From the NCBI RefSeq assembly GCF_003144115.1, contig NW_020312001.1, forward strand, positions 710,722 through 774,721: 64,000 nt of DNA, in the 5' to 3' direction. The notes under the pieces were generated by a model, which saw only the letters and a program-made list of their open reading frames with translations, made no database searches and was not told the origin of the DNA. Numbering within the stretch: the stretch's first letter is position 1; each line of letters opens with the position of its first letter. The position numbers and the translations under genes were made by a program. Positions 1 through 64,000 of the stretch are shown here, piece after piece. The DNA is from Tilletiopsis washingtonensis (Eukaryota > Basidiomycota > Exobasidiomycetes > Entylomatales).

Positions 1-1238
1 AGTAGCGCTGGACCTTGCTGACACAGTGCCCGCAGAACATGCCCTGGATCGAGACTCGTGCTGCTCGTGCCTGTGTCGCAGGGGCCGCGTCGGTGTCCAG
101 CGAGGAGAGCTGCACCTCGTAGCCCGCATCATCGATCGCCTCGAGCACGGTATCTGCCACTTTCCGAGCTGCTGCCTCGTCTGCCGCGCCGAACGCGGCA
201 GACGCGCGGCCCTCGAGAAGGACGACCTGGAAGGAGGAGAGCTCGACAGCACCGCGCACGGCTCGCTCGACGTTGCCCACACAAGAGGCGCACGTCATGC
301 CGCCGACCGAGTATTGCGCAGTCCACTTGCGCTCCTCGCCCGCAGGCGCGACCGTCGCGACGCTGACATCGTAGCCGGCGTCTTCAATCGCTTCCACAAG
401 CTGGTCGAGTGCCGCCTTTGACTGCACAGTTGCGCTGGCGGAGTTTGAGAGCAGCTCCACGCTGAAGGCATGCAGCAGCTTGTGGTCGCCGGCGTTGAGG
501 GTCTGCGCAGCCGAGTTGACGGCATTGACGCAGCTGGCACAGGCTGTGCGGAGTATCAGCGAGGGCCCTGCTCGTATCGCAGCACGACTCACTCATGCCG
601 CCAATCGCGAGGGTGGCCTTGAGTGGAGCGTCTGGCTCATGGTGGTGCTCGTCCTCGCCTTCGCCTCTGCACGCAGCGCAGACGCTCATGTGTCGTTGCC
701 GCGCCTCTTCGCGCTCGGCAGCTGTCGAGCGCTGTTCTTTGCGGTATGTCAAGGGCCGCAGGAATGCCCGAGACGGCGGAAAGGAGCTCGGCGCCGAGCC
801 TGCCGTATCGGGCTGCTCTGCCTCGCGCTGCACATCGTCCAGCGTGATCGCCTGTGCCGACGCACTCGGACGCCCGCGTGCTGCGACCTCGCGAGTCTGC
901 AGCGCCGCTGCCGGGTAGCCGTCGGCATCGAGCGTGGCGCAGAGGCGGGCCAGGAGCGCGAGCACATGCGCCCGGTCGAAGTGTGCCTGCTCGTGCGCGG
1001 CGTGCGCTGCATGCGTGAACTGGACGCTGCTGTCGAGGAGCGAGACGGACACGTCCGAGACGCTGTGGCCGAGCAGCGACGTGATGTGCTCGACGCACGA
1101 TGGGCAGTGCAGCGCCGGCACGACAAGCGTGGTGCGCAGCTGCAGCGCCGCACCCCGTCCTGACCCGGCGCCGGCCTTGCTGTTGATCCTGCGTGCCGCC
1201 GACGAGAGCAGCGCCGTGCGCTCGTGCGGCAGGGACAT
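1..1238 (-). CDS. CCC2: Copper-transporting P-type ATPase (CCC2/ATP7 type), N-terminal part, cut by the window edge
   Basis: Exons 1238-593 and 543-1; the 49-nt intron 592-544 has a GTGAGT donor and CAG acceptor, and splicing restores the motif GGMTCASC. The translated part carries four heavy-metal-associated domains in a row, with metal-binding motifs LHCPSC, GGMTCASC, GGMTCASC and GMFCGHC. This arrangement is typical of fungal copper ATPases that load copper into secreted oxidases in the Golgi. The ATPase core (transmembrane helices, CPC, DKTGT) would lie beyond base 1 and cannot be seen, so the transporter assignment rests on the repeated HMA domains. The first domain lacks the usual GMT before its CxxC and may be degenerate. 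The start is the ATG at 1238, followed by a short basic leader; the upstream frame stays open but looks non-coding. The first linker, between HMA1 and HMA2, contains a His/Glu-rich stretch with Cys residues that could also bind metal. Confidence 0.85.
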
Positions 1239-1813
1239 GCTTGCGCTGCGCCTCGCCGCCGTGGTTGATGTGTTGCGGAGGCAAGGAGGCGCTGCGCGAA
1301 ATGCTCCGAGGCAGCCGCGCGTCCGGCGAGAAAGCCAGGGGCTCGGACGCGCAGCCGGCGCCTTTCCCACGCGGCACGGCTGCGTCCAACACCAGCCAGC
1401 GCGCCGCACCTTATTCCTGACCACCTCCTCGCACCACACACCACAGCACGCAGGCTCGAAAGGGAAGGAGGGTTGTATTAAGGTACTAGATGTCTTTGCT
1501 GTGCTCGCGCTGCTGCTGCAGCAGCATTGGCCGGAAGCCGCGCGGCGTGAGTGGCAGCGCCGGCAGCTGCGGCGCCGTGCGTGGCGTGCCCGGGGTGCCC
1601 GGTGTCGTCGGCTGTGCGGTGCCAGTCCGCGGAGTCGACGGCAGCGGCGGCAGCGCCGACAGCGACGGCAGCGGCAGCGGCATGGGCGCCAGCGGCAGCG
1701 GGGACGGCGGCGCGGCTCGCCGCTTCTTCTGCTGGAGGCGAGACGGTGTCAGCCAGGGCCGACACCGCCTCAGCGCTGCCCGCATCCCCGCCGCGGCGCC
1801 CCTCGCCGCGACA
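1239..1813. other. Intergenic stretch: promoter side of the copper ATPase gene and 3' side of the membrane-protein gene
   Basis: It lies between two minus-strand genes. The only structure seen is an open proline-rich minus-strand frame, listed separately. Confidence 0.5.
1486..1785 (-). CDS. Possible proline-rich small ORF or unassigned 3' exon
   Basis: An ATG-started minus-strand frame of 99 codons with strong GC at third positions. It encodes a proline-rich low-complexity segment with TPGTPGTPRT-type repeats and ends in a charged tail, EHSKDI. Inside it, at about 1745-1775, is a very good splice acceptor (GGCTGAC followed by CTCCAG). The C-terminal about 80 codons may therefore be a last exon of the membrane-protein gene immediately upstream (minus strand, stop at 1814). 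However, I found no strong donor in the matching phase: the best donor, GTGATG at 1815, would put it out of frame. It could also be 3' UTR or an independent small gene. Nothing identifies a function. Confidence 0.22.
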   Translation of the reverse strand: MRAALRRCRPWLTPSRLQQKKRRAAPPSPLPLAPMPLPLPSLSALPPLPSTPRTGTAQPTTPGTPGTPRTAPQLPALPLTPRGFRPMLLQQQREHSKDI

Positions 1814-3596
1814 TCACTGCTTCTTCAGGCTGCTACCCGAGGCCGAAGAGCGCCTGGTCAGGCCTGCAACGCCCGCGGCGCCCTTCTTCTCGAGCTCGAT
1901 GCTCTCCATCGACCAGCGCGCCGCGGCGGCGGCCTCGGGCGTCGCACCCGTCACCGTCACGCCGGGCAGCGGCTTCTCCGCCTCCTCGTCGACCTTCGTA
2001 TCTTTGCTGCTCACTTCCATCGTCGACGGGGCGTAGCGCGACTTGTGCTCTTCGCCCACCGCCGTGGGCACCGGCGAGGGCATCCATGCGTTGGTGGCGG
2101 TGGCCGGCGGCGGCGCCTGGATGGACAGGCGGCTGGCCGCGCGCGTCTGCTCAAACTGCGAGTAGCGCGCCGCAAAGCCGCTGACGTCGCTCTTGATGCT
2201 CGACTTGGACGAGGAGGCGTTCGAGTTCGTGCGGCTGTGGCCCGTGTTCCACTTGGCGTGCAGGTCGGAGCGCTCGATCATCGTGCCCTGGCTGGACGGG
2301 CGCGACTTGAGCGGCGTGAGCGCGTCGGACACTTGCGGCGGCGCCAGCATGGCGGCCGACACCTGCGGCGCAATGCGGTGCCACGGGCACAGCGGGAACA
2401 TGGCGGCGCAGACGAGCTCCGGCGTGGCGAAGATGACGTAGAACGGGTACTGCGGCCGCTGTCAGCGAGACGCCTCCGCGTCGCAAGTCTCGCACGTACG
2501 GGCACGGTGATCTGGAGGTGCAGCACGGTCTGCAGTAGCCGGTAGAGAGAGACGAAGCCTGTGGACGCAGTGGGGTGAGCTCAGTGCCGTCCTCGCTCCC
2601 TCAAACAAGCTCACCGAGGAGCGCGAGCATGATGAGAAACAGGCCGGCTTTGCGCAACTCAGATCCGCGCGACCCGACGATGCGCGCGTCACCGCGGCGC
2701 GCTGCAGCCAAGACGAAAGTAAATGCGAGGAGCCACAGGACAGCGTTGACAATCGCCTGGCGTGGAACAACGTAAGCGAGGCTGAAGCGTGCAGGTGATA
2801 GGCGAGGCACATCGCTCACGCAGGTGACAGCGTTGATCTGCGGCGAGTAAGGACGTCAGCACAGGTGGACAGAGAGCGACGAGACTGCGGGCGCCTTACG
2901 ATCTTGATGACCTGTGGAGAGCAGAGTCAGCATCGCACGACTTGCGCGCCCCGACCGACTCACCTGCGGGCCCGAGTAGCGCACGGGGTCCTGGAGGCGC
3001 TTGTCGAGGATGAACGCGGACCCGGCAGTCATGCCAACGCACATCCAGCCGAGCACGGAGCAAGCCACAGGCACGACAGTGAACAGGAAGCGGCCCATGA
3101 CGCCACCGCAGCGGTAGGCGACCGTGGCGCGACGGAACATCTCGACGGTCGCCGCAAGCTGCGAGGCCAAAGGGTGAGTCCAGCTCGGAGCCGCCGCGCT
3201 CTGCTGCGCTCACGATGAGGGCGGGCACGATGAGCAGCAGCGTTGCCTCGGCCGTCCACGTCGTCGTGTCGAGGGTGAAGTGCCAACTCATGTGGATGCG
3301 GATGCCGAACGCCGCGATGCTGCCGATCTCGGCGAGTATGATGGCCCATGTGGGGCTGATGGCGCTGCGTCAGCCGCAGCTGACCACCTTCAAAGCGCAA
3401 GTTCTTACCTGAACGAGGCCGTCTTGGTGGCGAGTCGCAGCAGCGTGCCGATGAGCAGTGCACACCACAGAGAGATGAAGATGATGGACGGGACCAGGTC
3501 GTCGTTGCCGATGACGCCGCCGAAGAAGTGCAGGTCGTGCAGCGTCTGCTTGAGCAGCTCCTCCGGCGTCTGGGCGGCAGCGGTGTTGGAAGACAT
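1814..3596 (-). CDS. Seven-helix integral membrane protein with Ser-rich cytoplasmic tail, RTA1-like layout
   Basis: Seven exons: 3596-3409, 3364-3214, 3158-2964, 2911-2900, 2837-2615, 2558-2500 and 2449-1814, giving 487 residues. Exon 4 is only 12 nt (residues VIKI). The last acceptor is ambiguous: 2458 would add three residues in frame. About seven hydrophobic helices are spread over the first 300 residues, including segments around SIIFISLWCALLIGTLL, FLFTVVPVACSVLGWMCVGM and FYVIFATPELVCAAMF. They are followed by a roughly 190-residue hydrophilic tail rich in Ser, Pro and Ala. This layout resembles fungal RTA1/RTM1 lipid-translocating exporters and related seven-helix families, but I do not recognise a diagnostic motif, so the function is unknown. 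A CATAAG element lies about 170 nt upstream of the ATG. Confidence 0.7.
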
Positions 3597-4435
3597 GGCG
3601 AAGGAAGTAAGCGCACCAGGCGTCTAGAGAAGGATTAGAAGGAAGGTTTGGACGCAAGGTACTGGGGTCGCGCCGGCGCGACGGAGAAGGAGCAGAGACT
3701 AGGAAGCGGAAGGAAGCAAAGCAGGATGGAGAGAGGTGGGTAGAGGTGCTGCGCTTGGCTCGAGCTTATGAAGGGCGCACAACATCCGCCAACGCAGCCA
3801 AGGCACCCGCCAGACGCAGGTTCTCGAAGGCGCCCACACCACACGGCCGTGCCAAGCGTGTGCCTGGGCGTGCACAGTGCGGCGAACGCACCTTCGACGC
3901 CGCCGCCGACGAGGCGGCTCCTCCTGATGGAACGTGGCATCCGAGGCAAGGCACGCAAGTAGGAACGCATCGAAGACAACGAGGCGTTCAGGAGAAGAGT
4001 TTCAGGTCCCGGAGGAGGCGACGTCGGCGGTCGATCGTGCGCCCTCGTTCTAGCGACCCCTCCACGCCCGCGCGGCGCGGCGCAGGTGGTCAGGGGTGCC
4101 CCTGACACCTACGCCCATGGGCGTCGCGGCGGCGCAATATGCTCCAGGAATAGACTCGTCAAGACGCCGCCTCCCGAGGGGTCTCAGCGACCACTTTGAC
4201 GCCGACAGCCTCACTCAAGCACGCATCAGCGCATACACCACGCAACCTCCTTCTGCCGCTGTACAGGGCCTGACTTAGGCCGCATGATCACGAGGTGCGC
4301 ACAGAAGGAGCGATGTGTTCTGATCGAGATGCTCATTCCGGGTGCCGCGACGGTCCAGAATACAAAGATCCTGCGCAGGCCAGCTGCGCAGACGTTTGGG
4401 GCAACGATGCGGGACCAGCCCGCGCCAACAGCCCA
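3597..4435. other. Intergenic stretch between two minus-strand genes
   Basis: It holds the promoter of the seven-helix protein and the 3' flank of the thioesterase gene. Short open frames here have no consistent codon bias or motif. Nothing else is seen apart from the CATAAG element near 3765. Confidence 0.5.
3765..3770 (-). promoter_or_regulatory. CATAAG, TATA-like element
   Basis: CATAAG in the sense direction of the seven-helix protein gene, about 170 nt before its ATG. It is one of five similar sites in this window. Confidence 0.25.
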
Positions 4436-6065
4436 TCAACGGCGTGCCTCGGCCAGAGCCAGCCGCTCGCGCAGCCAAGCCGTGACGTCGCCGAGGTTGG
4501 CCTCGCTGAACATGTCGTCGTGCGAGGCGGCCACGGTCTGGACATCGAACGAGCCATCGGGCAGGGCGAGGCCTGGCGCCAGCTGCTCATCGTCCCAGCC
4601 GTTGTGCTTGGCGCAGAGGCGCTTCACGGCAGCCATGCGCATCTCGCTCGACACGCCGCGCGGCATCGGCCCGAGCTTGGCGGCCTTGAGGAGGTGTACG
4701 CGCATCCTCGAGCGGCTCGTCTGCGCGAGGGGCCGTGGCACATGGCGGCGCAGCATGTGCGTGGCCAGGCGGTGCTGGTCGCAGACATGCGCCAAGGTGG
4801 CGCCGCCGAGCTTGCGCAGCGCTACGTTGGAGCTGACCGACTGCTGCGCGGCAGCGGTTGTGCTGGGGGTCGGCGGGGGCAGGCTCGGAGAGGTGTCGCC
4901 GCTGCCCGGTGAGCTTGCGGTCACCGCCGCCTTGGTCTTGCTCTTCGTCACGGGCCGGAAGGAGTCGATCATGAGCACGTCGACGTGCCGCGAGGCGTCC
5001 TCTGCGTCCGCCTGCGACTCGATGGCGGCCCACTCCGAGACGAGCATGGAGGCCATCTCTTGGGCGCATACGCCGCCGAAGCTCCAGCCGCCGACTGTTT
5101 GCCGCAGGGTCAGCAAGGATATCCACGTGGAGCTCTACGGGGGCGCTCACGCAGGTATGGACCAGTCGGCTGCACTCGGCGGACCTCGTCGAGATACAGA
5201 CGCGCTGCGTGACGCAGCGAGCGGACACGGAAGCCGTTGGCTAGCGCCGCGTTGGACAGGCCGTACACTGGCCGCTCGAGTGCGCCGAGGCCGATGTAGG
5301 GCGTCGCGAAGCCAGCGCCAGGATGGACGAGCCAGAGAGGCGTCGCGCGTGCGGCTGCAGGGCCAGCCTGCAGCTCGAGCGTGAGCGGGAAGTCCTGCAG
5401 TAGGGTGTGAGTGTGGGTCGCAGCAAGTGCCCGCCTGCCCGACGTACCGAGAGCGGCTCGCAGGCCATCTGAGGCTCAGGCAAAAGGTCGAGCATAGGCG
5501 ACCACACGAAAGGCGAACGCTGCAGCTCCGGCAGGCTGGGCGGGCCGAACGGCGTAGGAAGAGCAGACTTCGGGATCGGCTGTCCGCCGGCAGAGTGCGG
5601 GAAGCTCGGCTGCGGCGGCGTACGATGCCGGTACTCGCGCGCCACACGCTCGACGTCTTGGGCAGTGGCGATGCCAATCGCGACTGGGACGCCGCATTCA
5701 GTCAACAGTACCGCCCAGACCGAGGCACGACACTCACTCAGGTTGTTCGACACGCCATACGCAGCGGCTCGCGCCTGCGCTTCGATGACCAGCGGGCGCA
5801 AGAGCGTGCGTCGTCGTGCTCGCAGGCCCGACTTGAATGAGGTGCCGCTCGAGGGCGGAGAGTCGACAGAGCTGCTGATGCTCCCGGTCTCATCGCTGGA
5901 GCTGTGGCCAGCGCTCGACGGTGGGCTACTGTCCGGGCAGAAGGCGAGCAAGGCATCCTCGAGATCGCAGTAGGTGAAGCGCGGCACGGCGCTCTCAGTG
6001 CTGCCGTGGTATGGCGTGGTCGGCACAGCCGGCGAGGCAAGTCGGGAGCTCGAGATTTCCAGCAT
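4436..6065 (-). CDS. Stand-alone thioesterase (alpha/beta hydrolase of PKS/NRPS TE type)
   Basis: Exons 6065-5448, 5394-5151 and 5094-4436, 506 residues. The C-terminal two thirds is a thioesterase domain. It begins around PLWLVHPGAGFATPYIGL, has the nucleophile motif GGWSFGG (Ser about 292), a strand ending in Asp (VLMIDSF, about 331) and the catalytic His (AASHDD, about 479). Such domains release or hydrolyse acyl chains from carrier proteins of polyketide or peptide synthases. Here no synthase gene is next to it, and the N-terminal 210 residues are a low-complexity region rich in Ser and Pro with no recognised carrier or synthase domain. It could be an independent type II-like thioesterase or acyl hydrolase. 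The start chosen is the ATG at 6065; a CATAAG element lies about 90 nt upstream. Confidence 0.72.
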
Positions 6066-6154
6066 CTCGGAAGGGAGCAACGAGGGAAACAGAGAGTGTG
6101 TGGTGGTAGTGGATCAAGACGGGGTGGAACTTCCGGGCTGGCACTGCCTCGCTT

Positions 6155-6160
6155 CTTATG
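6155..6160 (-). promoter_or_regulatory. CATAAG, TATA-like element
   Basis: CATAAG followed by AAG on the minus strand, about 90 nt upstream of the thioesterase ATG. The ferric reductase promoter has the same CATAAGAAG. Confidence 0.3.
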
Positions 6161-6765
6161 GCCTGGCAGGCTCGAGCACACCATCCTCCCGTACCTCAAT
6201 TCCAAGTGCGGCGAAAGGCCACGCACGCGAGCTCAAATGGCTGCTCCTGCGCCACTCCAGGCCCGTGATAGGTGCTTGCCGTCGCTTCCGGGCACGTCAG
6301 CGAGAGCGGGAGGACTGGGCACGGAAGCGAGGAGCCGGGCTGCCGCGGCGCGCTCCGATACGCACAGTCGAAGGGGTAGGAGACCTCCTTCACACGTGCT
6401 GAGCTCAGCTGCGCCCGCACGACCCCACGTTGACGTGCCGGCTCTGCACCCGCACTCGGAGAGCGCCACGAGGCCACACTCGCCACAGGGGCTGGCCACG
6501 CTGACGCCCGCCGCTGCGGGCGTGCGTATTGCCCCTCGAGGTGTGACTGCTCGCGAGGGCGTCATTGCGCCCTCGGTGCCAAGAGCGTGCCTGGATCACA
6601 TCGACGACGCCCGCGCGGCGCAGCGCAAGGGACTCTCGGCCTGCCGCCCAGGGGCCGACCGCGGCGCGCGCACGTCACCACTATGCTGCGCCCGCAGCAC
6701 TCTAGACCGCACCGGCTGCCGGCCCCGCTGCCGGTCAGGAGTCTTTCGAGGGCGTAGTCTCGCAC

Positions 6766-6773
6766 GATAAAAG
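6766..6773 (+). promoter_or_regulatory. GATAAAAG, possible TATA box
   Basis: An AT-rich octamer in very GC-rich surroundings, about 50 nt before the ATG at 6819 and about 170 nt before the alternative ATG at 6942. Confidence 0.3.
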
Positions 6774-6818
6774 TCAGGCACCCTGGTCGGGAAGCCACAA
6801 GCCCGCTGCGGGTGGAGT

Positions 6819-7984
6819 ATGATCTCGGCCGGCACCTCTGCCGTGAAGCGACCGGTGGATGGCAGCAAGGGCGGCGCACAAAAGCACAGCCTGACGACGG
6901 CGACGGCGCTCTCTGCAAGACCTCCAGCTGCCTCAAGCGCGATGCTCGCCTTTCCTTCACGGCGCAAGCGCACAATCCTCGCTCTGCATGGCTTCGGCAG
7001 CCGGCCGGAAGTGTTCCAGTTCCAGCTGGCGCCGCTGCTCAAGTCCGTGCGCGAAAAGTACGAGCGGCAGGAGGGCAAGGACGGCGCTGAGCTGGAGGTC
7101 ATCTGGCTCGAGGCACCGGTGTGGCTGCCCATCGGCAAGCCTGGTAAGCGAGCGTTGGTAGCGCAAGTCTGCAGACCGAGCTAATCAGATGTGCCGCACA
7201 GACGTCGTGCGCGCTTTCGGCGGACCGTATCGCTGCTGGTGGTCAGTGAAGCAGTGCCTTTGCCCAACCGGGCAGCACTGACTTTGCTTGCAGGTGGCGC
7301 GACTGGATCTGGACAAGCCCATCATCAATCGAGGCTGCCATCGCCTACGTTGCTGAGAGAGTGGACCTCTCGACAGTCGACCACATCTTTGGCTTCTCGC
7401 AAGGCGCAGTCAGTAGCAGCGGATAGCTCGCCCTTGCCGCACGGCTGACTTGAACACTTAGGTACTGGGCTGCTGGCTCTCGGCCATGGCCGAGCGAGGG
7501 ACGCTCGTGCCGCGCTGCCCGCCTCTCATGAAGAGCAAATGCTCCTGGAAGCCGGGCCAGCGCGTCGTGTCACCGGCTGGCAGCTCTGGCGAAAGCCGGC
7601 CGTTCAAGTCGATGCTTGGTGAGCAGCACATCGCTCGCGAGAGAGGCCCCTGCTGATGGCCGAACAGCGATCTGCGCGATCCACAGCTCCTCGCTGCACT
7701 CTGCCGTGGCTGTCGAATACCTAGCCGGGGCGCGCGCTGCAACGCTGCGCAAGACGCGCTTCCTCGAGCTGACGCCGAGCATGCATCTCGTCGGCGAGCG
7801 CGACCAGTTTCGTCCTGTTAGTGAAGGCTGGGCGAAGTGCTGCAGCGCCGACGATGGGAAGAGCAAGAGCGGCGCAAACGTGGAGGCCATCGCCAAGGTC
7901 AGGTGGTTCGACGGCGGCCACTCGGCGCCGCGGGACGCCAAGGTGCTCGACGAGGTCAGCAACTGGTTCATGGCGCGGCTGTGA
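6819..7984 (+). CDS. FSH1-family serine hydrolase (OVCA2-like)
   Basis: Exons 6819-7143, 7202-7241, 7294-7408, 7462-7618 and 7668-7984, 317 residues. Family marks are the first strand and oxyanion segment ILALHGFG, the nucleophile elbow GFSQGA, and a late GGHSAP with the catalytic His. FSH1/OVCA2 enzymes are small cytosolic esterases of the alpha/beta hydrolase fold; physiological substrates are mostly unknown. The ATG at 6819 gives a 41-residue Ala/Ser-rich leader. The in-frame ATG at 6942, ten residues before the first strand, is an equally reasonable start and fits the family's usual N-terminus better. The gene ends only 29 bp from the stop of the convergent transporter gene, so their 3' UTRs must overlap. 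Confidence 0.82.
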
Positions 7985-8013
7985 TGGGTGACGCAATCCA
8001 TTAGCCCGCGCAT

Positions 8014-10105
8014 CTACTCCCCAATGCGGAAGTGTGTGACCTCGGCGAGCAGCACGCCGATGCCTGCCACCGTCGACGGTACAATGACGACGGCGCACCA
8101 GAGCGCGAACTGCCCGGGCGTGACGTGCACGCCGCCCTGCGCCAAGCCCTGACGCCAGAGCAGGCCAGCAAGGCTCGCGGCAAACGTGCCGCCGAGCGCT
8201 CCAACGTTCGAGCCGAACGCGATGGAGTACGTGCCTGTTTTGAGGATGATCGCTGCCTGGTCGAGCGGCAGCTGCGACGTAAAGGCGCGCGACTGCAGCG
8301 CCTTGGTCAGCAGAATCGTGCTGCCAATGTTGGTGCCGCCGAACTGGGAAGCGCAGCGCATCAGCAGCAGCGCAGCACATCTCGCCCGCTCCACTCACGT
8401 TGCACAGCACGATGCCCAGCGTCGAAATGAAGAACGCCGTGGCCGTCGTGCCGCTTGCGCACACCCGGCCAAGCCCGCGCGCCATGATGTCGATGAAGCC
8501 GACGTGACCCAGGCCCTGCACGAGGATGAACATGCCAAAGGCGAAGGGCAGCAGCGGGAACGGCAGCCGCCGCAGCACGACGGTCACCGTCGGGAAGACT
8601 GTGGCAAAGGCGTGCGGACGCTGCAGCACGCGACCCAGGAAAGGGCGGCGTGCGGGCGCCGGAGTGGCAGAAGGAGCTGTGCCAGGCGCCGTCATCTCGA
8701 TGCCTGGCTCGCCGTTGCCGGCCTCGGACTGCACGGCGTCGCTCCGGCTGGCGGCCTTCTCCTTCTTGAGCGCGCGCCACATGTACCAGTCGCGGCCGGC
8801 ATCTCGCAGGAAGGTGATCACCGCGCCTGGCACGGCGATCTGGTAGACCTTGACGTGGCCCGTCACGCTCGTGCCGACGAGCACGCCCAGCGTCGCCAGC
8901 ATGACGAAGGTGCCAAATATGGCGCCGTTACGATCGACAAGCGCGGCCCGAGGGTCGACGTCGGGCCTGATGATCGTCTTTGGGATGTAAATGAGCGGCG
9001 GCTGCCGCTCGACAGCCGGCGGAGTGGACGGCGGCTCTGGCTCAGCTGCATCGCTGGCGCTGGCAGCATCGCCGCTCGCGTGCCCGCGCTGCTTGAGCGA
9101 AGCCTTCGACATCAAGGATCGCGCGCTGGCGAGCACATTCGCAGGGTTTGCAGACGACCTGCCAGCGGCCACGGGAACCTCCTTCGCCGGCTGGTTGCGG
9201 AAGAAGAGCAGCATCGTGAGGATCGCTGCGAGCGCAGAGGCCACGCTCGGCAGGATCATGTACGCCGTATACGTCGGGAAGCTGATGCCGAAGCCCGTCG
9301 CGATGACGAGGTTCGTCGGGTTTGACGAGACGAGCACGGCCGAGGAGATGTTGGCTGCGACAAACTGGCCCCAGATCCACGCAGACGGCGGCGAGATGCC
9401 CGCGACGCGTGTGAAGTACACGAGGAAGGCCGTGCCGCTGAGGATCACGGGGTCGTTGCCCACCAGCACGCCGGCCGTGAAGAAGAAGGCGTAGAGCAGC
9501 AGGAAGAGGCGCATGCCGCTCGAGCCGGCCTTGAGGCACACCTGGAAGGCGAGGTAGCGCAGCAGACCCGTCGCATCGAGGCTGATGGCGATGTACGCCA
9601 GGCTGATGAAGAGCGCCAGCACGTCGTACGGCTCCACACCCTCCTCGCCGACAATGCCGGCGCGCAGCTGCTCGCCGCCGATGGTGTGCGTCGCGAGCAG
9701 GAAGAGGATGCCGACGGCGGGCGTCCAGACGTGGTCAAAGACGAGGTACGCGCGCTGCGGCTTGGGCTGGCGGGCCGGCAGCGAGTCCGCCTTCGCCAGC
9801 TCCTCTTCGCTGCGCATCGTGCCGGGCGTCGGCGGCACAGCCTCCTGCGAGGCGCGGCGCAGCTCCGGCGCCAGCTCCGGCGCGAGCGGCTCCTGCTGCG
9901 CAGCCGCATCGCGGCCCACTGCGCGCTGCCAGGCGTTGCGCACCGGCGTCGAGACGGCATGCGGGATCGGCACACGCACCGGCTGGATGCACACGAGCGA
10001 CACGATGGCGAAGACGATGATGGCAAAGATGCCGTGCCCGTTGAGCGGGTGGATCACGGGCTGCTGCGCCGCATCGGCCGCCTGGCGCTTGCCGAGTGCG
10101 TCCAT
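8014..10105 (-). CDS. CitM/ArsB-type anion transporter (ion transporter superfamily)
   Basis: Exons 10105-8399 and 8343-8014, 678 residues; the single 55-nt intron lies between CN and FGGTN. Many hydrophobic helices are arranged in two halves, each holding a re-entrant type motif: SSNPTNLVIATGF in the first half and FGGTNIGSTILLTKAL in the second. Paired Asn/Thr hairpins are the hallmark of the citrate-Mg/arsenite/NhaD/SLC13 superfamily. The middle has a hydrophilic loop of about 110 residues rich in Ala, Ser and Pro. Substrate cannot be told from sequence: arsenite, dicarboxylates and sodium/proton exchange are all possible. It shares a 524-bp divergent promoter region with the dynactin-like gene and is convergent with the FSH1-type gene. 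Confidence 0.78.
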
Positions 10106-10629
10106 GCCAGTGAGTCTGCCCTGTGAGCCTGTTGGGAGTCAGACCGGCGACACTTGCGATGCTTGATGGTGGTGGTGGGAAGGCAAGCTCGGGCCGAGCG
10201 GCGCAATCAGCAAGCGGGCAATGAGCGCAGCGGGCCGTGCAGCGCCTCGCAGCCGTGCGCGCCCTGCCGTCTCTTCTCCGCTCAAGCTTCTTCCTGGCGA
10301 AGCCACAAAAGCACACAGGACCTGCGAGCGGAAGTCGCCGAGGCCTGCTGCTGCCGGTGCGATGCCAAGGAGAAGGTGCAGCAGCAGGATGCAGGTCCGC
10401 CGGCTGGGAGGCGTCCAGCGCACGTGCGTGGCTCTCGGCGCTTGGGCGGCACGCGACGCGGCGAGAGGGCGGCACCTCGGCCGCGGCATGAGCTATGGCG
10501 AGCGGCGCCGCCTGCTCCCCAACACCACCCCCCGATCGCGCTCCTTCTGCGCACGAGTACGCAGTCTCACCGCTGGCCGCACACCTGCCGCTGCTCGCTC
10601 GAGAGCAAGCGTGCCGACCGCCGTCCGCC
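10106..10629. other. Divergent promoter region between the anion transporter and dynactin-like genes
   Basis: It is GC-rich with no repeated element recognised. An in-frame ATG at 10495 would extend the dynactin-like protein by 45 Ala/Pro-rich residues, but it is judged to be 5' UTR. Confidence 0.45.
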
Positions 10630-11354
10630 ATGACGCCCGCCATTGCCTCGCCGACGCCGCTGCAGTCACAGCAGCTGCGCCTGCAGACGCTCGCTGCGCT
10701 CCTTGGCGCTCCGCCCGCCGGCGCCGCTGCACCTCGTGGCTCGCAGTCGGTGCTCGTACGCCTCGCAGCGCTGCAGACGTCGCTCGACGAGGTCGTTGGA
10801 CAGCATGCCGTGCTCGCCAACTTCGCCTCACGCTACGACGCCCACCGCCCCTGGCTCGTGCCCGTCCCGGCAGCCGGCGACGCAGGTGCTGCCGGCGATG
10901 CAACGCCAGAGCAGAGCTCGTCGGGCGAGGCGCAGGCGCCTCTCGCGCCAGCGCTGAGCCAGCGCGAGATGGCCACGCTGCTGCTGGAGGCCGAGCCGGA
11001 GATCCGGGACCTTGAGCGGCAGCTCAGCCTGCTGCAGAACCTCAGCAAGGCCTGTGATGCCGATGACCTGGAGAGTGAGTCTGGCTTGGCTGATGTCTCG
11101 AATGCGCTGTGAGCTGATGCGAGTGCTCAGGCGTCCCGGCGCATGCTCCTGCCATCGCCGCGCTGCGCCAACACGAAGAGGCAGCGCAGCCGGGCCGCGC
11201 ACAGCGGCAAGACGAGGTCCTCTCGCTGCTCGCCGACTACGCTGACAGCGTCGAGTCGATCTCGGAGCTCTTCGTGCACTGGGACGACAAGCTGAGCCAG
11301 CTCGAGCTTGCCGTGGCCCGGGCCGAGCGTGCACGCGCGCCAGGCAACAAGTAG
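10630..11354 (+). CDS. Probable dynactin small subunit (p22/p24, DCTN3 family)
   Basis: Exons 10630-11074 and 11131-11354, 222 residues. The protein is largely helical, with heptad-like stretches such as LLLEAEPEIRDLERQLSLLQNL. The C-terminal segment DYADSVESISELFVHWDDKL matches the end of dynactin p22/p24, where a helix with the pattern Q/H-W-D is conserved. In the family this subunit forms the shoulder of the dynactin complex, which anchors dynein to cargo. Low sequence conservation in this family keeps the call tentative; another coiled-coil complex subunit is possible. The gene is convergent with PCH2, with 136 bp between the stops. Confidence 0.55.
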
Positions 11355-11490
11355 CCTGCGAGCCAGCGACTGATTCGATGACTCACTGCATTCGATACCC
11401 TCATCAATACATTACGGCGTCGCAAGAGCTGTGCTCAACTTGCTGGTGGGTGGTGGTACAATGAAGCGTCCAGGCGGTGAGCCCGCGACG

Positions 11491-13335
11491 CTAATTGGCG
11501 CTGCCCTTGGCCGTGCGCGCCATCTCGCCGTGTGAGTCAGTGACGGCCCGGTGCATTGCATCGAGCCATGCATCGCAGCTCGTCACGCCGCTGCCGCCGA
11601 GGTACCTTGAGTGCGCCAGGATGGGCAGTCGCCGCAGTGTCCGGCCCGAAGTGCCCTGGTCGGTGTCGGCGTCAGCTTGCGCCAGCGAGAGCGAAAGAGC
11701 ACACGCACCTCGCACAGCACAGACAGATCCCAGAGCTTGAGACTGGCCGAGCGGCTGGCCGACAGTGCCGTGCCATCGCTCTGCACGTTCGCGCCTTCTT
11801 GCCGCAGCGATGCCGCAGAGCGCCAGTCGAGCATCTCCTGTGGAGCATGCGTCAGCTTGGAGCCTGACTGTCGCAGCGGCACACGCACAAGTGGCTCGAC
11901 GAGGCGGACGCGCATCAGCTCAGACAGACATGATGCCAGGATCCAGTAGACGGCCTGCGGCGGCGGCAAGCCGACGTATGCCTTGATGTCCGCCCGGTCA
12001 ATGAACGCGTTGTCTGGCGCGACACATTAGCATGCGAGGAGAGCTGAGGGCGTCTAATAGCCGACGCACCGATGGCCTCGCTGATGTTGCTCGTTGTGAG
12101 CACCAGCACGTTCTTGCGGTGCTTGAGCTTGTCAAGCTGCGTGAGCAGCGCATTGACGACGCGCAGCGCGTCTGATGGCTCCGAGCCGCCCATCGAGGCG
12201 CTTCGTGACGCCGTCAGACTCTCCACCTCGTCTGGTAGAGCTCTGGCGTCAGCGGAGCCTCACACGTCATTGCGCGGCCGCACGCACCGATCAGAATGAC
12301 CACGAAGCCGTCCTCATCGTCCACCATCTCGGTGACCATGCTGAACAGCCGCTGCACGAGCTTGCCGCTCTCCGAGAACCACTTTGAGAACAGCGAGTGC
12401 GAGTTGATCTCGACGAGCTTGCCGTGTGTATACCTGCAGCACACTGTGAGCCAGAGCAGCGCTGCCTCGCGTCGAAGCTACGCACCGCTCCGACAGCCGG
12501 ATCGCCAGCTTCTGCGCCAGGGCTCGGCACAGCGTCGTCTTGCCGGTGCCCGGCGGCCCGTGCAGCAGCACCAGTCTGGCAGCGACTCGTTCAGCACCGC
12601 GCATTGAGCTTCCATCGCAGCGCTCACCTGTTCCACGCGACGACGTTTAGGTCCACATTCGCGTCCGAGAAGCGCAGGGTCGTCGCAATGTAGTTCAGCA
12701 ACCGCAGCTTGATGTCGTCGCCGTAGATTAAGCTGCAAGGAGCGGGATCAGAGCCTTGCCCGCACATCCCACGCGCTGCGCCGCACTCACCTCTCCCACA
12801 CGCCCTCCACACTTTCGCTCGGCAGCTCCAGCACGCTCGCAGCAACGACCTGCTCCTCGCCCTCCTCGTCACCCAGACCCGCCGAGAACTCCTCCACCGA
12901 CGAGTCCGGCGCGGTCTGATAGATGTGTATTTGCACGTCCGTCTGGGCAAGGGATACGATCGATGATGGTGTAGCTGTTGTGGCTGCCGTCAGCCAGAGC
13001 ACCGGCTCAGATGCACGCACGGAGCATCTGCGCTTCTGGCATACATGCCCCCTCCACTCGTCCGACTCGGGCACAGCGGCCATGCGCTATGCCTCGCACG
13101 CCCAGCGCGCCCGCCAAGCAGCCACGCCCTACTCACTGCACTCGCCCACTCGCACGCCCGCGACATGCTGCCGCAGCAGCGGCACGTCCTGCCAGCCGTC
13201 GTCGAGGCGGCTCTCGCACTCAAGGCTGGCGACGTTGGCATCGAGGTGCGCGCGCAGGGCCTCGCGCACGGCGTCGCTGCGCATCGTCGACGTCGGCTGC
13301 AGGCGCGCCTCGAGATGCACGATAGGCCGCAGCAT
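11491..13335 (-). CDS. PCH2: Pachytene checkpoint AAA+ ATPase Pch2/TRIP13
   Basis: Nine exons: 13335-13137, 13035-13021, 12974-12791, 12732-12628, 12575-12486, 12433-12288, 12231-12070, 12013-11709 and 11655-11491, 456 residues. Exon 2 is 15 nt and is needed to keep phase and the alignment through VGECKAQMLPTPSS. The N-terminal HORMA-binding region is followed by the AAA+ core. This has Walker A GPPGTGKT (about 174-181), the near-invariant [17 protein letters not shown], Walker B with ILIDEVES (Asp-Glu about 247-248) and the sensor segment LTTSNIS. The C-terminal lid contains [11 protein letters not shown]. Pch2/TRIP13 remodels HORMA proteins (Hop1, Mad2, Rev7) in meiotic recombination control and spindle checkpoint silencing. 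The start at 13335 is inferred, because the frame upstream closes; an additional 5' exon cannot be excluded. It is divergent from MCM2. Confidence 0.93.
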
Positions 13336-13792
13336 GCTGGGTAGCACGAGTTGCGGCGTTGGTGGCCGGGCTGGAGGTCGGTGTGGAGAAGGACACGAAG
13401 GCTCGGGCAAGACCAACACCTCCTCGGCGAGAAGCTCAAGTCGCGCGGCGCCGTGCGGCAAGGAGTCTCTCGCCAGAGCGTGGGAAGAACGCGTGAGCAA
13501 ACGCGCCACTTAACGCGTCCCGCTCGAGCGTGTTTGAGCGGCGGCTGCTCGCGGCGTGCGCATCTCGGGCACGGCGCCTGTGTCCCTGTGCGGGAAGAGG
13601 CGTGCAGGGCGTGCGCGAGAAGCGAGAGAGGCCGCGCCTCGACGAGCTTGTGCGGGTGCAGCGCGGCATCGCGGGTGTGCTCGTGCGCCGCCTGCGCCTT
13701 GTCGCCGTCGGGCCGCCTGAGCCAGCATCGTCTTGTCCACCACCCGCAAGAGCGTCTCTCCAGGCGCCCACCTCTGCACTAAGACCAGCACG
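13336..13792. other. Shared divergent promoter of PCH2 and MCM2
   Basis: 457 bp between the two start codons. It may also hide a non-coding or short coding first exon of PCH2. I found no convincing MluI-type (ACGCGT) cell-cycle cluster, only single ACGCG cores near 13501 and 13513. Confidence 0.5.
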
Positions 13793-17045
<3,253 letters not shown>

Positions 17046-19857
17046 GGGCCCGGGCCGGCGCGCTCTTCCTCTGCTCTCCGGTATGCCCCGCTTGCTGTGT
17101 CTCTCTTGCTCTGGTCTCTTGTCACGCTTGGCTCCCGCTCCTGCTGTACTCTATTCTCGTATCTCTGCATCGCCTTCACTGCATGACGTTCCTCGGACAC
17201 CGGAGTGAGCATGAACGAGGCCCGTGTCCGGCGCGGCCCGAGCGTGGCGGAAAGGGAAGCCCAGCGGGTGAGACGGCAGGCCAGCCTCGCAGAGTCTAGT
17301 GATCTGGAATTGGCGCTCCTCGTGCCACCCACCCTGCACCCTTGCGCTGAGCTTGCTGATTGCTGCGAGCTCAGCCTGCCGCAGCCTCGTCAGCGGAGTC
17401 CGTGCTCATGCCATGCAGGTCCAGACCGTCGCGCTACGCCCCGCCCGGTCCGACAGCAAGGCGCAGCATCCAGAGGCGCAGCCCGCCTGGACCCCAGTCA
17501 GGCCTTGCGGCCGCCACGCTTACCCCGACGCACCCTTGTGCCGCTGCTGCGCACCGGCAGATCTCGCACCGGGACCGCTCAAGCCGCGCCGTGGGAGCGC
17601 CACGGCAAGCCGGGGCTACCTCACCCATCCGTCACGACCACTCGGGTGTCGTGTCGCGAATGATCTGCTCAGCGGCAGCGTTGAGATGACCAGCTCTTCC
17701 TGGCCCTACGTGCGAAGCTCGAAGAGGGGCTGGCGGAGCACAGAGAGAAGAAATGGCGACCGTTCGGAGGCAGTGCGCTGCAGTGGCGGACCCCACGCGT
17801 CCGGCGGGCCCAAGCTCGCCGCTAGGGCTGAGAGAGAACAGATCGCGGCCGCCTCGTCCGCCGCGTCTGCGCATCCGTTTACTCTCAAAATCTCGAGAAG
17901 CATCTCTTCTTTTCGAAGATCCTGTTATGTTAGCCTCCGCTTGAGTGTCCTGTTTCGAGAGCCTGGCGGAGGGAGGGCTCCCTCTACTGCGCGCCGGATC
18001 ACTCGTGACCTACTCCCGACACTCATGGTCGCTAGCGCCGGACGGAATGGCCCTCTTACACCCGCCGGATGGCCGTGCCGAAGGTTGCTCTGGGTCTCGA
18101 TGTGTTGCTTTGCGTCTCGAGGACACACCACAGGCGGGCTGCATCTGTGCCGTCGTCTTGGTGCTACAGATTGAAGGCAGGCGGCTCCCCTTGGCTGCCG
18201 TCTGCAGACGCAGGCACCATCGCTGCACCTGAGCTCTTGTGTCCCACAGCTGCAGCACGGGTGTGACGCAGGAGCGCACTAAAGCGGCGCAGATTGGCCG
18301 GCCGGAGATGGCGGCCCGCAGCGGCAGCGCCAGTAAGAGTCGTCTTGCGAGAGGGAGAGGGGCGAGCGCCGCCTGCCGTGCGCCGTGCTGCTGCACGCGC
18401 CTCGGCGTCCGCGCAGCGCATGAACCTCGGCATCCCCCACACGGCGCGGCGGCGGCGGCGTGGCCCGATGGGATGCCCCATCTCGGCGGCTGAAGCACGG
18501 CGCCGCAGCGCTGCCGTCTTCGCGCTTCCTGTTCCGCGGGCCGTGTCGCCTCGCACTCCTCTCTCTGCGCCGCCTGCCGTGCAGCGCATGGATGGACGAT
18601 GCGAGCTCCTGCAGCGCACAGGCGCCCCAATGCTTCGTCTTGACCGCAGTTGCAGAGCAGCCGGCAGCAGTTGTGCTCCAGCATGCTCGTCGCCACGGAA
18701 CATGCAGCCACGCCGGCGCCATGGCGCCCTCGAGGCGCAGCTCGCCCTTGCCCCGCGCTGCTAGCCGCGGGCCGCAGTCGAGCTCGTCGATGGTGCCCGC
18801 CGCCGCTGCCGCACAGCCTTCGCGACGGACGATGTGGGCCGTCACCAAAGTGCAGCATCTGCAGCCATCTACCCCACAAATCACGGCCCGCCGATCTCAT
18901 CGAGTGCGTTCCCTCGGCGCGGAAACGACAGCAGATTCTGATTGAGCAGCACTGCCCGTGCCGGGCATCCATCTGGCCGGCAGAGGAGAGGAAGCGTGCG
19001 GCGGCAGAGGTGTCATGCCGCGACGTCAAGCACGCTTGAGCCGCGAGTTGGAGCGCGAAGACGGCACAAGCGTGCTCGCAGCGTGCAGGCGCAGGAGCGC
19101 AAGGACCGCGAGGGGGGCCTGCAGCGGCGGCGCAGGCGCAGGCACGGCGAGCGGAGCGCTGGACGGCGCGGCAGGAAGCTCGACGAGGCGCATCGCCGAG
19201 CCTTGAGGTGACAGGCGCAGGCGCGGGGCAAGCAGCGGCAGCGGACAGGCACAGCCGCCGTGCCGTGTGGCTCGCCGTCGCCGAGGCGGCCGGCCGGCCG
19301 CGGCGCCGCGCCACAGCAGCACGATCAACAGGCGCGGCCACCGAGCATCTCGTATGCCCGCAGCGCACGCCCCGCCCTCTGGCCTCGCCTGCGAATTTGA
19401 GCGCTCTGGCCTTCCCTCTCTTGTCCGCTTGCACCTCCATCTCCATCTGCGTCTCCCACACCCCTCTCTGCTCGCTGCTCTTCGCGACACCCTCTCTGCC
19501 ACGCCGCATCCACGCCGCCGGTCTCCGACTTCGAGCTTCCCCACGCGCGCCGCGTGGCCCGTGCGGAAACGCCGGCTGTCAGTCAGATCTTGCCCGCTCC
19601 CGATTCCGCTCTCCCCCGCACCGCCCGCCTCGCGCACTCGCCGCTCTCTTCTCTCCTCTCAATCCTACGCACAAGTGCGCCGCACCGCCGCGCCTGCCGC
19701 TCACGCCCAGAGTCTGGCATCAGGAGATCCCGCGCGTGCTCGAGCAGTCTTGGCCGCCAGTGCCGCCCGTGCGCCGCTGCCAAGCCGCGCAGCCGGCTGC
19801 CCGCTGGGCCGCCCGCAAGTTCTGCTCTCGACACACCTGAACGCTTCTGTCGCAGCA
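17046..19857. other. Long stretch without a supported gene, upstream of the Gln-rich protein gene
   Basis: 2.8 kb. The first part is the 3' flank of MCM2. The last about 500 bp (from 19380) is rich in CT tracts such as CTCTCTGCTCGCTGCTCTTC, as in fungal 5' leaders, and an acceptor-like CTGTCGCAG precedes the ATG at 19858, so a leader intron is possible. Long open frames on both strands (for example minus 18010-19509) have no motif and irregular codon use, and are taken as chance frames in GC-rich DNA. A local AT-richer patch lies near 17880-17940. Confidence 0.5.
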
Positions 19858-22064
19858 ATGTCTGTCTTCCAGGGCCACGGCTCGCTCGTCGCCTCGCCGC
19901 CGATGATGTCGCCGACGGCCTGCGTCTCGCCAACTGCCAAGGCGGCTGCGTCGATGAGCTCGCCGACATGGCACCTCTCCTCGCACAACAACTGGCCGGC
20001 CGATGCTGCGTCCGAGGCAGAAGCCAGCTCGGCGCCGTCGAGCAGCTGCGCCGACGACATAACGGCGGGCAGCGTCGCCAGCCTGGCCTCGAGCTCGGCG
20101 AGCCAGCAGGACAACAGCAGTCCGCTGACGAGCTCGGCGGAGACCATGCCGACGCCTGCTCAGGCTGGACTCTCGGCGCGCTGGGACGACATGTGGGCGG
20201 ACCTGCGCAGTAACATGGTCGATGAGCCCATGACCGTGCAGACGGACGGCGCGTCGGCGCCGTCGACTGATGCCGACGCCGAGGGCTCGCCAGAGGTGAT
20301 GAACCTTCTCGGTGACGAGCGTGTCGGCTTCGGCAGCGCTGCATACCACAACGGCCTGCGTCAGGCCTCGTTCAGCAGCGCCAGCGTTCCGCACCATGGA
20401 CACGAAGCGCCGCCAGCCGATGCGGTTCCGTGGGCACGCATGCCAACGACTGCCTCGCCCGCCGATGCGTTTCCGCAAGCATCTGGCTCGTCACCGTCCG
20501 CGGTGACTGGCGTTTCTACCGCGCCGATCTCGAAGAAGAGCCCACCAGCTGCGACACGAAAGGCCAAGACCGGTGGCTCGAAAGGAGCCAAGGCACGCTC
20601 TCGAGCGCTCTCTGTCGGCGACCTGGGCGGAAAGGATGCCGCTGCAAAAGCCAAGCCGCCAGCTGCGGCCGGCCAGCAAAGCCGCAGCACGAGCCCGGTG
20701 CTCGTCAAGAAGGTCACAGCAGAGGTGGGCAAGGCGGCCAAGCGCGCCGGTCGAGCACGTCGCGCGACTGCTGGCGAGAAGGATGCGGAGAAGTGAGTGA
20801 GAGCAAGACCTCGCTCGCGTCGTGTGCTGACCGCTTCGTAGACCCAAGCCGGCAGCAAGCAAGTCTCTCCTGGTCCCGGTCGTCGCTACCACGGTTGATG
20901 AGCCGGTCGTGCCCAAGCAGCACGACACTGACACACTCGCTCAACGTTCGTCTGGCCTGGCTTAGTTCAACGCTTACCGTGGCTGATCCTTGCTCGTCTG
21001 CAGTGGCTGCACTTCTGCCCGAGAGCACGCTCCGAGTGCTGTGCGCCGAGTCGAGCAAGACGGGCGGGACGACAATCGACGCGTGCAAGTTCCTGCGCGC
21101 CAACACAGCTGCCAACGCTGCCGCATCGGACAGCATGGATGTCGACGCCTCGCCAAATAGCGCAGCCGTCCGCACCGTCGACGGCTCGCTCATCGAGGAG
21201 CTGCGCCAGCACCCGCTGAGCCGTCGTCTGGCGCTCAAGGCCGCCGTGTCGTACACGCGCGAGCTGCAGGGCTTTGCGCAGAGCACCCTCTCGCACAACA
21301 ACGTCCTTGTGCGCGAGGTCAAGCAGCTGCGCGAGGCTTTGCAGATGTCGGCCGGAGCTGCGGCACAGCAGCGCGATGCGCTGGTGGCGATGCAGAATGT
21401 GATGCAGCAGCAGCAACAGCAGCTCCACGCTCAGCACGTCCGGCTGTCCCAACAGCCGCAGCCGCAGCCGACTCTCGCGTCGCCGCCGCCTTCGACGCCC
21501 CTGTCGCTTCCGCAGCAGCCGATGGTAGCGCCGCATCTCTCGCCGGTACAGCACCAGCACCTGCAGCATGTGCCTCAGCCTGCGCATACGTCGCCGCCGG
21601 CACCGCCCGTAGGCCTACCGACTCCCATGTTAGCGCAGCTCGCTGCTCCGCTGCTCGCAGCATCCACCAGCCAGCAGCAGCATCCGCAGCAAGACGGCAC
21701 CGTGGCGGCGCTGTGCGGCATCATCGAGTCGCTCATCACGACGCGCGTGCGCTCCGAGGCAGCAGCGGCAGCAGCAGCGGCATCCGCTGCGCCCGCTCGC
21801 GCGCCCAGCTCTCAGGGCCACGCGGTGTGTATGCCGCCGCCGATGCCTTATCCGCAGCCGCCGGCAAGCAATGAGCCGCCGCCGCCGACACTTTCCAGCT
21901 GGCTGGCGGGCCTGACGGCCGACGATGCCTCGACGATGCTGCCGCTCTTCACTCCCGGCCCGCGCGGCCCCACTGCGGCGCAGCTGAGCCCGCAAGAGCA
22001 GCAGCCGCCCTCCGCCTCACCTCAGCCGCAGCGGCACATGCGCACCGCCTCGTCATCTGCTTGA
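19858..22064 (+). CDS. Low-complexity Ser/Ala/Gln/Pro-rich protein, putative nuclear regulator
   Basis: Exons 19858-20792, 20842-20945 and 21004-22064, 699 residues; both introns close in phase. No domain is recognised. The N-terminal third is Ser/Ala-rich with acidic patches. The middle is a lysine/arginine-rich stretch (SKKSPPAATRKAKTGGSKGAK) that could be a nuclear signal. Next is a helical segment of about 60 residues (HPLSRRLALKAAVSYTRELQ to VREVKQLREAL) with spaced leucines that may be a coiled coil, then Gln-rich and Pro-rich tracts (QQQQQQ, PQPQPQP). Composition resembles fungal transcription regulators or RNA-binding scaffolds. The unusually long upstream region also suggests a regulated gene. 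No function is assigned. Confidence 0.6.
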
Positions 22065-23291
22065 TCTCCGAGCTACCAGGACTCGTTCCTCCTCTCGCAC
22101 GGCGGGCTGTCGCCGTCCAGGACTTAGCTCGCAACCATGTCTCACCGGCGCCCGCAACCACCTCGCAGGGCTCCTGGCGACCACTGCCGCGTATTTGTAC
22201 CTCCCCTCACCATCTCTTTCTCTCTTCATGCTGCTCTCACAGCCGCTTGCCTTGCTCGCCAGGCCCCTCAGCACCCAGCGGGCCCGGCGGCTCGGCCCAG
22301 ACATCCTCGTTCCGCTCTTCACACCTCCCCCTCTGTGCTCTCCGCGCACCAGTCTCGTGCGACTGCCTCTCCTGTACGTGTACTCCACCGACGGTCTGCT
22401 CCAGTCACTGTCCATTGCCGTGTCCACTGTCGTGCGTGATGATGTCGTGTACAGAGAGAGGATACTGGAGAAGGGATGGTCGGTACCCTGCCGGCGGCTC
22501 CGCGGCCGGCGCTCCGCTCGGAGCCCGGTGTTCCTTGCCAAGCCCAGCCGGCGGCGTGGGATCGGCAAAGACGCCGTGAGCAGAGCACGAAGGGCAAAGA
22601 GAAGCGAAGCGTGCCGCGGACCATGCGCGGCGAGATGAGGCACGGCAGAGCCATCGGGCGGGAGCGTGCGTCGATCGCTCCGCGGCATGCTGCGTCAGCG
22701 AGATGCCTCCGTCCGGCGGCGGTGCGGCGCTGAAGGGATGACGTGCAGACGCCGCAACGACGCAGCAGAGCGGCTGCATGCAGCCGCAGCTTTGCCTGGC
22801 AGGCGCAGAACCTGAGCCTCCGACGCGACGCCGCGGCGCTCTCTGCGTGGAGGTTGCGCGCGCGCCGCGTCACCGCGAAATCGCCGCCAGACCCTCTGCT
22901 CGCCGCATGATATGCCGCCGTGCCTCACGCAAGGTGCTGCTCGACAAGCAGGCCGCATGAATGTGGCTCGCTCAGCAGCGGACTCAGCGCTCCAAAGCCA
23001 CGGTCCGCGGATGGGTGCCGCCGAGGCCGCCGGTCCGCGGCGCGGTGGCAGCAGCGCAAGCTCGGTGCCGCCGCGCGCACCCGCCGCCTGACGTCGTCTG
23101 CGGCCGGCACCGCTCCGCCGGCGCCTCTGAGGATTGCTCAGCATATTCAGGGTTGCCGTTGGCCGCTGCATCTTGCGCTGTGTGAAGCAGATCTCACGAC
23201 GAAAAGTACATAAGGGCCGTACGGCCGACTGCCATCTGGCGCTGCCCACCGCCCCGCGCCCACTCCAGCTCCCACATTCCCATCCCCAGCG
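22065..23291. other. Intergenic stretch before the MFS transporter gene
   Basis: No coding segment is supported. CATAAG lies near 23209, about 80 nt before the MFS start codon. Confidence 0.45.
23209..23214 (+). promoter_or_regulatory. CATAAG, TATA-like element
   Basis: It lies in an AT-richer pocket (GAAAAGTACATAAGGG), 78-83 nt upstream of the MFS start codon. Confidence 0.35.
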
Positions 23292-25460
23292 ATGGACTTC
23301 CGCAGCACCTTCCGCGACACCTTCGCGGGCCAGTTCGTCCGCATCTGCGGCGGACGGCACCTGCTGCCCTACCCCGAGGAGCGCGCCGACTTCGAGGTGC
23401 CGGCCAAGTTCCAGCGCGGCGCTGCCAGCGAGAAGGCACAGGAGCAGAGGCGCAGCGCAGAGCCGTCCAGCGAGACGGCCAGCGAGAACACTGCCGTCGG
23501 CGAGGGTCAGGGAGAGAAGGATGACCACATCACCGTCGGCTGGTACGGCGACAACGACCCGGCGAACCCTCTGTGAGCATCGGCACCACGGCCAGCGCTG
23601 AGTACGACTGACCGCCATGCGCAGGAACTGGGCTCAGGGCAAGAAGAGCCTCTCCGTCGCATCGCTCTGCTTCCTCACGTTCAGCGTGTACATGGCCTCG
23701 AGCATCGTCACGCCCGCCATTCCCCTCTATGCGCAGCAGGAGGGCATCAGCGTGGTCAAATCGACGCTGCAGCTCAGTCTCTTCGTCTGGGGTGTGCGTA
23801 GCCTTCAACACGCGCGACGCGTCACCTAGCTGACACCGTTCTTGCAGTACGCCATCGGACCGATGTTCCTTGCGCCGCTCTCCGAGATCCCATCCATCGG
23901 CCGCAACATCCCGTACATCGTGACGCTGTTCATCTTCGTCTGCCTGCAAATCCCGCTGGCGCTCTGCACGTCGCCCGGCGCCATCTTCACCCTCCGCGTA
24001 CGTACGCGTGTGCCTCGCCGCACGTCCTTTGCTCACCATCCTCTCCAGTTCCTCGCGGGCTTCTTCGGCTCGCCGGCACTTGCGACAGGCGGAGCCAGCA
24101 TCGCCGACCTCTACAGTCCTCGCAAGCGAGCCTACTTCATCGGCATTTGGGGACTCTCCGCTGTCGCGGGTCCGGCTCTCGGCCCGCTGGTCGGAGGCTT
24201 TGCCGTCCAGGCGCTCGGCATTCCCTGGGCAACGTGGCCGATCCTCTTTGCCTCGGGGGCAGCATTGATCTGGCTCATCTTCCTGGTGCGTCAGAACACT
24301 GTCTCAGAGCGTCCGAGCCGCTGCTGACCACCAAGCAGCTGCCCGAGACGTCGTCGGCCAACATTCTGGCGCGCCGCGCCGCGCGCCTGCGCGCGCTGAC
24401 GGGCAACGACAAGCTCAAGAGCGAGAGCGAGATTCAGCAGGCCAACATGACGGGCAGAGAGATCGTGCAGATGACGATGATCCGGCCCTTCACGCTGAAC
24501 CTCGAGCCCATGATCCTGGGTGAGTCCAGCTGTGCTGCTCACTGATTTGCAAGACGTGGCCACGGCTGACGCGTCGTTGACCCCCTCTCTTCCTTCCAAA
24601 AGCTCTGAACCTCCTCATCGCATTGGTGTACTGTGAGAAACACAGACCAGCTGCGCTACTGCGGTGCGATGTGCTGACCCGACTTGTTGCCAGGTGTGCT
24701 GTACAGCTTCCTCGAAGCGTACCCAATTGTGTTCGAGATGACGTACGGCTTCAATGCCGGCCTCACGGGCTGCGCATTCCTGGGTCTTGCCGTCGGCGCG
24801 ATCATTGGTTACATCATCTTCGCGGTCTTCTGCCACTTCCGCCTCGAGAAGCTCTTCGACAAGAAGGGCGGCGAGATCGACCCCGAGGACCGCCTCGAGG
24901 CCGGCTTCCCCGCGCCCATTATCCTCGCGATCGGCATCCTCATGTTCGGCTGGACCTCGACCGCGAGCATCCACTGGATCGTCCCGATCATCGGCGGAGG
25001 CATCTTCTCCGTTGGAACCTTCCTTGCATTCCAGGTGGGCACCGAGTCACACAGCGCTCTCAAACAACCGCTTACTCTGTTACCCGCAACAGGCAGCGCT
25101 CGCGTTCCTCAGTACGCCGCCGCGAACCACCCCGCAACGAACTACCACTGACCCTCTGCTTCCATAGGCGACGCTTATGAGCCCGTTGCGGCCTCTGCGC
25201 TTGCGTCCAACGACCTCGTGCGTTCGCTGGCTGGCGGCGCCTTCCCGCTCTTCTCGCGTGCGCTTTTCAGCAACCTGGCGACCAACGAGCCGCGAGCCTT
25301 CCCCGTGGCATACGGCTGCACTATCCTCGGCGGCGCTGCAGCGCTGTTTGGGCCCTTGCCCTGGATTATCCATCGATACGGTCCGGCGCTACGCCGTCGC
25401 TCGCCGAACGCTGCGCAGCCCATCGACCGCAGCGCGTCGAAGAAGGAGAACCAGGCCTAA
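23292..25460 (+). CDS. MFS drug/polyamine exporter, DHA1 family
   Basis: Nine exons: 23292-23572, 23625-23793, 23848-23997, 24049-24285, 24339-24519, 24603-24632, 24694-25034, 25093-25111 and 25168-25460, 566 residues. A hydrophilic N-terminus of about 90 residues ends in the DHA1 signature GDNDPANPLNWAQGKK, followed by twelve hydrophobic helices. Typical marks are PLYAQQEGIS in helix 1-2, GFFGSPALATGGASIADL, the helix-5 type GPALGPLVGGF, and LPETSSANIL at the start of the central loop. The C-terminal half has AASALASNDLVRSLAGGAFP. Relatives (Flr1, Tpo1, Qdr) export drugs, polyamines or small acids by proton antiport at the plasma membrane. Exon 8 is 19 nt and exon 6 is 30 nt, both required for the frame. 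The substrate is unknown. Confidence 0.92.
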
Positions 25461-25863
25461 GGCTGCTCCTCGCGCCGGAGTAACAGGCCAGAGGCCGCTC
25501 ACTCTGCTTTCATGCGACAGACCCACAGCTTCTGGCCCAGCGCTTCTGGTCTAGGGCTGCAAATTGTACTGCTCTCATGTGACACCCATACGTCCCGATG
25601 AGGCGTACCTCCAATTTGACAGAAATGGCACTTATAGAGACGACACCGCTAGTTTTGGAGGCACGCGAGGCCGTCGCGCAGTGCAGCGCCCCCGAGTCCC
25701 GCGCCGCCGCGCGCCGCCATGTCGCGCGCCGCGCGCTCCAGCTTGACGCGCGCGCGCAGCCTGCGTTTCCTCCACGTCCACCTCCCTGACTCGCTCACCC
25801 CTCCGCTTCTTACACTCGCATCGGGCTCGACTTGTGGCCACTGCGCGCACATCTGCTCGCGCC
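25461..25863. other. Intergenic stretch, promoter of the following gene
   Basis: It contains CTTATAGAG near 25626, a possible weak TATA sequence, about 230 nt upstream of the next ATG. Nothing else is seen. Confidence 0.4.
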
Positions 25864-27716
25864 ATGGACGCCTTTAGCTCCAGCTCCGAGCTCTCCGATG
25901 CACCCACGCCCGGGCCGCCGCAGACGCCGGGCCACCTGAGCCCGGCCGCGGCAGCGTCGCCCGAGCCCGCCGCTGCCACGGCAACGCCTGCCAGCTCCAA
26001 GCAGGCCAAGTACGGCAAGCGCGGCGGCGGTGTACGAGGGCGCGGACAGGCCGCTGGCGCACGCCGCTCCTCGCGGACTGCCCAGCCGAGCGGCTCGTCG
26101 CCGGCAGCCGCAGACGAGGCCATCGGCGACGCGCTGCCGGCCGACGAGGCACCTGCGTCGCCGGCGCCGGTGCCTATTCCGAGCAAGCAAAAGTCACGCG
26201 ACCCGAAGCGCAAGCGCTTGATTGTGCCGCCGCCGAAGCTGGAGGTGCCGGATGCGTGTGAGTGTCCGCTGCGGCATGAGGCGCGGCGCATGTTCTGATG
26301 CCGGCGGCCAATAGCGGCACCTCTAGATGATCAAGACGAGGCTGGCAGCTCGCGGCGGCCCTCGTCCGCACGCGCGCGCAAGTCGGCGAAGCGCGAGCCA
26401 GAGACGATCACGCCGGCCAGCAGCAGCACTCGGCGACGCCGAGTCAAGGGCGAGACAGAGGCTGAGGCAGCGGCACCGGCGCCAGAGGAAGCAGACGACG
26501 AGGCTGGCGAGCCCAAGGTAGCAGAGCCGTCGCAGCGCAAGCTCAAGATCAAGCTGAAGCGTGCTGCTCAGCCCGAGGCTGCCAAGCCAGAGCCGCGCGA
26601 GGCCGAGCGCGTCTCGCCGCCCACATTCCGCAGCGACAGTGAGGACGATTACGAGGACAGCGACAACGAGGAGGTCATTGTAGCCACGAAGGGCCGGCGA
26701 GGGCGCAAGGCGCCGCTGCCCGACTTCATAGACGACGCCGAGAGCGACGAGGACGAGGCGGGACCGTCTACTGCGTCCCGCGCCAAGAAGGACAAGGCGC
26801 GGCGAGCTGGCGGCAAGGCTGCGCCGCAGCCCAACAAGCGCAAGGCAGATGGAGAGCGGCCGGAGCCGGCGGCGGGTGCTGGCAAGAAGGCCAAGCCTGC
26901 GGCAGCTGCCTCGGGTCCGCTGCAGCTGCCGCGCAAGGCTGGCGAGCTGAGAGCAGGCGAGGTGCACAGCGAGCCAGCTCGGCCACGCTCGTCGCTCCCG
27001 GGGCCGTTGGGCGGCGCCGGTGCCTCAGCGTCCGCCGCGTCCGGCAGTCCAGCTGCTCCAGCGCCCATCAAGAAGCCAGCGCCGCGGCCGTCGGGCATGA
27101 GTGACTTCTCGTCCATCTTCGGCGGCTCGCCTGCGCCGAAGCCGACTCCGCCAAAGCCTGCTGCGCCGCCGAGCGCCAGCAAGCCAAACGTGCGTCCGGC
27201 GGACGCCCCGCCGCGACCTACGGGTCCCAAGCCGCTGGGACTCGCCACGAAGAAGCCGCTGCGCCCGACGACGCCGAGCATCGGCCGCTCCGCGCAGCAG
27301 GCTCCGGCATCGTACGGCGCCAATGGAGAGCACGTCACTGCGGAGGAGATGGCTGCGCGGCGCATCGAGGAGCAGAAGCGCAACGCAGACACGTCGGTAA
27401 GTGCCAGTGCGAGCGCCAGCCTGCGCTACAGCGCTGACGTCGCCCTCTCTGCGCTGCAGGATCTGTTCGACCTGCTCGCGCCTGGCGAGGGTGTGATAGC
27501 ATGGGAGGTGAGGCGCCCCGAGCACAGCGGGACCGTCAGCATCCTCACGCGTCCACCTCTGCCCTCCAGGAAGAAGCGAAGCGACTGGCAAAGGCGCATC
27601 CCGAGCAGTTCCGTCCCGTGCGGCCCACGCGCAGCGCCGACACGGCTGCCTTTCTCATCCACAAGATCAAGGCTGAGCTCGCCAGCCAGGCGAGCGCTCC
27701 ACCTGCGGGCGCGTAG
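25864..27716 (+). CDS. Charged low-complexity protein, probably nuclear or chromatin-associated
   Basis: Exons 25864-26257, 26327-27396, 27460-27507 and 27570-27716, 552 residues. No catalytic domain is recognised. The sequence alternates basic patches (RGRGQAAGARRSSR, DPKRKRL, RKLKIKLKR) with acidic Ser-rich ones (SDSEDDYEDSDNEE, DDAESDEDEAG), then a long Pro/Ala/Lys-rich region. A conserved-looking end follows: AEEMAARRIEEQKRN, then DLFDLLAPGEGVIAWE and a helix EEAKRLAKAHPEQF. AT-hook-like RGR and RRGR motifs occur near the start. The pattern suggests a histone- or DNA-binding scaffold of a chromatin complex, but this is inference from composition only. It is convergent with RPB5, 154 bp apart. 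Confidence 0.6.
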
Positions 27717-27870
27717 AATGCGAGCGACTTCACCAGCATGCTGTGAGAACGGAGCAGCGCGACGTGCGCCGGCGTGCTTGAGATGGTGCAGGAGTAGTAT
27801 TACAGAAGTGACGAGATTGCAGCGCGCTGGCGCTTATGAGGCAGATGGCGGACGAAGCGGCGGGCACGCT

Positions 27871-29121
27871 TCACATGCAGATGCGGTACGAGCAGTAGCG
27901 GCCGGACGTCTCGGATGCTGCAGGGCAAGGAGGGCGTCAGTCTGCGGCGCATACGTCTGGACAGCGTGGCACGCACGCCGGGTGATCTTGACAACTTGCC
28001 CGCGCTTCATGCCAAAGTAGCGCGCGACGGGGTCGTCGGGCAGAATGCGCGGCAGCTGCGTCTCCTTGAGCCGACTGAGAAGGAGTGTCAGGCTGAGGCG
28101 TCTCTGCGGCAACGCTAGGCGCAGCACTCACTACCGCTGCAGCAGCTCTGCCTTCTGCTCGGGTGTCATGACGTCGTGCCGCGGCACGAGGTGGTGCTGC
28201 GTGATGTTGACGAGCAGGCTCGTCTCCTGGAAATCCTCCAGCGTGAACTGCAGCCGCATCGCCTCGATGACCTGCGCAGGCGTATGTGAGCACTACAGCT
28301 GTGCAGGCAACACCCAGCGCGCAGCAGACTGTCGTCCGTAGCCTGCTCTGTGCAGACGCCCGCCCACCTCACTCCTGCGCGCTGTCAAGCACTCACTTTC
28401 CGCGCGCTCGCCGTCATCTTGTCCGACCAGATGATGATGCCTGCACTGATGTCGTGCGTCTCGAGTGTCTGCACAAATGTGCGCATCGTCTTGACGCCGA
28501 CATTGCGCTCGTCCGCGTAGAAGACAAAGATCTTGGCGCCCGAGCCGGGCGACTCGCACCAGAAGTTGAGCGCCTTGCGGTCCACGCTGCCGTTGGCAGC
28601 GAACTCGGACTTGAAATCGTCGAGCGACAGCTCGATCTCGTGCGGCGCGACGGTGTAGCCCTGCGCAGCGAACGCAGCATCAGCAAATGCTGCCAGACTC
28701 ATCTCTCCCTTCCGTGCACGCAAGCAGCAGCCAGCCTGCTCGACCGGCTGCCTTCTACAACTGAACATCACGAACAGGCGTGCCGCGCGACATCACAGCA
28801 GCCTCGCATTGCCGTGCTTGCGGACGTGAACCATCCGACAGCTGTCGCTTCTGTCACTGTGTAGCAGCTTCTCGCTTTCGCTCTCTGCGACTCCTCAGTC
28901 GCAGGGCATGGCCATCCCGCGCTGCGCCTGCCCATGGCACCTCTGTCTTGTCCGAGCCGCCTCCTCATCAAGCTCCTCCACCGCCCGCGCCCGCGCAGCC
29001 CGTCGCTCAGCCGTGGCGATCCTGCTCCAGTGCCCGCCAGCATACTCACGCGGTCGCGCACAAGCTCGTGGATGGTGCGGTTGACGCGCCAGAGGCGCGC
29101 CGTCTCACGCTCGTCCTCCAT
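27871..29121 (-). CDS. RPB5: RNA polymerase I, II and III shared subunit RPB5 (RPABC1)
   Basis: Exons 29121-29050, 28660-28397, 28271-28132, 28074-27977 and 27917-27871, 206 residues. This is close to the usual 210-215. The N-terminus [20 protein letters not shown] continues directly after splicing into [16 protein letters not shown]. The assembly domain ends with [20 protein letters not shown], then VVKI, TRPSETSGRY and YRICM, which is diagnostic for RPB5/RPABC1. It sits in the jaw of all three nuclear RNA polymerases. The first intron (29049-28661) is 389 nt, far longer than the norm here, and the second is 125 nt. Confidence 0.96.
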
Positions 29122-29485
29122 CCTTGGCGCAAGCGGGCGGCGCGCACGAGGAGTGCGCTAGCAGATTCGTGGGATGCGAGAAGCGCGCGAACAAGCGGAG
29201 AGAGCAGTGCGGTGGAGATGAGAAGCGCACAGGCGTAGAGTGGCGTGAGCGAGAGGTGGAGCGGTGCAGGTGCGAGGTGATGGAGGCTGGAAGACTGCAG
29301 CTGGAGGCCGGACTGCCCGAAACGAGCGGCGTGCGGCCGAAATCTGGAGCTTCACGCGCGCGGGAGTCGCACGCGCGCCCCGCCAACGCCGTGCCGGCCG
29401 AGAGGCACTCCACCAGCCGGCCTCGATATTAGCCCCTCGCCAACGCCGGCAGTGACAGACAGTGACATAATCTCATTCAAATCCC
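29122..29485. other. Intergenic: RPB5 promoter and 3' flank of the copper transporter gene
   Basis: 364 bp. No coding potential is supported. An AT-rich spot GATATTAG lies near 29424. Confidence 0.4.
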
Positions 29486-30314
29486 TCAGGCACAGCATGT
29501 CGGCGCCTCATTGGACGCCACCACGACAGCCTGCTGCTGCTTCGGCGGCGCGGCACCGCCCGGCAGGCACGGCGGCTGCGCGGCGATGCCGATCGTCACC
29601 TCGAGCCAGTCGCAGAGGAACTTGCCGAGCCCGGCGCCGACGACGAGGCTGAGGAAGATGTAGCCGTTGAAGTACATGGCGAGCAGCATGAGCAGGTACG
29701 CCAGGCCGAACTGTGCCGCGTGCAGCACGGCGCGCACCAGCTGCTGCGGCGCAGACGCCCGGAACGTCACGCTCGTCGACGTGGACGGCGACGCCACGGC
29801 CCGCGCCTTGGCCTGCGCAGCGACGTGCCGCTGGAACTGCGCCGCAAGGAAGACGTCGTACTCGCGCGCCGCTCGCCGCAGCGCCTCGAGCACGACGACG
29901 AGCAGCGCCACGCCGATGCACGAGGCGGCAAAGGCGCCGCGCGACTTGACGTGCCAGCTAGACGCCAAGAAGCCTGAGCAGCTGCGTCAGCCATGGCCAT
30001 CTCAAAGCGGGACGACGAAGTGATCGAGTGTGGCCCATTGAGCTGTCCGCCGAGAGCGCATCGCCGCTTGTACCTGGCAGCGCTGACAAGACGAAGTTGC
30101 GCCAGCTCTCCACACGCCGCCCTCCTCGCCCCACCTCGCAGCCCTTTCCCAGATACTCACAGGCATCGATGGTGTACCAGTTCCACAGCATCTACCATGG
30201 CCAGCGAGCGCAGCGTCAGTCACTGCCGCAGCGAACCCGTCAGCGCGCCGGCTGCCTCACCGAGATCTTGCACGACGCGGCATCGCCGCCCATGTCCATG
30301 CCGCTGTGGCTCAT
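29486..30314 (-). CDS. CTR-family copper transporter (CTR2-like)
   Basis: Exons 30314-30261, 30191-30161 and 29973-29486, 190 residues. The short N-terminus MSHSGMDMGG has one methionine cluster. After splicing comes MLWNWYTIDACFLASSWHV, the conserved start of helix 1 in fungal CTR proteins. A basic cytosolic loop follows, then helix 2 with the copper-path motif MLLAM in LLMLLAMYFNGY and helix 3 with the G-x3-G packing motif GAGLGKFL. The C-terminus ends in Cys-Cys (TCCA), as in many copper transporters. CTR proteins form trimers that import Cu(I). The few extracellular Met motifs and moderate length fit CTR2-like vacuolar carriers or low-methionine plasma membrane carriers. Its neighbour in the opposite direction is a ferric/cupric reductase, which would supply Cu(I). 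Confidence 0.9.
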
Positions 30315-30672
30315 GATGGAAGGCCAGAGGCAGGCGTAGAAGTGGAGGCGAGGTCCCGAGAAGAAGGCGAAGCGTGCAGCGAGTGTGCGAGTGGCTCGTG
30401 AGACGCGAGTGGAGCGGAAGGTGGAGCGTGCGGTGAGAGAGGAGACGGGGCGGCGACGCGCTTGATATGGACGGGACCTGCGTCCGAAGTGGCACGTCGA
30501 ATAAGGGTGATGCTTGCGCGGTGACAGTCCGAGACGCACCTCGGACCACACTCCGCACCGTCGGCTGATCTTGGCGCTCCAGCGCAGCAGCTCTCAACAA
30601 GCTCGCGATTTGAGCGCGCCACCGCACGCCGGAGCACGCTGCGGGAAGCGCGAAGGTGGCCGCGACGCGGTC

Positions 30673-30698
30673 GAAAAGGCGCCGAGAAAAGGCGCCGA
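30673..30698. repeat. Perfect 13-bp tandem duplication, GAAAAGGCGCCGA twice
   Basis: Units 30673-30685 and 30686-30698 are identical and directly adjoin. Each holds the palindrome GGCGCC flanked by an A-run. It lies in the shared promoter, about 360 nt from the transporter ATG and 490 nt from the reductase ATG. Confidence 0.9.
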
Positions 30699-31118
30699 GG
30701 AGTATGTGGCGCGGCCCGAGCACCCGCGGCCGGACCCAGCCTCAGCGCTCTGCCTAGCCCAATCGGAATCGTGAAGCAGCCTGCAGACAGACCCCTTGCG
30801 TCGCCTTAGCTTGTAGACAGCCTTATGCTGCAGCAAGGGCGAGCAGCATCGGGCCGGAGCCTCTCGAAGGAGTTGCTTGGCTCGCGACTGTAGGTGCGCG
30901 AAAGGCTCCGGCGCCGCGCGGCGTGGACGTGCTGGCGTGTGGCGCGCCGCCGCGGCGCCGGCCCCTTCTTCCTTCTCACTCCGCCGTTCCTGCTCTTGCA
31001 CCCTATCTCTCCTCCCGGCCACTTCGCAGGCTGTCACTCGTCGGCTTCCGCTCCGCACATGCTCTGCTTGGCGCCTGTGACTGCTCACTAAACGCTGCGC
31101 GCTTCGTGCCTGCTGCGG

Positions 31119-31124
31119 CATAAG
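31119..31124 (+). promoter_or_regulatory. CATAAG, TATA-like element
   Basis: CATAAGAAG, 65-70 nt before the ferric reductase ATG. Confidence 0.35.
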
Positions 31125-31188
31125 AAGCTGCTCGCACGCCGACGCCGGTCCTCCTCCTCCCTCGCACTCCTCCGTCCCACCTCGCGCA

Positions 31189-33195
31189 ATGGCCCTCGCG
31201 TCCGTGCCCGCCCTAGCGGCGCGCCACATCCAGGACTACGGCGCCGCCAACACGACGCTGCAGCCGCACTGGGGCTACGCCTCGCGTGTGCTGCCGTGCA
31301 CCAACGACGCCGGCTCGTGCGCCTACCTCGACCTCGTCTACGGCGCGCACGACCGCGGCATGATCTACACCGGCGTGATCTACGCCACCGTCGGCGTCGT
31401 GCTCCTCGTCGCTGCCATCTCGCACCGTGCACGGCGGCGCGCCGCGCTCGAGGACGAACTGCAGGCCGTTGCTGGCGCCGAGAAGACGAGCCACCAATCC
31501 AGCGTGGCGCCAGCCTCCGCTCGCCTTGCCGGCGCCGCTGCTGCCTTCTCGCGCCGGCATCTGCTGCTCGACACGGCCAACTCGCCGGTGCTGCGCCGCA
31601 TCTTCGGCCGCACGACGCGCCTGCAGCTCGTCATCCTCGCCGGCATCCTCGGCTACCTGCTGCTGTGGTCGTTCCTCGGCATGACGTACCAGATGTGGAT
31701 CACGCCCGTCAAGTCGCGCCCGGGCCTGCACAACACGCGCTCAACGCTCGGCCCATGGTCGGACCGCGTGGGTGTGCTGGCCTTCGCCCTGACGCCCTTC
31801 TCCGTGCTGCTCGCCACGCGCGAGTCGCTCCTCTCGCTCGCGACGGGCGTGCCGTACCAGCACTTCAACTTCCTGCACCGCTGGCTCGGCCACATCATCT
31901 TTGTGCAGTCGGCGCTGCACACCATCGGCTGGACCATCATCGAGGTGCGCCTCTACCAGCCGCAGCCGAGCGTGGCGCGCGAGTGGATCCGGCAGCGCTA
32001 CATGATCTGGGGCGTCGTGGCGATGATCCTGCTGCTGCTGCTCTGGGTCCTGGCGCTGCCCGTCGTGATCCGCCGCACGGGCTACGAGTTCTTCCGCAAG
32101 GCGCACTACGTGCTCGCCATGGTCTATATCGGCGCCTGCTGGGGCCACTGGGCGCAGCTCAACTGCTTCCTGATCCCCGGCCTCGCGCTCTGGTTCGTCG
32201 ACCGCGCCGTGCGCCTCGGCCGCTCGGCGCTGCTGCACTACAACTTCCTCTCGCCGGAGAGCACGCGCATGGGCCTCGCCGCCGCACAGGCCAGCATCAC
32301 GCGCTTCCCTGGCAGCGGCAGCGAGGGCGACGTGCTGCGCCTCGAGTTCGAGCACCCGCAGCAGCCGTGGCGCGTCGGCCAGCACTTCTTCCTCTGCTTC
32401 CCCGAGCTGAGCCTCTGGCAGTCGCATCCCTTCACGCCCGTCAGCGTGCCGCGCCTCGAGGACGGACACACACGCCACGCCTACATCCTGCGCGCCAAGG
32501 CCGGCCAGACCAAGGCACTCGCCGCCCTCGCCGAGCGCAAGCTCTCTGCCGGACCCGACGCCAAGACTGCAGTCGTGCTCACCGGGCCATACGGACGCGA
32601 CGTCACCGCCGACATCAAGCGCTCCGAGAACGTCCTCTGCGTGGCTGGAGGCACTGGCATCACCTACGTGCTCCCAGCGCTGCTGGCGCTTGCGCGGCGG
32701 CGGCACAGCGGCGGCGGCGCGAGCGGCGCTCTGCAGCTCGTGTGGGTCGTGCGCCGGCACACGGACGCCGCCTGGGTCGAGCCGGAGCTGCAGGAGCTGC
32801 GGCAGTACGGCGATGTCGAGGTGTGCGTGTGCGCCACGCGCGACGAGACGAGCACGGGCACGAGCGTCGCTGCGCTGCTGCCGTCGTCGAAGGAGAGCGC
32901 CGAGCTTGAGCTCTCGGACAAGGCCAGCGGCACATCGCTCAGCCACGAGGGCGTCGCCGAGATGGCGCTCGGCAGCAACGCGCAGGCGCAGCGGCGGCCC
33001 GACGTGGCGGCGCTGGTGCGTGCCTTTGCCGCGCGGCAGGCTGCCGGCGCCAGCGTCGTGCTCGCGAGCGGGCCGGGCGAGATGCTGTCGGACGTGCGCG
33101 CGGGCGTGGCGGCGAGCAACGATGCGGCGCGCGTGTGGCAGGGCGACGTGCGGCATGCCGTGCGCCTCGAGTGCGACGAGCGCATGGAGTGGTGA
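31189..33195 (+). CDS. Ferric/cupric reductase transmembrane component (FRE family)
   Basis: A single-exon gene of 668 residues, unusual here for its length. An N-terminal extracellular part and helix 1 (about 59-78) precede the ferric-reductase membrane domain. The two bis-heme ligand pairs have the exact H-x13-H spacing, His230/His244 and His306/His320. The FAD-binding motif HPFTPVS (about 413-419) is followed by the NADPH-binding motifs GPYGRD (about 466) and AGGTGITYV (about 486-494). The C-terminus ends in ERMEW. FRE enzymes reduce Fe(III) and Cu(II) outside the cell using cytosolic NADPH. The divergent pairing with a CTR copper transporter suggests coupled copper, or copper and iron, acquisition. 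A hydrophilic Ala-rich loop of about 60 residues follows helix 1. Confidence 0.95.
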   Translation: MALASVPALAARHIQDYGAANTTLQPHWGYASRVLPCTNDAGSCAYLDLVYGAHDRGMIYTGVIYATVGVVLLVAAISHRARRRAALEDELQAVAGAEKTSHQSSVAPASARLAGAAAAFSRRHLLLDTANSPVLRRIFGRTTRLQLVILAGILGYLLLWSFLGMTYQMWITPVKSRPGLHNTRSTLGPWSDRVGVLAFALTPFSVLLATRESLLSLATGVPYQHFNFLHRWLGHIIFVQSALHTIGWTIIEVRLYQPQPSVAREWIRQRYMIWGVVAMILLLLLWVLALPVVIRRTGYEFFRKAHYVLAMVYIGACWGHWAQLNCFLIPGLALWFVDRAVRLGRSALLHYNFLSPESTRMGLAAAQASITRFPGSGSEGDVLRLEFEHPQQPWRVGQHFFLCFPELSLWQSHPFTPVSVPRLEDGHTRHAYILRAKAGQTKALAALAERKLSAGPDAKTAVVLTGPYGRDVTADIKRSENVLCVAGGTGITYVLPALLALARRRHSGGGASGALQLVWVVRRHTDAAWVEPELQELRQYGDVEVCVCATRDETSTGTSVAALLPSSKESAELELSDKASGTSLSHEGVAEMALGSNAQAQRRPDVAALVRAFAARQAAGASVVLASGPGEMLSDVRAGVAASNDAARVWQGDVRHAVRLECDERMEW

Positions 33196-33678
33196 TGGAA
33201 CAGCTGTCACGCATGGGTATTCAATGTCATCGTCGTGCAAGCAAGACGTGTGTGTGCGAGTGTGTGCGGGCGGTGGAGGTCGTGGTGCGGAACGAGGGAC
33301 CGATGTGGGAGCACTCTAGCCAAGCACTGCGAATACACTTTTGACCGGCATGCTTTGTACTTGCCGCCGCTGCATAGTTGTATTCAGGCGCGTGCTTTCG
33401 CTTGGCCGCGGCCGGCCGGCCCGTCGCGCCTCGCACGCTGTGCAGATCTCGCCTCTCACCTTTCACCCAGCGTCGCGCTTCACTTCCTTCCTCCACCGCC
33501 GCCGCTCCATCTCCACCTCTCACACCCCAGCGCCGCCTTTCACCTCTACTGCGTCTCATCTGCGTCTTATCTGCGTGCAACGTCTGCGCCGCACGCCCGA
33601 TCCCGCGCGGCCTCGCACATCGCTGCGCCCTTTGCCGCCTCAGCTCCGCTCGCAGCGCTCTAGCTTGACGAGCCCGCC
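33196..33678. other. Intergenic: promoter and CT-rich leader of the CK2 alpha gene
   Basis: Pyrimidine-rich from about 33470 to 33660, typical of a fungal 5' leader. No gene is seen. Confidence 0.45.
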
Positions 33679-35453
33679 ATGGCTGGAGTCGGCGGCCGCA
33701 GCGTCGCGCGTGTCTACGCCGGCGCCAACGAGAAGCACGGCCGGCAGTGGTGGGACTATGGTGCGTTGAGCGCTGCCACGGCGGCTTATGTGTCTTGCTG
33801 AGCGCTCGCGGCTCGTGCCCTCTTTCCTCTCGCAGACAACCTGGTGGTGCAGTGGGGCACGCAGGACAACTACGAGATTCTGCGCAAGGTCGGCCGCGGC
33901 AAGTACAGCGAGGTGTTCGAGGGCGTCAACGTCGCCGGCACGGCCGTCGGTGCGGGCGCCGGCGCGGGCGCGGCCCCCAATGCGCCGCCGGCCGCTGCGG
34001 CGCCGCGCGGGCCGGACAAGTGCATCATCAAGGTGCTGAAGCCCGTCAAGAAGAAGAAGATCAAGCGCGAGATTAAGATTCTGCAGAACCTGGCGGGCGG
34101 CCCGAACGTCGTTGGTCTGCTGGACGTGGTCAGAGATCCGCAGGTGAGTGGTAGCGCGGGGGCAGGGCGGAGAGGGCAAAAGCGGTGCCGCGCATTGGTA
34201 GCAGTGAGGCAGCGGCGGCGGCACGGAAGGGCAGCGGCGACGGCATGGAAGGAGCGCTCGCTCCAGGCTGCTGCGCGGACGGGATGAGCTGGCTTGTCGT
34301 GCCAAGCCTGTGCGCATAGGTCAGGCATTCGCACGGCGTCGTGCACTAGGCGCGGCGAGCGTGTGCTTGAGACAGCTGGACGGCGCGCAGCGCAAAAGCG
34401 CGGTGAAGCGTCAGTCAAGCCGCCAGTGTGGGCGTCTGGTCCTCGCAGTGCGCTTGCGCGCGCCGTGCCTGCGTCCCCTTGCTGCTGTCGACACACGTCT
34501 GACGCACTGGCCTGCGCAGTCGAAGACGCCGTCGATCATCACCGAGTACGTGAACAACACGGACTTCAAGATCCTGTACCCCAAGTTCACCGACTTCGAC
34601 GTGCGCTTCTACATGTTTGAGCTGCTGAAGGTGAGCTGGCCGCGCGCGCACTGGCCCGCCGCACACTCTGACATCCCTGCGCAGGCGCTTGACTTCTGCC
34701 ACTCACGAGGCATCATGCACCGCGACGTCAAGCCGCACAACGTCATGATCGACCACGAGAAGCGCAAGCTGCGCCTCATCGACTGGGGCTTGGCCGAGTT
34801 CTACCACCCGTACACGGAGTACAACGTGCGCGTGGCGAGCCGCTACTTCAAGGGGCCCGAGCTGCTCGTCGACTTCCAGGAATACGACTACAGCCTCGAC
34901 ATGTGGAGCCTGGGCTGCATGTTTGCGAGCATGGTGGGTTTGCTGCCGGCTGCCGTTGCGCCGAGCCGTGCTGATCGCAGTGCCCGGCAGATCTTCCGCA
35001 AGGAGCCCTTCTTCCACGGCCACGACAACTACGACCAGCTGGTGAAGATCTGCAAGGTGCTCGGCACCGACGAGCTGTACACGTACCTGGAGAAGTACGA
35101 CATCGAGCTCGACCCGCAGTACGACGACATCCTCGGCCGGTACGTCTGTGCAGGACTCAACCGCACCGCTACGCTCGCTCACCTGTCTTCCCCCCGCAGA
35201 TACCAGCGCAAGCCGTGGTCGCGCTTCATCACGTCGGAGAACCAGCGCTACGTGTCCAACGAGGCCATCTCGTTCCTCGACAGCCTGCTGCGCTACGACC
35301 ACGCCGAGCGGCTCACCGCACAAGAAGCGATGGCACACGCGTACTTCGGTGCGTGGCCGTCGTCTTTGTCGCGGTCTGGCCTCTCTGCTCACACTGCCTT
35401 CCTCTCCAGAGCCTGTCAAGGCAGCGGCTGCGCGCGGCGAGGTGCCCTCTTGA
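33679..35453 (+). CDS. CKA1: Casein kinase 2 catalytic subunit alpha
   Basis: Seven exons: 33679-33760, 33836-34143, 34520-34630, 34685-34933, 34991-35139, 35200-35348 and 35410-35453, 363 residues. Hallmarks are the N-terminal [20 protein letters not shown], the CK2-specific basic cluster [15 protein letters not shown], the catalytic loop HRDVKPHN (Asp about 181), the CK2-type DWG replacing DFG (about 200-202), and [20 protein letters not shown]2 is a constitutive acidophilic Ser/Thr kinase. An insert of about 26 residues rich in Ala, Gly and Pro (about 61-88) sits between the beta strands just before the ATP-binding Lys93, where relatives have only a few residues. Intron 2 is 376 nt, long for this genome. 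It is convergent with the RSC gene. Confidence 0.97.
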
Positions 35454-35725
35454 GGAGCGAGGCTTGCCCATCCACTCTTTCCTCGCGCTACCTGCCTGCT
35501 CTGGCAGCAGCTGTCTTGCCTCCCCCGCGCTGCACGCCGGCCGTCGTTCTCAGCTACACCTGCCCACTCTGTCCCCGTCAAGCTACGTCTCCGCATGTCA
35601 CACCCTCACGCGCTCGCCGAAATCTGAGCATTCTGAGCTGACTGCGCGAGCATGTGCGATTGACGCGCTGACCTCTGACGTAGGATTTATGGGTGACGAT
35701 GGGAGCATGCAGGAAGGGGGGAGGC

Positions 35726-38658
35726 TCAGAGCGCTGTGGGCGCAGCGGGCTCGACGCTGAGGAAGTGCGAGAGGTGCTCGGCGGAGCGGTCGAGGGAGTC
35801 TGAAAACGCTGCAGTTGCGAGAGCGAGTTAGACGATGCCAGGCGACGTATGCCCAGCGCGAAGCTACTCACCGCGGTCGATGTCGAGACTGGCGACAGGA
35901 AGAGACGACAGAACAGACTTGGTCTGGCCCGACGACAGCTTCGGCACGTCGTGACGCCGCGTGGCAGGGCCTGCGCCGTCTGCCCGACGCTGTGCGCGGA
36001 AGGCGAGATACTCGAGCGACGGCGTCGGGCGCGGCCCGTTGAGCACGCCTGTGCGGTGCACAGCGTGCTGCGTCGGGCCATCCAAGGGCGCGCCGAGGTA
36101 CCAGCGCACTCTGCCGGCGTCGTCGCGGTCGAACAGAGCCTCTGCGGAGAGGACTTGCGTCAGTCGCGTGTCGAGCAGACTGCAGCAAAGGAAACTCACG
36201 CGTGGCGGGCGGCAGCGTCTCGGTGTACGCGTCGGAGTGGTACGCCGTCAGCACGTCCCACGCCGACGGGATCGGGTAAGGGGCCGCGCGAGGAGCACTC
36301 GAGCGCAGCGGCACTTCGGGCGGCAGCATGCGGTCGAAGCCGTTGGAACGGACGTAGGCAAACGCGGCCTGCAGATCGCTCAGGAGACCGAGCGCGAACG
36401 AGCCATGCGCGCCAATGGCAACAGCGAGCTCGAGCACGTTGATGGCGCGGCCAGCAACGCCGCCGAGGACGTTGAGGGCCGAGTCGGCAGCGTACGGGCC
36501 GTAGCCGGAGCGCAGCTGCTCCAGCAGCGACGCAATGCGCAGCCGCACGCCCTCCTCCGACGTCGGCGGCGGCAGGGCGCGCTGCGGCGGCGGCGGCAGA
36601 GGCTGCGGCATCGGCGTGGCTGGCGCTGCTTGCGGCACGACACGCGCGACACGCGCAGGCGTCGCGCCCTGCCGGAAGTCGCTGAGGATCTGCAAGCCCG
36701 GCGGCGGCAGACCGTCGGTGAGCTTGCCAGGGCCTGTGAAGCCGAAGGGGCGCAGGAACGGCGAGAGCTGGCGCGGGCCCCACGGATCATTCTCCGGGAA
36801 GTAGACGAGGCTGGCCGCATGTCAGCGAACGTCTGGCATCGCGTCCACCGCGGCACTCACTTGTCGATGCCCTTCATGGCGTCCGGCATCGCCTGCGCCC
36901 AGTTCTTGATCTTGATGAAGATCTTCAGCTCCGTCTTCCAGCGGTCCTGGCACACGTAGACGCGCTCGGTGCTCTTCCAGCCCGTGCCGTCCTCCGACAC
37001 CTTCGGCCGGCCGCGCAGGTACTTGCGGTCGAACAGCACGGCGCAGTGGTCGATCAGGTCCGACACTGCGTGCGAGACGAAGACGGCCGTCTTGAACACC
37101 TCGTTCTGGCTGAACGTCTTGGTGTGCGAGTGCTCCGTCTCCGAAGGCCGCGCGTACCAGTTGACGAAGATGCGCGGGCCCGTGGGCCCGGTCGTCAGCT
37201 TGAAGACGCAGCCAACGTGCGGCCGCCGCGGGTCGCTCGAGGAGGCGAGATGCACCCAGTCGCCGACGCGCACGACACGGCCCTTGTACTCGATCAGCGG
37301 CAGCTGGCCAGCCTCTTGCGGCGCCTGCGGCAGCGCGCCGTTGGGCCCGCGGGCGACGGAGGCGTAGTGGCGCAGGCGCGCGTTGGCGGCCTTGGGCTCG
37401 CCGGCCGTGATGCTCTGGAAGCAGCGCTGCAGATGCAGCGTGGCGCCGTACGGCGGCATGCCCGGCTCGTGGTACTGCCGGAACGACTCGAACATTTGCA
37501 GCACATCGAGCTCGAAGTGATGCGCGGTGGCGTACTCCTTTGCCTCGACCCGCGCGCCGATCGCCTCGAGCGACGTCGGCTTGGCCATCTGGGGATGCGA
37601 CGTGAGCGCTTAAACCTTACGGGAGAGGAAGCCAGACTCACCCTGGCGAAGAGGCGAGCACCCTCCGGCGTGTCCGGCTCTGGCAGCTTCAACAGCCCTG
37701 CCTTCATCGCAAGATTGTGACCTTGTCGGTCGCGCTCCTGCCGCAGCGCCTCGACAATCTTGCCCAGCACCTCCCATCTCTCTGCCTCTCGCGGCTCAGC
37801 CATCCAGCCATTACGGCCAGGCGCGCACGTCGCATCAACGTCCTCGAATGGCTCTGAGCTGAGCACCGCCGCTGGCGGGCCTTCTGGCGCAGGCACAAGC
37901 GCTGGTACACCTGGTGCGCCTGGTGCGGCGACGACATGAGGCTGCACTGGCATGACAGGGGCCATAGCTGGCGCCACAGGCGCTGCGACGGCTGCCATCC
38001 TCGGTGCGGGCGCCCTTGCGACTGTCGGCTTGGAGTCTGGCACATCGTCCGCGTCATACTCGCTCTCGGACGTCGGCTCTTCTTCTGCGGCGGCGAAAGA
38101 ACCCTGCGCTGCCACAGCGGCAGCGCGCCGTGGCCGGCCCGAGGGCGTCGCACGTGCCGCCGGGCTGTACCCGTCCGACGCCGAGCCATCGTCGTCCTCG
38201 TCGCCCTCGTCGTCGTCCTCGGCGACACTGCGCTTGCGCTTGGTGCCGCCGCCGCTCTTGCTCTTGCGCGGCCGCCGCACACTGGGGTCCGGCTCGGGCG
38301 TGTTCTCTTCCGGCGGCTCGCCGCGCGCCTTGCGCCGCTCGTTCTCCTGCGCCCGCCAGGCGCGGCGCTCCTTGGCCTCGGCGACGAGGCGCGTCTTGCT
38401 GGGCCGGCCCTTGGTGCGCGGCCCGAGCGCCGACTGGAACTGGCCGCGCGCCGCGGGCGGCAGGTGCGACATGGCCGCGCTGCGTTGCGAGCTGGTGCCC
38501 GGCGAGGCGGTCATGTCGCCGGCAGCGTCGCGCCGTGCGGATGGCGTGCTGGGCTGCGAGCCCGAGGCGGCGGTGACCTCGAGCGCGGCGCCGAACGGCT
38601 GCGCCTGCGTGCGGCGCCGCTTGGACGGCGAGGCGAGGTCGGGAGCGGGCGAGGCCAT
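35726..38658 (-). CDS. RSC1/RSC2-like bromo-BAH chromatin remodelling subunit
   Basis: Exons 38658-37642, 37588-36861, 36810-36200, 36141-35872 and 35808-35726, 902 residues. A long disordered N-terminus with AT-hook-like RGRPSK/RKSK and an acidic run is followed by a divergent bromodomain around 290-400 (segments WEVLGKIVEALRQE and HFELDVLQMFESFRQYH). Next comes a BAH domain around 435-580 (RVVRVGDWVHL, RIFVNWYARPSET, VYVCQDRW). The C-terminal part has a WYLGAP-type motif and a conserved tail. This is the order seen in yeast Rsc1/Rsc2 and in polybromo. The protein would be part of the RSC/PBAF remodeler, reading acetylated histones. Only one bromodomain is evident, where Rsc1/2 have two. It shares a divergent promoter with TOP2. 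Confidence 0.85.
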
Positions 38659-39160
38659 GGCGCAGGTGGAGTGGGCGAAGGGGAAGGTGCTGGTCAACTG
38701 GATGCAAGGCCGCGGGAGCTGGCCGTGCCATGCGCGCGCGACGCGTCAAGAGCCTCCTGCTCGAGAAGATTCGCCGCGAGCGTGTTGATTGGCGCGTGCC
38801 AGATGCAGCAGGTGCGCGTCTCGAGCTCTCGCAGCGTGCGTGCCTGGCCACGCGCCGTGTTGGCCTCCTCGCCTGGCTCTCACCTCCGCGCCCTTGATGC
38901 CCTGGCTGCGCTGCATCTTGCCTCTCGCCCACCACCGTCTCAGCGCCGTCCTCAAGCCCGCGACTCACTGCGCCTGCAAGTCTCTCGCCCGCCCAGCGCA
39001 TACACGCGCCTTCCCGCCCGGCCCGGCGTTTCTGCTTTCGCGCCGCTCGCCGTCCGCGCCTCCGCGCCGCCCTCATCTCGCCGCGCCGGCGCCGCTGCAG
39101 CAGCTGCACGCCCGGCCCCACCAGCGCTTCCCAGCCCCCTTCACCACCTCAGCCGCAGCC
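38659..39160. promoter_or_regulatory. Shared divergent promoter of the RSC-like gene and TOP2
   Basis: 502 bp between the start codons. No TATA-like site is seen. The TOP2 side is pyrimidine- and Pro-codon-rich leader sequence. Confidence 0.45.
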
Positions 39161-42100
39161 ATGTCCTCTGACGGCGGCGACCTCTACATGTCCGACGGCG
39201 GCAGCGACTACGACGTGCCCGCCGTCAAGAAGAAGCCTGCCGCCAAGGCCTCTGCAAAGCCGCGCGCCAAGCCAGCGGCGGACAAGGCGCCCAAGGCCGC
39301 GGCGGCGCCCAAGAAGAAGAAGGAGCCGCTGGCGCGCAAGAGCAACGAGGGTGCCAGCGCCAGCGAGTTTGACTTTGACGGCGACGAGAGCATCTTCGAG
39401 CACCCCGAGGTGCTCGCGAAGACTGCTCCGGCTGCGGCCGGTGGGTCGAAGTCGGCCACGCAGACGTACCAGAAGGTGAGTAGTGCAGCGCGTCAGGGCA
39501 GCGCAGCTGCTGATGTGCTGGCCTGCCTCAGCTCTCGCAATTGGAGCACGTCCTGAAGCGGCCGGACACGTACATTGGCAGCGTCGAGCACCACGAGGAG
39601 GAGCTGTGGGTGTACGACCCGACGACGCAGCAGATGGCGTACCGGTAAGTGGGCTGCAGGCGCTGCGGCAGGCGCGCTGCTCACATGTGCGGCGGACAGG
39701 AAAATCTCCTACGTGCCGGGCTTCTACAAGATCTTTGACGAGATTTTGGTCAACGCCGCCGACAACAAGGTGCGTGCTGCGGCGCTGGCGCTTGTGCGTG
39801 GGCTGACGCGCTGCTGCAGGTGCGCGACCCGACGATGGACACGATCAAGGTCACGATCAACAAGGAGGAGGGCTCGATCACCGTGTGGAACAACGGCCGC
39901 GGCATCCCCGTCGAGATGCACGAGAAGGAGGGCATCTACATCCCCGAGCTCATCTTCGGCAACCTGCTCACGTCGTCGAACTACGACGACGACGAGGACA
40001 AGGTGACGGGCGGCCGCAACGGCTACGGCGCCAAGCTCGCCAACATCTACTCGACGTCGTTCACCGTCGAGACGGCGGACAAGAAGTCGGAGAAGAAGTA
40101 CGTGCAGACGTTCACCGACAACATGAGCAAGGCGGGCAAGCCGAAGATCACCAAGGGCGGCAAGACCGAGTACACGAGCATCAGCTTCAAGCCCGACCTG
40201 GCGCGCTTCAAGATGGAGCGCATCACCGACGACACCGAGGCGCTGATGATGAAGCGCGTGTTCGACATGGCCGGCACGGTCAAGGACTGCAAGGTCTTCC
40301 TCAACGGCGAGCGCCTCAAGGTCAAGACGTTCAAGCAGTACGTCGAGATGTACGTCAAGGCCATCAACGAGCTGAGCGGGCAGCCGAAGCTCGACGAGAA
40401 CGGCGACGTGGCGGGCGCGACGCCGGCCAAGCAGACGATCATCTTCGACACGCAGGTCGACAAGGGCCGCACGTGGGAGGTGGCGTATGCCGTGTCCGAC
40501 GGCCAGTTTCGCCAGGTGGGTGTGTGTGCCCGACGTGTGCAGTGCTGCAGCTGACCCTCTGCGCCGCAGTGCTCGTTTGTCAACCACATCGCGACGATTA
40601 AGGGCGGCAAGCACGTCGACATGGTCACGGCGCAGGTCGAGACGAAGATCATCGAGCTGCTCAAGAAGAAGAAGACGGGCCCCATCAAGGGCTCGCAGGT
40701 GCGGCAGCAGCTCTGGATCTTTGTCAACTGCGAGATCATCAACCCAACGTTCGACGGCCAGACGAAGGAGACGCTGACGCTCAAGCCGAGCGCGTTTGGG
40801 AGCAAGTACACCGTGTCCGACGAGGTCATCAAGAAGAGTGAGTGCAGTCGCAGCCGCGAGGCCCGGCTCTGCTGACACCCTGCGCCAGTCATGAAGGCGG
40901 GCGTCGCCGACAATGTGCTCTCGTTTGCCAAGTTCCAGCAGGAGAAGCAGATGAAGAAGCTCGACGGCCACAAGCGCAACCGCATCACGGGCATCGTCAA
41001 GCTCGAGGACGCCAACAATGCGGGCACGCGGCGCGCCGCCGACTGCACGCTGATCCTGACTGAGGGCGACTCCGCCAAGGCGCTGGCCGTGTCGGGCCTG
41101 ACGGAGGTGGGGCGCGACAACTTCGGCGTGTTTCCGCTGCGCGGCAAGCTGCTCAACGTGCGCGAGGCGTCGACGGAGGCGATCCTGAAGAACGTCGAGA
41201 TCAACCACATCAAGACGATTCTCGGCCTGCAGCACGGCAAGGTGTACAACAGCGTCGACAGCCTGCGCTACGGCAGCCTCATGATCATGACGGACCAGGA
41301 CCACGACGGCTCGCACATCAAGGGCCTCATCATCAACTTCCTCGACCACTTCTACCCCTCGCTGCTCAAGCAGGCCGGCTTCCTTGTCGAGTTCATCACG
41401 CCGATCGTCAAGTGCACCAAGGGCAAGCAGGAGGTGTCGTTCTTCACGCTGCCCGAGTACGAGAACTGGAAGGCGGCGCACGCCGACGGCAAGGGCTGGG
41501 TGATCAAGTACTACAAGGGTCTCGGAACGAGCTCGGCGCAGGACGCCAAGAAGTACTTCCGCGCCATGGACAAGCACCTGCTGCCCTTCGACACGACGCA
41601 GCCCGGCGACCGCGAGCTCATCGACCTGGCGTTCAACAAGAAGAAGGCCGACGACCGCAAGGAGTGGCTGCGCCAGTTCCGCCCGGGCACCTTCCTCGAC
41701 CACAACATTGCCAAGGTGCCGCTGGCCGACTTCATCAACAAGGAGCTCATCCTCTTCTCGATGGCGGACAACGTGCGCTCCATCCCGTCAATGGTCGACG
41801 GCCTCAAGCCGGGCCAGCGCAAGGTCATGTTTGGCTGCTTCAAGCGCAAGCTCAAGGCCGAGATCAAGGTCGCGCAGCTCGGCGGCTACGTCTCCGAGCA
41901 CTCGGCCTACCACCACGGCGAGCAGAGCCTGTACATGACGATTGTCAATCTCGCGCAGGACTACTGCGGCGCCAACAACGTCAACATCCTCTCGCCCAAC
42001 GGCCAATTCGGCACGCGGCTCATGGTGCGTGGCGTGTGAAGATGAGGCGCTGCAGGGGCTGACACCTCCCACAGGGCGGCAAGGACGCGGCCTCGGCACG

Positions 42101-44136
42101 TTACATCTTCACGAACCTGCCGCCCATCACGCGCACCGTGTTCCACCCGTCGGACGACCACCTGCTCAACTACCTCAACGACGATGGCCAGAGCATCGAG
42201 CCGGAGTGGTGCGTGGCGCCGAGTGCGTGGCCTGGCCGCCGACGCTGACGTGCTGCACAGGTACATGCCGACCGTGCCGCTGATCCTCATCAACGGCGGC
42301 GAGGGCATTGGCACAGGTGAGCAACGCCGATGCGACTCGCTTAGCGCTTCCGCTGACCCGTCCCAGGCTGGAGCTCCTGGGTGCCCAACTACAACCCCGC
42401 CGACGTCGTCGCCAACCTGCGCCGCCGCATGGCTGGCGAGGAGTACGTGCCCATGACGCCGTGGTACCGCGGCTTCACGGGCCCGATCGTGCAGTCGGCG
42501 TCGGACCGCTTCCGGTGCTCGGGCATCATCCGGCAGGTCGACGACAAGACGTGGGAGATCACCGAGCTGCCGATCCGCACGTGGACGTCGTCGTACAAGG
42601 AGTGGCTCGAGGAGCGCGTCGTCGGCTCGGAGAAGAGCCCGGCGACGATCAAGGCGAGTGCGACGTGAAGGGGATGGCCCACCACATGCTGACACCCTCT
42701 GCCTGCAGGAGTACAAGGAGTACCACACCGACACGACGGTGCACTTTATCATCGAGCTCAACGCGCGCGGCATGGCCGAGGTCAAGGACCAGGAGGCGGC
42801 CGAGACGTACTTCAAGATGCACCACATGCTCGCGACGTCGAACATGGTCCTCTTTGACCAGAACGGCAAGATCAAGAAGTACACGACGCCCGAGGAGATC
42901 GTGGAGGACTTCTACCTCATGCGCCTGAGCTACTACCAGAAGCGCAAGGTGCGCTGCAGCACGTGCCCGCCCTCCGTGCCTCACCACTGACCCGGCTTCT
43001 GCAGGACTTCCTCGTCGAGGAGCTCAAGACGGTGTACGAGCGCCTCTCGAACCAGGCGCGCTTCGTGCAGATGATCATCAAGCGCGAGCTCATCGTGTCG
43101 AACCGCAAGCGCGGCGAGATTGTGGCGGAGCTGCGCAAGCACCAGTTCCGCCCCTTCCCCAAGCAGGCCAAGGGCGCCATCGCCGCCGACGTCGACGACA
43201 ACCGCCCGGAGGACGAGGTGGCCTTCCTCGAGGGCGGCGACAGCGCCGACTCGGACTTTGACTACCTGCTCGGCATGGCCATCTACACGCTCACCCGCGA
43301 GAAGGTGCGTCGCAGCAGGCAGCATGACGCGGCTGCAAGCACTGACACTGCATCTGCCAGGTCGAGCGTCTGCTCGCCCAGCGCGACGAGAAGGAGGCCG
43401 AGCTCACGGCGCTGCTCGGCCGCACGCCGCAGAACCTCTGGGATGAGGACCTGCACAACTTCACGACGCAGTGGGAGGTGCGTCGCCATCGGGAAGCGGG
43501 CGAGGACTACGGCTGACATCACACACCTCGCAGGCTCTGCTCACCGAGGACGAGCGCCGCCTGAAGGACGTGAGCAAGAAGAACAAGGCCAAGACGCTCA
43601 AGAAGACGAGCGGCAAGAGCGGTGCCGCCGCACGCAGCATCGTCAGGAAGGCCGTGCCGCTCTCGGACGACGAGGGCGACGACGACTTTGTCATTGCGGC
43701 ACCGAAGAAGGCCGCCGGCGGCTCGAGCGCAAAGCGTGCTGCCAGCGGCGCGCTCTCGGACGACGACCTGGCGCAGCTGGGCCGGCCCAAGTCGCGCAGC
43801 AGCAGTCCGGCGCCGCCGAAGAAGGCCAAGACGCTCAAGCAGGGCACGCTCTCTGCGTTCCGGCGCGACGCTGCCGACGACTCCATCGAAGCCATCGAGC
43901 TGCCGGCCAAGCCCAAGGCGGCGCCTGCTGCAAAAGCGCGCGTTGCGTCGGGCAGCAAGGCCAAGCCCAAGGTGCTCGTCGACTCGGAGGACGACAGCTT
44001 CATGGAGGAGGCCGCGCCGCCGGCTCGTGCCGCGCCCTCGGCGCGCGCCGGCCGCAGTGTCAAGGCGGCCGTCAAGTATGTCATGTCCGAGGACGAGGAC
44101 GAGGAGGACGGCGAGAGCGTGTATGGCTCGGACTGA
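39161..44136 (+). CDS. TOP2: DNA topoisomerase II
   Basis: Thirteen exons: 39161-39475, 39532-39644, 39700-39769, 39820-40515, 40570-40837, 40889-42024, 42075-42208, 42261-42316, 42367-42653, 42709-42948, 43005-43304, 43361-43477 and 43534-44136, 1444 residues, normal for eukaryotic TOP2. The GHKL ATPase shows ILVNAADN, NNGRGIPV and GGRNGYGAK. The transducer contains QTIIFDTQVDKG. The TOPRIM domain has LTEGDSAK and TDQDHDGSHIKGL. The breakage-reunion domain has the catalytic tyrosine in SARYIFT (about 876). The C-terminus is a long acidic/basic Ser-rich tail with likely nuclear signals. The enzyme relaxes and decatenates DNA by double-strand passage. Intron 9 (42654-42708) begins GC instead of GT. 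Confidence 0.98.
42654..42708 (+). other. Non-canonical GC-AG intron inside TOP2
   Basis: The exon ends in AAG, the intron begins GCGAGT, has a CTGAC branch-type sequence, and ends in CCTGCAG. Only this donor joins SPATIK to EYKEYHTDTT in phase; the nearby GT donors break the frame. Confidence 0.85.
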
Positions 44137-46417
44137 GCGATGTCCGCCTGCGAGTGTGCCGTGTCTGCCGCTGCTGTCTTTCTCCCGTGCCTCTCTGTGT
44201 CTCTCATGTAGCATTACACTCTGCCCTGACTCATGTTACCGTTTCCATGCCGTGGCCATCGTGATGCCTGAGAGAGGAGCCGCTGGCGGGCCGACGACGT
44301 GCTCTCTCCGTGTCGGATTTCCGCTGCTTTTGCACCGCGAGCTCACTCAGGTACGACCATCGTCCTGACAGCAAGTGTGGCTCAGCCTCCCATGGGGCCA
44401 GCCGGCGGCTCGGCATCCAAGAAGGCTGCGCCAAACACGGCGTGGCTCGGCGAGCAAGCTGCTGTCCTCGCCGCAGCTTGCGGCCAAGAGCGTGCCGAGC
44501 AGAGCGGGACAGGGCGGCGGCGGTGCGAGGTTTTGCCGCACAACTCGGCTCCCAAGGCTGTCTGACAGGATGCGGCAGCGGCTGCCCGGAGCCCGCGGTG
44601 CTGCGGTACTGGACGCCGAGTCGCCGATGCCGAACGGATGCTGCGACGGAGGAGGAGCAAGCAGCGCGCAGGCAGAGAGCTCGTTCCCGCGCTCGCAGAT
44701 CGCGCTTTGGCCGCAGCAGCGCCACATACGTAGGCTGCGCGCAAACGTGTGTTCCTGAGCGCAAGCTGCGTCGAGTCGAGCCGGCGGCTCGGGCATTCCT
44801 CTCGCGTTGCCTTCTCGGCGCCGGTGCGGGACGAGCGCCGTCCATCATCTCACCCTCTCGCGCAACCCTGTCTCGGCCGGCTCGGACGGCTCCCGCAACA
44901 GCCGGTGCGGAGTGCGAAGCGTCCAGCACGTCGAACCCGCAAAGCAGCAGCAGCAAGGGCCAGCCGCGGCATGACTGAGCGGATGGCCGTGCTCTGGGTG
45001 CGGTACGCCCACGTGTGTCCGCGTCCGGCGCTGCGGGCAAAGCAGCCTCTGACCGGTCCGCGAAGAAGAGCAAATTTGTTGCGAGATGATCTCGTCGAGG
45101 AGATGAGGCGAGCTGAGCATGCCCGGGACGCCGGCAGGCCAAGCATGAAGCCTGCGCGGATGTTCTGGCCCGAGCAGCGGCTGCTTGCACATGTGAGCTC
45201 CCCCGCGCCACCTTGACGATCTCTCCCGTATGCAGCGCTTGGCAGAGCGGCGGCAGAGGCTTCCGTGCGAAGATGAGACGGAGAGCCCGGTGCTGCTGAT
45301 GGAGCACGAGGGCGCAGGGTTAGTGCCTCCGAGTCGGAGCTGCCCCTCGCGGCTGTCGCGGAGTGCGGGCCTGCGTGTCATCTCACTGCCGCCGCTGCAG
45401 GTCCTACGGCCGAGCGCATCGGCGGGCACCTGAGCAGCATGCGCGCCGTTCACTAAGACTTAGCAAGGTGCGAGGCAGATCTCGCTCAAGACGCCGGCAT
45501 CACAGCACAGCACGAGCACAGCACAAGCACAGCCGCTCAGGCGCAGCACGAGGCCTGCAGCGGCAACGTCTCGTTTGCACCGCCCTTCGCCGCCGGGGAG
45601 GCAGCGCAGCATCTCTCTGCCCTCTCGCTTGGCACAGCCAAAGAGAGGCAGCATTCCTGCGTCCGGGTGCGCGCACCCGCGGGCCGAAGGTGTCGGGAGC
45701 CCTCGTCCGCGGACCGACGGCGATGCCTGCACCGCGGATGCACGACGGGTGTGAGCGAGAGACCTCGTGATGGCTCCGTGGATGCTTGCTGAGCTGAGCA
45801 AGAGGCAGAGAGCCGCAAGCCAAGACACATGAGGCCCCACTGCCGTGCCTTGGCCTTCATCTCGCCGCACTCTCGGCAGAGTCGCAGAGTGCTCGCATCT
45901 CACGCTAGGCATGGCCGTGAGATGAGCTCTCTGCATGCCGCATGGAGGCGCATCGGGCGGAAGTCAGCACGCTTACGTGCGGATATAGTCGGAGAGAGAG
46001 GCATGCTGCGACGCTGCGCTGCGATGCTGCAGAGGTGACTCGGCAGAGAGTCATGCTGATGGCGAGCAGGCGCAGCTCTCCTGCAGCCGGCCAGATTCTG
46101 CCGGCCCTTGCTCTCGTCCTCCCTCTCTCTCGAGTTGCTGCTGCTGTTCGGCCGTTGCGGCGCTCGGAGGTGCTCGGCCCTTGCGTCGCTGCCGCGGCGG
46201 TGCCTCGCCCTCCTCCGTCTCGGTGCCGAGCCGTGCCCTGTGCTGTGCTGCGGAGCCTGCGCATCGGGCCGCATGGCGGCAACGCAGCGCGCCCAGCATC
46301 AGCGCCGGCCGCACCATATAACCCTGCGCCTCTCCGTCCCCTGCTCGCCGCCTCGTGACCCTTCCGTGCGCCAGCGCTGCCGCTCTCTACCGCTGTCCTC
46401 GCCTGCCTCAGCCCACC
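44137..46417. other. Long stretch without a supported gene between TOP2 and the next plus-strand gene
   Basis: 2.3 kb. Many overlapping open frames occur on both strands, none with steady codon bias or motifs. The last 100 bp hold a clear ATATAA. A small or non-coding transcript here cannot be excluded. Confidence 0.45.
46316..46321 (+). promoter_or_regulatory. ATATAA, TATA box
   Basis: CATATAACC, 97-102 nt upstream of the ATG at 46418, in otherwise GC-rich DNA. Confidence 0.45.
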
Positions 46418-47629
46418 ATGCCCTCGTCTCAACACGCCTCGTCGTCGACACATCCGCTCGGCGCCGGCATGTGCGTGCACCTCACCTCGCCCGTCGCGTC
46501 GCCGTGAGTCGGATGTGCTGGCTCTGCTTTTGCATCGAGTCGCTGACCCCAGCCTCGCAGACGAGCCTACCGTCGCTCCGGCACGCTGAGCTTGCACTCG
46601 TCGCCCGCCGTTCGGCCATCTGCCGCACTCGCACCCGCACCCGTCGACGACGACCCGCTGCTGCGCTCGCTGCAGAACGGCGACATCTCGCTCGACGCCG
46701 TGCTCGCCTTTCCCGTGCACTGGCACCGTCTCGCCGCTTCCCTCTCGGGCCCGTCCAGCGCACCCTCCTCGGCGCGCACCTCCACCTCAGAGTCCTCGCC
46801 GCTCTCCTCGGCTCCCGAGGCGCCGCTGCGCTCCACCTCGCTCCCCATCGTGCCCACCGAACGGCCCACACGCCCCTCGCGCCGCGCCGCTCGCTTCGCC
46901 GCTCTCGCACACGCAGCCGGCAGCGAGGCCAGTCTAGACCTCCAAGCCCTACGTCGACCATCAGCACTCGAGCGAGCCCTCAACTCGGCTCGTCAGTACA
47001 TGCCTCCTGCGCCATCTGCTGCTCCCGGCATCCGCCGCAGCAGCAGTGCGCCCGATGCGCTGCTCCTCGCCGCCGCGGCCGGAGTGTCCACCACGCCTCG
47101 CGCAGCGGGCTGCGAGTCGGCCGACTGGGACCTCATCTCTTCCCCGGAGGACGTCAGCACACCCATGCAGCGAGCTCCTGGCTCGCCGCGCATCCCGACA
47201 CTCTCACTCGCGCCCATGTCGCCGAGCGAGACGAATGACGAGGCCGCCATGGCCGCTGCCGTGCCGCGCAGTCCACAGCCGCTGCTGCCCGGCGCGCTCG
47301 GCCTCTCCTTCCTCACGCCCGCGCCCGGCGCGCCGCCGCTGCCCATCGTCTCCGAGTCTGGCGCGGCGGGCGTCTCGAGCATGTCGGACAGCAGCAACAG
47401 CAGCAACAGCAGCAACGTCGATGACTTCCTCGTGGCTCCCGACGAGCGCAAGCAACCACCGATCCGCTCCTACGCACCTGCCGCTGCGCTGCCGGTGTAC
47501 GACTTTGCCGCCGCCGCGGCTGCCGCTACGCTGGCTGTCGAGGCTCGCACGGCTTCCCGGGCGCCAGGATGGGTCGCAGGCTGGAACGGCTTTGGCGGTG
47601 CGCCTCGCACGAGCAACAGCATTGCCTGA
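46418..47629 (+). CDS. Hypothetical Ser/Pro/Ala-rich protein
   Basis: Exons 46418-46503 and 46561-47629, 384 residues; the intron 46504-46560 has GTGAGT, GCTGAC and CAG and closes in phase. No domain is recognised. The sequence is mostly disordered, with short hydrophobic or charged islands: DDDPLLRSLQNGDISLDAVL, ESADWDLISSPEDVSTP, and a C-terminal RSYAPAAALPVYDFAAAAA. A short tract of Ser and Asn repeats (SSNSSNSSN) occurs near residue 310. Several SP and TP sites suggest regulation by proline-directed kinases, though this is inference. It is convergent with the GST gene, 149 bp apart. A TATA box and a long intergenic region precede it, suggesting regulated expression. Confidence 0.6.
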
Positions 47630-47778
47630 AGCACCACACCCCAATCTCTTCGCCTCTCTTCACCGCTACGCCTCCTCGGCGGGCCTATGTATCACCATGT
47701 CACCCTCTTCCCGCGCTACACGCTGTATGATATCCCGATTGCCACTTGCTTTCCCGCCTGTTCCTTTGCTGCTGCTGC

Positions 47779-48539
47779 TCATTTCCGGCCCATCTTGCCC
47801 GCCGCGCGCAGCTGCGCCACGGTGCCCTCGTACGTCTTCTCCGCCTCGGGCAGCTGCAGCATGTGCCTGAGCCAGCGCGTGAGATTGGGCGCGCGCGTGT
47901 CGGCGCCAAAGAGGAGCTTGCCCTGCTCTCGAGCATCAGCGGCTTGCCCGATTGATGCGCATGCGCAGACGGCAGACTCACCTCGGGCGTAGCCTCCAGG
48001 TCTGCCAGCGGCGGCAGCACAAAGTAGTCTGCCCAGCTCTTCTGTCCGGCCACGAGCCACGGCCCCGCCTCCGCCTCGACGAGCGGCTCGAGCTTCTCGA
48101 GCAAGGCGTGCATGTCCTCCACCGCCGGCTGCAGCTTCTGCGCCACCTCTTCCTCGGCGACGCCCTCCTCTTCGAGCGCGTGGCGCGCCTTGACGAGGCG
48201 CGGCTCGGCGAGCGGGAAGAGCTGGCTGCTCAGGAGCGAGATCCAGCGTTCGGCACGTGCGGCCGCTGCTGCGTCTTGCGGAAAGAGGGAGCGCAGCGCC
48301 GGCAGCTGCGCCGAGAGGTAGCCCGCGACGGCGCGCGACTCGTACAGCGTCAGATCGCCGTGCAGCAGCACGGGCAGCAGGCCGAAGGGCGAGTGCGGCG
48401 CGAGACGATCGTCATGCGGCGGCACATGGGTGTACTGGAACGAGGCATCGACGGCGCTGAGCGCGAGCGTGATGGTGCGCGTGTAGGTGGAGAAGGGCAG
48501 GCCGAGCAGCTGCAGCGGCGGCGCGGTGGACGACGACAT
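47779..48539 (-). CDS. Glutathione S-transferase
   Basis: Exons 48539-47982 and 47922-47779, 233 residues. The N-terminal thioredoxin-fold domain has LLGLPFSTYTRTITLAL at the glutathione site, the cis-proline segment FGLLPVLLHGDLTLYESRAV (Glu-Ser binds the glutamyl part of glutathione), and then an all-helical C-terminal domain with SWADYFVLPPLADL. The Ser/Thr-rich active-site loop points to a serine- or tyrosine-type cytosolic GST rather than a cysteine-type omega enzyme. Role: conjugation or peroxide detoxification. The intron, 47981-47923, is in phase 0. It is divergent from the G-patch gene. Confidence 0.88.
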
Positions 48540-48871
48540 GCTGGGGTGAGGCTGTGGTGGTGCTGAGGTGGGTTGAACTCAAGCAAGCCAGACCTTGCGC
48601 TTAAGAAGAGCTGCTGTCGTGGGGCAGCGAGCTTGGCAGCGGATGTGGAGGCCCGGGCGAGCGGAGCGCGGAGACGGCGCGGGAACAGCCGGCGATGCGG
48701 TGCGGTGCGCGTCTTGACCGCTGCTCGTCCCGCTCCTTCTTTCCTACCACCACGCCCCGTTTCCACGCTCCTCTTCTGCTCGCTCGTATTGCGCGCACAC
48801 GCAGCGCACGCAGCGCTTGCATTGGTGCCTCATCACCAGCGCCTGCTGCAGCGCTGGCCGAGGCGCCCGCC
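48540..48871. other. Divergent promoter region of the GST and G-patch genes
   Basis: 332 bp. A palindromic CTTAAG lies near 48600, about 60 nt upstream of the GST ATG. The G-patch side is pyrimidine-rich leader. Confidence 0.4.
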
Positions 48872-50303
48872 ATGCCGTCGCACGATCTCGTCGAGGGCCG
48901 TCGGCTGCCTACTGCGCACGTGTGAGGCCCGCTCTGGCCCCCACCAGCGCCTTGCTCTGCGCTGACACACAAACCTCAGCTGGCCACCACGACGTCCTGC
49001 GCCGCGCTTCGTCCGCGCCACGGCCCTCACGCGCGCCACGCCGCCGCCCGACGAGCAGGCGCAGCGTGAGGCAGCAGCAGCTGAAGCACAGCGCGTGGCG
49101 CAGCAGGCGCAGGACGAGGAACATGCTTCCTTCTTCCCGCCTGCGCGCGACGAGGATGCAGCAGCGCATCCTGGCATCGGCAGCAGCGCCAATGACAGCT
49201 GCGCCGAGGTGGGCCAGGCTGCGCTCTCAGTGGCGCCGACGCTGCTCGAGGGACCGGAATCGAGCAGCAGTGCCGGCGGCAGCATGGCCGAGCTGTACGC
49301 CTCGCTGGCATCCGTCCTCCCCTCTCCCGCCGTCGTCGTCTCCGCCAGAGCAGTCTCGCGTCCGGTGGTCCGTGCGGCGCCCGCGGCTCAGTCCAGCCGG
49401 CGAGCGCACGCCGCTCCAGACTGGTTCGGCGGCCGGCCAGGCAGAGGCTTTCTCGTCGCGCCGCCAGCGAGCACATCAGCGGCTGCTGCAGGCACGAGTG
49501 CGGCGGCCATACTGCCGCAGGTCGAGGCCAGTGACGCCTTCTGTCCGCTGTGTCAAATCTCCGTGCCAGCCTTGCAGGCGCGCGACCACGCAACCTCCAT
49601 CGCGCACCAGCTACTGTTGCCTCTCTCCGCGCCTGCTCCACGCCAGCCGCGCGGCGTCAAGACAGGGCCCGCGCAAGAGCAACGCGAGCAGGACGAGCGG
49701 CTGCTGCTGGATGCGCGCAACCGAGGCTACCGGGCACTGGCGCGCATGGGCTGGCAGGAGGGCATGGGCCTTGGAGAGGCGGAGGTGCGACGACTGAGAG
49801 AGATGGAGGAATCGCGGCGGCTGAGGGAGATGGAGGAGACACAGAAGGAGGAAGAGCGGCAGCGGGCGAAGCGGATGCGGCAAGAAGTACGAATAGGGCA
49901 GACGCAGGAACGCGAAGGCAGCAGGGCCAAGCCGATCGAGCTCGGCTCGGAGGATGAGATGGAGCAAGAGGCGGAGTCATTTAGCTCGCTCAAACGCAGC
50001 CATAGCGCCTCTCCGCCTCCTCCTGCTACGCCAGCAGCCGATCAGCCACGAGCGCGCATCATTCCGCTCCAGCCCACCGCCCGCCCGGACCGACGCGGCA
50101 TCGGCACTTCGCTGCCCTCTGCGTCTGCATCTGCTAGCAGCAGCAGCAGCTCGCGCAGACGCCTCACGCTCAACGCCACGGCCGCACGCCATGCCGAACT
50201 GGTGCGCACAGGACGCAGGACAGAGAGCAAGAGTGTCAAGCGTGAGCGGCTCGAGCGCGAGCGTGAACGCGCGAGAGCGACGCGCGCCATGCTGGACTTC
50301 TAG
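48872..50303 (+). CDS. G-patch domain protein (GPANK1-like)
   Basis: Exons 48872-48921 and 48980-50303, 457 residues. The central part has a short zinc-finger-like segment with C-x2-C and H-x6-H spacing (FCPLCQISVPALQARDHATS, then IAH). It is followed by a G-patch start, NRGYRALARMGWQEGMGLGE, then a long charged coiled coil (RRLREMEESRRLREMEETQK). A later RRGIGTSL may be the end of the G-patch. The same order of Cys/His segment and SNRGY-type G-patch is found in GPANK1 and its fungal relatives. G-patch proteins usually bind and activate DEAH helicases in RNA processing. The C-terminus is basic and helical. It is convergent with the POF1-like gene, with 53 bp between stops. Confidence 0.75.
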
Positions 50304-50356
50304 ACCTCCCACTGCCTCCATGTATCATTGGCTCTTCCTCAAGAGATACCCCACAT

Positions 50357-51268
50357 TCATTGCTCGCCCTCAGCGATCCACAGATCGTCGCCTGCGTGCT
50401 GCTCGAGATACTCTGCGATGTTGTCGGGGACGAGTTTGCGGAGCTCCTCCCCGCGCGTCTCATCTGCCTTGCCCTTGAGCAGATCGCGCACCGCCGTGCT
50501 GCTGATGCCCTGCGCCTCCTTGACATCCACGACGCTCACGTCGCCGCTCTCCACACGCGGCGCAATGAGCGGCCGCCGCAGCATTTGCTCCTCCTCGTCG
50601 CGATCGGCCTGCGAGTCGCTCTGCGGCCGGCGCGCACAGATGAACGTTGTGCGCTCCTCGTCGAAGAAGCCGCGCGCCACGCGCTGCAACTCCGCCTCGC
50701 CGCCGTAGTATTTCGGCTCGAAGAAGCGCACGAGCGTGTCGGTGCCTACGAGCCAGTGCAGACGAGCAGAGGGCTCGGCAGAAGTGCTGGCGGTGCTGCT
50801 CGGGCGCGCGAAGCCATGCTCAGAGAGGTAGTCGTGCAGCAATGTAGACTTGCTCGCCATCAGCGGCTCCTTGACGAGTGCGACGGCGACGTGAGGCTCG
50901 TGTCCCTGTGCGCGCAGCCGCTCCTCAAGTGCGTGCGCCAGCAGCACGAGCAGGTCGAGGCGCCGCTCGACGCGCACATCGCCCACGCGCCCGGCCCCCT
51001 TGTCGGCGTTCTTGGCCGAGAAGAGCAGCAGGTGCGCCGTGGGCTGAGGCGCCGCGAGCGCGAGTGCGAGGTGCGCGTGCGAGGGCGGGTTGAAGGACGA
51101 GTCGAGCACGGCGATGTGCGTCGTGTCGGTCCTGCGTGCTGCGCTGGACGGCTTGGGAGGCCACGAGGAGGCGGTGGAGTAGAGGAGCAGCGGCAGCTCG
51201 CGCGCTCCGCCGACGTACTCGCCCAGCGCACTGCGCAGTTGCGCCGAGAGCGAGGCGGACAGAGACAT
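50357..51268 (-). CDS. POF1-like nicotinamide-nucleotide adenylyltransferase family protein
   Basis: Single exon, 303 residues. The nucleotidyltransferase fold is marked by LDSSFNPPSHAHLALA (the family's GSFNPxHxxH), the central HWLVGTDTLVRFFEPKYY and the late ISSTAVRDLLKG, equivalent to the ISST-x-R triphosphate-binding motif. This set is that of NMN adenylyltransferases and of yeast Pof1, an ATPase of the same fold linked to filamentation and protein quality control. The SSFNPPSHAH spelling and overall length fit Pof1-like proteins better than the canonical NMA1/2. Start is the ATG at 51268. Confidence 0.8.
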   Translation of the reverse strand: MSLSASLSAQLRSALGEYVGGARELPLLLYSTASSWPPKPSSAARRTDTTHIAVLDSSFNPPSHAHLALALAAPQPTAHLLLFSAKNADKGAGRVGDVRVERRLDLLVLLAHALEERLRAQGHEPHVAVALVKEPLMASKSTLLHDYLSEHGFARPSSTASTSAEPSARLHWLVGTDTLVRFFEPKYYGGEAELQRVARGFFDEERTTFICARRPQSDSQADRDEEEQMLRRPLIAPRVESGDVSVVDVKEAQGISSTAVRDLLKGKADETRGEELRKLVPDNIAEYLEQHAGDDLWIAEGEQ

Positions 51269-51412
51269 GAGGTATGGATCGGAAGAGGTGTCCAGTGTAG
51301 GAAGAGGCTGTTGCGGCGTGCAGTGCGGAGAGCGGATGGAGTGAGAAAGGAAGGAAGGCGCTGCTTAGCTCGTCAAGCCAAGTGGAGGCGCGCCGCACTG
51401 GCGCGATGCTGA

Positions 51413-51418
51413 CATAAG
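51413..51418 (+). promoter_or_regulatory. CATAAG, TATA-like element
   Basis: 101-106 nt before the ATG of the inositol 5-phosphatase gene, in the sense direction. Confidence 0.3.
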
Positions 51419-51518
51419 CACGGCTCGCTTCCCCGCATCCACGGCGCACGGGCGTGATAGCGCGGCCGCCTCGCTTGCCTCGACCGTCCTGCTCACCACC
51501 CCCCTCTCTCTGCCCAGC

Positions 51519-53129
51519 ATGTCCTCGCTCCGCGTGCAGGTCGCGACGTACAACTACAACTTGCGCGGCCTCTCCTCTGCGCCCGACTTTACGCCGTGGC
51601 TTGTGCCGACGCTGAGCGCCAAGTCTGCGGCGTACGTCTCGGGCAGCAACCCGCTCGAGGGGCGTCCGGCGCCCGACATCTACGCCGTCGGCTTCCAGGA
51701 GCTGCTGCCTCTCGACGTCGCCTTCTCTTCCGGCGCCGCAGCAGGGCAAGATGCCATCGCGAGCACCGACACTGCCATTCGCCGGGCCATCCGGCCGCAG
51801 AGCGCCGTGACGCGCAGTGATGGCAAGTACCCTCCCGGCGGCGGGCCAGAGGACTACGCCCTCGTGGCGCGCATCCAGCTCGTGTCCATCGTGCTCTTCG
51901 TCTACGCACGCGAGCGCAGCGACTCGCCGGGCGCCAAGAGCATCGCGCAGCGCGTCAAGGAGGTGCGCTCGGCCACGGTCGGCACGGGCCTGCTGGGCCT
52001 CATGGGCAACAAGGGCGCAGTGGGCGTGCGTGTCGTGCTCGAGGGAGCAAAGCGCGAGACGGACGACGAGGTCCTCACATTCGTGTGCGCGCATCTTGCC
52101 GCGCACGACCACCAGGTGGCTCGCCGCAACCGAGACTGGCGCAACATCGTCTCGCGTCTCGTCTTCACTCCCTCCTCGCTGCACGCACTGCCTCCGCAGC
52201 AGGTCGTGCCTGTACGCTCTGGCGGAGGAGCACCCAACACTGAGGAGCTGAAGCGGCAATACGAGGAGTCGAAGAAGGGAGCGGGCAACAAGGGTCTCGC
52301 TGCACTCGACGGCAAGGAGCACGGCATCTACGACTCGACGCATCTCTTCGTCTTTGGCGATCTCAACTATCGCATTGCCTTCAACTCCGCCCCGGCGCCT
52401 CATCTGGCGCGCAAGGGCGGCGAAGGCGAGAAGCTGAAGAAGGCAGACGTGAAGCGCAAGGTGCAGCAAGCCGACTGGCGGACTCTTGCGGCATACGATC
52501 AGCTCTTGATTGAGCGGCATCACCCTTCCGGCGCGCGCGTCTTCCACGGTCTCACGGAGCCGCCGCTGGCCAGTGCCGGCTTTGGCCCGACGTACAAGTA
52601 CAAGATCGACAAGAAGAAGAGCGCGGAAGAGCTGGCGAAGGAGAAGGGCGAGGGCGTGCTGAGTGGCAAGCGTGTGCCTGGGTGGACGGACAGAATCCTC
52701 TGGGCGAGCGTGGGCGCTGAGGAGGAGGAGATGCATGGAGTGGAAGTGGAGCTGTATCGCAGCGTCATGAGCTACACGGTGAGTGCTGCTCCTGCATCCC
52801 TGCCTGTCGGTGCCGCTCAGCTCACGTCTCTGCATCAGATCTCCGACCACAAGCCAGTCACTACTCTCCTTCGCCTTCCCGCCTCGCGCGGCACGCTTCT
52901 CTCGAGGCACGCGCCGTACGCCATTGACGCGTCGTGGCGCAGCAAGGCGCTCGTGGGCCGCACGCTCGACGGCGCACTCGGCATCGTCTGGCGCGCACTC
53001 GTCACCGCGGGCGCAGGCAACGTGGTTGCCGGAGCGCTCGAGGCCGTCGTCGTGCTGCTGCTCGCGGTGTGGTACCTTGGCAACGGAGGAGGCGATGCGG
53101 GGTGGTGGATTCCCAGCCTGCGGGCATAG
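51519..53129 (+). CDS. Inositol polyphosphate 5-phosphatase with C-terminal membrane anchor
   Basis: Exons 51519-52778 and 52839-53129, 516 residues; the 60-nt intron is a multiple of three but has proper GTGAGT and CAG ends and splits SYT from ISDHKPV. Catalytic marks in order are VGFQELLPLDV, the segment GNKGAVGVRV, CAHLAAHD, FVFGDLNYRI, the substrate loop FGPTYKYK, VPGWTDRILW and SDHKPV. Such enzymes remove the 5-phosphate of PI(4,5)P2 and soluble inositol phosphates. Unlike synaptojanin types there is no SAC domain. Near the end a hydrophobic helix (VVAGALEAVVVLLLAVWYLG, about 488-507) looks like a tail anchor, comparable to the C-terminal targeting of INPP5 enzymes on internal membranes. 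It is divergent from the POF1-like gene. Confidence 0.92.
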   Translation: MSSLRVQVATYNYNLRGLSSAPDFTPWLVPTLSAKSAAYVSGSNPLEGRPAPDIYAVGFQELLPLDVAFSSGAAAGQDAIASTDTAIRRAIRPQSAVTRSDGKYPPGGGPEDYALVARIQLVSIVLFVYARERSDSPGAKSIAQRVKEVRSATVGTGLLGLMGNKGAVGVRVVLEGAKRETDDEVLTFVCAHLAAHDHQVARRNRDWRNIVSRLVFTPSSLHALPPQQVVPVRSGGGAPNTEELKRQYEESKKGAGNKGLAALDGKEHGIYDSTHLFVFGDLNYRIAFNSAPAPHLARKGGEGEKLKKADVKRKVQQADWRTLAAYDQLLIERHHPSGARVFHGLTEPPLASAGFGPTYKYKIDKKKSAEELAKEKGEGVLSGKRVPGWTDRILWASVGAEEEEMHGVEVELYRSVMSYTVSAAPASLPVGAAQLTSLHQISDHKPVTTLLRLPASRGTLLSRHAPYAIDASWRSKALVGRTLDGALGIVWRALVTAGAGNVVAGALEAVVVLLLAVWYLGNGGGDAGWWIPSLRA

Positions 53130-54553
53130 GCGACGTTGGAGAGGATTTTCACACGCGAGCTTCAGATGGGCGGTGCAGTCTGCGCACGTGATGGACGAGA
53201 CCGAAGCAACCCACTTCTCACCATCCGCCTGCACCCTGAGTGGCTGAGAAGGCTGACTTCGAGCGGCATGAAGCGATAGACAGGGTTCCGCACGAGACCT
53301 GCTGGGCGTCGGCGCACGGCGTGCTGCATGCGGCTGATCCGCGGAACTGAGCCCGACGCGCGGCGGTGGTGGACGCTGCCTCAACGCCGCCCTCGCTGCA
53401 CTGTGCTCCGCTTGACAGCAAGCTGCGGCGGACTCAATCGTCGTGAACAGCTGCAGAATGAAAGGAAGGCGAGCTGAAAGAGGTTCACGATGAAGCTCAG
53501 CATGCAGCAAGTGCAGCCTGCAGGTGCAGCGGCAGAGACAGGCAAGGTTGAGTTGCGCCGAGAGCGCGGCGCGGCGCCGTGGGCGGGGCGCTGCTGCGCG
53601 CGCGTGCCGGCGCTGGCGGCGGTGGACGCCGCATGCGGCGCGGCGAGCCTTGGGTTCAAAGACCGACGCCTCGGCCGCCGCACGCCTCCGAGCCTCGCTG
53701 CCTCCTCCTTTGCCTCTCCCTCGCTCGGCTCAGACCAGCAGCCCAGCGGCCGCAGGCGGAACGGGAGCGCAGTTCGGAGCTCTTGCCTCGCAGCTGGGCT
53801 TCCGTGGTCGAGAGTCTTCGCCCTCAGCCCTGCTGCTGCGGCGGCCTGTCGAAGCTCCTCGGGCGCGTCGCATCGGGATGCGAGGCCGCGGCCCTCCGCC
53901 CCCTCCGCCCTCCCGACCCGCTTCGCCGCCTGTCTGCTCTGCAGCGCGGAAAGCGGCGCTAGAACACGCAGCTTGAGGCTACTCCATGCGTGCTGTCCGA
54001 GAGCAAGTGACCGCCCAGGTGGCAGGGCGTGACGAGGCGGCGCAAGTGAGCGTCGCCTGCACCCGGCTGCAGCAAGGTCTCACGCCTGTACGCCCGTCCT
54101 CGCTGCCCTGACGCAGCCCACAGCCGCCGCCGCTCGGCCGTGCAGAGAGCCAATTGGCGGATGCATCTGGCCAGCATGACAGCAGAGCGCCGCCACAGAC
54201 TTAGGCTCGGGCCATTCATCGTCGCTGCACTTGCTGGCCACTCGCGCTTGCCCTCGTGGCGTCCGGGCAGCAGCTCAGCACGCCGGACTGGAGGCATCGG
54301 CGCCGGAGGCCTCGGCAAGCACAGCCGTCATGCGCAGGGCACAGTGCGTCTACTCAGCCCGATGCCGAGACAGCGCCCACAGCACGCATTGCTGCTGCAG
54401 CGTCCGATGCGGCCGTGCGCACCTGGCCGCAAGGAGACGCCCGGACGGACGCCGGGGACGTCAAAAGGCAGCGCCCTGAGCGTAGCGCTCGCCTTTGTGT
54501 CCCTCTCTCACCCACTGTCACTGTCCTCCCTCCGTCACCCTCCAGCGCACAGC
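53130..54553. other. Intergenic stretch before the surface protein gene
   Basis: 1.4 kb with no supported coding segment. The final 80 bp are pyrimidine-rich leader. Open frames such as plus 53490-54032 lack motifs and sensible codon use. Confidence 0.45.
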
Positions 54554-55263
54554 ATGTTCCGTCCGCTTCTCCTGCTCAGCGTGCTCGGTCTGGTCGCCTG
54601 CGCGCCCGCGCCCCAGGTGACGGCCGCACCGCAGCCGGCGATCACCGGCTACCCGGCGCTCCTCGCCGTGGCGCAGCGCGGCTCCCTCTCCTCAATCGAC
54701 GGCCAAGCCCAGGCTTCCGCCGTCGGTGCCTTCCTCGACGACCTGCGCTCGCACGCCTCCGACTCGGCATACCTCTCTTCGGCCGTGAACGAGATGGAGC
54801 AGAACCAGTTTGGCTTCGTCACGGCCGTCATCGCCACCGCGGAGGGCGACCCGGCTCTGAAGAGCCAGTTCGTGTCGAACTTCGATGAGCGCGTGCAGAG
54901 CGTCGGCGAGCAGTATCGCTCGGCGGCTACCATCAAGTGAGTCATCCACTGTGTTCATCCCTGTCTCTCCGTTACTGACCCGTGGCCGCAAGGAACGACA
55001 ACCGCTACGCCTCGGTGCGCTCGCAGCTCACACAAAGCCAGGACGGCGCCGCCACCACGCTCAATGCCTTCCTGTCGCTCTACTCGATTCCCGCCACGCA
55101 AGTCTTCGCCGTCAGCTCCTCGGCCGCGAGCTCCACCGCCATCCCTACCACGCGGCCGTCGACGGGCATGCAGGTCAGCGGCGCCGCCTCTCACTTCGGA
55201 GCTGCTGCGGGCTCGCTTGCGGTCGTCGCGGCGTCCGCGCTCGGCATGCTGCTGCTCGCCTAG
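54554..55263 (+). CDS. Small secreted, probably GPI-anchored surface protein
   Basis: Exons 54554-54936 and 54993-55263, 217 residues. A clear signal peptide (MFRPLLLLSVLGLVACA) is followed by a roughly 120-residue helical, Ala/Ser/Gln-rich region without cysteines. Then come a Ser/Thr-rich stalk (VSSSAASSTAIPTTRPSTG) and a hydrophobic C-terminal tail (SLAVVAASALGMLLLA), the layout of a GPI-anchored cell-wall protein. The helical part has no domain I can name; it vaguely recalls HsbA-like or other small surface proteins. The cleavage and omega sites are inferred only. Confidence 0.75.
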
Positions 55264-55665
55264 GTGTCTTGATCCATCGGGCCTTGTCCTGCTTCGCCTT
55301 TCCGCGCCGCGACCTCCGTCGTTCGGCAGCCTGTATCGCACACGTCTCTGCTTCGCATCTGTCATGCCACTCGTCACCTGCTAAAGGTTGTGAAGAAGTC
55401 GAGTGAGCAGGCCAGGAAGCGTCGGCGGCCGATTCTGCGGCACGGCTCCTGACGCGTGACTTGTCTGGTGCGCTTGATGAGGCACGGGCCGCCGCCGCGT
55501 CCGGGCTCCGGCAACATGTTCCTCATCATCGGCCCGTGATGTCGAGTGGCAAGTACATTGATGAGCTCGACGTCGAGCAAGAATGCGCAGACAGCACCCC
55601 AAGGGCACATCTCGTCTTCCTCCTCCTCGTCTTCCTCCCACGACCGCCACCACTCCATCGCCACC
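55264..55665. other. Intergenic; promoter and leader of the Lnt-like gene
   Basis: 402 bp. The in-frame ATG at 55561 would add 35 residues rich in Ser and His to the next protein. Confidence 0.45.
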
Positions 55666-57446
55666 ATGCCACCTCTTCTCCGTCACGCGTTGCTCTTCTT
55701 TCTCTCCCACCGCCTCGTCCAATCCGGCTCCGGCTCTCTGCTTTCCATCCCTCTCCTCACTCTTCTTATCCTCTCGCCTTTTCCGCATCCACTGAGTGTC
55801 CTTGCGGGCGGCACGCTCGCGACCTTGCGCAGCGGGCTCGTCGAGGCGCATCCTACGCCTGTGGGCGTTGCGCTGCTAGGCCCAGCCGTCGTGCTATACG
55901 CGAGCGGACTGCTGACTTGGGCTCTGCGGCGGCGATGCGGCTCGAGCGCTTGGACAGTGGTGCTGTGGGCGTCGGTGTGGGTCGTTGTCGCTCAGAGTCC
56001 AGCAGGACGAGCCCTCAAGTGAGCTTCTCTCGCGCCTTTCACGCTCCGTGCTGACCCCAAATGCGCAGCTGGACAAGTCGTGCCTCACTTCCTGCGACGT
56101 CGTCCGACCTCTTCGATCCGATCCGGCGACTGGCGGGACAAGTCGGCGTCTCGATGAGCGCCATGCTGTTCGCCCTCGCGCTCGCCGAGTCATGCGAGAA
56201 GCTTATTGCCGTGCTCAACGAAGCGCGGCAAGCGCAAGTCCAAGTCACGCCTCGAAGCGAGTACGCGCCGTTGCTTACGCACCAAACAAGCTCGTCCTGG
56301 GCTGCGACTGCATCTGCCAGCGTCGCCGCGACGGAGGTGATTCCGGACACGGCGGAGTGGCAAAGCTCAAGCGTGACGGGGAGCGCATCGGACGTCGAGG
56401 CTGGCCCCACACCACGATGGCTCCGCTCGAGAACCGCGACAGCAGAGCAGAGCTACTGGCTGAAGCGCTACGCCTCCGTACGCGATGGTCTTCGACAAGC
56501 GAAGTTGAGCGGCATCCAGCTGGGCGCCGTCGCCATGCTGCTGTTTCTCTTGCTTTCGCCTCTTCGCTCTACCCGCTCTCTGTCCATCAATGATCCATCG
56601 ATCGCGGTAGCGTGCATCTCCTCCGTTCCACCGTCCGAGGATCGGCAAAGCGCACAAGAAGCCCTCCTTCATGCCTCTCGAGTCCTCTCATCGCGCGGCG
56701 CACAACTCATCGTCTGGCCCGAAGGCGCGTTGCACGTCCTCGACTCACGCGCAGAAGACGAACTCTGGAGAGCCGCACAGAGCGTAGTGAACAACCACGG
56801 CAGTGCTGTCTTGCTCTCCTACCGCCTCGACGGCCCGGAGAGCTCCACCACGCAGAGAAGCACTCTCCTCGCGCGTGACGCGACGCCGTTCGTGCACGAC
56901 AAGACGCACCTTGTGCCCTTCTTCGAGACCTCCTCTCCCTCTCTGCATCCCGCCTCCTCCACTTCTCTCCATCTCGGCTCGACGTCGGTCTCACTCGCCA
57001 TTCGCATCTGCCACGAGATGGCCTTCCCCTCGAGCCCAGCCCAGGTACTCCTCATCCCCGCATCCACGTCCTCGGCGCTTCTCTCTGTGCTGCTCGTCGC
57101 TCAAGCGAGAGAAGCCGTGCTTGAAGGTCAAGCTGCGGGCGCACTCATCTGCGATGCATCACCGGCCGCCTTCTCCGGCGTAGTCGACGCCAGCGGCTTC
57201 GTCTCACTGCGCCAGAACGACGCGCTGACGATGCATCGCATCACGCTGCCGCGCGGCGACGACACACGCCATCTCTATGCCCGCCTAGCTGCGCGCCTCT
57301 CATCGACAGGTGCAGATCTGGCGATACTAGGCGCTGCGATGGCGCTGCTGCTCGCTGCGAGACATGTGAGGAAGTGCAAGGCACAGCTCGAGCGCTTCGC
57401 GCAGGAGTGCTTCACGCATTGGCTAGCCATGAGCGGCGGCTTCTGA
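55666..57446 (+). CDS. Lnt-like membrane protein with nitrilase-fold domain
   Basis: Exons 55666-56018 and 56069-57446, 576 residues (611 if the ATG at 55561 is used). The N-terminal half has several hydrophobic helices (LRHALLFFLSHRL, SLLSIPLLTLLI and others), and a further helix lies near GAVAMLLFLLLSPL (about 270-280). The C-terminal half is a carbon-nitrogen hydrolase domain. It has the catalytic Glu in IVWPEGAL (about 336), Lys in DKTHLVPFFE (about 396) and Cys in IRICHEMAF (about 432), and ends in another hydrophobic helix. This is the layout of bacterial apolipoprotein N-acyltransferase, with the full Glu-Lys-Cys triad kept. The fungal role is unknown; an acyltransferase or amidase at an internal membrane is plausible. 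Confidence 0.8.
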
Positions 57447-58777
57447 ACGGGCTTTGAAATGCGAATTGTGCGTGAGGCGTGATGATGTGAGGCATCCGAG
57501 TAGATGGGTGACTGCGAGGTGGTGGAAGAGAAGGAAAAGGGGGGAACGGCGCCTCCACACGGCAGATCAGGAGGATGGTGCAGCTGGAGCAGAATGCACG
57601 GGCCACGCGGCGCGCGCTCTGCTCTGCTGGCTGCAGGCGCCCCTGCGGCATGCGGTGCCGACAGCGAGCAGCCTCATCTCCTTCGCCGGCCTCGCTGCAC
57701 CTCTCTACTGCAGATGTGTGGTGGGTTATGGCTCAAAATGTGCAGGCTCTTGTCCTGCTGCTCTCGCGATGCCCATTGCAGAGCCATACGATCAGCTCAA
57801 GGGGTCTTTCTCCCGCATGTCTACGGACTGACTCGACTCTTACTGCGCTGAGCCTGCTTTCGTATCCGCCATCCCGCATCTCGAGCGGCGGGGTCTGACG
57901 CCATCATCAAGGGCTCTCGGCACTCGGTCGGCGCCTGGTCAGGAGCCTAGGAGCACAGCCGCAGCGAGAGGAGTACTGGGTAAAGTGTGTTGAGGCGTGA
58001 GGCGCGAGCACGCCGCACGCCGGCCACACGGCGTCCAGCGATAGGAAGCGGCACCTCGACGAGGTCCCCATCATACGGCACCCGGCGTGCAGGCTCATCA
58101 GCGCCTGGCCGAGGAGGGTCCTCGACGGCGAGCGCAGAGGCATGGCCAGGTCGCGTGAGCGTGATGCTCTCTTTCGCGGCGCGCTCCCTCTTCCACGCAC
58201 ACGCAGCAGCCACGTCGGCGCTGTCGCTGCGCAGCGCAGCAGCGTGCATCAGGGTGCAGGAGCGGCAGAGGACGCAGGCGCTGTGCCGCAGCCGTGCAGC
58301 GAGGCCGGCGCGGCGAGGCGGTGCGGAGAGCGCGAGCCGCAGCATCAGCAGCAGCCGCGGCACATCCACGCGGCGTGCGAAGAAAGGCACGACGAGGCGG
58401 CGGAGCAGCGCGCCGGCCGCGCGGCGCGCGCGGTGCACGATGAGGTGCGGCAGCGCTCCAAGGCGGGCCCAGCCCTGCCGTCCGCTGCTCCCGTGCCGCG
58501 TGCACCGTGGCCGTGGGCTGGCGCGAGCGCCGATGCGCACACTGGCCGCGTGCCTGCGCTGCCACAGTTCGCGCTGAGAGCTCGAGCGCCGCCGTGACGT
58601 GCACGGCGCGCGGTGAGCGTGAAGCTTCCTTTCTCTGCGGCGCTGCCGCGGCCGCCGCTGCGGCTGGGGCTGCGTGCACAGCTCATCGTCGCGCGCATCC
58701 GCCGCCGCCTTCGCTCCCGACACCCATCCCCGCCAACCCGCACCCTCACCCACCTCACCCACCACATCTTGCCCACC
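57447..58777. other. Region between the Lnt-like gene and YOP1
   Basis: It contains only the uncertain minus-strand frame listed separately, plus the CT- and AC-rich leader of YOP1 (about 58700-58777). Confidence 0.4.
57947..58765 (-). CDS. Uncertain minus-strand reading frame without a clear start
   Basis: An open frame of about 270 codons ends at 57947. Its last about 150 codons have the codon pattern of this genome (mostly G or C at third positions). They read as an amphipathic helical segment (LVVPFFARRVDVPRLLLMLR) followed by SITLTRPGHASALAVEDPPR and DGDLVEVPLPIAGRRV. No ATG occurs before the middle of the frame, so a real gene would need an upstream exon or a short product from an internal ATG. 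No family is recognised. It may be a shadow frame. Confidence 0.22.
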   Translation of the reverse strand: MVGEVGEGAGWRGWVSGAKAAADARDDELCTQPQPQRRPRQRRRERKLHAHRAPCTSRRRSSSQRELWQRRHAASVRIGARASPRPRCTRHGSSGRQGWARLGALPHLIVHRARRAAGALLRRLVVPFFARRVDVPRLLLMLRLALSAPPRRAGLAARLRHSACVLCRSCTLMHAAALRSDSADVAAACAWKRERAAKESITLTRPGHASALAVEDPPRPGADEPARRVPYDGDLVEVPLPIAGRRVAGVRRARASRLNTLYPVLLSLRLCS

Positions 58778-60117
58778 ATGGCTGCCCAGGCTCAGCAGTT
58801 CCAGCAGAAGGCCGAGTACTTCGTCGCGCAGGTGCGTGCTGCGTGTCCGGCCCGGTGCGCGCCGCGGCTGCCGCCTTATCGCGCGCAGCCTGCGCGCCGC
58901 CCGGGCCTGTGCTGCTGCCGTGTGCTCTGCTGACTCTCGAGCTCCATCAGATCGACAAGGAGGTGCGTTGAGGGCTCATGGCTGGCGTGGATGCGAGGCT
59001 CGCGGCGGATGCGCTTGTTGCACGGCGGCGCGGCTGCAGGGTCTGCGGTGGAGGCGGCGCTGGACGTGCACATCTTCCAGCGCAGCTGCCACGCTCGCAC
59101 AGCTGGCTCGACCACGCCGCACAAGCGCTCGCCGGCTCACGCCTGTCTCCCTCAGCTGTCCAAGTACCCGCAGCTCGTCAAGCTCGAGCAGACGACCAAC
59201 ATCCCCAAGGCCTACGGCGCCATCGGTGCCTTCTCGCTCTTCACCATCGTGCGTGCCTTGCGGCTGACGGATGCCGCTGTCTGTGCTGACCCTCTGCCTC
59301 GCACAGCTCGTCTTCTTCAACATGTGCGCCGCTGTGCTGCGTGATGCCCCTTGCGCTGTCTGACACCCTCTGCAGCTTCGCCGGCTTCCTGACGAACCTC
59401 ATCGGCTTCGTGCTGCCCGCCTACTTCTCCATGCGCGCGCTCGAGACGCCGCAGCCGCAGGACGACGTCCAGTGGTGCGTGCGCGGCGCACACAGGAAGC
59501 CCTGATGCTGCTGCTGACGTCTCTGCGTCCTCTCCGTCTCTGCTTCTCGCTCTGCGCCCTGCTGCGCACAGGCTCACCTACTGGGTCGTCTTCGGCGCCT
59601 TCAACTTCGCCGAGTCGTTCGTCGACCTGATCCTCTACGTGCGTGGCGCTTGCCGGGCGCTTGTGTGGAGCACTGGCTGACCTTCTCCCGCAACAGTGGT
59701 GCGCCGGCAGCATGACACAACGCAGACGCCGAGCAGAGTACTGACCGCGCGCCGCGCTGCAGGTTCCCCTTCTACTACACCTTCAAGACCCTCGCCATCG
59801 TGTGGCTCATGCTGCCGCAGACGCAGGTGCGTGAAGAGTCGCGAGAGCCGGCAGGCTTGAGGCACCGGGCCGCACTGCCTCGCATGGACAGGCACGCCAG
59901 CGCGCCATGTGCAGTGAGGCAGCGCCGTGCCACTGTGCCTCGAACCACGACGACTCAGCACGAGATGTGGCCTTTCCTGCATCCCGCTGACCTTTGTGCT
60001 TCTCCTCAGGGCGCCAAGATCGTGTACCACCGCGCCCTCCGGCCGCTGTTCCACTCGTCGTCGCGCTCGGCCAGCCACACGACGCCCGTGGCGCCCACTG
60101 CCGCCGACATCAACTAA
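58778..60117 (+). CDS. YOP1: YOP1/DP1 (REEP5-type) ER membrane-shaping protein
   Basis: Nine exons: 58778-58831, 58951-58962, 59156-59248, 59307-59323, 59376-59474, 59572-59638, 59697-59698, 59763-59826 and 60010-60117, 171 residues. The TB2/DP1/HVA22 domain reads FNIFAGFLTNLIGFVLPAYF, then SM, QWLTYWVVFGAFNFAESF, and LILYWFPFYYTFKTLAIVWL, then MLPQTQGAKIVYHRALRPLF. This is diagnostic. The protein forms hairpins in the tubular ER and bends the membrane with reticulons. The gene is remarkably fragmented for its size, with exons of 12, 17 and, as best as can be read, 2 nt (the TG of the Trp in LYWFPF), and introns of 51 to 193 nt. Confidence 0.9.
59697..59698 (+). other. Putative 2-nt micro-exon of YOP1
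   Basis: TG lies between two canonical introns, 59639-59696 (58 nt) and 59699-59762 (64 nt). Each has a GTGCG donor, a CTGAC branch-type sequence and a CAG end. Joining TAC, TG and GTTC gives Y-W-F in the conserved LYWFPFYY. Skipping the two bases breaks the frame. Confidence 0.7.
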
Positions 60118-61124
60118 GCGCCTGCTCGCTTGGCTGCTCGCGGCGCAGCAAGAGTGCGCGCAGCTCGGCCGCTCGGGCGCTGTCCCTCTGAGCCGGAGCA
60201 GCTCAGCTCTTACGGGCCAGGTGCTGGCGTGCTAGCCATGCCGCCTCTGGCCTGGCCCTTCTCCTTCCGCTTCTCGCCTTGCCCACACGAACCTTTGACG
60301 AACCTGGCTTCCTCTGCGCGCCTCGCTCCTCCTCTCTTACCCCTCTCGCCCGCCCATCCCATATCATTCCATCCGCCCCCCTCTTCCTCCCGAAAACGAC
60401 ATACTTGCTGCGCTCCCACGAGTCGAAATGAAGCCCCGTCGTCCTGCTGCTGCGTGGCCGGGCCGGCGCTGCGAGGCTTGGCGGGTTCCACGCTGAGCGA
60501 CGCCTTTGCTGCTCTCCGTCCCTGGAGCGACAGCGGCAAGGTGTTGTCTCTGGCTGCAAGCTTGACGAGCCCTCCACGTGCGCGCATCCGGCGCACGTCC
60601 TCGTGCGCTGATGCTACGACGCCGCTACAGCAGTCCCTGATGGGCACCCTCTGACGCCCAGCTATCACGCATTGAGCACCCTCATCTGTATTTCGAGGCA
60701 CAAGAGCCCGGCGCCTGCTCAGAGAGAGCGTAGAGGAGGCAGCGTCAGGAGGTGCTCCTGGTGCCTTGCGCTGCGCTGTGCGGCCCCTCGCGCCAAATTG
60801 CGAATTTGGGCGCTGACTCGCGGCCGGCTGGCGCCTTCTGTAGTCTAATTAGAAGCAGGCTGTAATTGGCGCGCCCGCACGCCGTGCAGCCACGACATGC
60901 ACACCCCGCAGCAGCGGTGCAGCGCTCCGCGGCAGCGCAGCGGTCTGGCGCGTCGCGTGCCTGGCTCGCAGCGTCTACGCGCTCCGACCGGCGCCTCCCG
61001 CTTGGCACCGTACTCTGACTCCTCAAGCCTCAAAGCAAAGCTCAGGACCTGCGCTGGCGAACAAGACGCCGCGCACGGACGGACGGACGGACGCAAGCGT
61101 GACTGCACAGCAGACGTCTCAGCC
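60118..61124. other. Intergenic stretch before the zinc-cluster gene
   Basis: No coding segment is supported. It holds a CT-rich and AT-richer patch near 60340-60400 and a short ACGG tandem repeat just upstream of the next ATG. Confidence 0.45.
61075..61093. repeat. Short tandem repeat (ACGG)4 plus ACG
   Basis: A perfect tetranucleotide microsatellite, 32-50 nt before the ATG of the zinc-cluster gene, so within its 5' leader or core promoter. Confidence 0.85.
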
Positions 61125-63658
61125 ATGAGCGACATTCCTGCCAGCACGATCCCCGTGTGAGCGCTGCCGCACGAGGGCCGCACGGCCACGCCTGCTGACG
61201 CCTCTTCGCAGGGCGTGCTCTGAGTGCCGCGCGACCAAGGTCCGCTGCCTGCCGCTCGCCGAGCCGGGCGGCCGCTGCAAGCGCTGCGAGCGGCTGTCGC
61301 TCGAGTGCGTCTACCTGGCGCACCGCAAGGGCCGCAAGCCGACGGTCAGGTGAATGGCGCAAGACGTGCTCCTCTTGCCTCGCGTCTGACATGCTCCACA
61401 GCCGCTCCAGCGAGGCCGGGCCCTCGGCCAGCCCAGGTGCGCACAAGAAGCAGCGTCTCAACTCGGCGCACGGCTCCGCTGCCGGCAATGGCTTCGGGCG
61501 CGCCTACTCCAACGGCGTCGCCTCGGGCTCGTCGGTCGCGTCGCCGGCGCAGCAGGCGCCGGCGCCGATCAGCCTGGCACGCAGCTCGGCCTCGCAGGCC
61601 CAGGTGCTGAGCCGCCCGCCGCCGTCGCTCGCCGACCTGCTGCAGCCGTGGATGGGCTCGGACCCGTCGCTGCTCGCGCACATCCCGCCCAGTCCGCGTC
61701 CGCCCCCGTGGGAGCATCTCGACCCCGTCAGCCTCGAGATCGTGACGCTCGAGGAGGGTCGCCAGCTGTTCGCCTTCTTCTTTGCCTACTACCTGCCGTG
61801 GTGTGCCATGTGTGAGCCGCTCTCGCATGCTGCTGCCAGCGTTGCCGCTCACGCTTAGCGCAGTTGATCCCACTCTCCACACGCACGACTACGTGCGCTC
61901 TGCGTCGCCCTTTCTGTACTGCGCCATTTTGACCATCACAGCAAGGCTAGCCATACCCGCCGACGAGGCGACAGACGAGCACCGTCGTTCACCGGTGCCC
62001 ATCCTGGCGCGTGCGGCCCTCAAGCGGCGGCAGCTCGCTACGCACGTCGACCTGCTGCGCACGTGGAGCTTCAAGGACGACGAGCCGCGCATCGAGACGT
62101 GCCAGGCGCTCTTCTGTCTCGCCACGTGGAAGGAGCCCGACGACCGCCTCTCGTACCTGCACTGCGGCTTCAGCTTCCGCATCGCCATGGCCATGGCGCT
62201 CGACGCCAAGCAGAACGTCAGCGACAAGGGCGATGCCAACGCCGAGGCCGAGCACCGCTGGTTCCTGAATCGCCAGCGCACGTGGCTGGCGCTCTTCATG
62301 CAGGATCGCACGCAGTGCATGCACTACCTCACCACGCCCACGTTCCCGCACGACAACGAGCTGATCACCGAGTGCACCATGTGGCACGCGCAGCCCGGGA
62401 CATTCGTCGACGACAAGCTACGTGAGTCTGCCGTGCTTGCGCCATAGAAGACCACTGCTGACGTTTCCTCGCAGAGTGCGCGAGCGTCGACTGCCGGCGC
62501 ATGCAGAGCAAGTATCTCGCAGTCATCAGCCGGCTGGCGCCGGACCACGCCAGTGCCAGCAGCTCGCACAGCGCGCTGGCCGAAGGGCCCAACGTGCTGC
62601 TGCCGGCGCTGCAGAGCGAGGTGCGCGAGTGGAACGCGCGCTGGCACGGCGAGGTGCAGCGCGCGCACGCCGGCATCGATCCGGCAGAGTGGGGCCACAA
62701 GAGCACGATTCTGGAGATCTGGATCAACTCGATCGAGCTGCACGTCTCGACGCTCGGCCTCAAGCACAGCTTCCAGCACGCGCGCCAGGCCGACCTCGGC
62801 TCGCTGCTGACCGACATGCCGGCGCTCTGGCCGTGTGTGCGCACCGCGCGCGCCATCCTCATCGCGCTCACAGCGCTGCCGCCGCTCTACTTGCGCAGCA
62901 CTACGGACGGCGTCGGCCTCCTGGCGCCGTGGGCAGCGCTGCTGCTCTGCCGTCTGGCGTCGATTCAGCGCATGCAGAAGGGCGGCGAGAGCACTGCGGC
63001 GCAGAGCATCGACATAATCCGACGCTGCCGCGATGCCTTCTCCGCGTGCATCCTCACAAGCACAGACAACGCTCGGCTTTTTGCGCGCACCCTCGACGGC
63101 ATTCTGCAGGAGACGACCGCTAAGGCTGCAGCGCACGCTTCGGACGAGCCGATCCTCGCGGCCGGGCAGCGCACGAGCCGTGGCACGCCGCCGCGCGGCT
63201 GGCTGTGGTCGAGCGACTCGCTGTCGGGCCGCAACGTCTCGCCGAAGCGCGAGCAGACCGACGCCTCGCCGCCGTCGCAGGCATCCGAGACGCCCAACGG
63301 TGCACCCTTGGCGGACGCCTCTTCGAGCGCACATGCGGACGCACTGCTGCTGATGAGCGCCACGAGCAACGCGGCGTACAACGCTCCGCCGCAGCTCCCA
63401 CCTGCGCGTGCGGCAGCCCCGTCGAGCGCCGCTGCTGCCCGGGCTCCGCCAGTGGGCCTCGCACCGATGCTCTCTGCGCCCGACGCTCCGTCGCAGTACG
63501 CGCAGCAGGCTGCAGCGCCGCAGGACATGGATCTGATGGGCAACGTCGGCGACTGGCAGCCGCGGCAGGACGAGGCGAGCAATGCGGCGTTCGAGGATCT
63601 GCTGCGCTTCCTCGACAGCGGGCTGGGGCCCTTCGAGCAGGGCGCGCTGCAGATGTAG
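61125..63658 (+). CDS. Zn(II)2Cys6 fungal transcription factor
   Basis: Exons 61125-61156, 61212-61349, 61402-61811, 61864-62421 and 62475-63658, 773 residues. The zinc cluster lies near the N-terminus with spacing C-x2-C-x6-C-x9-C-x2-C-x6-C, followed by the basic RKGRKP linker. The middle homology region has SLEIVTLEEGRQLFAFFFAY, then FDPTLHTHDYVRSASPFLYC and AILTITARLA, which is the typical regulatory domain of GAL4-type factors. Helical segments with DRTQCMHYL follow, and the C-terminal 170 residues are Ser/Ala/Pro-rich, ending in an acidic/hydrophobic FEDLLRFLDSGLGPFEQG that could be an activation helix. No target pathway can be deduced, since the neighbours are not an obvious cluster. 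Confidence 0.9.
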
Positions 63659-63786
63659 ACGCGCACAGCGCATACGGGAAGTCACCCTGTTTCTTTGCTG
63701 CGCGACTGATGCGATTAGGGTGAGGCTATGTGCGTGACGGATGTACAAAAGGCATGCGAGGTAGACAGCGGCGGGACACAGGCGCT

Positions 63787-64000
63787 TCAGACGCTCATGT
63801 CGTCCTGGCTGAGGCCGCGCCGGGTCCACATGGACGGCGCGTTGAGGTCGAGCGGGCACTCCTCGGGGCCCTTGACGCCGACCTTGCCGGAGGACTGGAA
63901 GACGGCGCAGTCCTGTGAGGAGGGTCAGCCGGTTGCGGAGGGCTCATCATCAGCGGCAGATACGCACCAGACCAACAGTGACCTTGATGTTCGGCTCCGG
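63787..64000 (-). CDS. C-terminal end of an unrecognised minus-strand gene, cut by the window edge
   Basis: Exons 64000-63968 and 63912-63787; the intron 63967-63913 has GTGCGT, GGCTGAC and CACAG and joins in phase. The 52 residues seen are PEPNIKVTVGL, then DCAVFQSSGKVGVKGPEECP and LDLNAPSMWTRRGLSQDDMS, ending in V and the stop at 63787. Codon use is strongly coding (C or G third positions). I do not recognise the family from this tail. It is convergent with the zinc-cluster gene, 128 bp apart. Confidence 0.6.

Follow-up and report, generated by a model that had tools for sequence, protein, structure and literature searches.

The YOP1 gene and its introns

The window in this work refers to the whole stretch of 64,000 nt that was analysed (C4:710722-774721), and the genome that was searched comprises 18.7 Mb in 32 contigs with a G+C content of about 67%. 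Its introns and genes are of a kind that suggests a basidiomycete. The YOP1 gene was identified in the window, and its features are listed in Table 1 together with those of a second site that is described below. The predicted protein matches the Pfam profile PF03134 at 110.7 bits (cut-off 27.2), and the match covers positions 1-77 of the 77 profile positions. We take this protein to be of the YOP1/REEP5-6 subtype and assume for it the ER tubule-shaping function of the PF03134 family, so that YOP1 is presumably an ER-shaping membrane protein. None of the PDB chains matched YOP1 by sequence, and no relative was found in scans of viral and prokaryotic contigs.

Table 1. Positions of the YOP1 features in the window and of the glucanase site.
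Feature	Position	Strand	Description	Basis
YOP1 gene (TB2/DP1/HVA22, REEP5/6-like)	58778-60117	+	9 exons, 516-nt CDS, 171 aa	spliced translation and Pfam PF03134
YOP1 exon 1	58778-58831	+	54 nt	
YOP1 exon 2	58951-58962	+	12-nt micro-exon, encodes IDKE	
YOP1 exon 3	59156-59248	+	93 nt	
YOP1 exon 4	59307-59323	+	17-nt micro-exon	
YOP1 exon 5	59376-59474	+	99 nt	
YOP1 exon 6	59572-59638	+	3' end ...CTC TAC, phase 0	
YOP1 intron 6	59639-59696	+	58 nt, GTGCGT...CTGAC...CAACAG, phase 0	
YOP1 exon 7 (predicted)	59697-59698	+	TG, 2 nt, bases 1-2 of conserved Trp codon	enumeration, Pfam scores, paralogue
YOP1 intron 7	59699-59762	+	64 nt, GTGCGC...CTGAC...CTGCAG, phase 2	
YOP1 exon 8	59763-59826	+	starts G TTC CCC TTC TAC TAC	
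YOP1 intron 8	59827-60009	+	phase 0, LPQTQ/GA	
YOP1 exon 9 and stop codon	60010-60117	+		
Glucanase locus L102, with the 2-nt exon AT (predicted)	C21:57800-60300	minus	between 58- and 66-nt GTGAGT introns	

All eight introns of YOP1 start with GTGCG. Seven of them have CTGAC as their last branch-point-like match, and intron 2 has CTCAC instead. In intron 5 the last match is far from the intron end (53 nt), and the spacing from CTGAC to the intron end is 15 nt in intron 6 and 17 nt in intron 7. With overlapping matches included, the pattern GTGCG-CTGAC-YAG was found 30 times in the window, whereas shuffled sequence gave an expectation of 13.65, and this excess indicates that the pattern is a real intron signal in the window.

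Two further features of the window were observed. A likely Zn2Cys6 transcription factor gene, read by eye from ACSECRATKVRC..., is located downstream of YOP1 at about 61125-63658 on the forward strand. The AT skew of positions 40001-44000 (0.196) is higher than that of all other 4-kb steps of the window.

The predicted two-nucleotide exon and its alternatives

Two adjacent canonical introns of 58 and 64 nt, each with GTGCG, CTGAC, and CAG, had been proposed in a sequence-only reading to leave only TG between them, and this arrangement was confirmed as introns 6 and 7 of Table 1. All one-step and two-step excisions within 59572-59826 were enumerated for introns that are 40 nt or longer, start with GT or GC, and end with AG. 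The second step acted on the product of the first step so that nested (stwintron-like) schemes were covered. The enumeration gave 17,956 schemes, and 5,777 of them keep the full-length frame. The product AESFVDLILYWFPFYYTFKTLA, which carries the conserved LILYWFPFYY, was obtained only by removing introns 6 and 7 in either order (2 of the 17,956 schemes). No further route to LILYWFPFYY was found among the 34,937 schemes obtained with an intron minimum of 20 nt. The 2-nt exon is supported, as no other splicing solution that was found preserves the conserved Trp together with the frame, and the proposal that TG is needed for both is borne out by the enumeration and the Pfam scores. The same reading had dismissed a 41-nt exon, and its arithmetic was right, since an exon at 59697-59737 leaves an intron of 25 nt (59738-59762); such an exon would also put extra residues ahead of FPFYY, as read from the sequence.

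YOP1 thus appears to contain the 2-nt exon TG, an observation that we regard as confirmed at the level of the DNA. The TG is flanked on each side by a complete intron with donor, branch point, and acceptor, and no equivalent excision supplies the frame and the conserved residue. The mature junction predicted with TG is TAC-TG-GTTC (CTCTAC-TG-GTTCCCC), and mRNA junctions that read CTCTACGTGTTC, carry an insert, or read solely CTCTACGTTCCCC would be at odds with it.

When the window was scanned strictly for pairs of canonical introns separated by 1-15 nt, three placements were obtained, which are the YOP1 TG and two others. In first-order Markov sequences of the window length, 0.38 such pairs were found on average with the spacings of 1-15 nt pooled, and at least one pair was found in 14 of 60 sequences. 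The spacing by itself is just modestly improbable, so the case rests on the frame, the Trp codon, and the paralogue. The two other placements share one candidate exon of 12 nt (GTCATCAAGATC) at 2838-2984 of the window on the minus strand.

The nearest rival in Pfam score is a single GC-AG intron of 122 nt (59641-59762) that would replace Trp with Val (LILYVFPFYY) and would need no micro-exon. This model is in frame, inserts nothing, and scores 107.3 bits, which is just 3.4 bits below the Trp model. When the position was varied on a domain fragment, Trp scored 114.0 bits, the residues F, L, G, S, R, Y, and V scored 109.8-110.9 bits, and deletion of the residue scored 107.0 bits. Trp is genuinely preferred, but by a modest margin, so the Pfam score would not suffice on its own to rule out Val. 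However, the donor of this intron (GCGTGG) sits 2 nt inside a full GTGCGT donor, the intron would enclose another full set of splice signals (branch point, acceptor, and donor), and the paralogue has Trp at this position with an intron inside that codon. We consider the Val model very unlikely, and a cDNA that carries TACTGGTTC would be incompatible with it. Alternative splicing of TG, in which the TG-skipping mRNA would be abundant and have a regulatory role, is more improbable still. Without TG the frame runs open through 195 codons to a stop that lies past the last intron, so classical nonsense-mediated decay (NMD) is not expected to remove that mRNA. However, with TG skipped the latter half of the domain is lost and the Pfam score falls from 110.7 to 51.4 bits, and open frames are presumably common at such G+C content.

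The frame can also be kept by a single GT-AG intron with one end shifted (59639-59733, 59639-59736, or 59665-59762), which makes the protein 8-9 residues longer. These three models lower the Pfam score to 92.9-94.7 bits, both of the shifted acceptors lie past the CAG nearest downstream of the branch point, and the shifted donor GTGGAG differs from all eight YOP1 donors, so we regard them as extremely improbable. A stwintron, in which a splice signal of an external intron is interrupted by an internal one and nothing in between is kept, has a next to negligible probability at this site. Two short fungal introns that nearly abut are the setting where stwintrons occur, as described in the cited part of PMC5639578. 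None of the nested excisions enumerated gives LILYWFPFYY, and removal of the whole of 59639-59762 (124 nt) shifts the frame. A recursive splice site with a zero-nt exon was also rejected because the TG between acceptor and donor is needed for the frame.

The paralogue and the probable origin and removal of the two introns

One other member of the family was identified in the genome by an exon-by-exon search. This paralogue (L001) is located on the minus strand of contig C15 and scores 76.7 bits against PF03134 once spliced. It has a phase-2 intron with donor GTGAGT inside the homologous Trp codon, TG/G (...SWSW/IPFYF), which is the position of YOP1 intron 7. Its next intron is in phase 0 after LPQTR/GA, which is the position of YOP1 intron 8. 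The two coincident positions with matching phases suggest common descent. No intron was found in L001 directly before the Trp codon, so the position of YOP1 intron 6 is empty there. As the TG/G intron is common to both genes and the upstream intron is missing from L001, intron 7 with its donor is probably ancestral, and intron 6 is probably an extra intron that was gained 2 nt upstream. The intron 6 position may instead have been lost from the paralogue.

The source of intron 6 was sought within the genome. The region 59625-59775 matches only itself, and an introner (copied intron) origin was rejected as no near-identical copies were found in the genome. No support was found for intron 6 as a local duplicate of intron 7, since 499 of 1000 shuffles reached the same score. 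Against intron 3 (59249-59306), intron 6 came out somewhat above its shuffles, of which 14 of 300 reached the same score, and this was the strongest result in a set of six additional comparisons within the gene.

In the history that we propose, an old phase-2 intron would have split the conserved Trp codon as TG/G, and a second intron would have been inserted later, 2 nt upstream and after the TAC codon, so that TG was left as its own exon. U1 covers positions -3 to +6 of a donor. U1 on the second donor would therefore overlap the AG of the first intron, and at AG-TG-GT the 3' splice-site factors of intron 6 and U1 on intron 7 could not sit together. The two introns could hardly be handled simultaneously, which argues for stepwise removal. 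Both introns are short and have a full set of signals, so intron definition would suffice for each of them. Introns 6 and 7 are likely excised one after the other by intron definition, and the order would be indifferent since the same mRNA would result. A U1 snRNA search with the Rfam family RF00003 gave no match, and since the controls were likewise without match, this result carries no information.

The products of splicing errors would differ in their fate. Retention of intron 6 or intron 7 gives in-frame stops at codons 128 and 130, respectively. Both stops are upstream of the last intron, so these transcripts are likely NMD targets. The harmful product would be the one in which donor 59639 is joined straight to acceptor 59762, with TG lost and the frame shifted. 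A kinetic preference for near splice sites is the probable safeguard against such skipping. We give a probability of about 0.91 to the whole explanation, in which the YOP1 2-nt exon is constitutive, an old phase-2 intron was followed by a later upstream insertion, and the introns are removed stepwise. Computation established the sequence anatomy in this explanation, as well as the fact that the solution is unique and that an intron position is common to both genes; the actual RNA, the stepwise removal, and the gain of the upstream intron are inferred.

Very small exons in the rest of the genome and in other organisms

A second site of the same design was identified in an exo-beta-1,3-glucanase gene (L102) whose best PDB match is 3o6a (E 5.7e-42). 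The gene model begins inside the gene, and the site was considered together with loci L104 and L105. After an exon ending in ...FETAGSGW come, in this order, an intron of 58 nt, the dinucleotide AT, an intron of 66 nt, and T-GCC-TGG..., which would give ...FETAGSGWIAWAWK... with the mature junction GGATGG-AT-TGCCTGG. The enumeration gave 33,545 excision schemes. With each order of a two-intron scheme counted, 27 of them are free of stops and preserve the two flanks. Among these, the AT pair alone has GT donors throughout and adds no residues. The other scheme without an insert requires a GC donor and replaces Ile with Ser, and single GT-AG introns were found only with 12-23 residues, starting LDDTLLTGISSS, in place of that Ile. 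The four PDB alignments inspected have exo-glucanases with FEYTG-GWVFWSWK at this site, where nothing is inserted behind GW; the stretch itself is weak (15.3 bits, E about 0.08). In two glucanase paralogues of the same genome the corresponding DNA is uninterrupted and encodes GSGWIQWSWK and SSGWIAWTYK, both of which have Ile at the AT/T codon. The Pfam match ends far upstream of the site and gives AT no support (AT 39.3, insert 40.4, and skip 40.9 bits). The predicted AT stands as the second 2-nt exon of the same design in this genome, with the paralogues as its strongest support, and it lends independent support to the YOP1 TG.

The survey of the whole genome covered introns with GTG(A/C)G donors where the first intron has a CTGAC branch point, and exons of 1-2 nt in other settings may be missed. 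Introns 2 nt apart with GTGCG donors gave 12 matches against 13 for the reversed-pattern control, which is no enrichment. With GTG(A/C)G donors, the matches were 43 against 20 for introns 2 nt apart and 35 against 16 for introns 1 nt apart. Exons of 1-12 nt before GTGCGT donors were matched 158 times against 81 for the reversed pattern, a control that is imperfect because coding sequence past a true acceptor can mimic a donor. The surrounding DNA was obtained at 41 of the 43 sites with a 2-nt spacing and at 29 of the 35 with a 1-nt spacing. The window itself contains one further match to the 1-nt pattern, and its strict scan gave no pair at that spacing.

Codon bias was scored for 77 placements in 70 loci, some of which overlap, and 36 of these are without a usable second intron. 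Among the best 32 of the other 41 placements, YOP1 ranks first (10.4), the false candidate L098 is close behind (10.1), and the glucanase AT exon is just 19th. The score is also good for L030 and L020, which are both wrong on reading the sequence. The position of L098 and the glucanase exon makes the score a weak guide. Five candidates were taken to the sequence level, and several more were judged from translations. The candidates that could be resolved as false are acceptors ahead of coding sequence with a chance GTGCG or GTGAG, or they are longer real exons. The real exon is about 20 nt in L098 (glutathione peroxidase; KCGFTPQ) and 16 nt in L069 (C1 domain), and a 25-nt exon fits better than 4 nt in L020 (transporter). 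The coding sequence reads on in L005 (PHD finger) and through LCVVP in L007 (monooxygenase). All five of these families were named by eye. L066 and L055 were rejected for in-frame read-through, and L030 has an 18-nt exon giving HTSG instead of 9 nt.

Other candidates were observed. A possible 1-nt exon, G, at 436-552 of L103 (C5:561800-563400) would join ESDY to RTSLIMPHL. A donor shifted 4 nt downstream restores the frame there too, and no Pfam domain above the cut-off was found in L103. A 10-nt exon was observed near 1525 of L025 in a phosphatase-like TDFDGTIT motif (FLTDFDGTIT), and a 12-nt exon was observed near 1516 of L024 in a DDI1-like protease (HQAQ; GRIHQAQLKLG), with both exons and their families judged by eye. 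The candidate in L097 lies at the 3' end of a gene.

Exons of this size had been called extremely rare in the sequence-only reading. They are rare but not unprecedented, as the cited passages document 1-nt exons in plants (PMC4674806, PMC8831610) and in Fusarium (PMC12940212). Arabidopsis APC11 has a constitutive 1-nt exon for which intron definition and recursive removal of the introns one after another were suggested (PMC4674806), and the argument for stepwise removal in YOP1 is the same as the one in that part of the paper. The 1-nt exons of APC11 and VPS55 are reported across land plants (PMC8831610). As in YOP1, these plant exons lie between two introns and are essential for the frame, going by the cited passages (PMC4674806, PMC8831610). 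However, they are 1 nt, RNA-verified, and conserved between species, whereas the YOP1 exon is 2 nt, belongs to a fungus, and is predicted from DNA. The 1-nt exon of the Fusarium CYP621A P450 genes was inferred from sequence and later confirmed in SRA reads, and that paper describes itself as the second report of an exon so small and the first in a fungal gene; its introduction also cites 2-5-bp exons for Arabidopsis, Drosophila, and human (PMC12940212). It resembles the YOP1 exon as a fungal ultra-small exon that is inside a conserved motif and is essential for the frame, as far as the cited part describes it (PMC12940212). However, it belongs to one P450 subfamily of a filamentous ascomycete, whereas two unrelated genes of one GC-rich fungus are concerned here.

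The YOP1 introns resemble stwintrons as two back-to-back short introns that need consecutive splicing, according to the part of PMC5639578 cited. They differ in that both introns are complete and TG is kept, whereas nothing in between is kept and one signal is split in stwintrons. Stepwise excision at closely set AG and GT is likewise described for recursive splicing with zero-nt exons, but two coding bases stay in the predicted YOP1 mRNA. Within the open-access literature searched, outside which most subscription papers fall, no 2-nt exons were found by that wording, and the matches for micro-exons with basidiomycete introns were Fusarium and Trichoderma work.

Ultra-small exons are already known, and what is added in this work is their recurrence in one compact genome together with paralogue controls. 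The two predicted 2-nt exons each have a paralogue as a natural control, which is the TG/G intron in common for YOP1 and two paralogues without an intron at the Trp-Ile junction for the glucanase. A compact fungus thereby offers a direct test of stepwise splicing by intron definition. Such exons easily escape gene finders and RNA-seq aligners, so the annotations of these genes may well be wrong. At even odds, this genome may use 1-2-nt exons repeatedly in unrelated genes (the YOP1 TG, the exo-glucanase AT, and perhaps the 1-nt G on contig C5). Its spliceosome, acting by intron definition on introns of 50-70 nt, would then have no effective lower limit on exon size, and a newly gained intron would be tolerated at nearly any site, including one just 2 nt away from an older intron.
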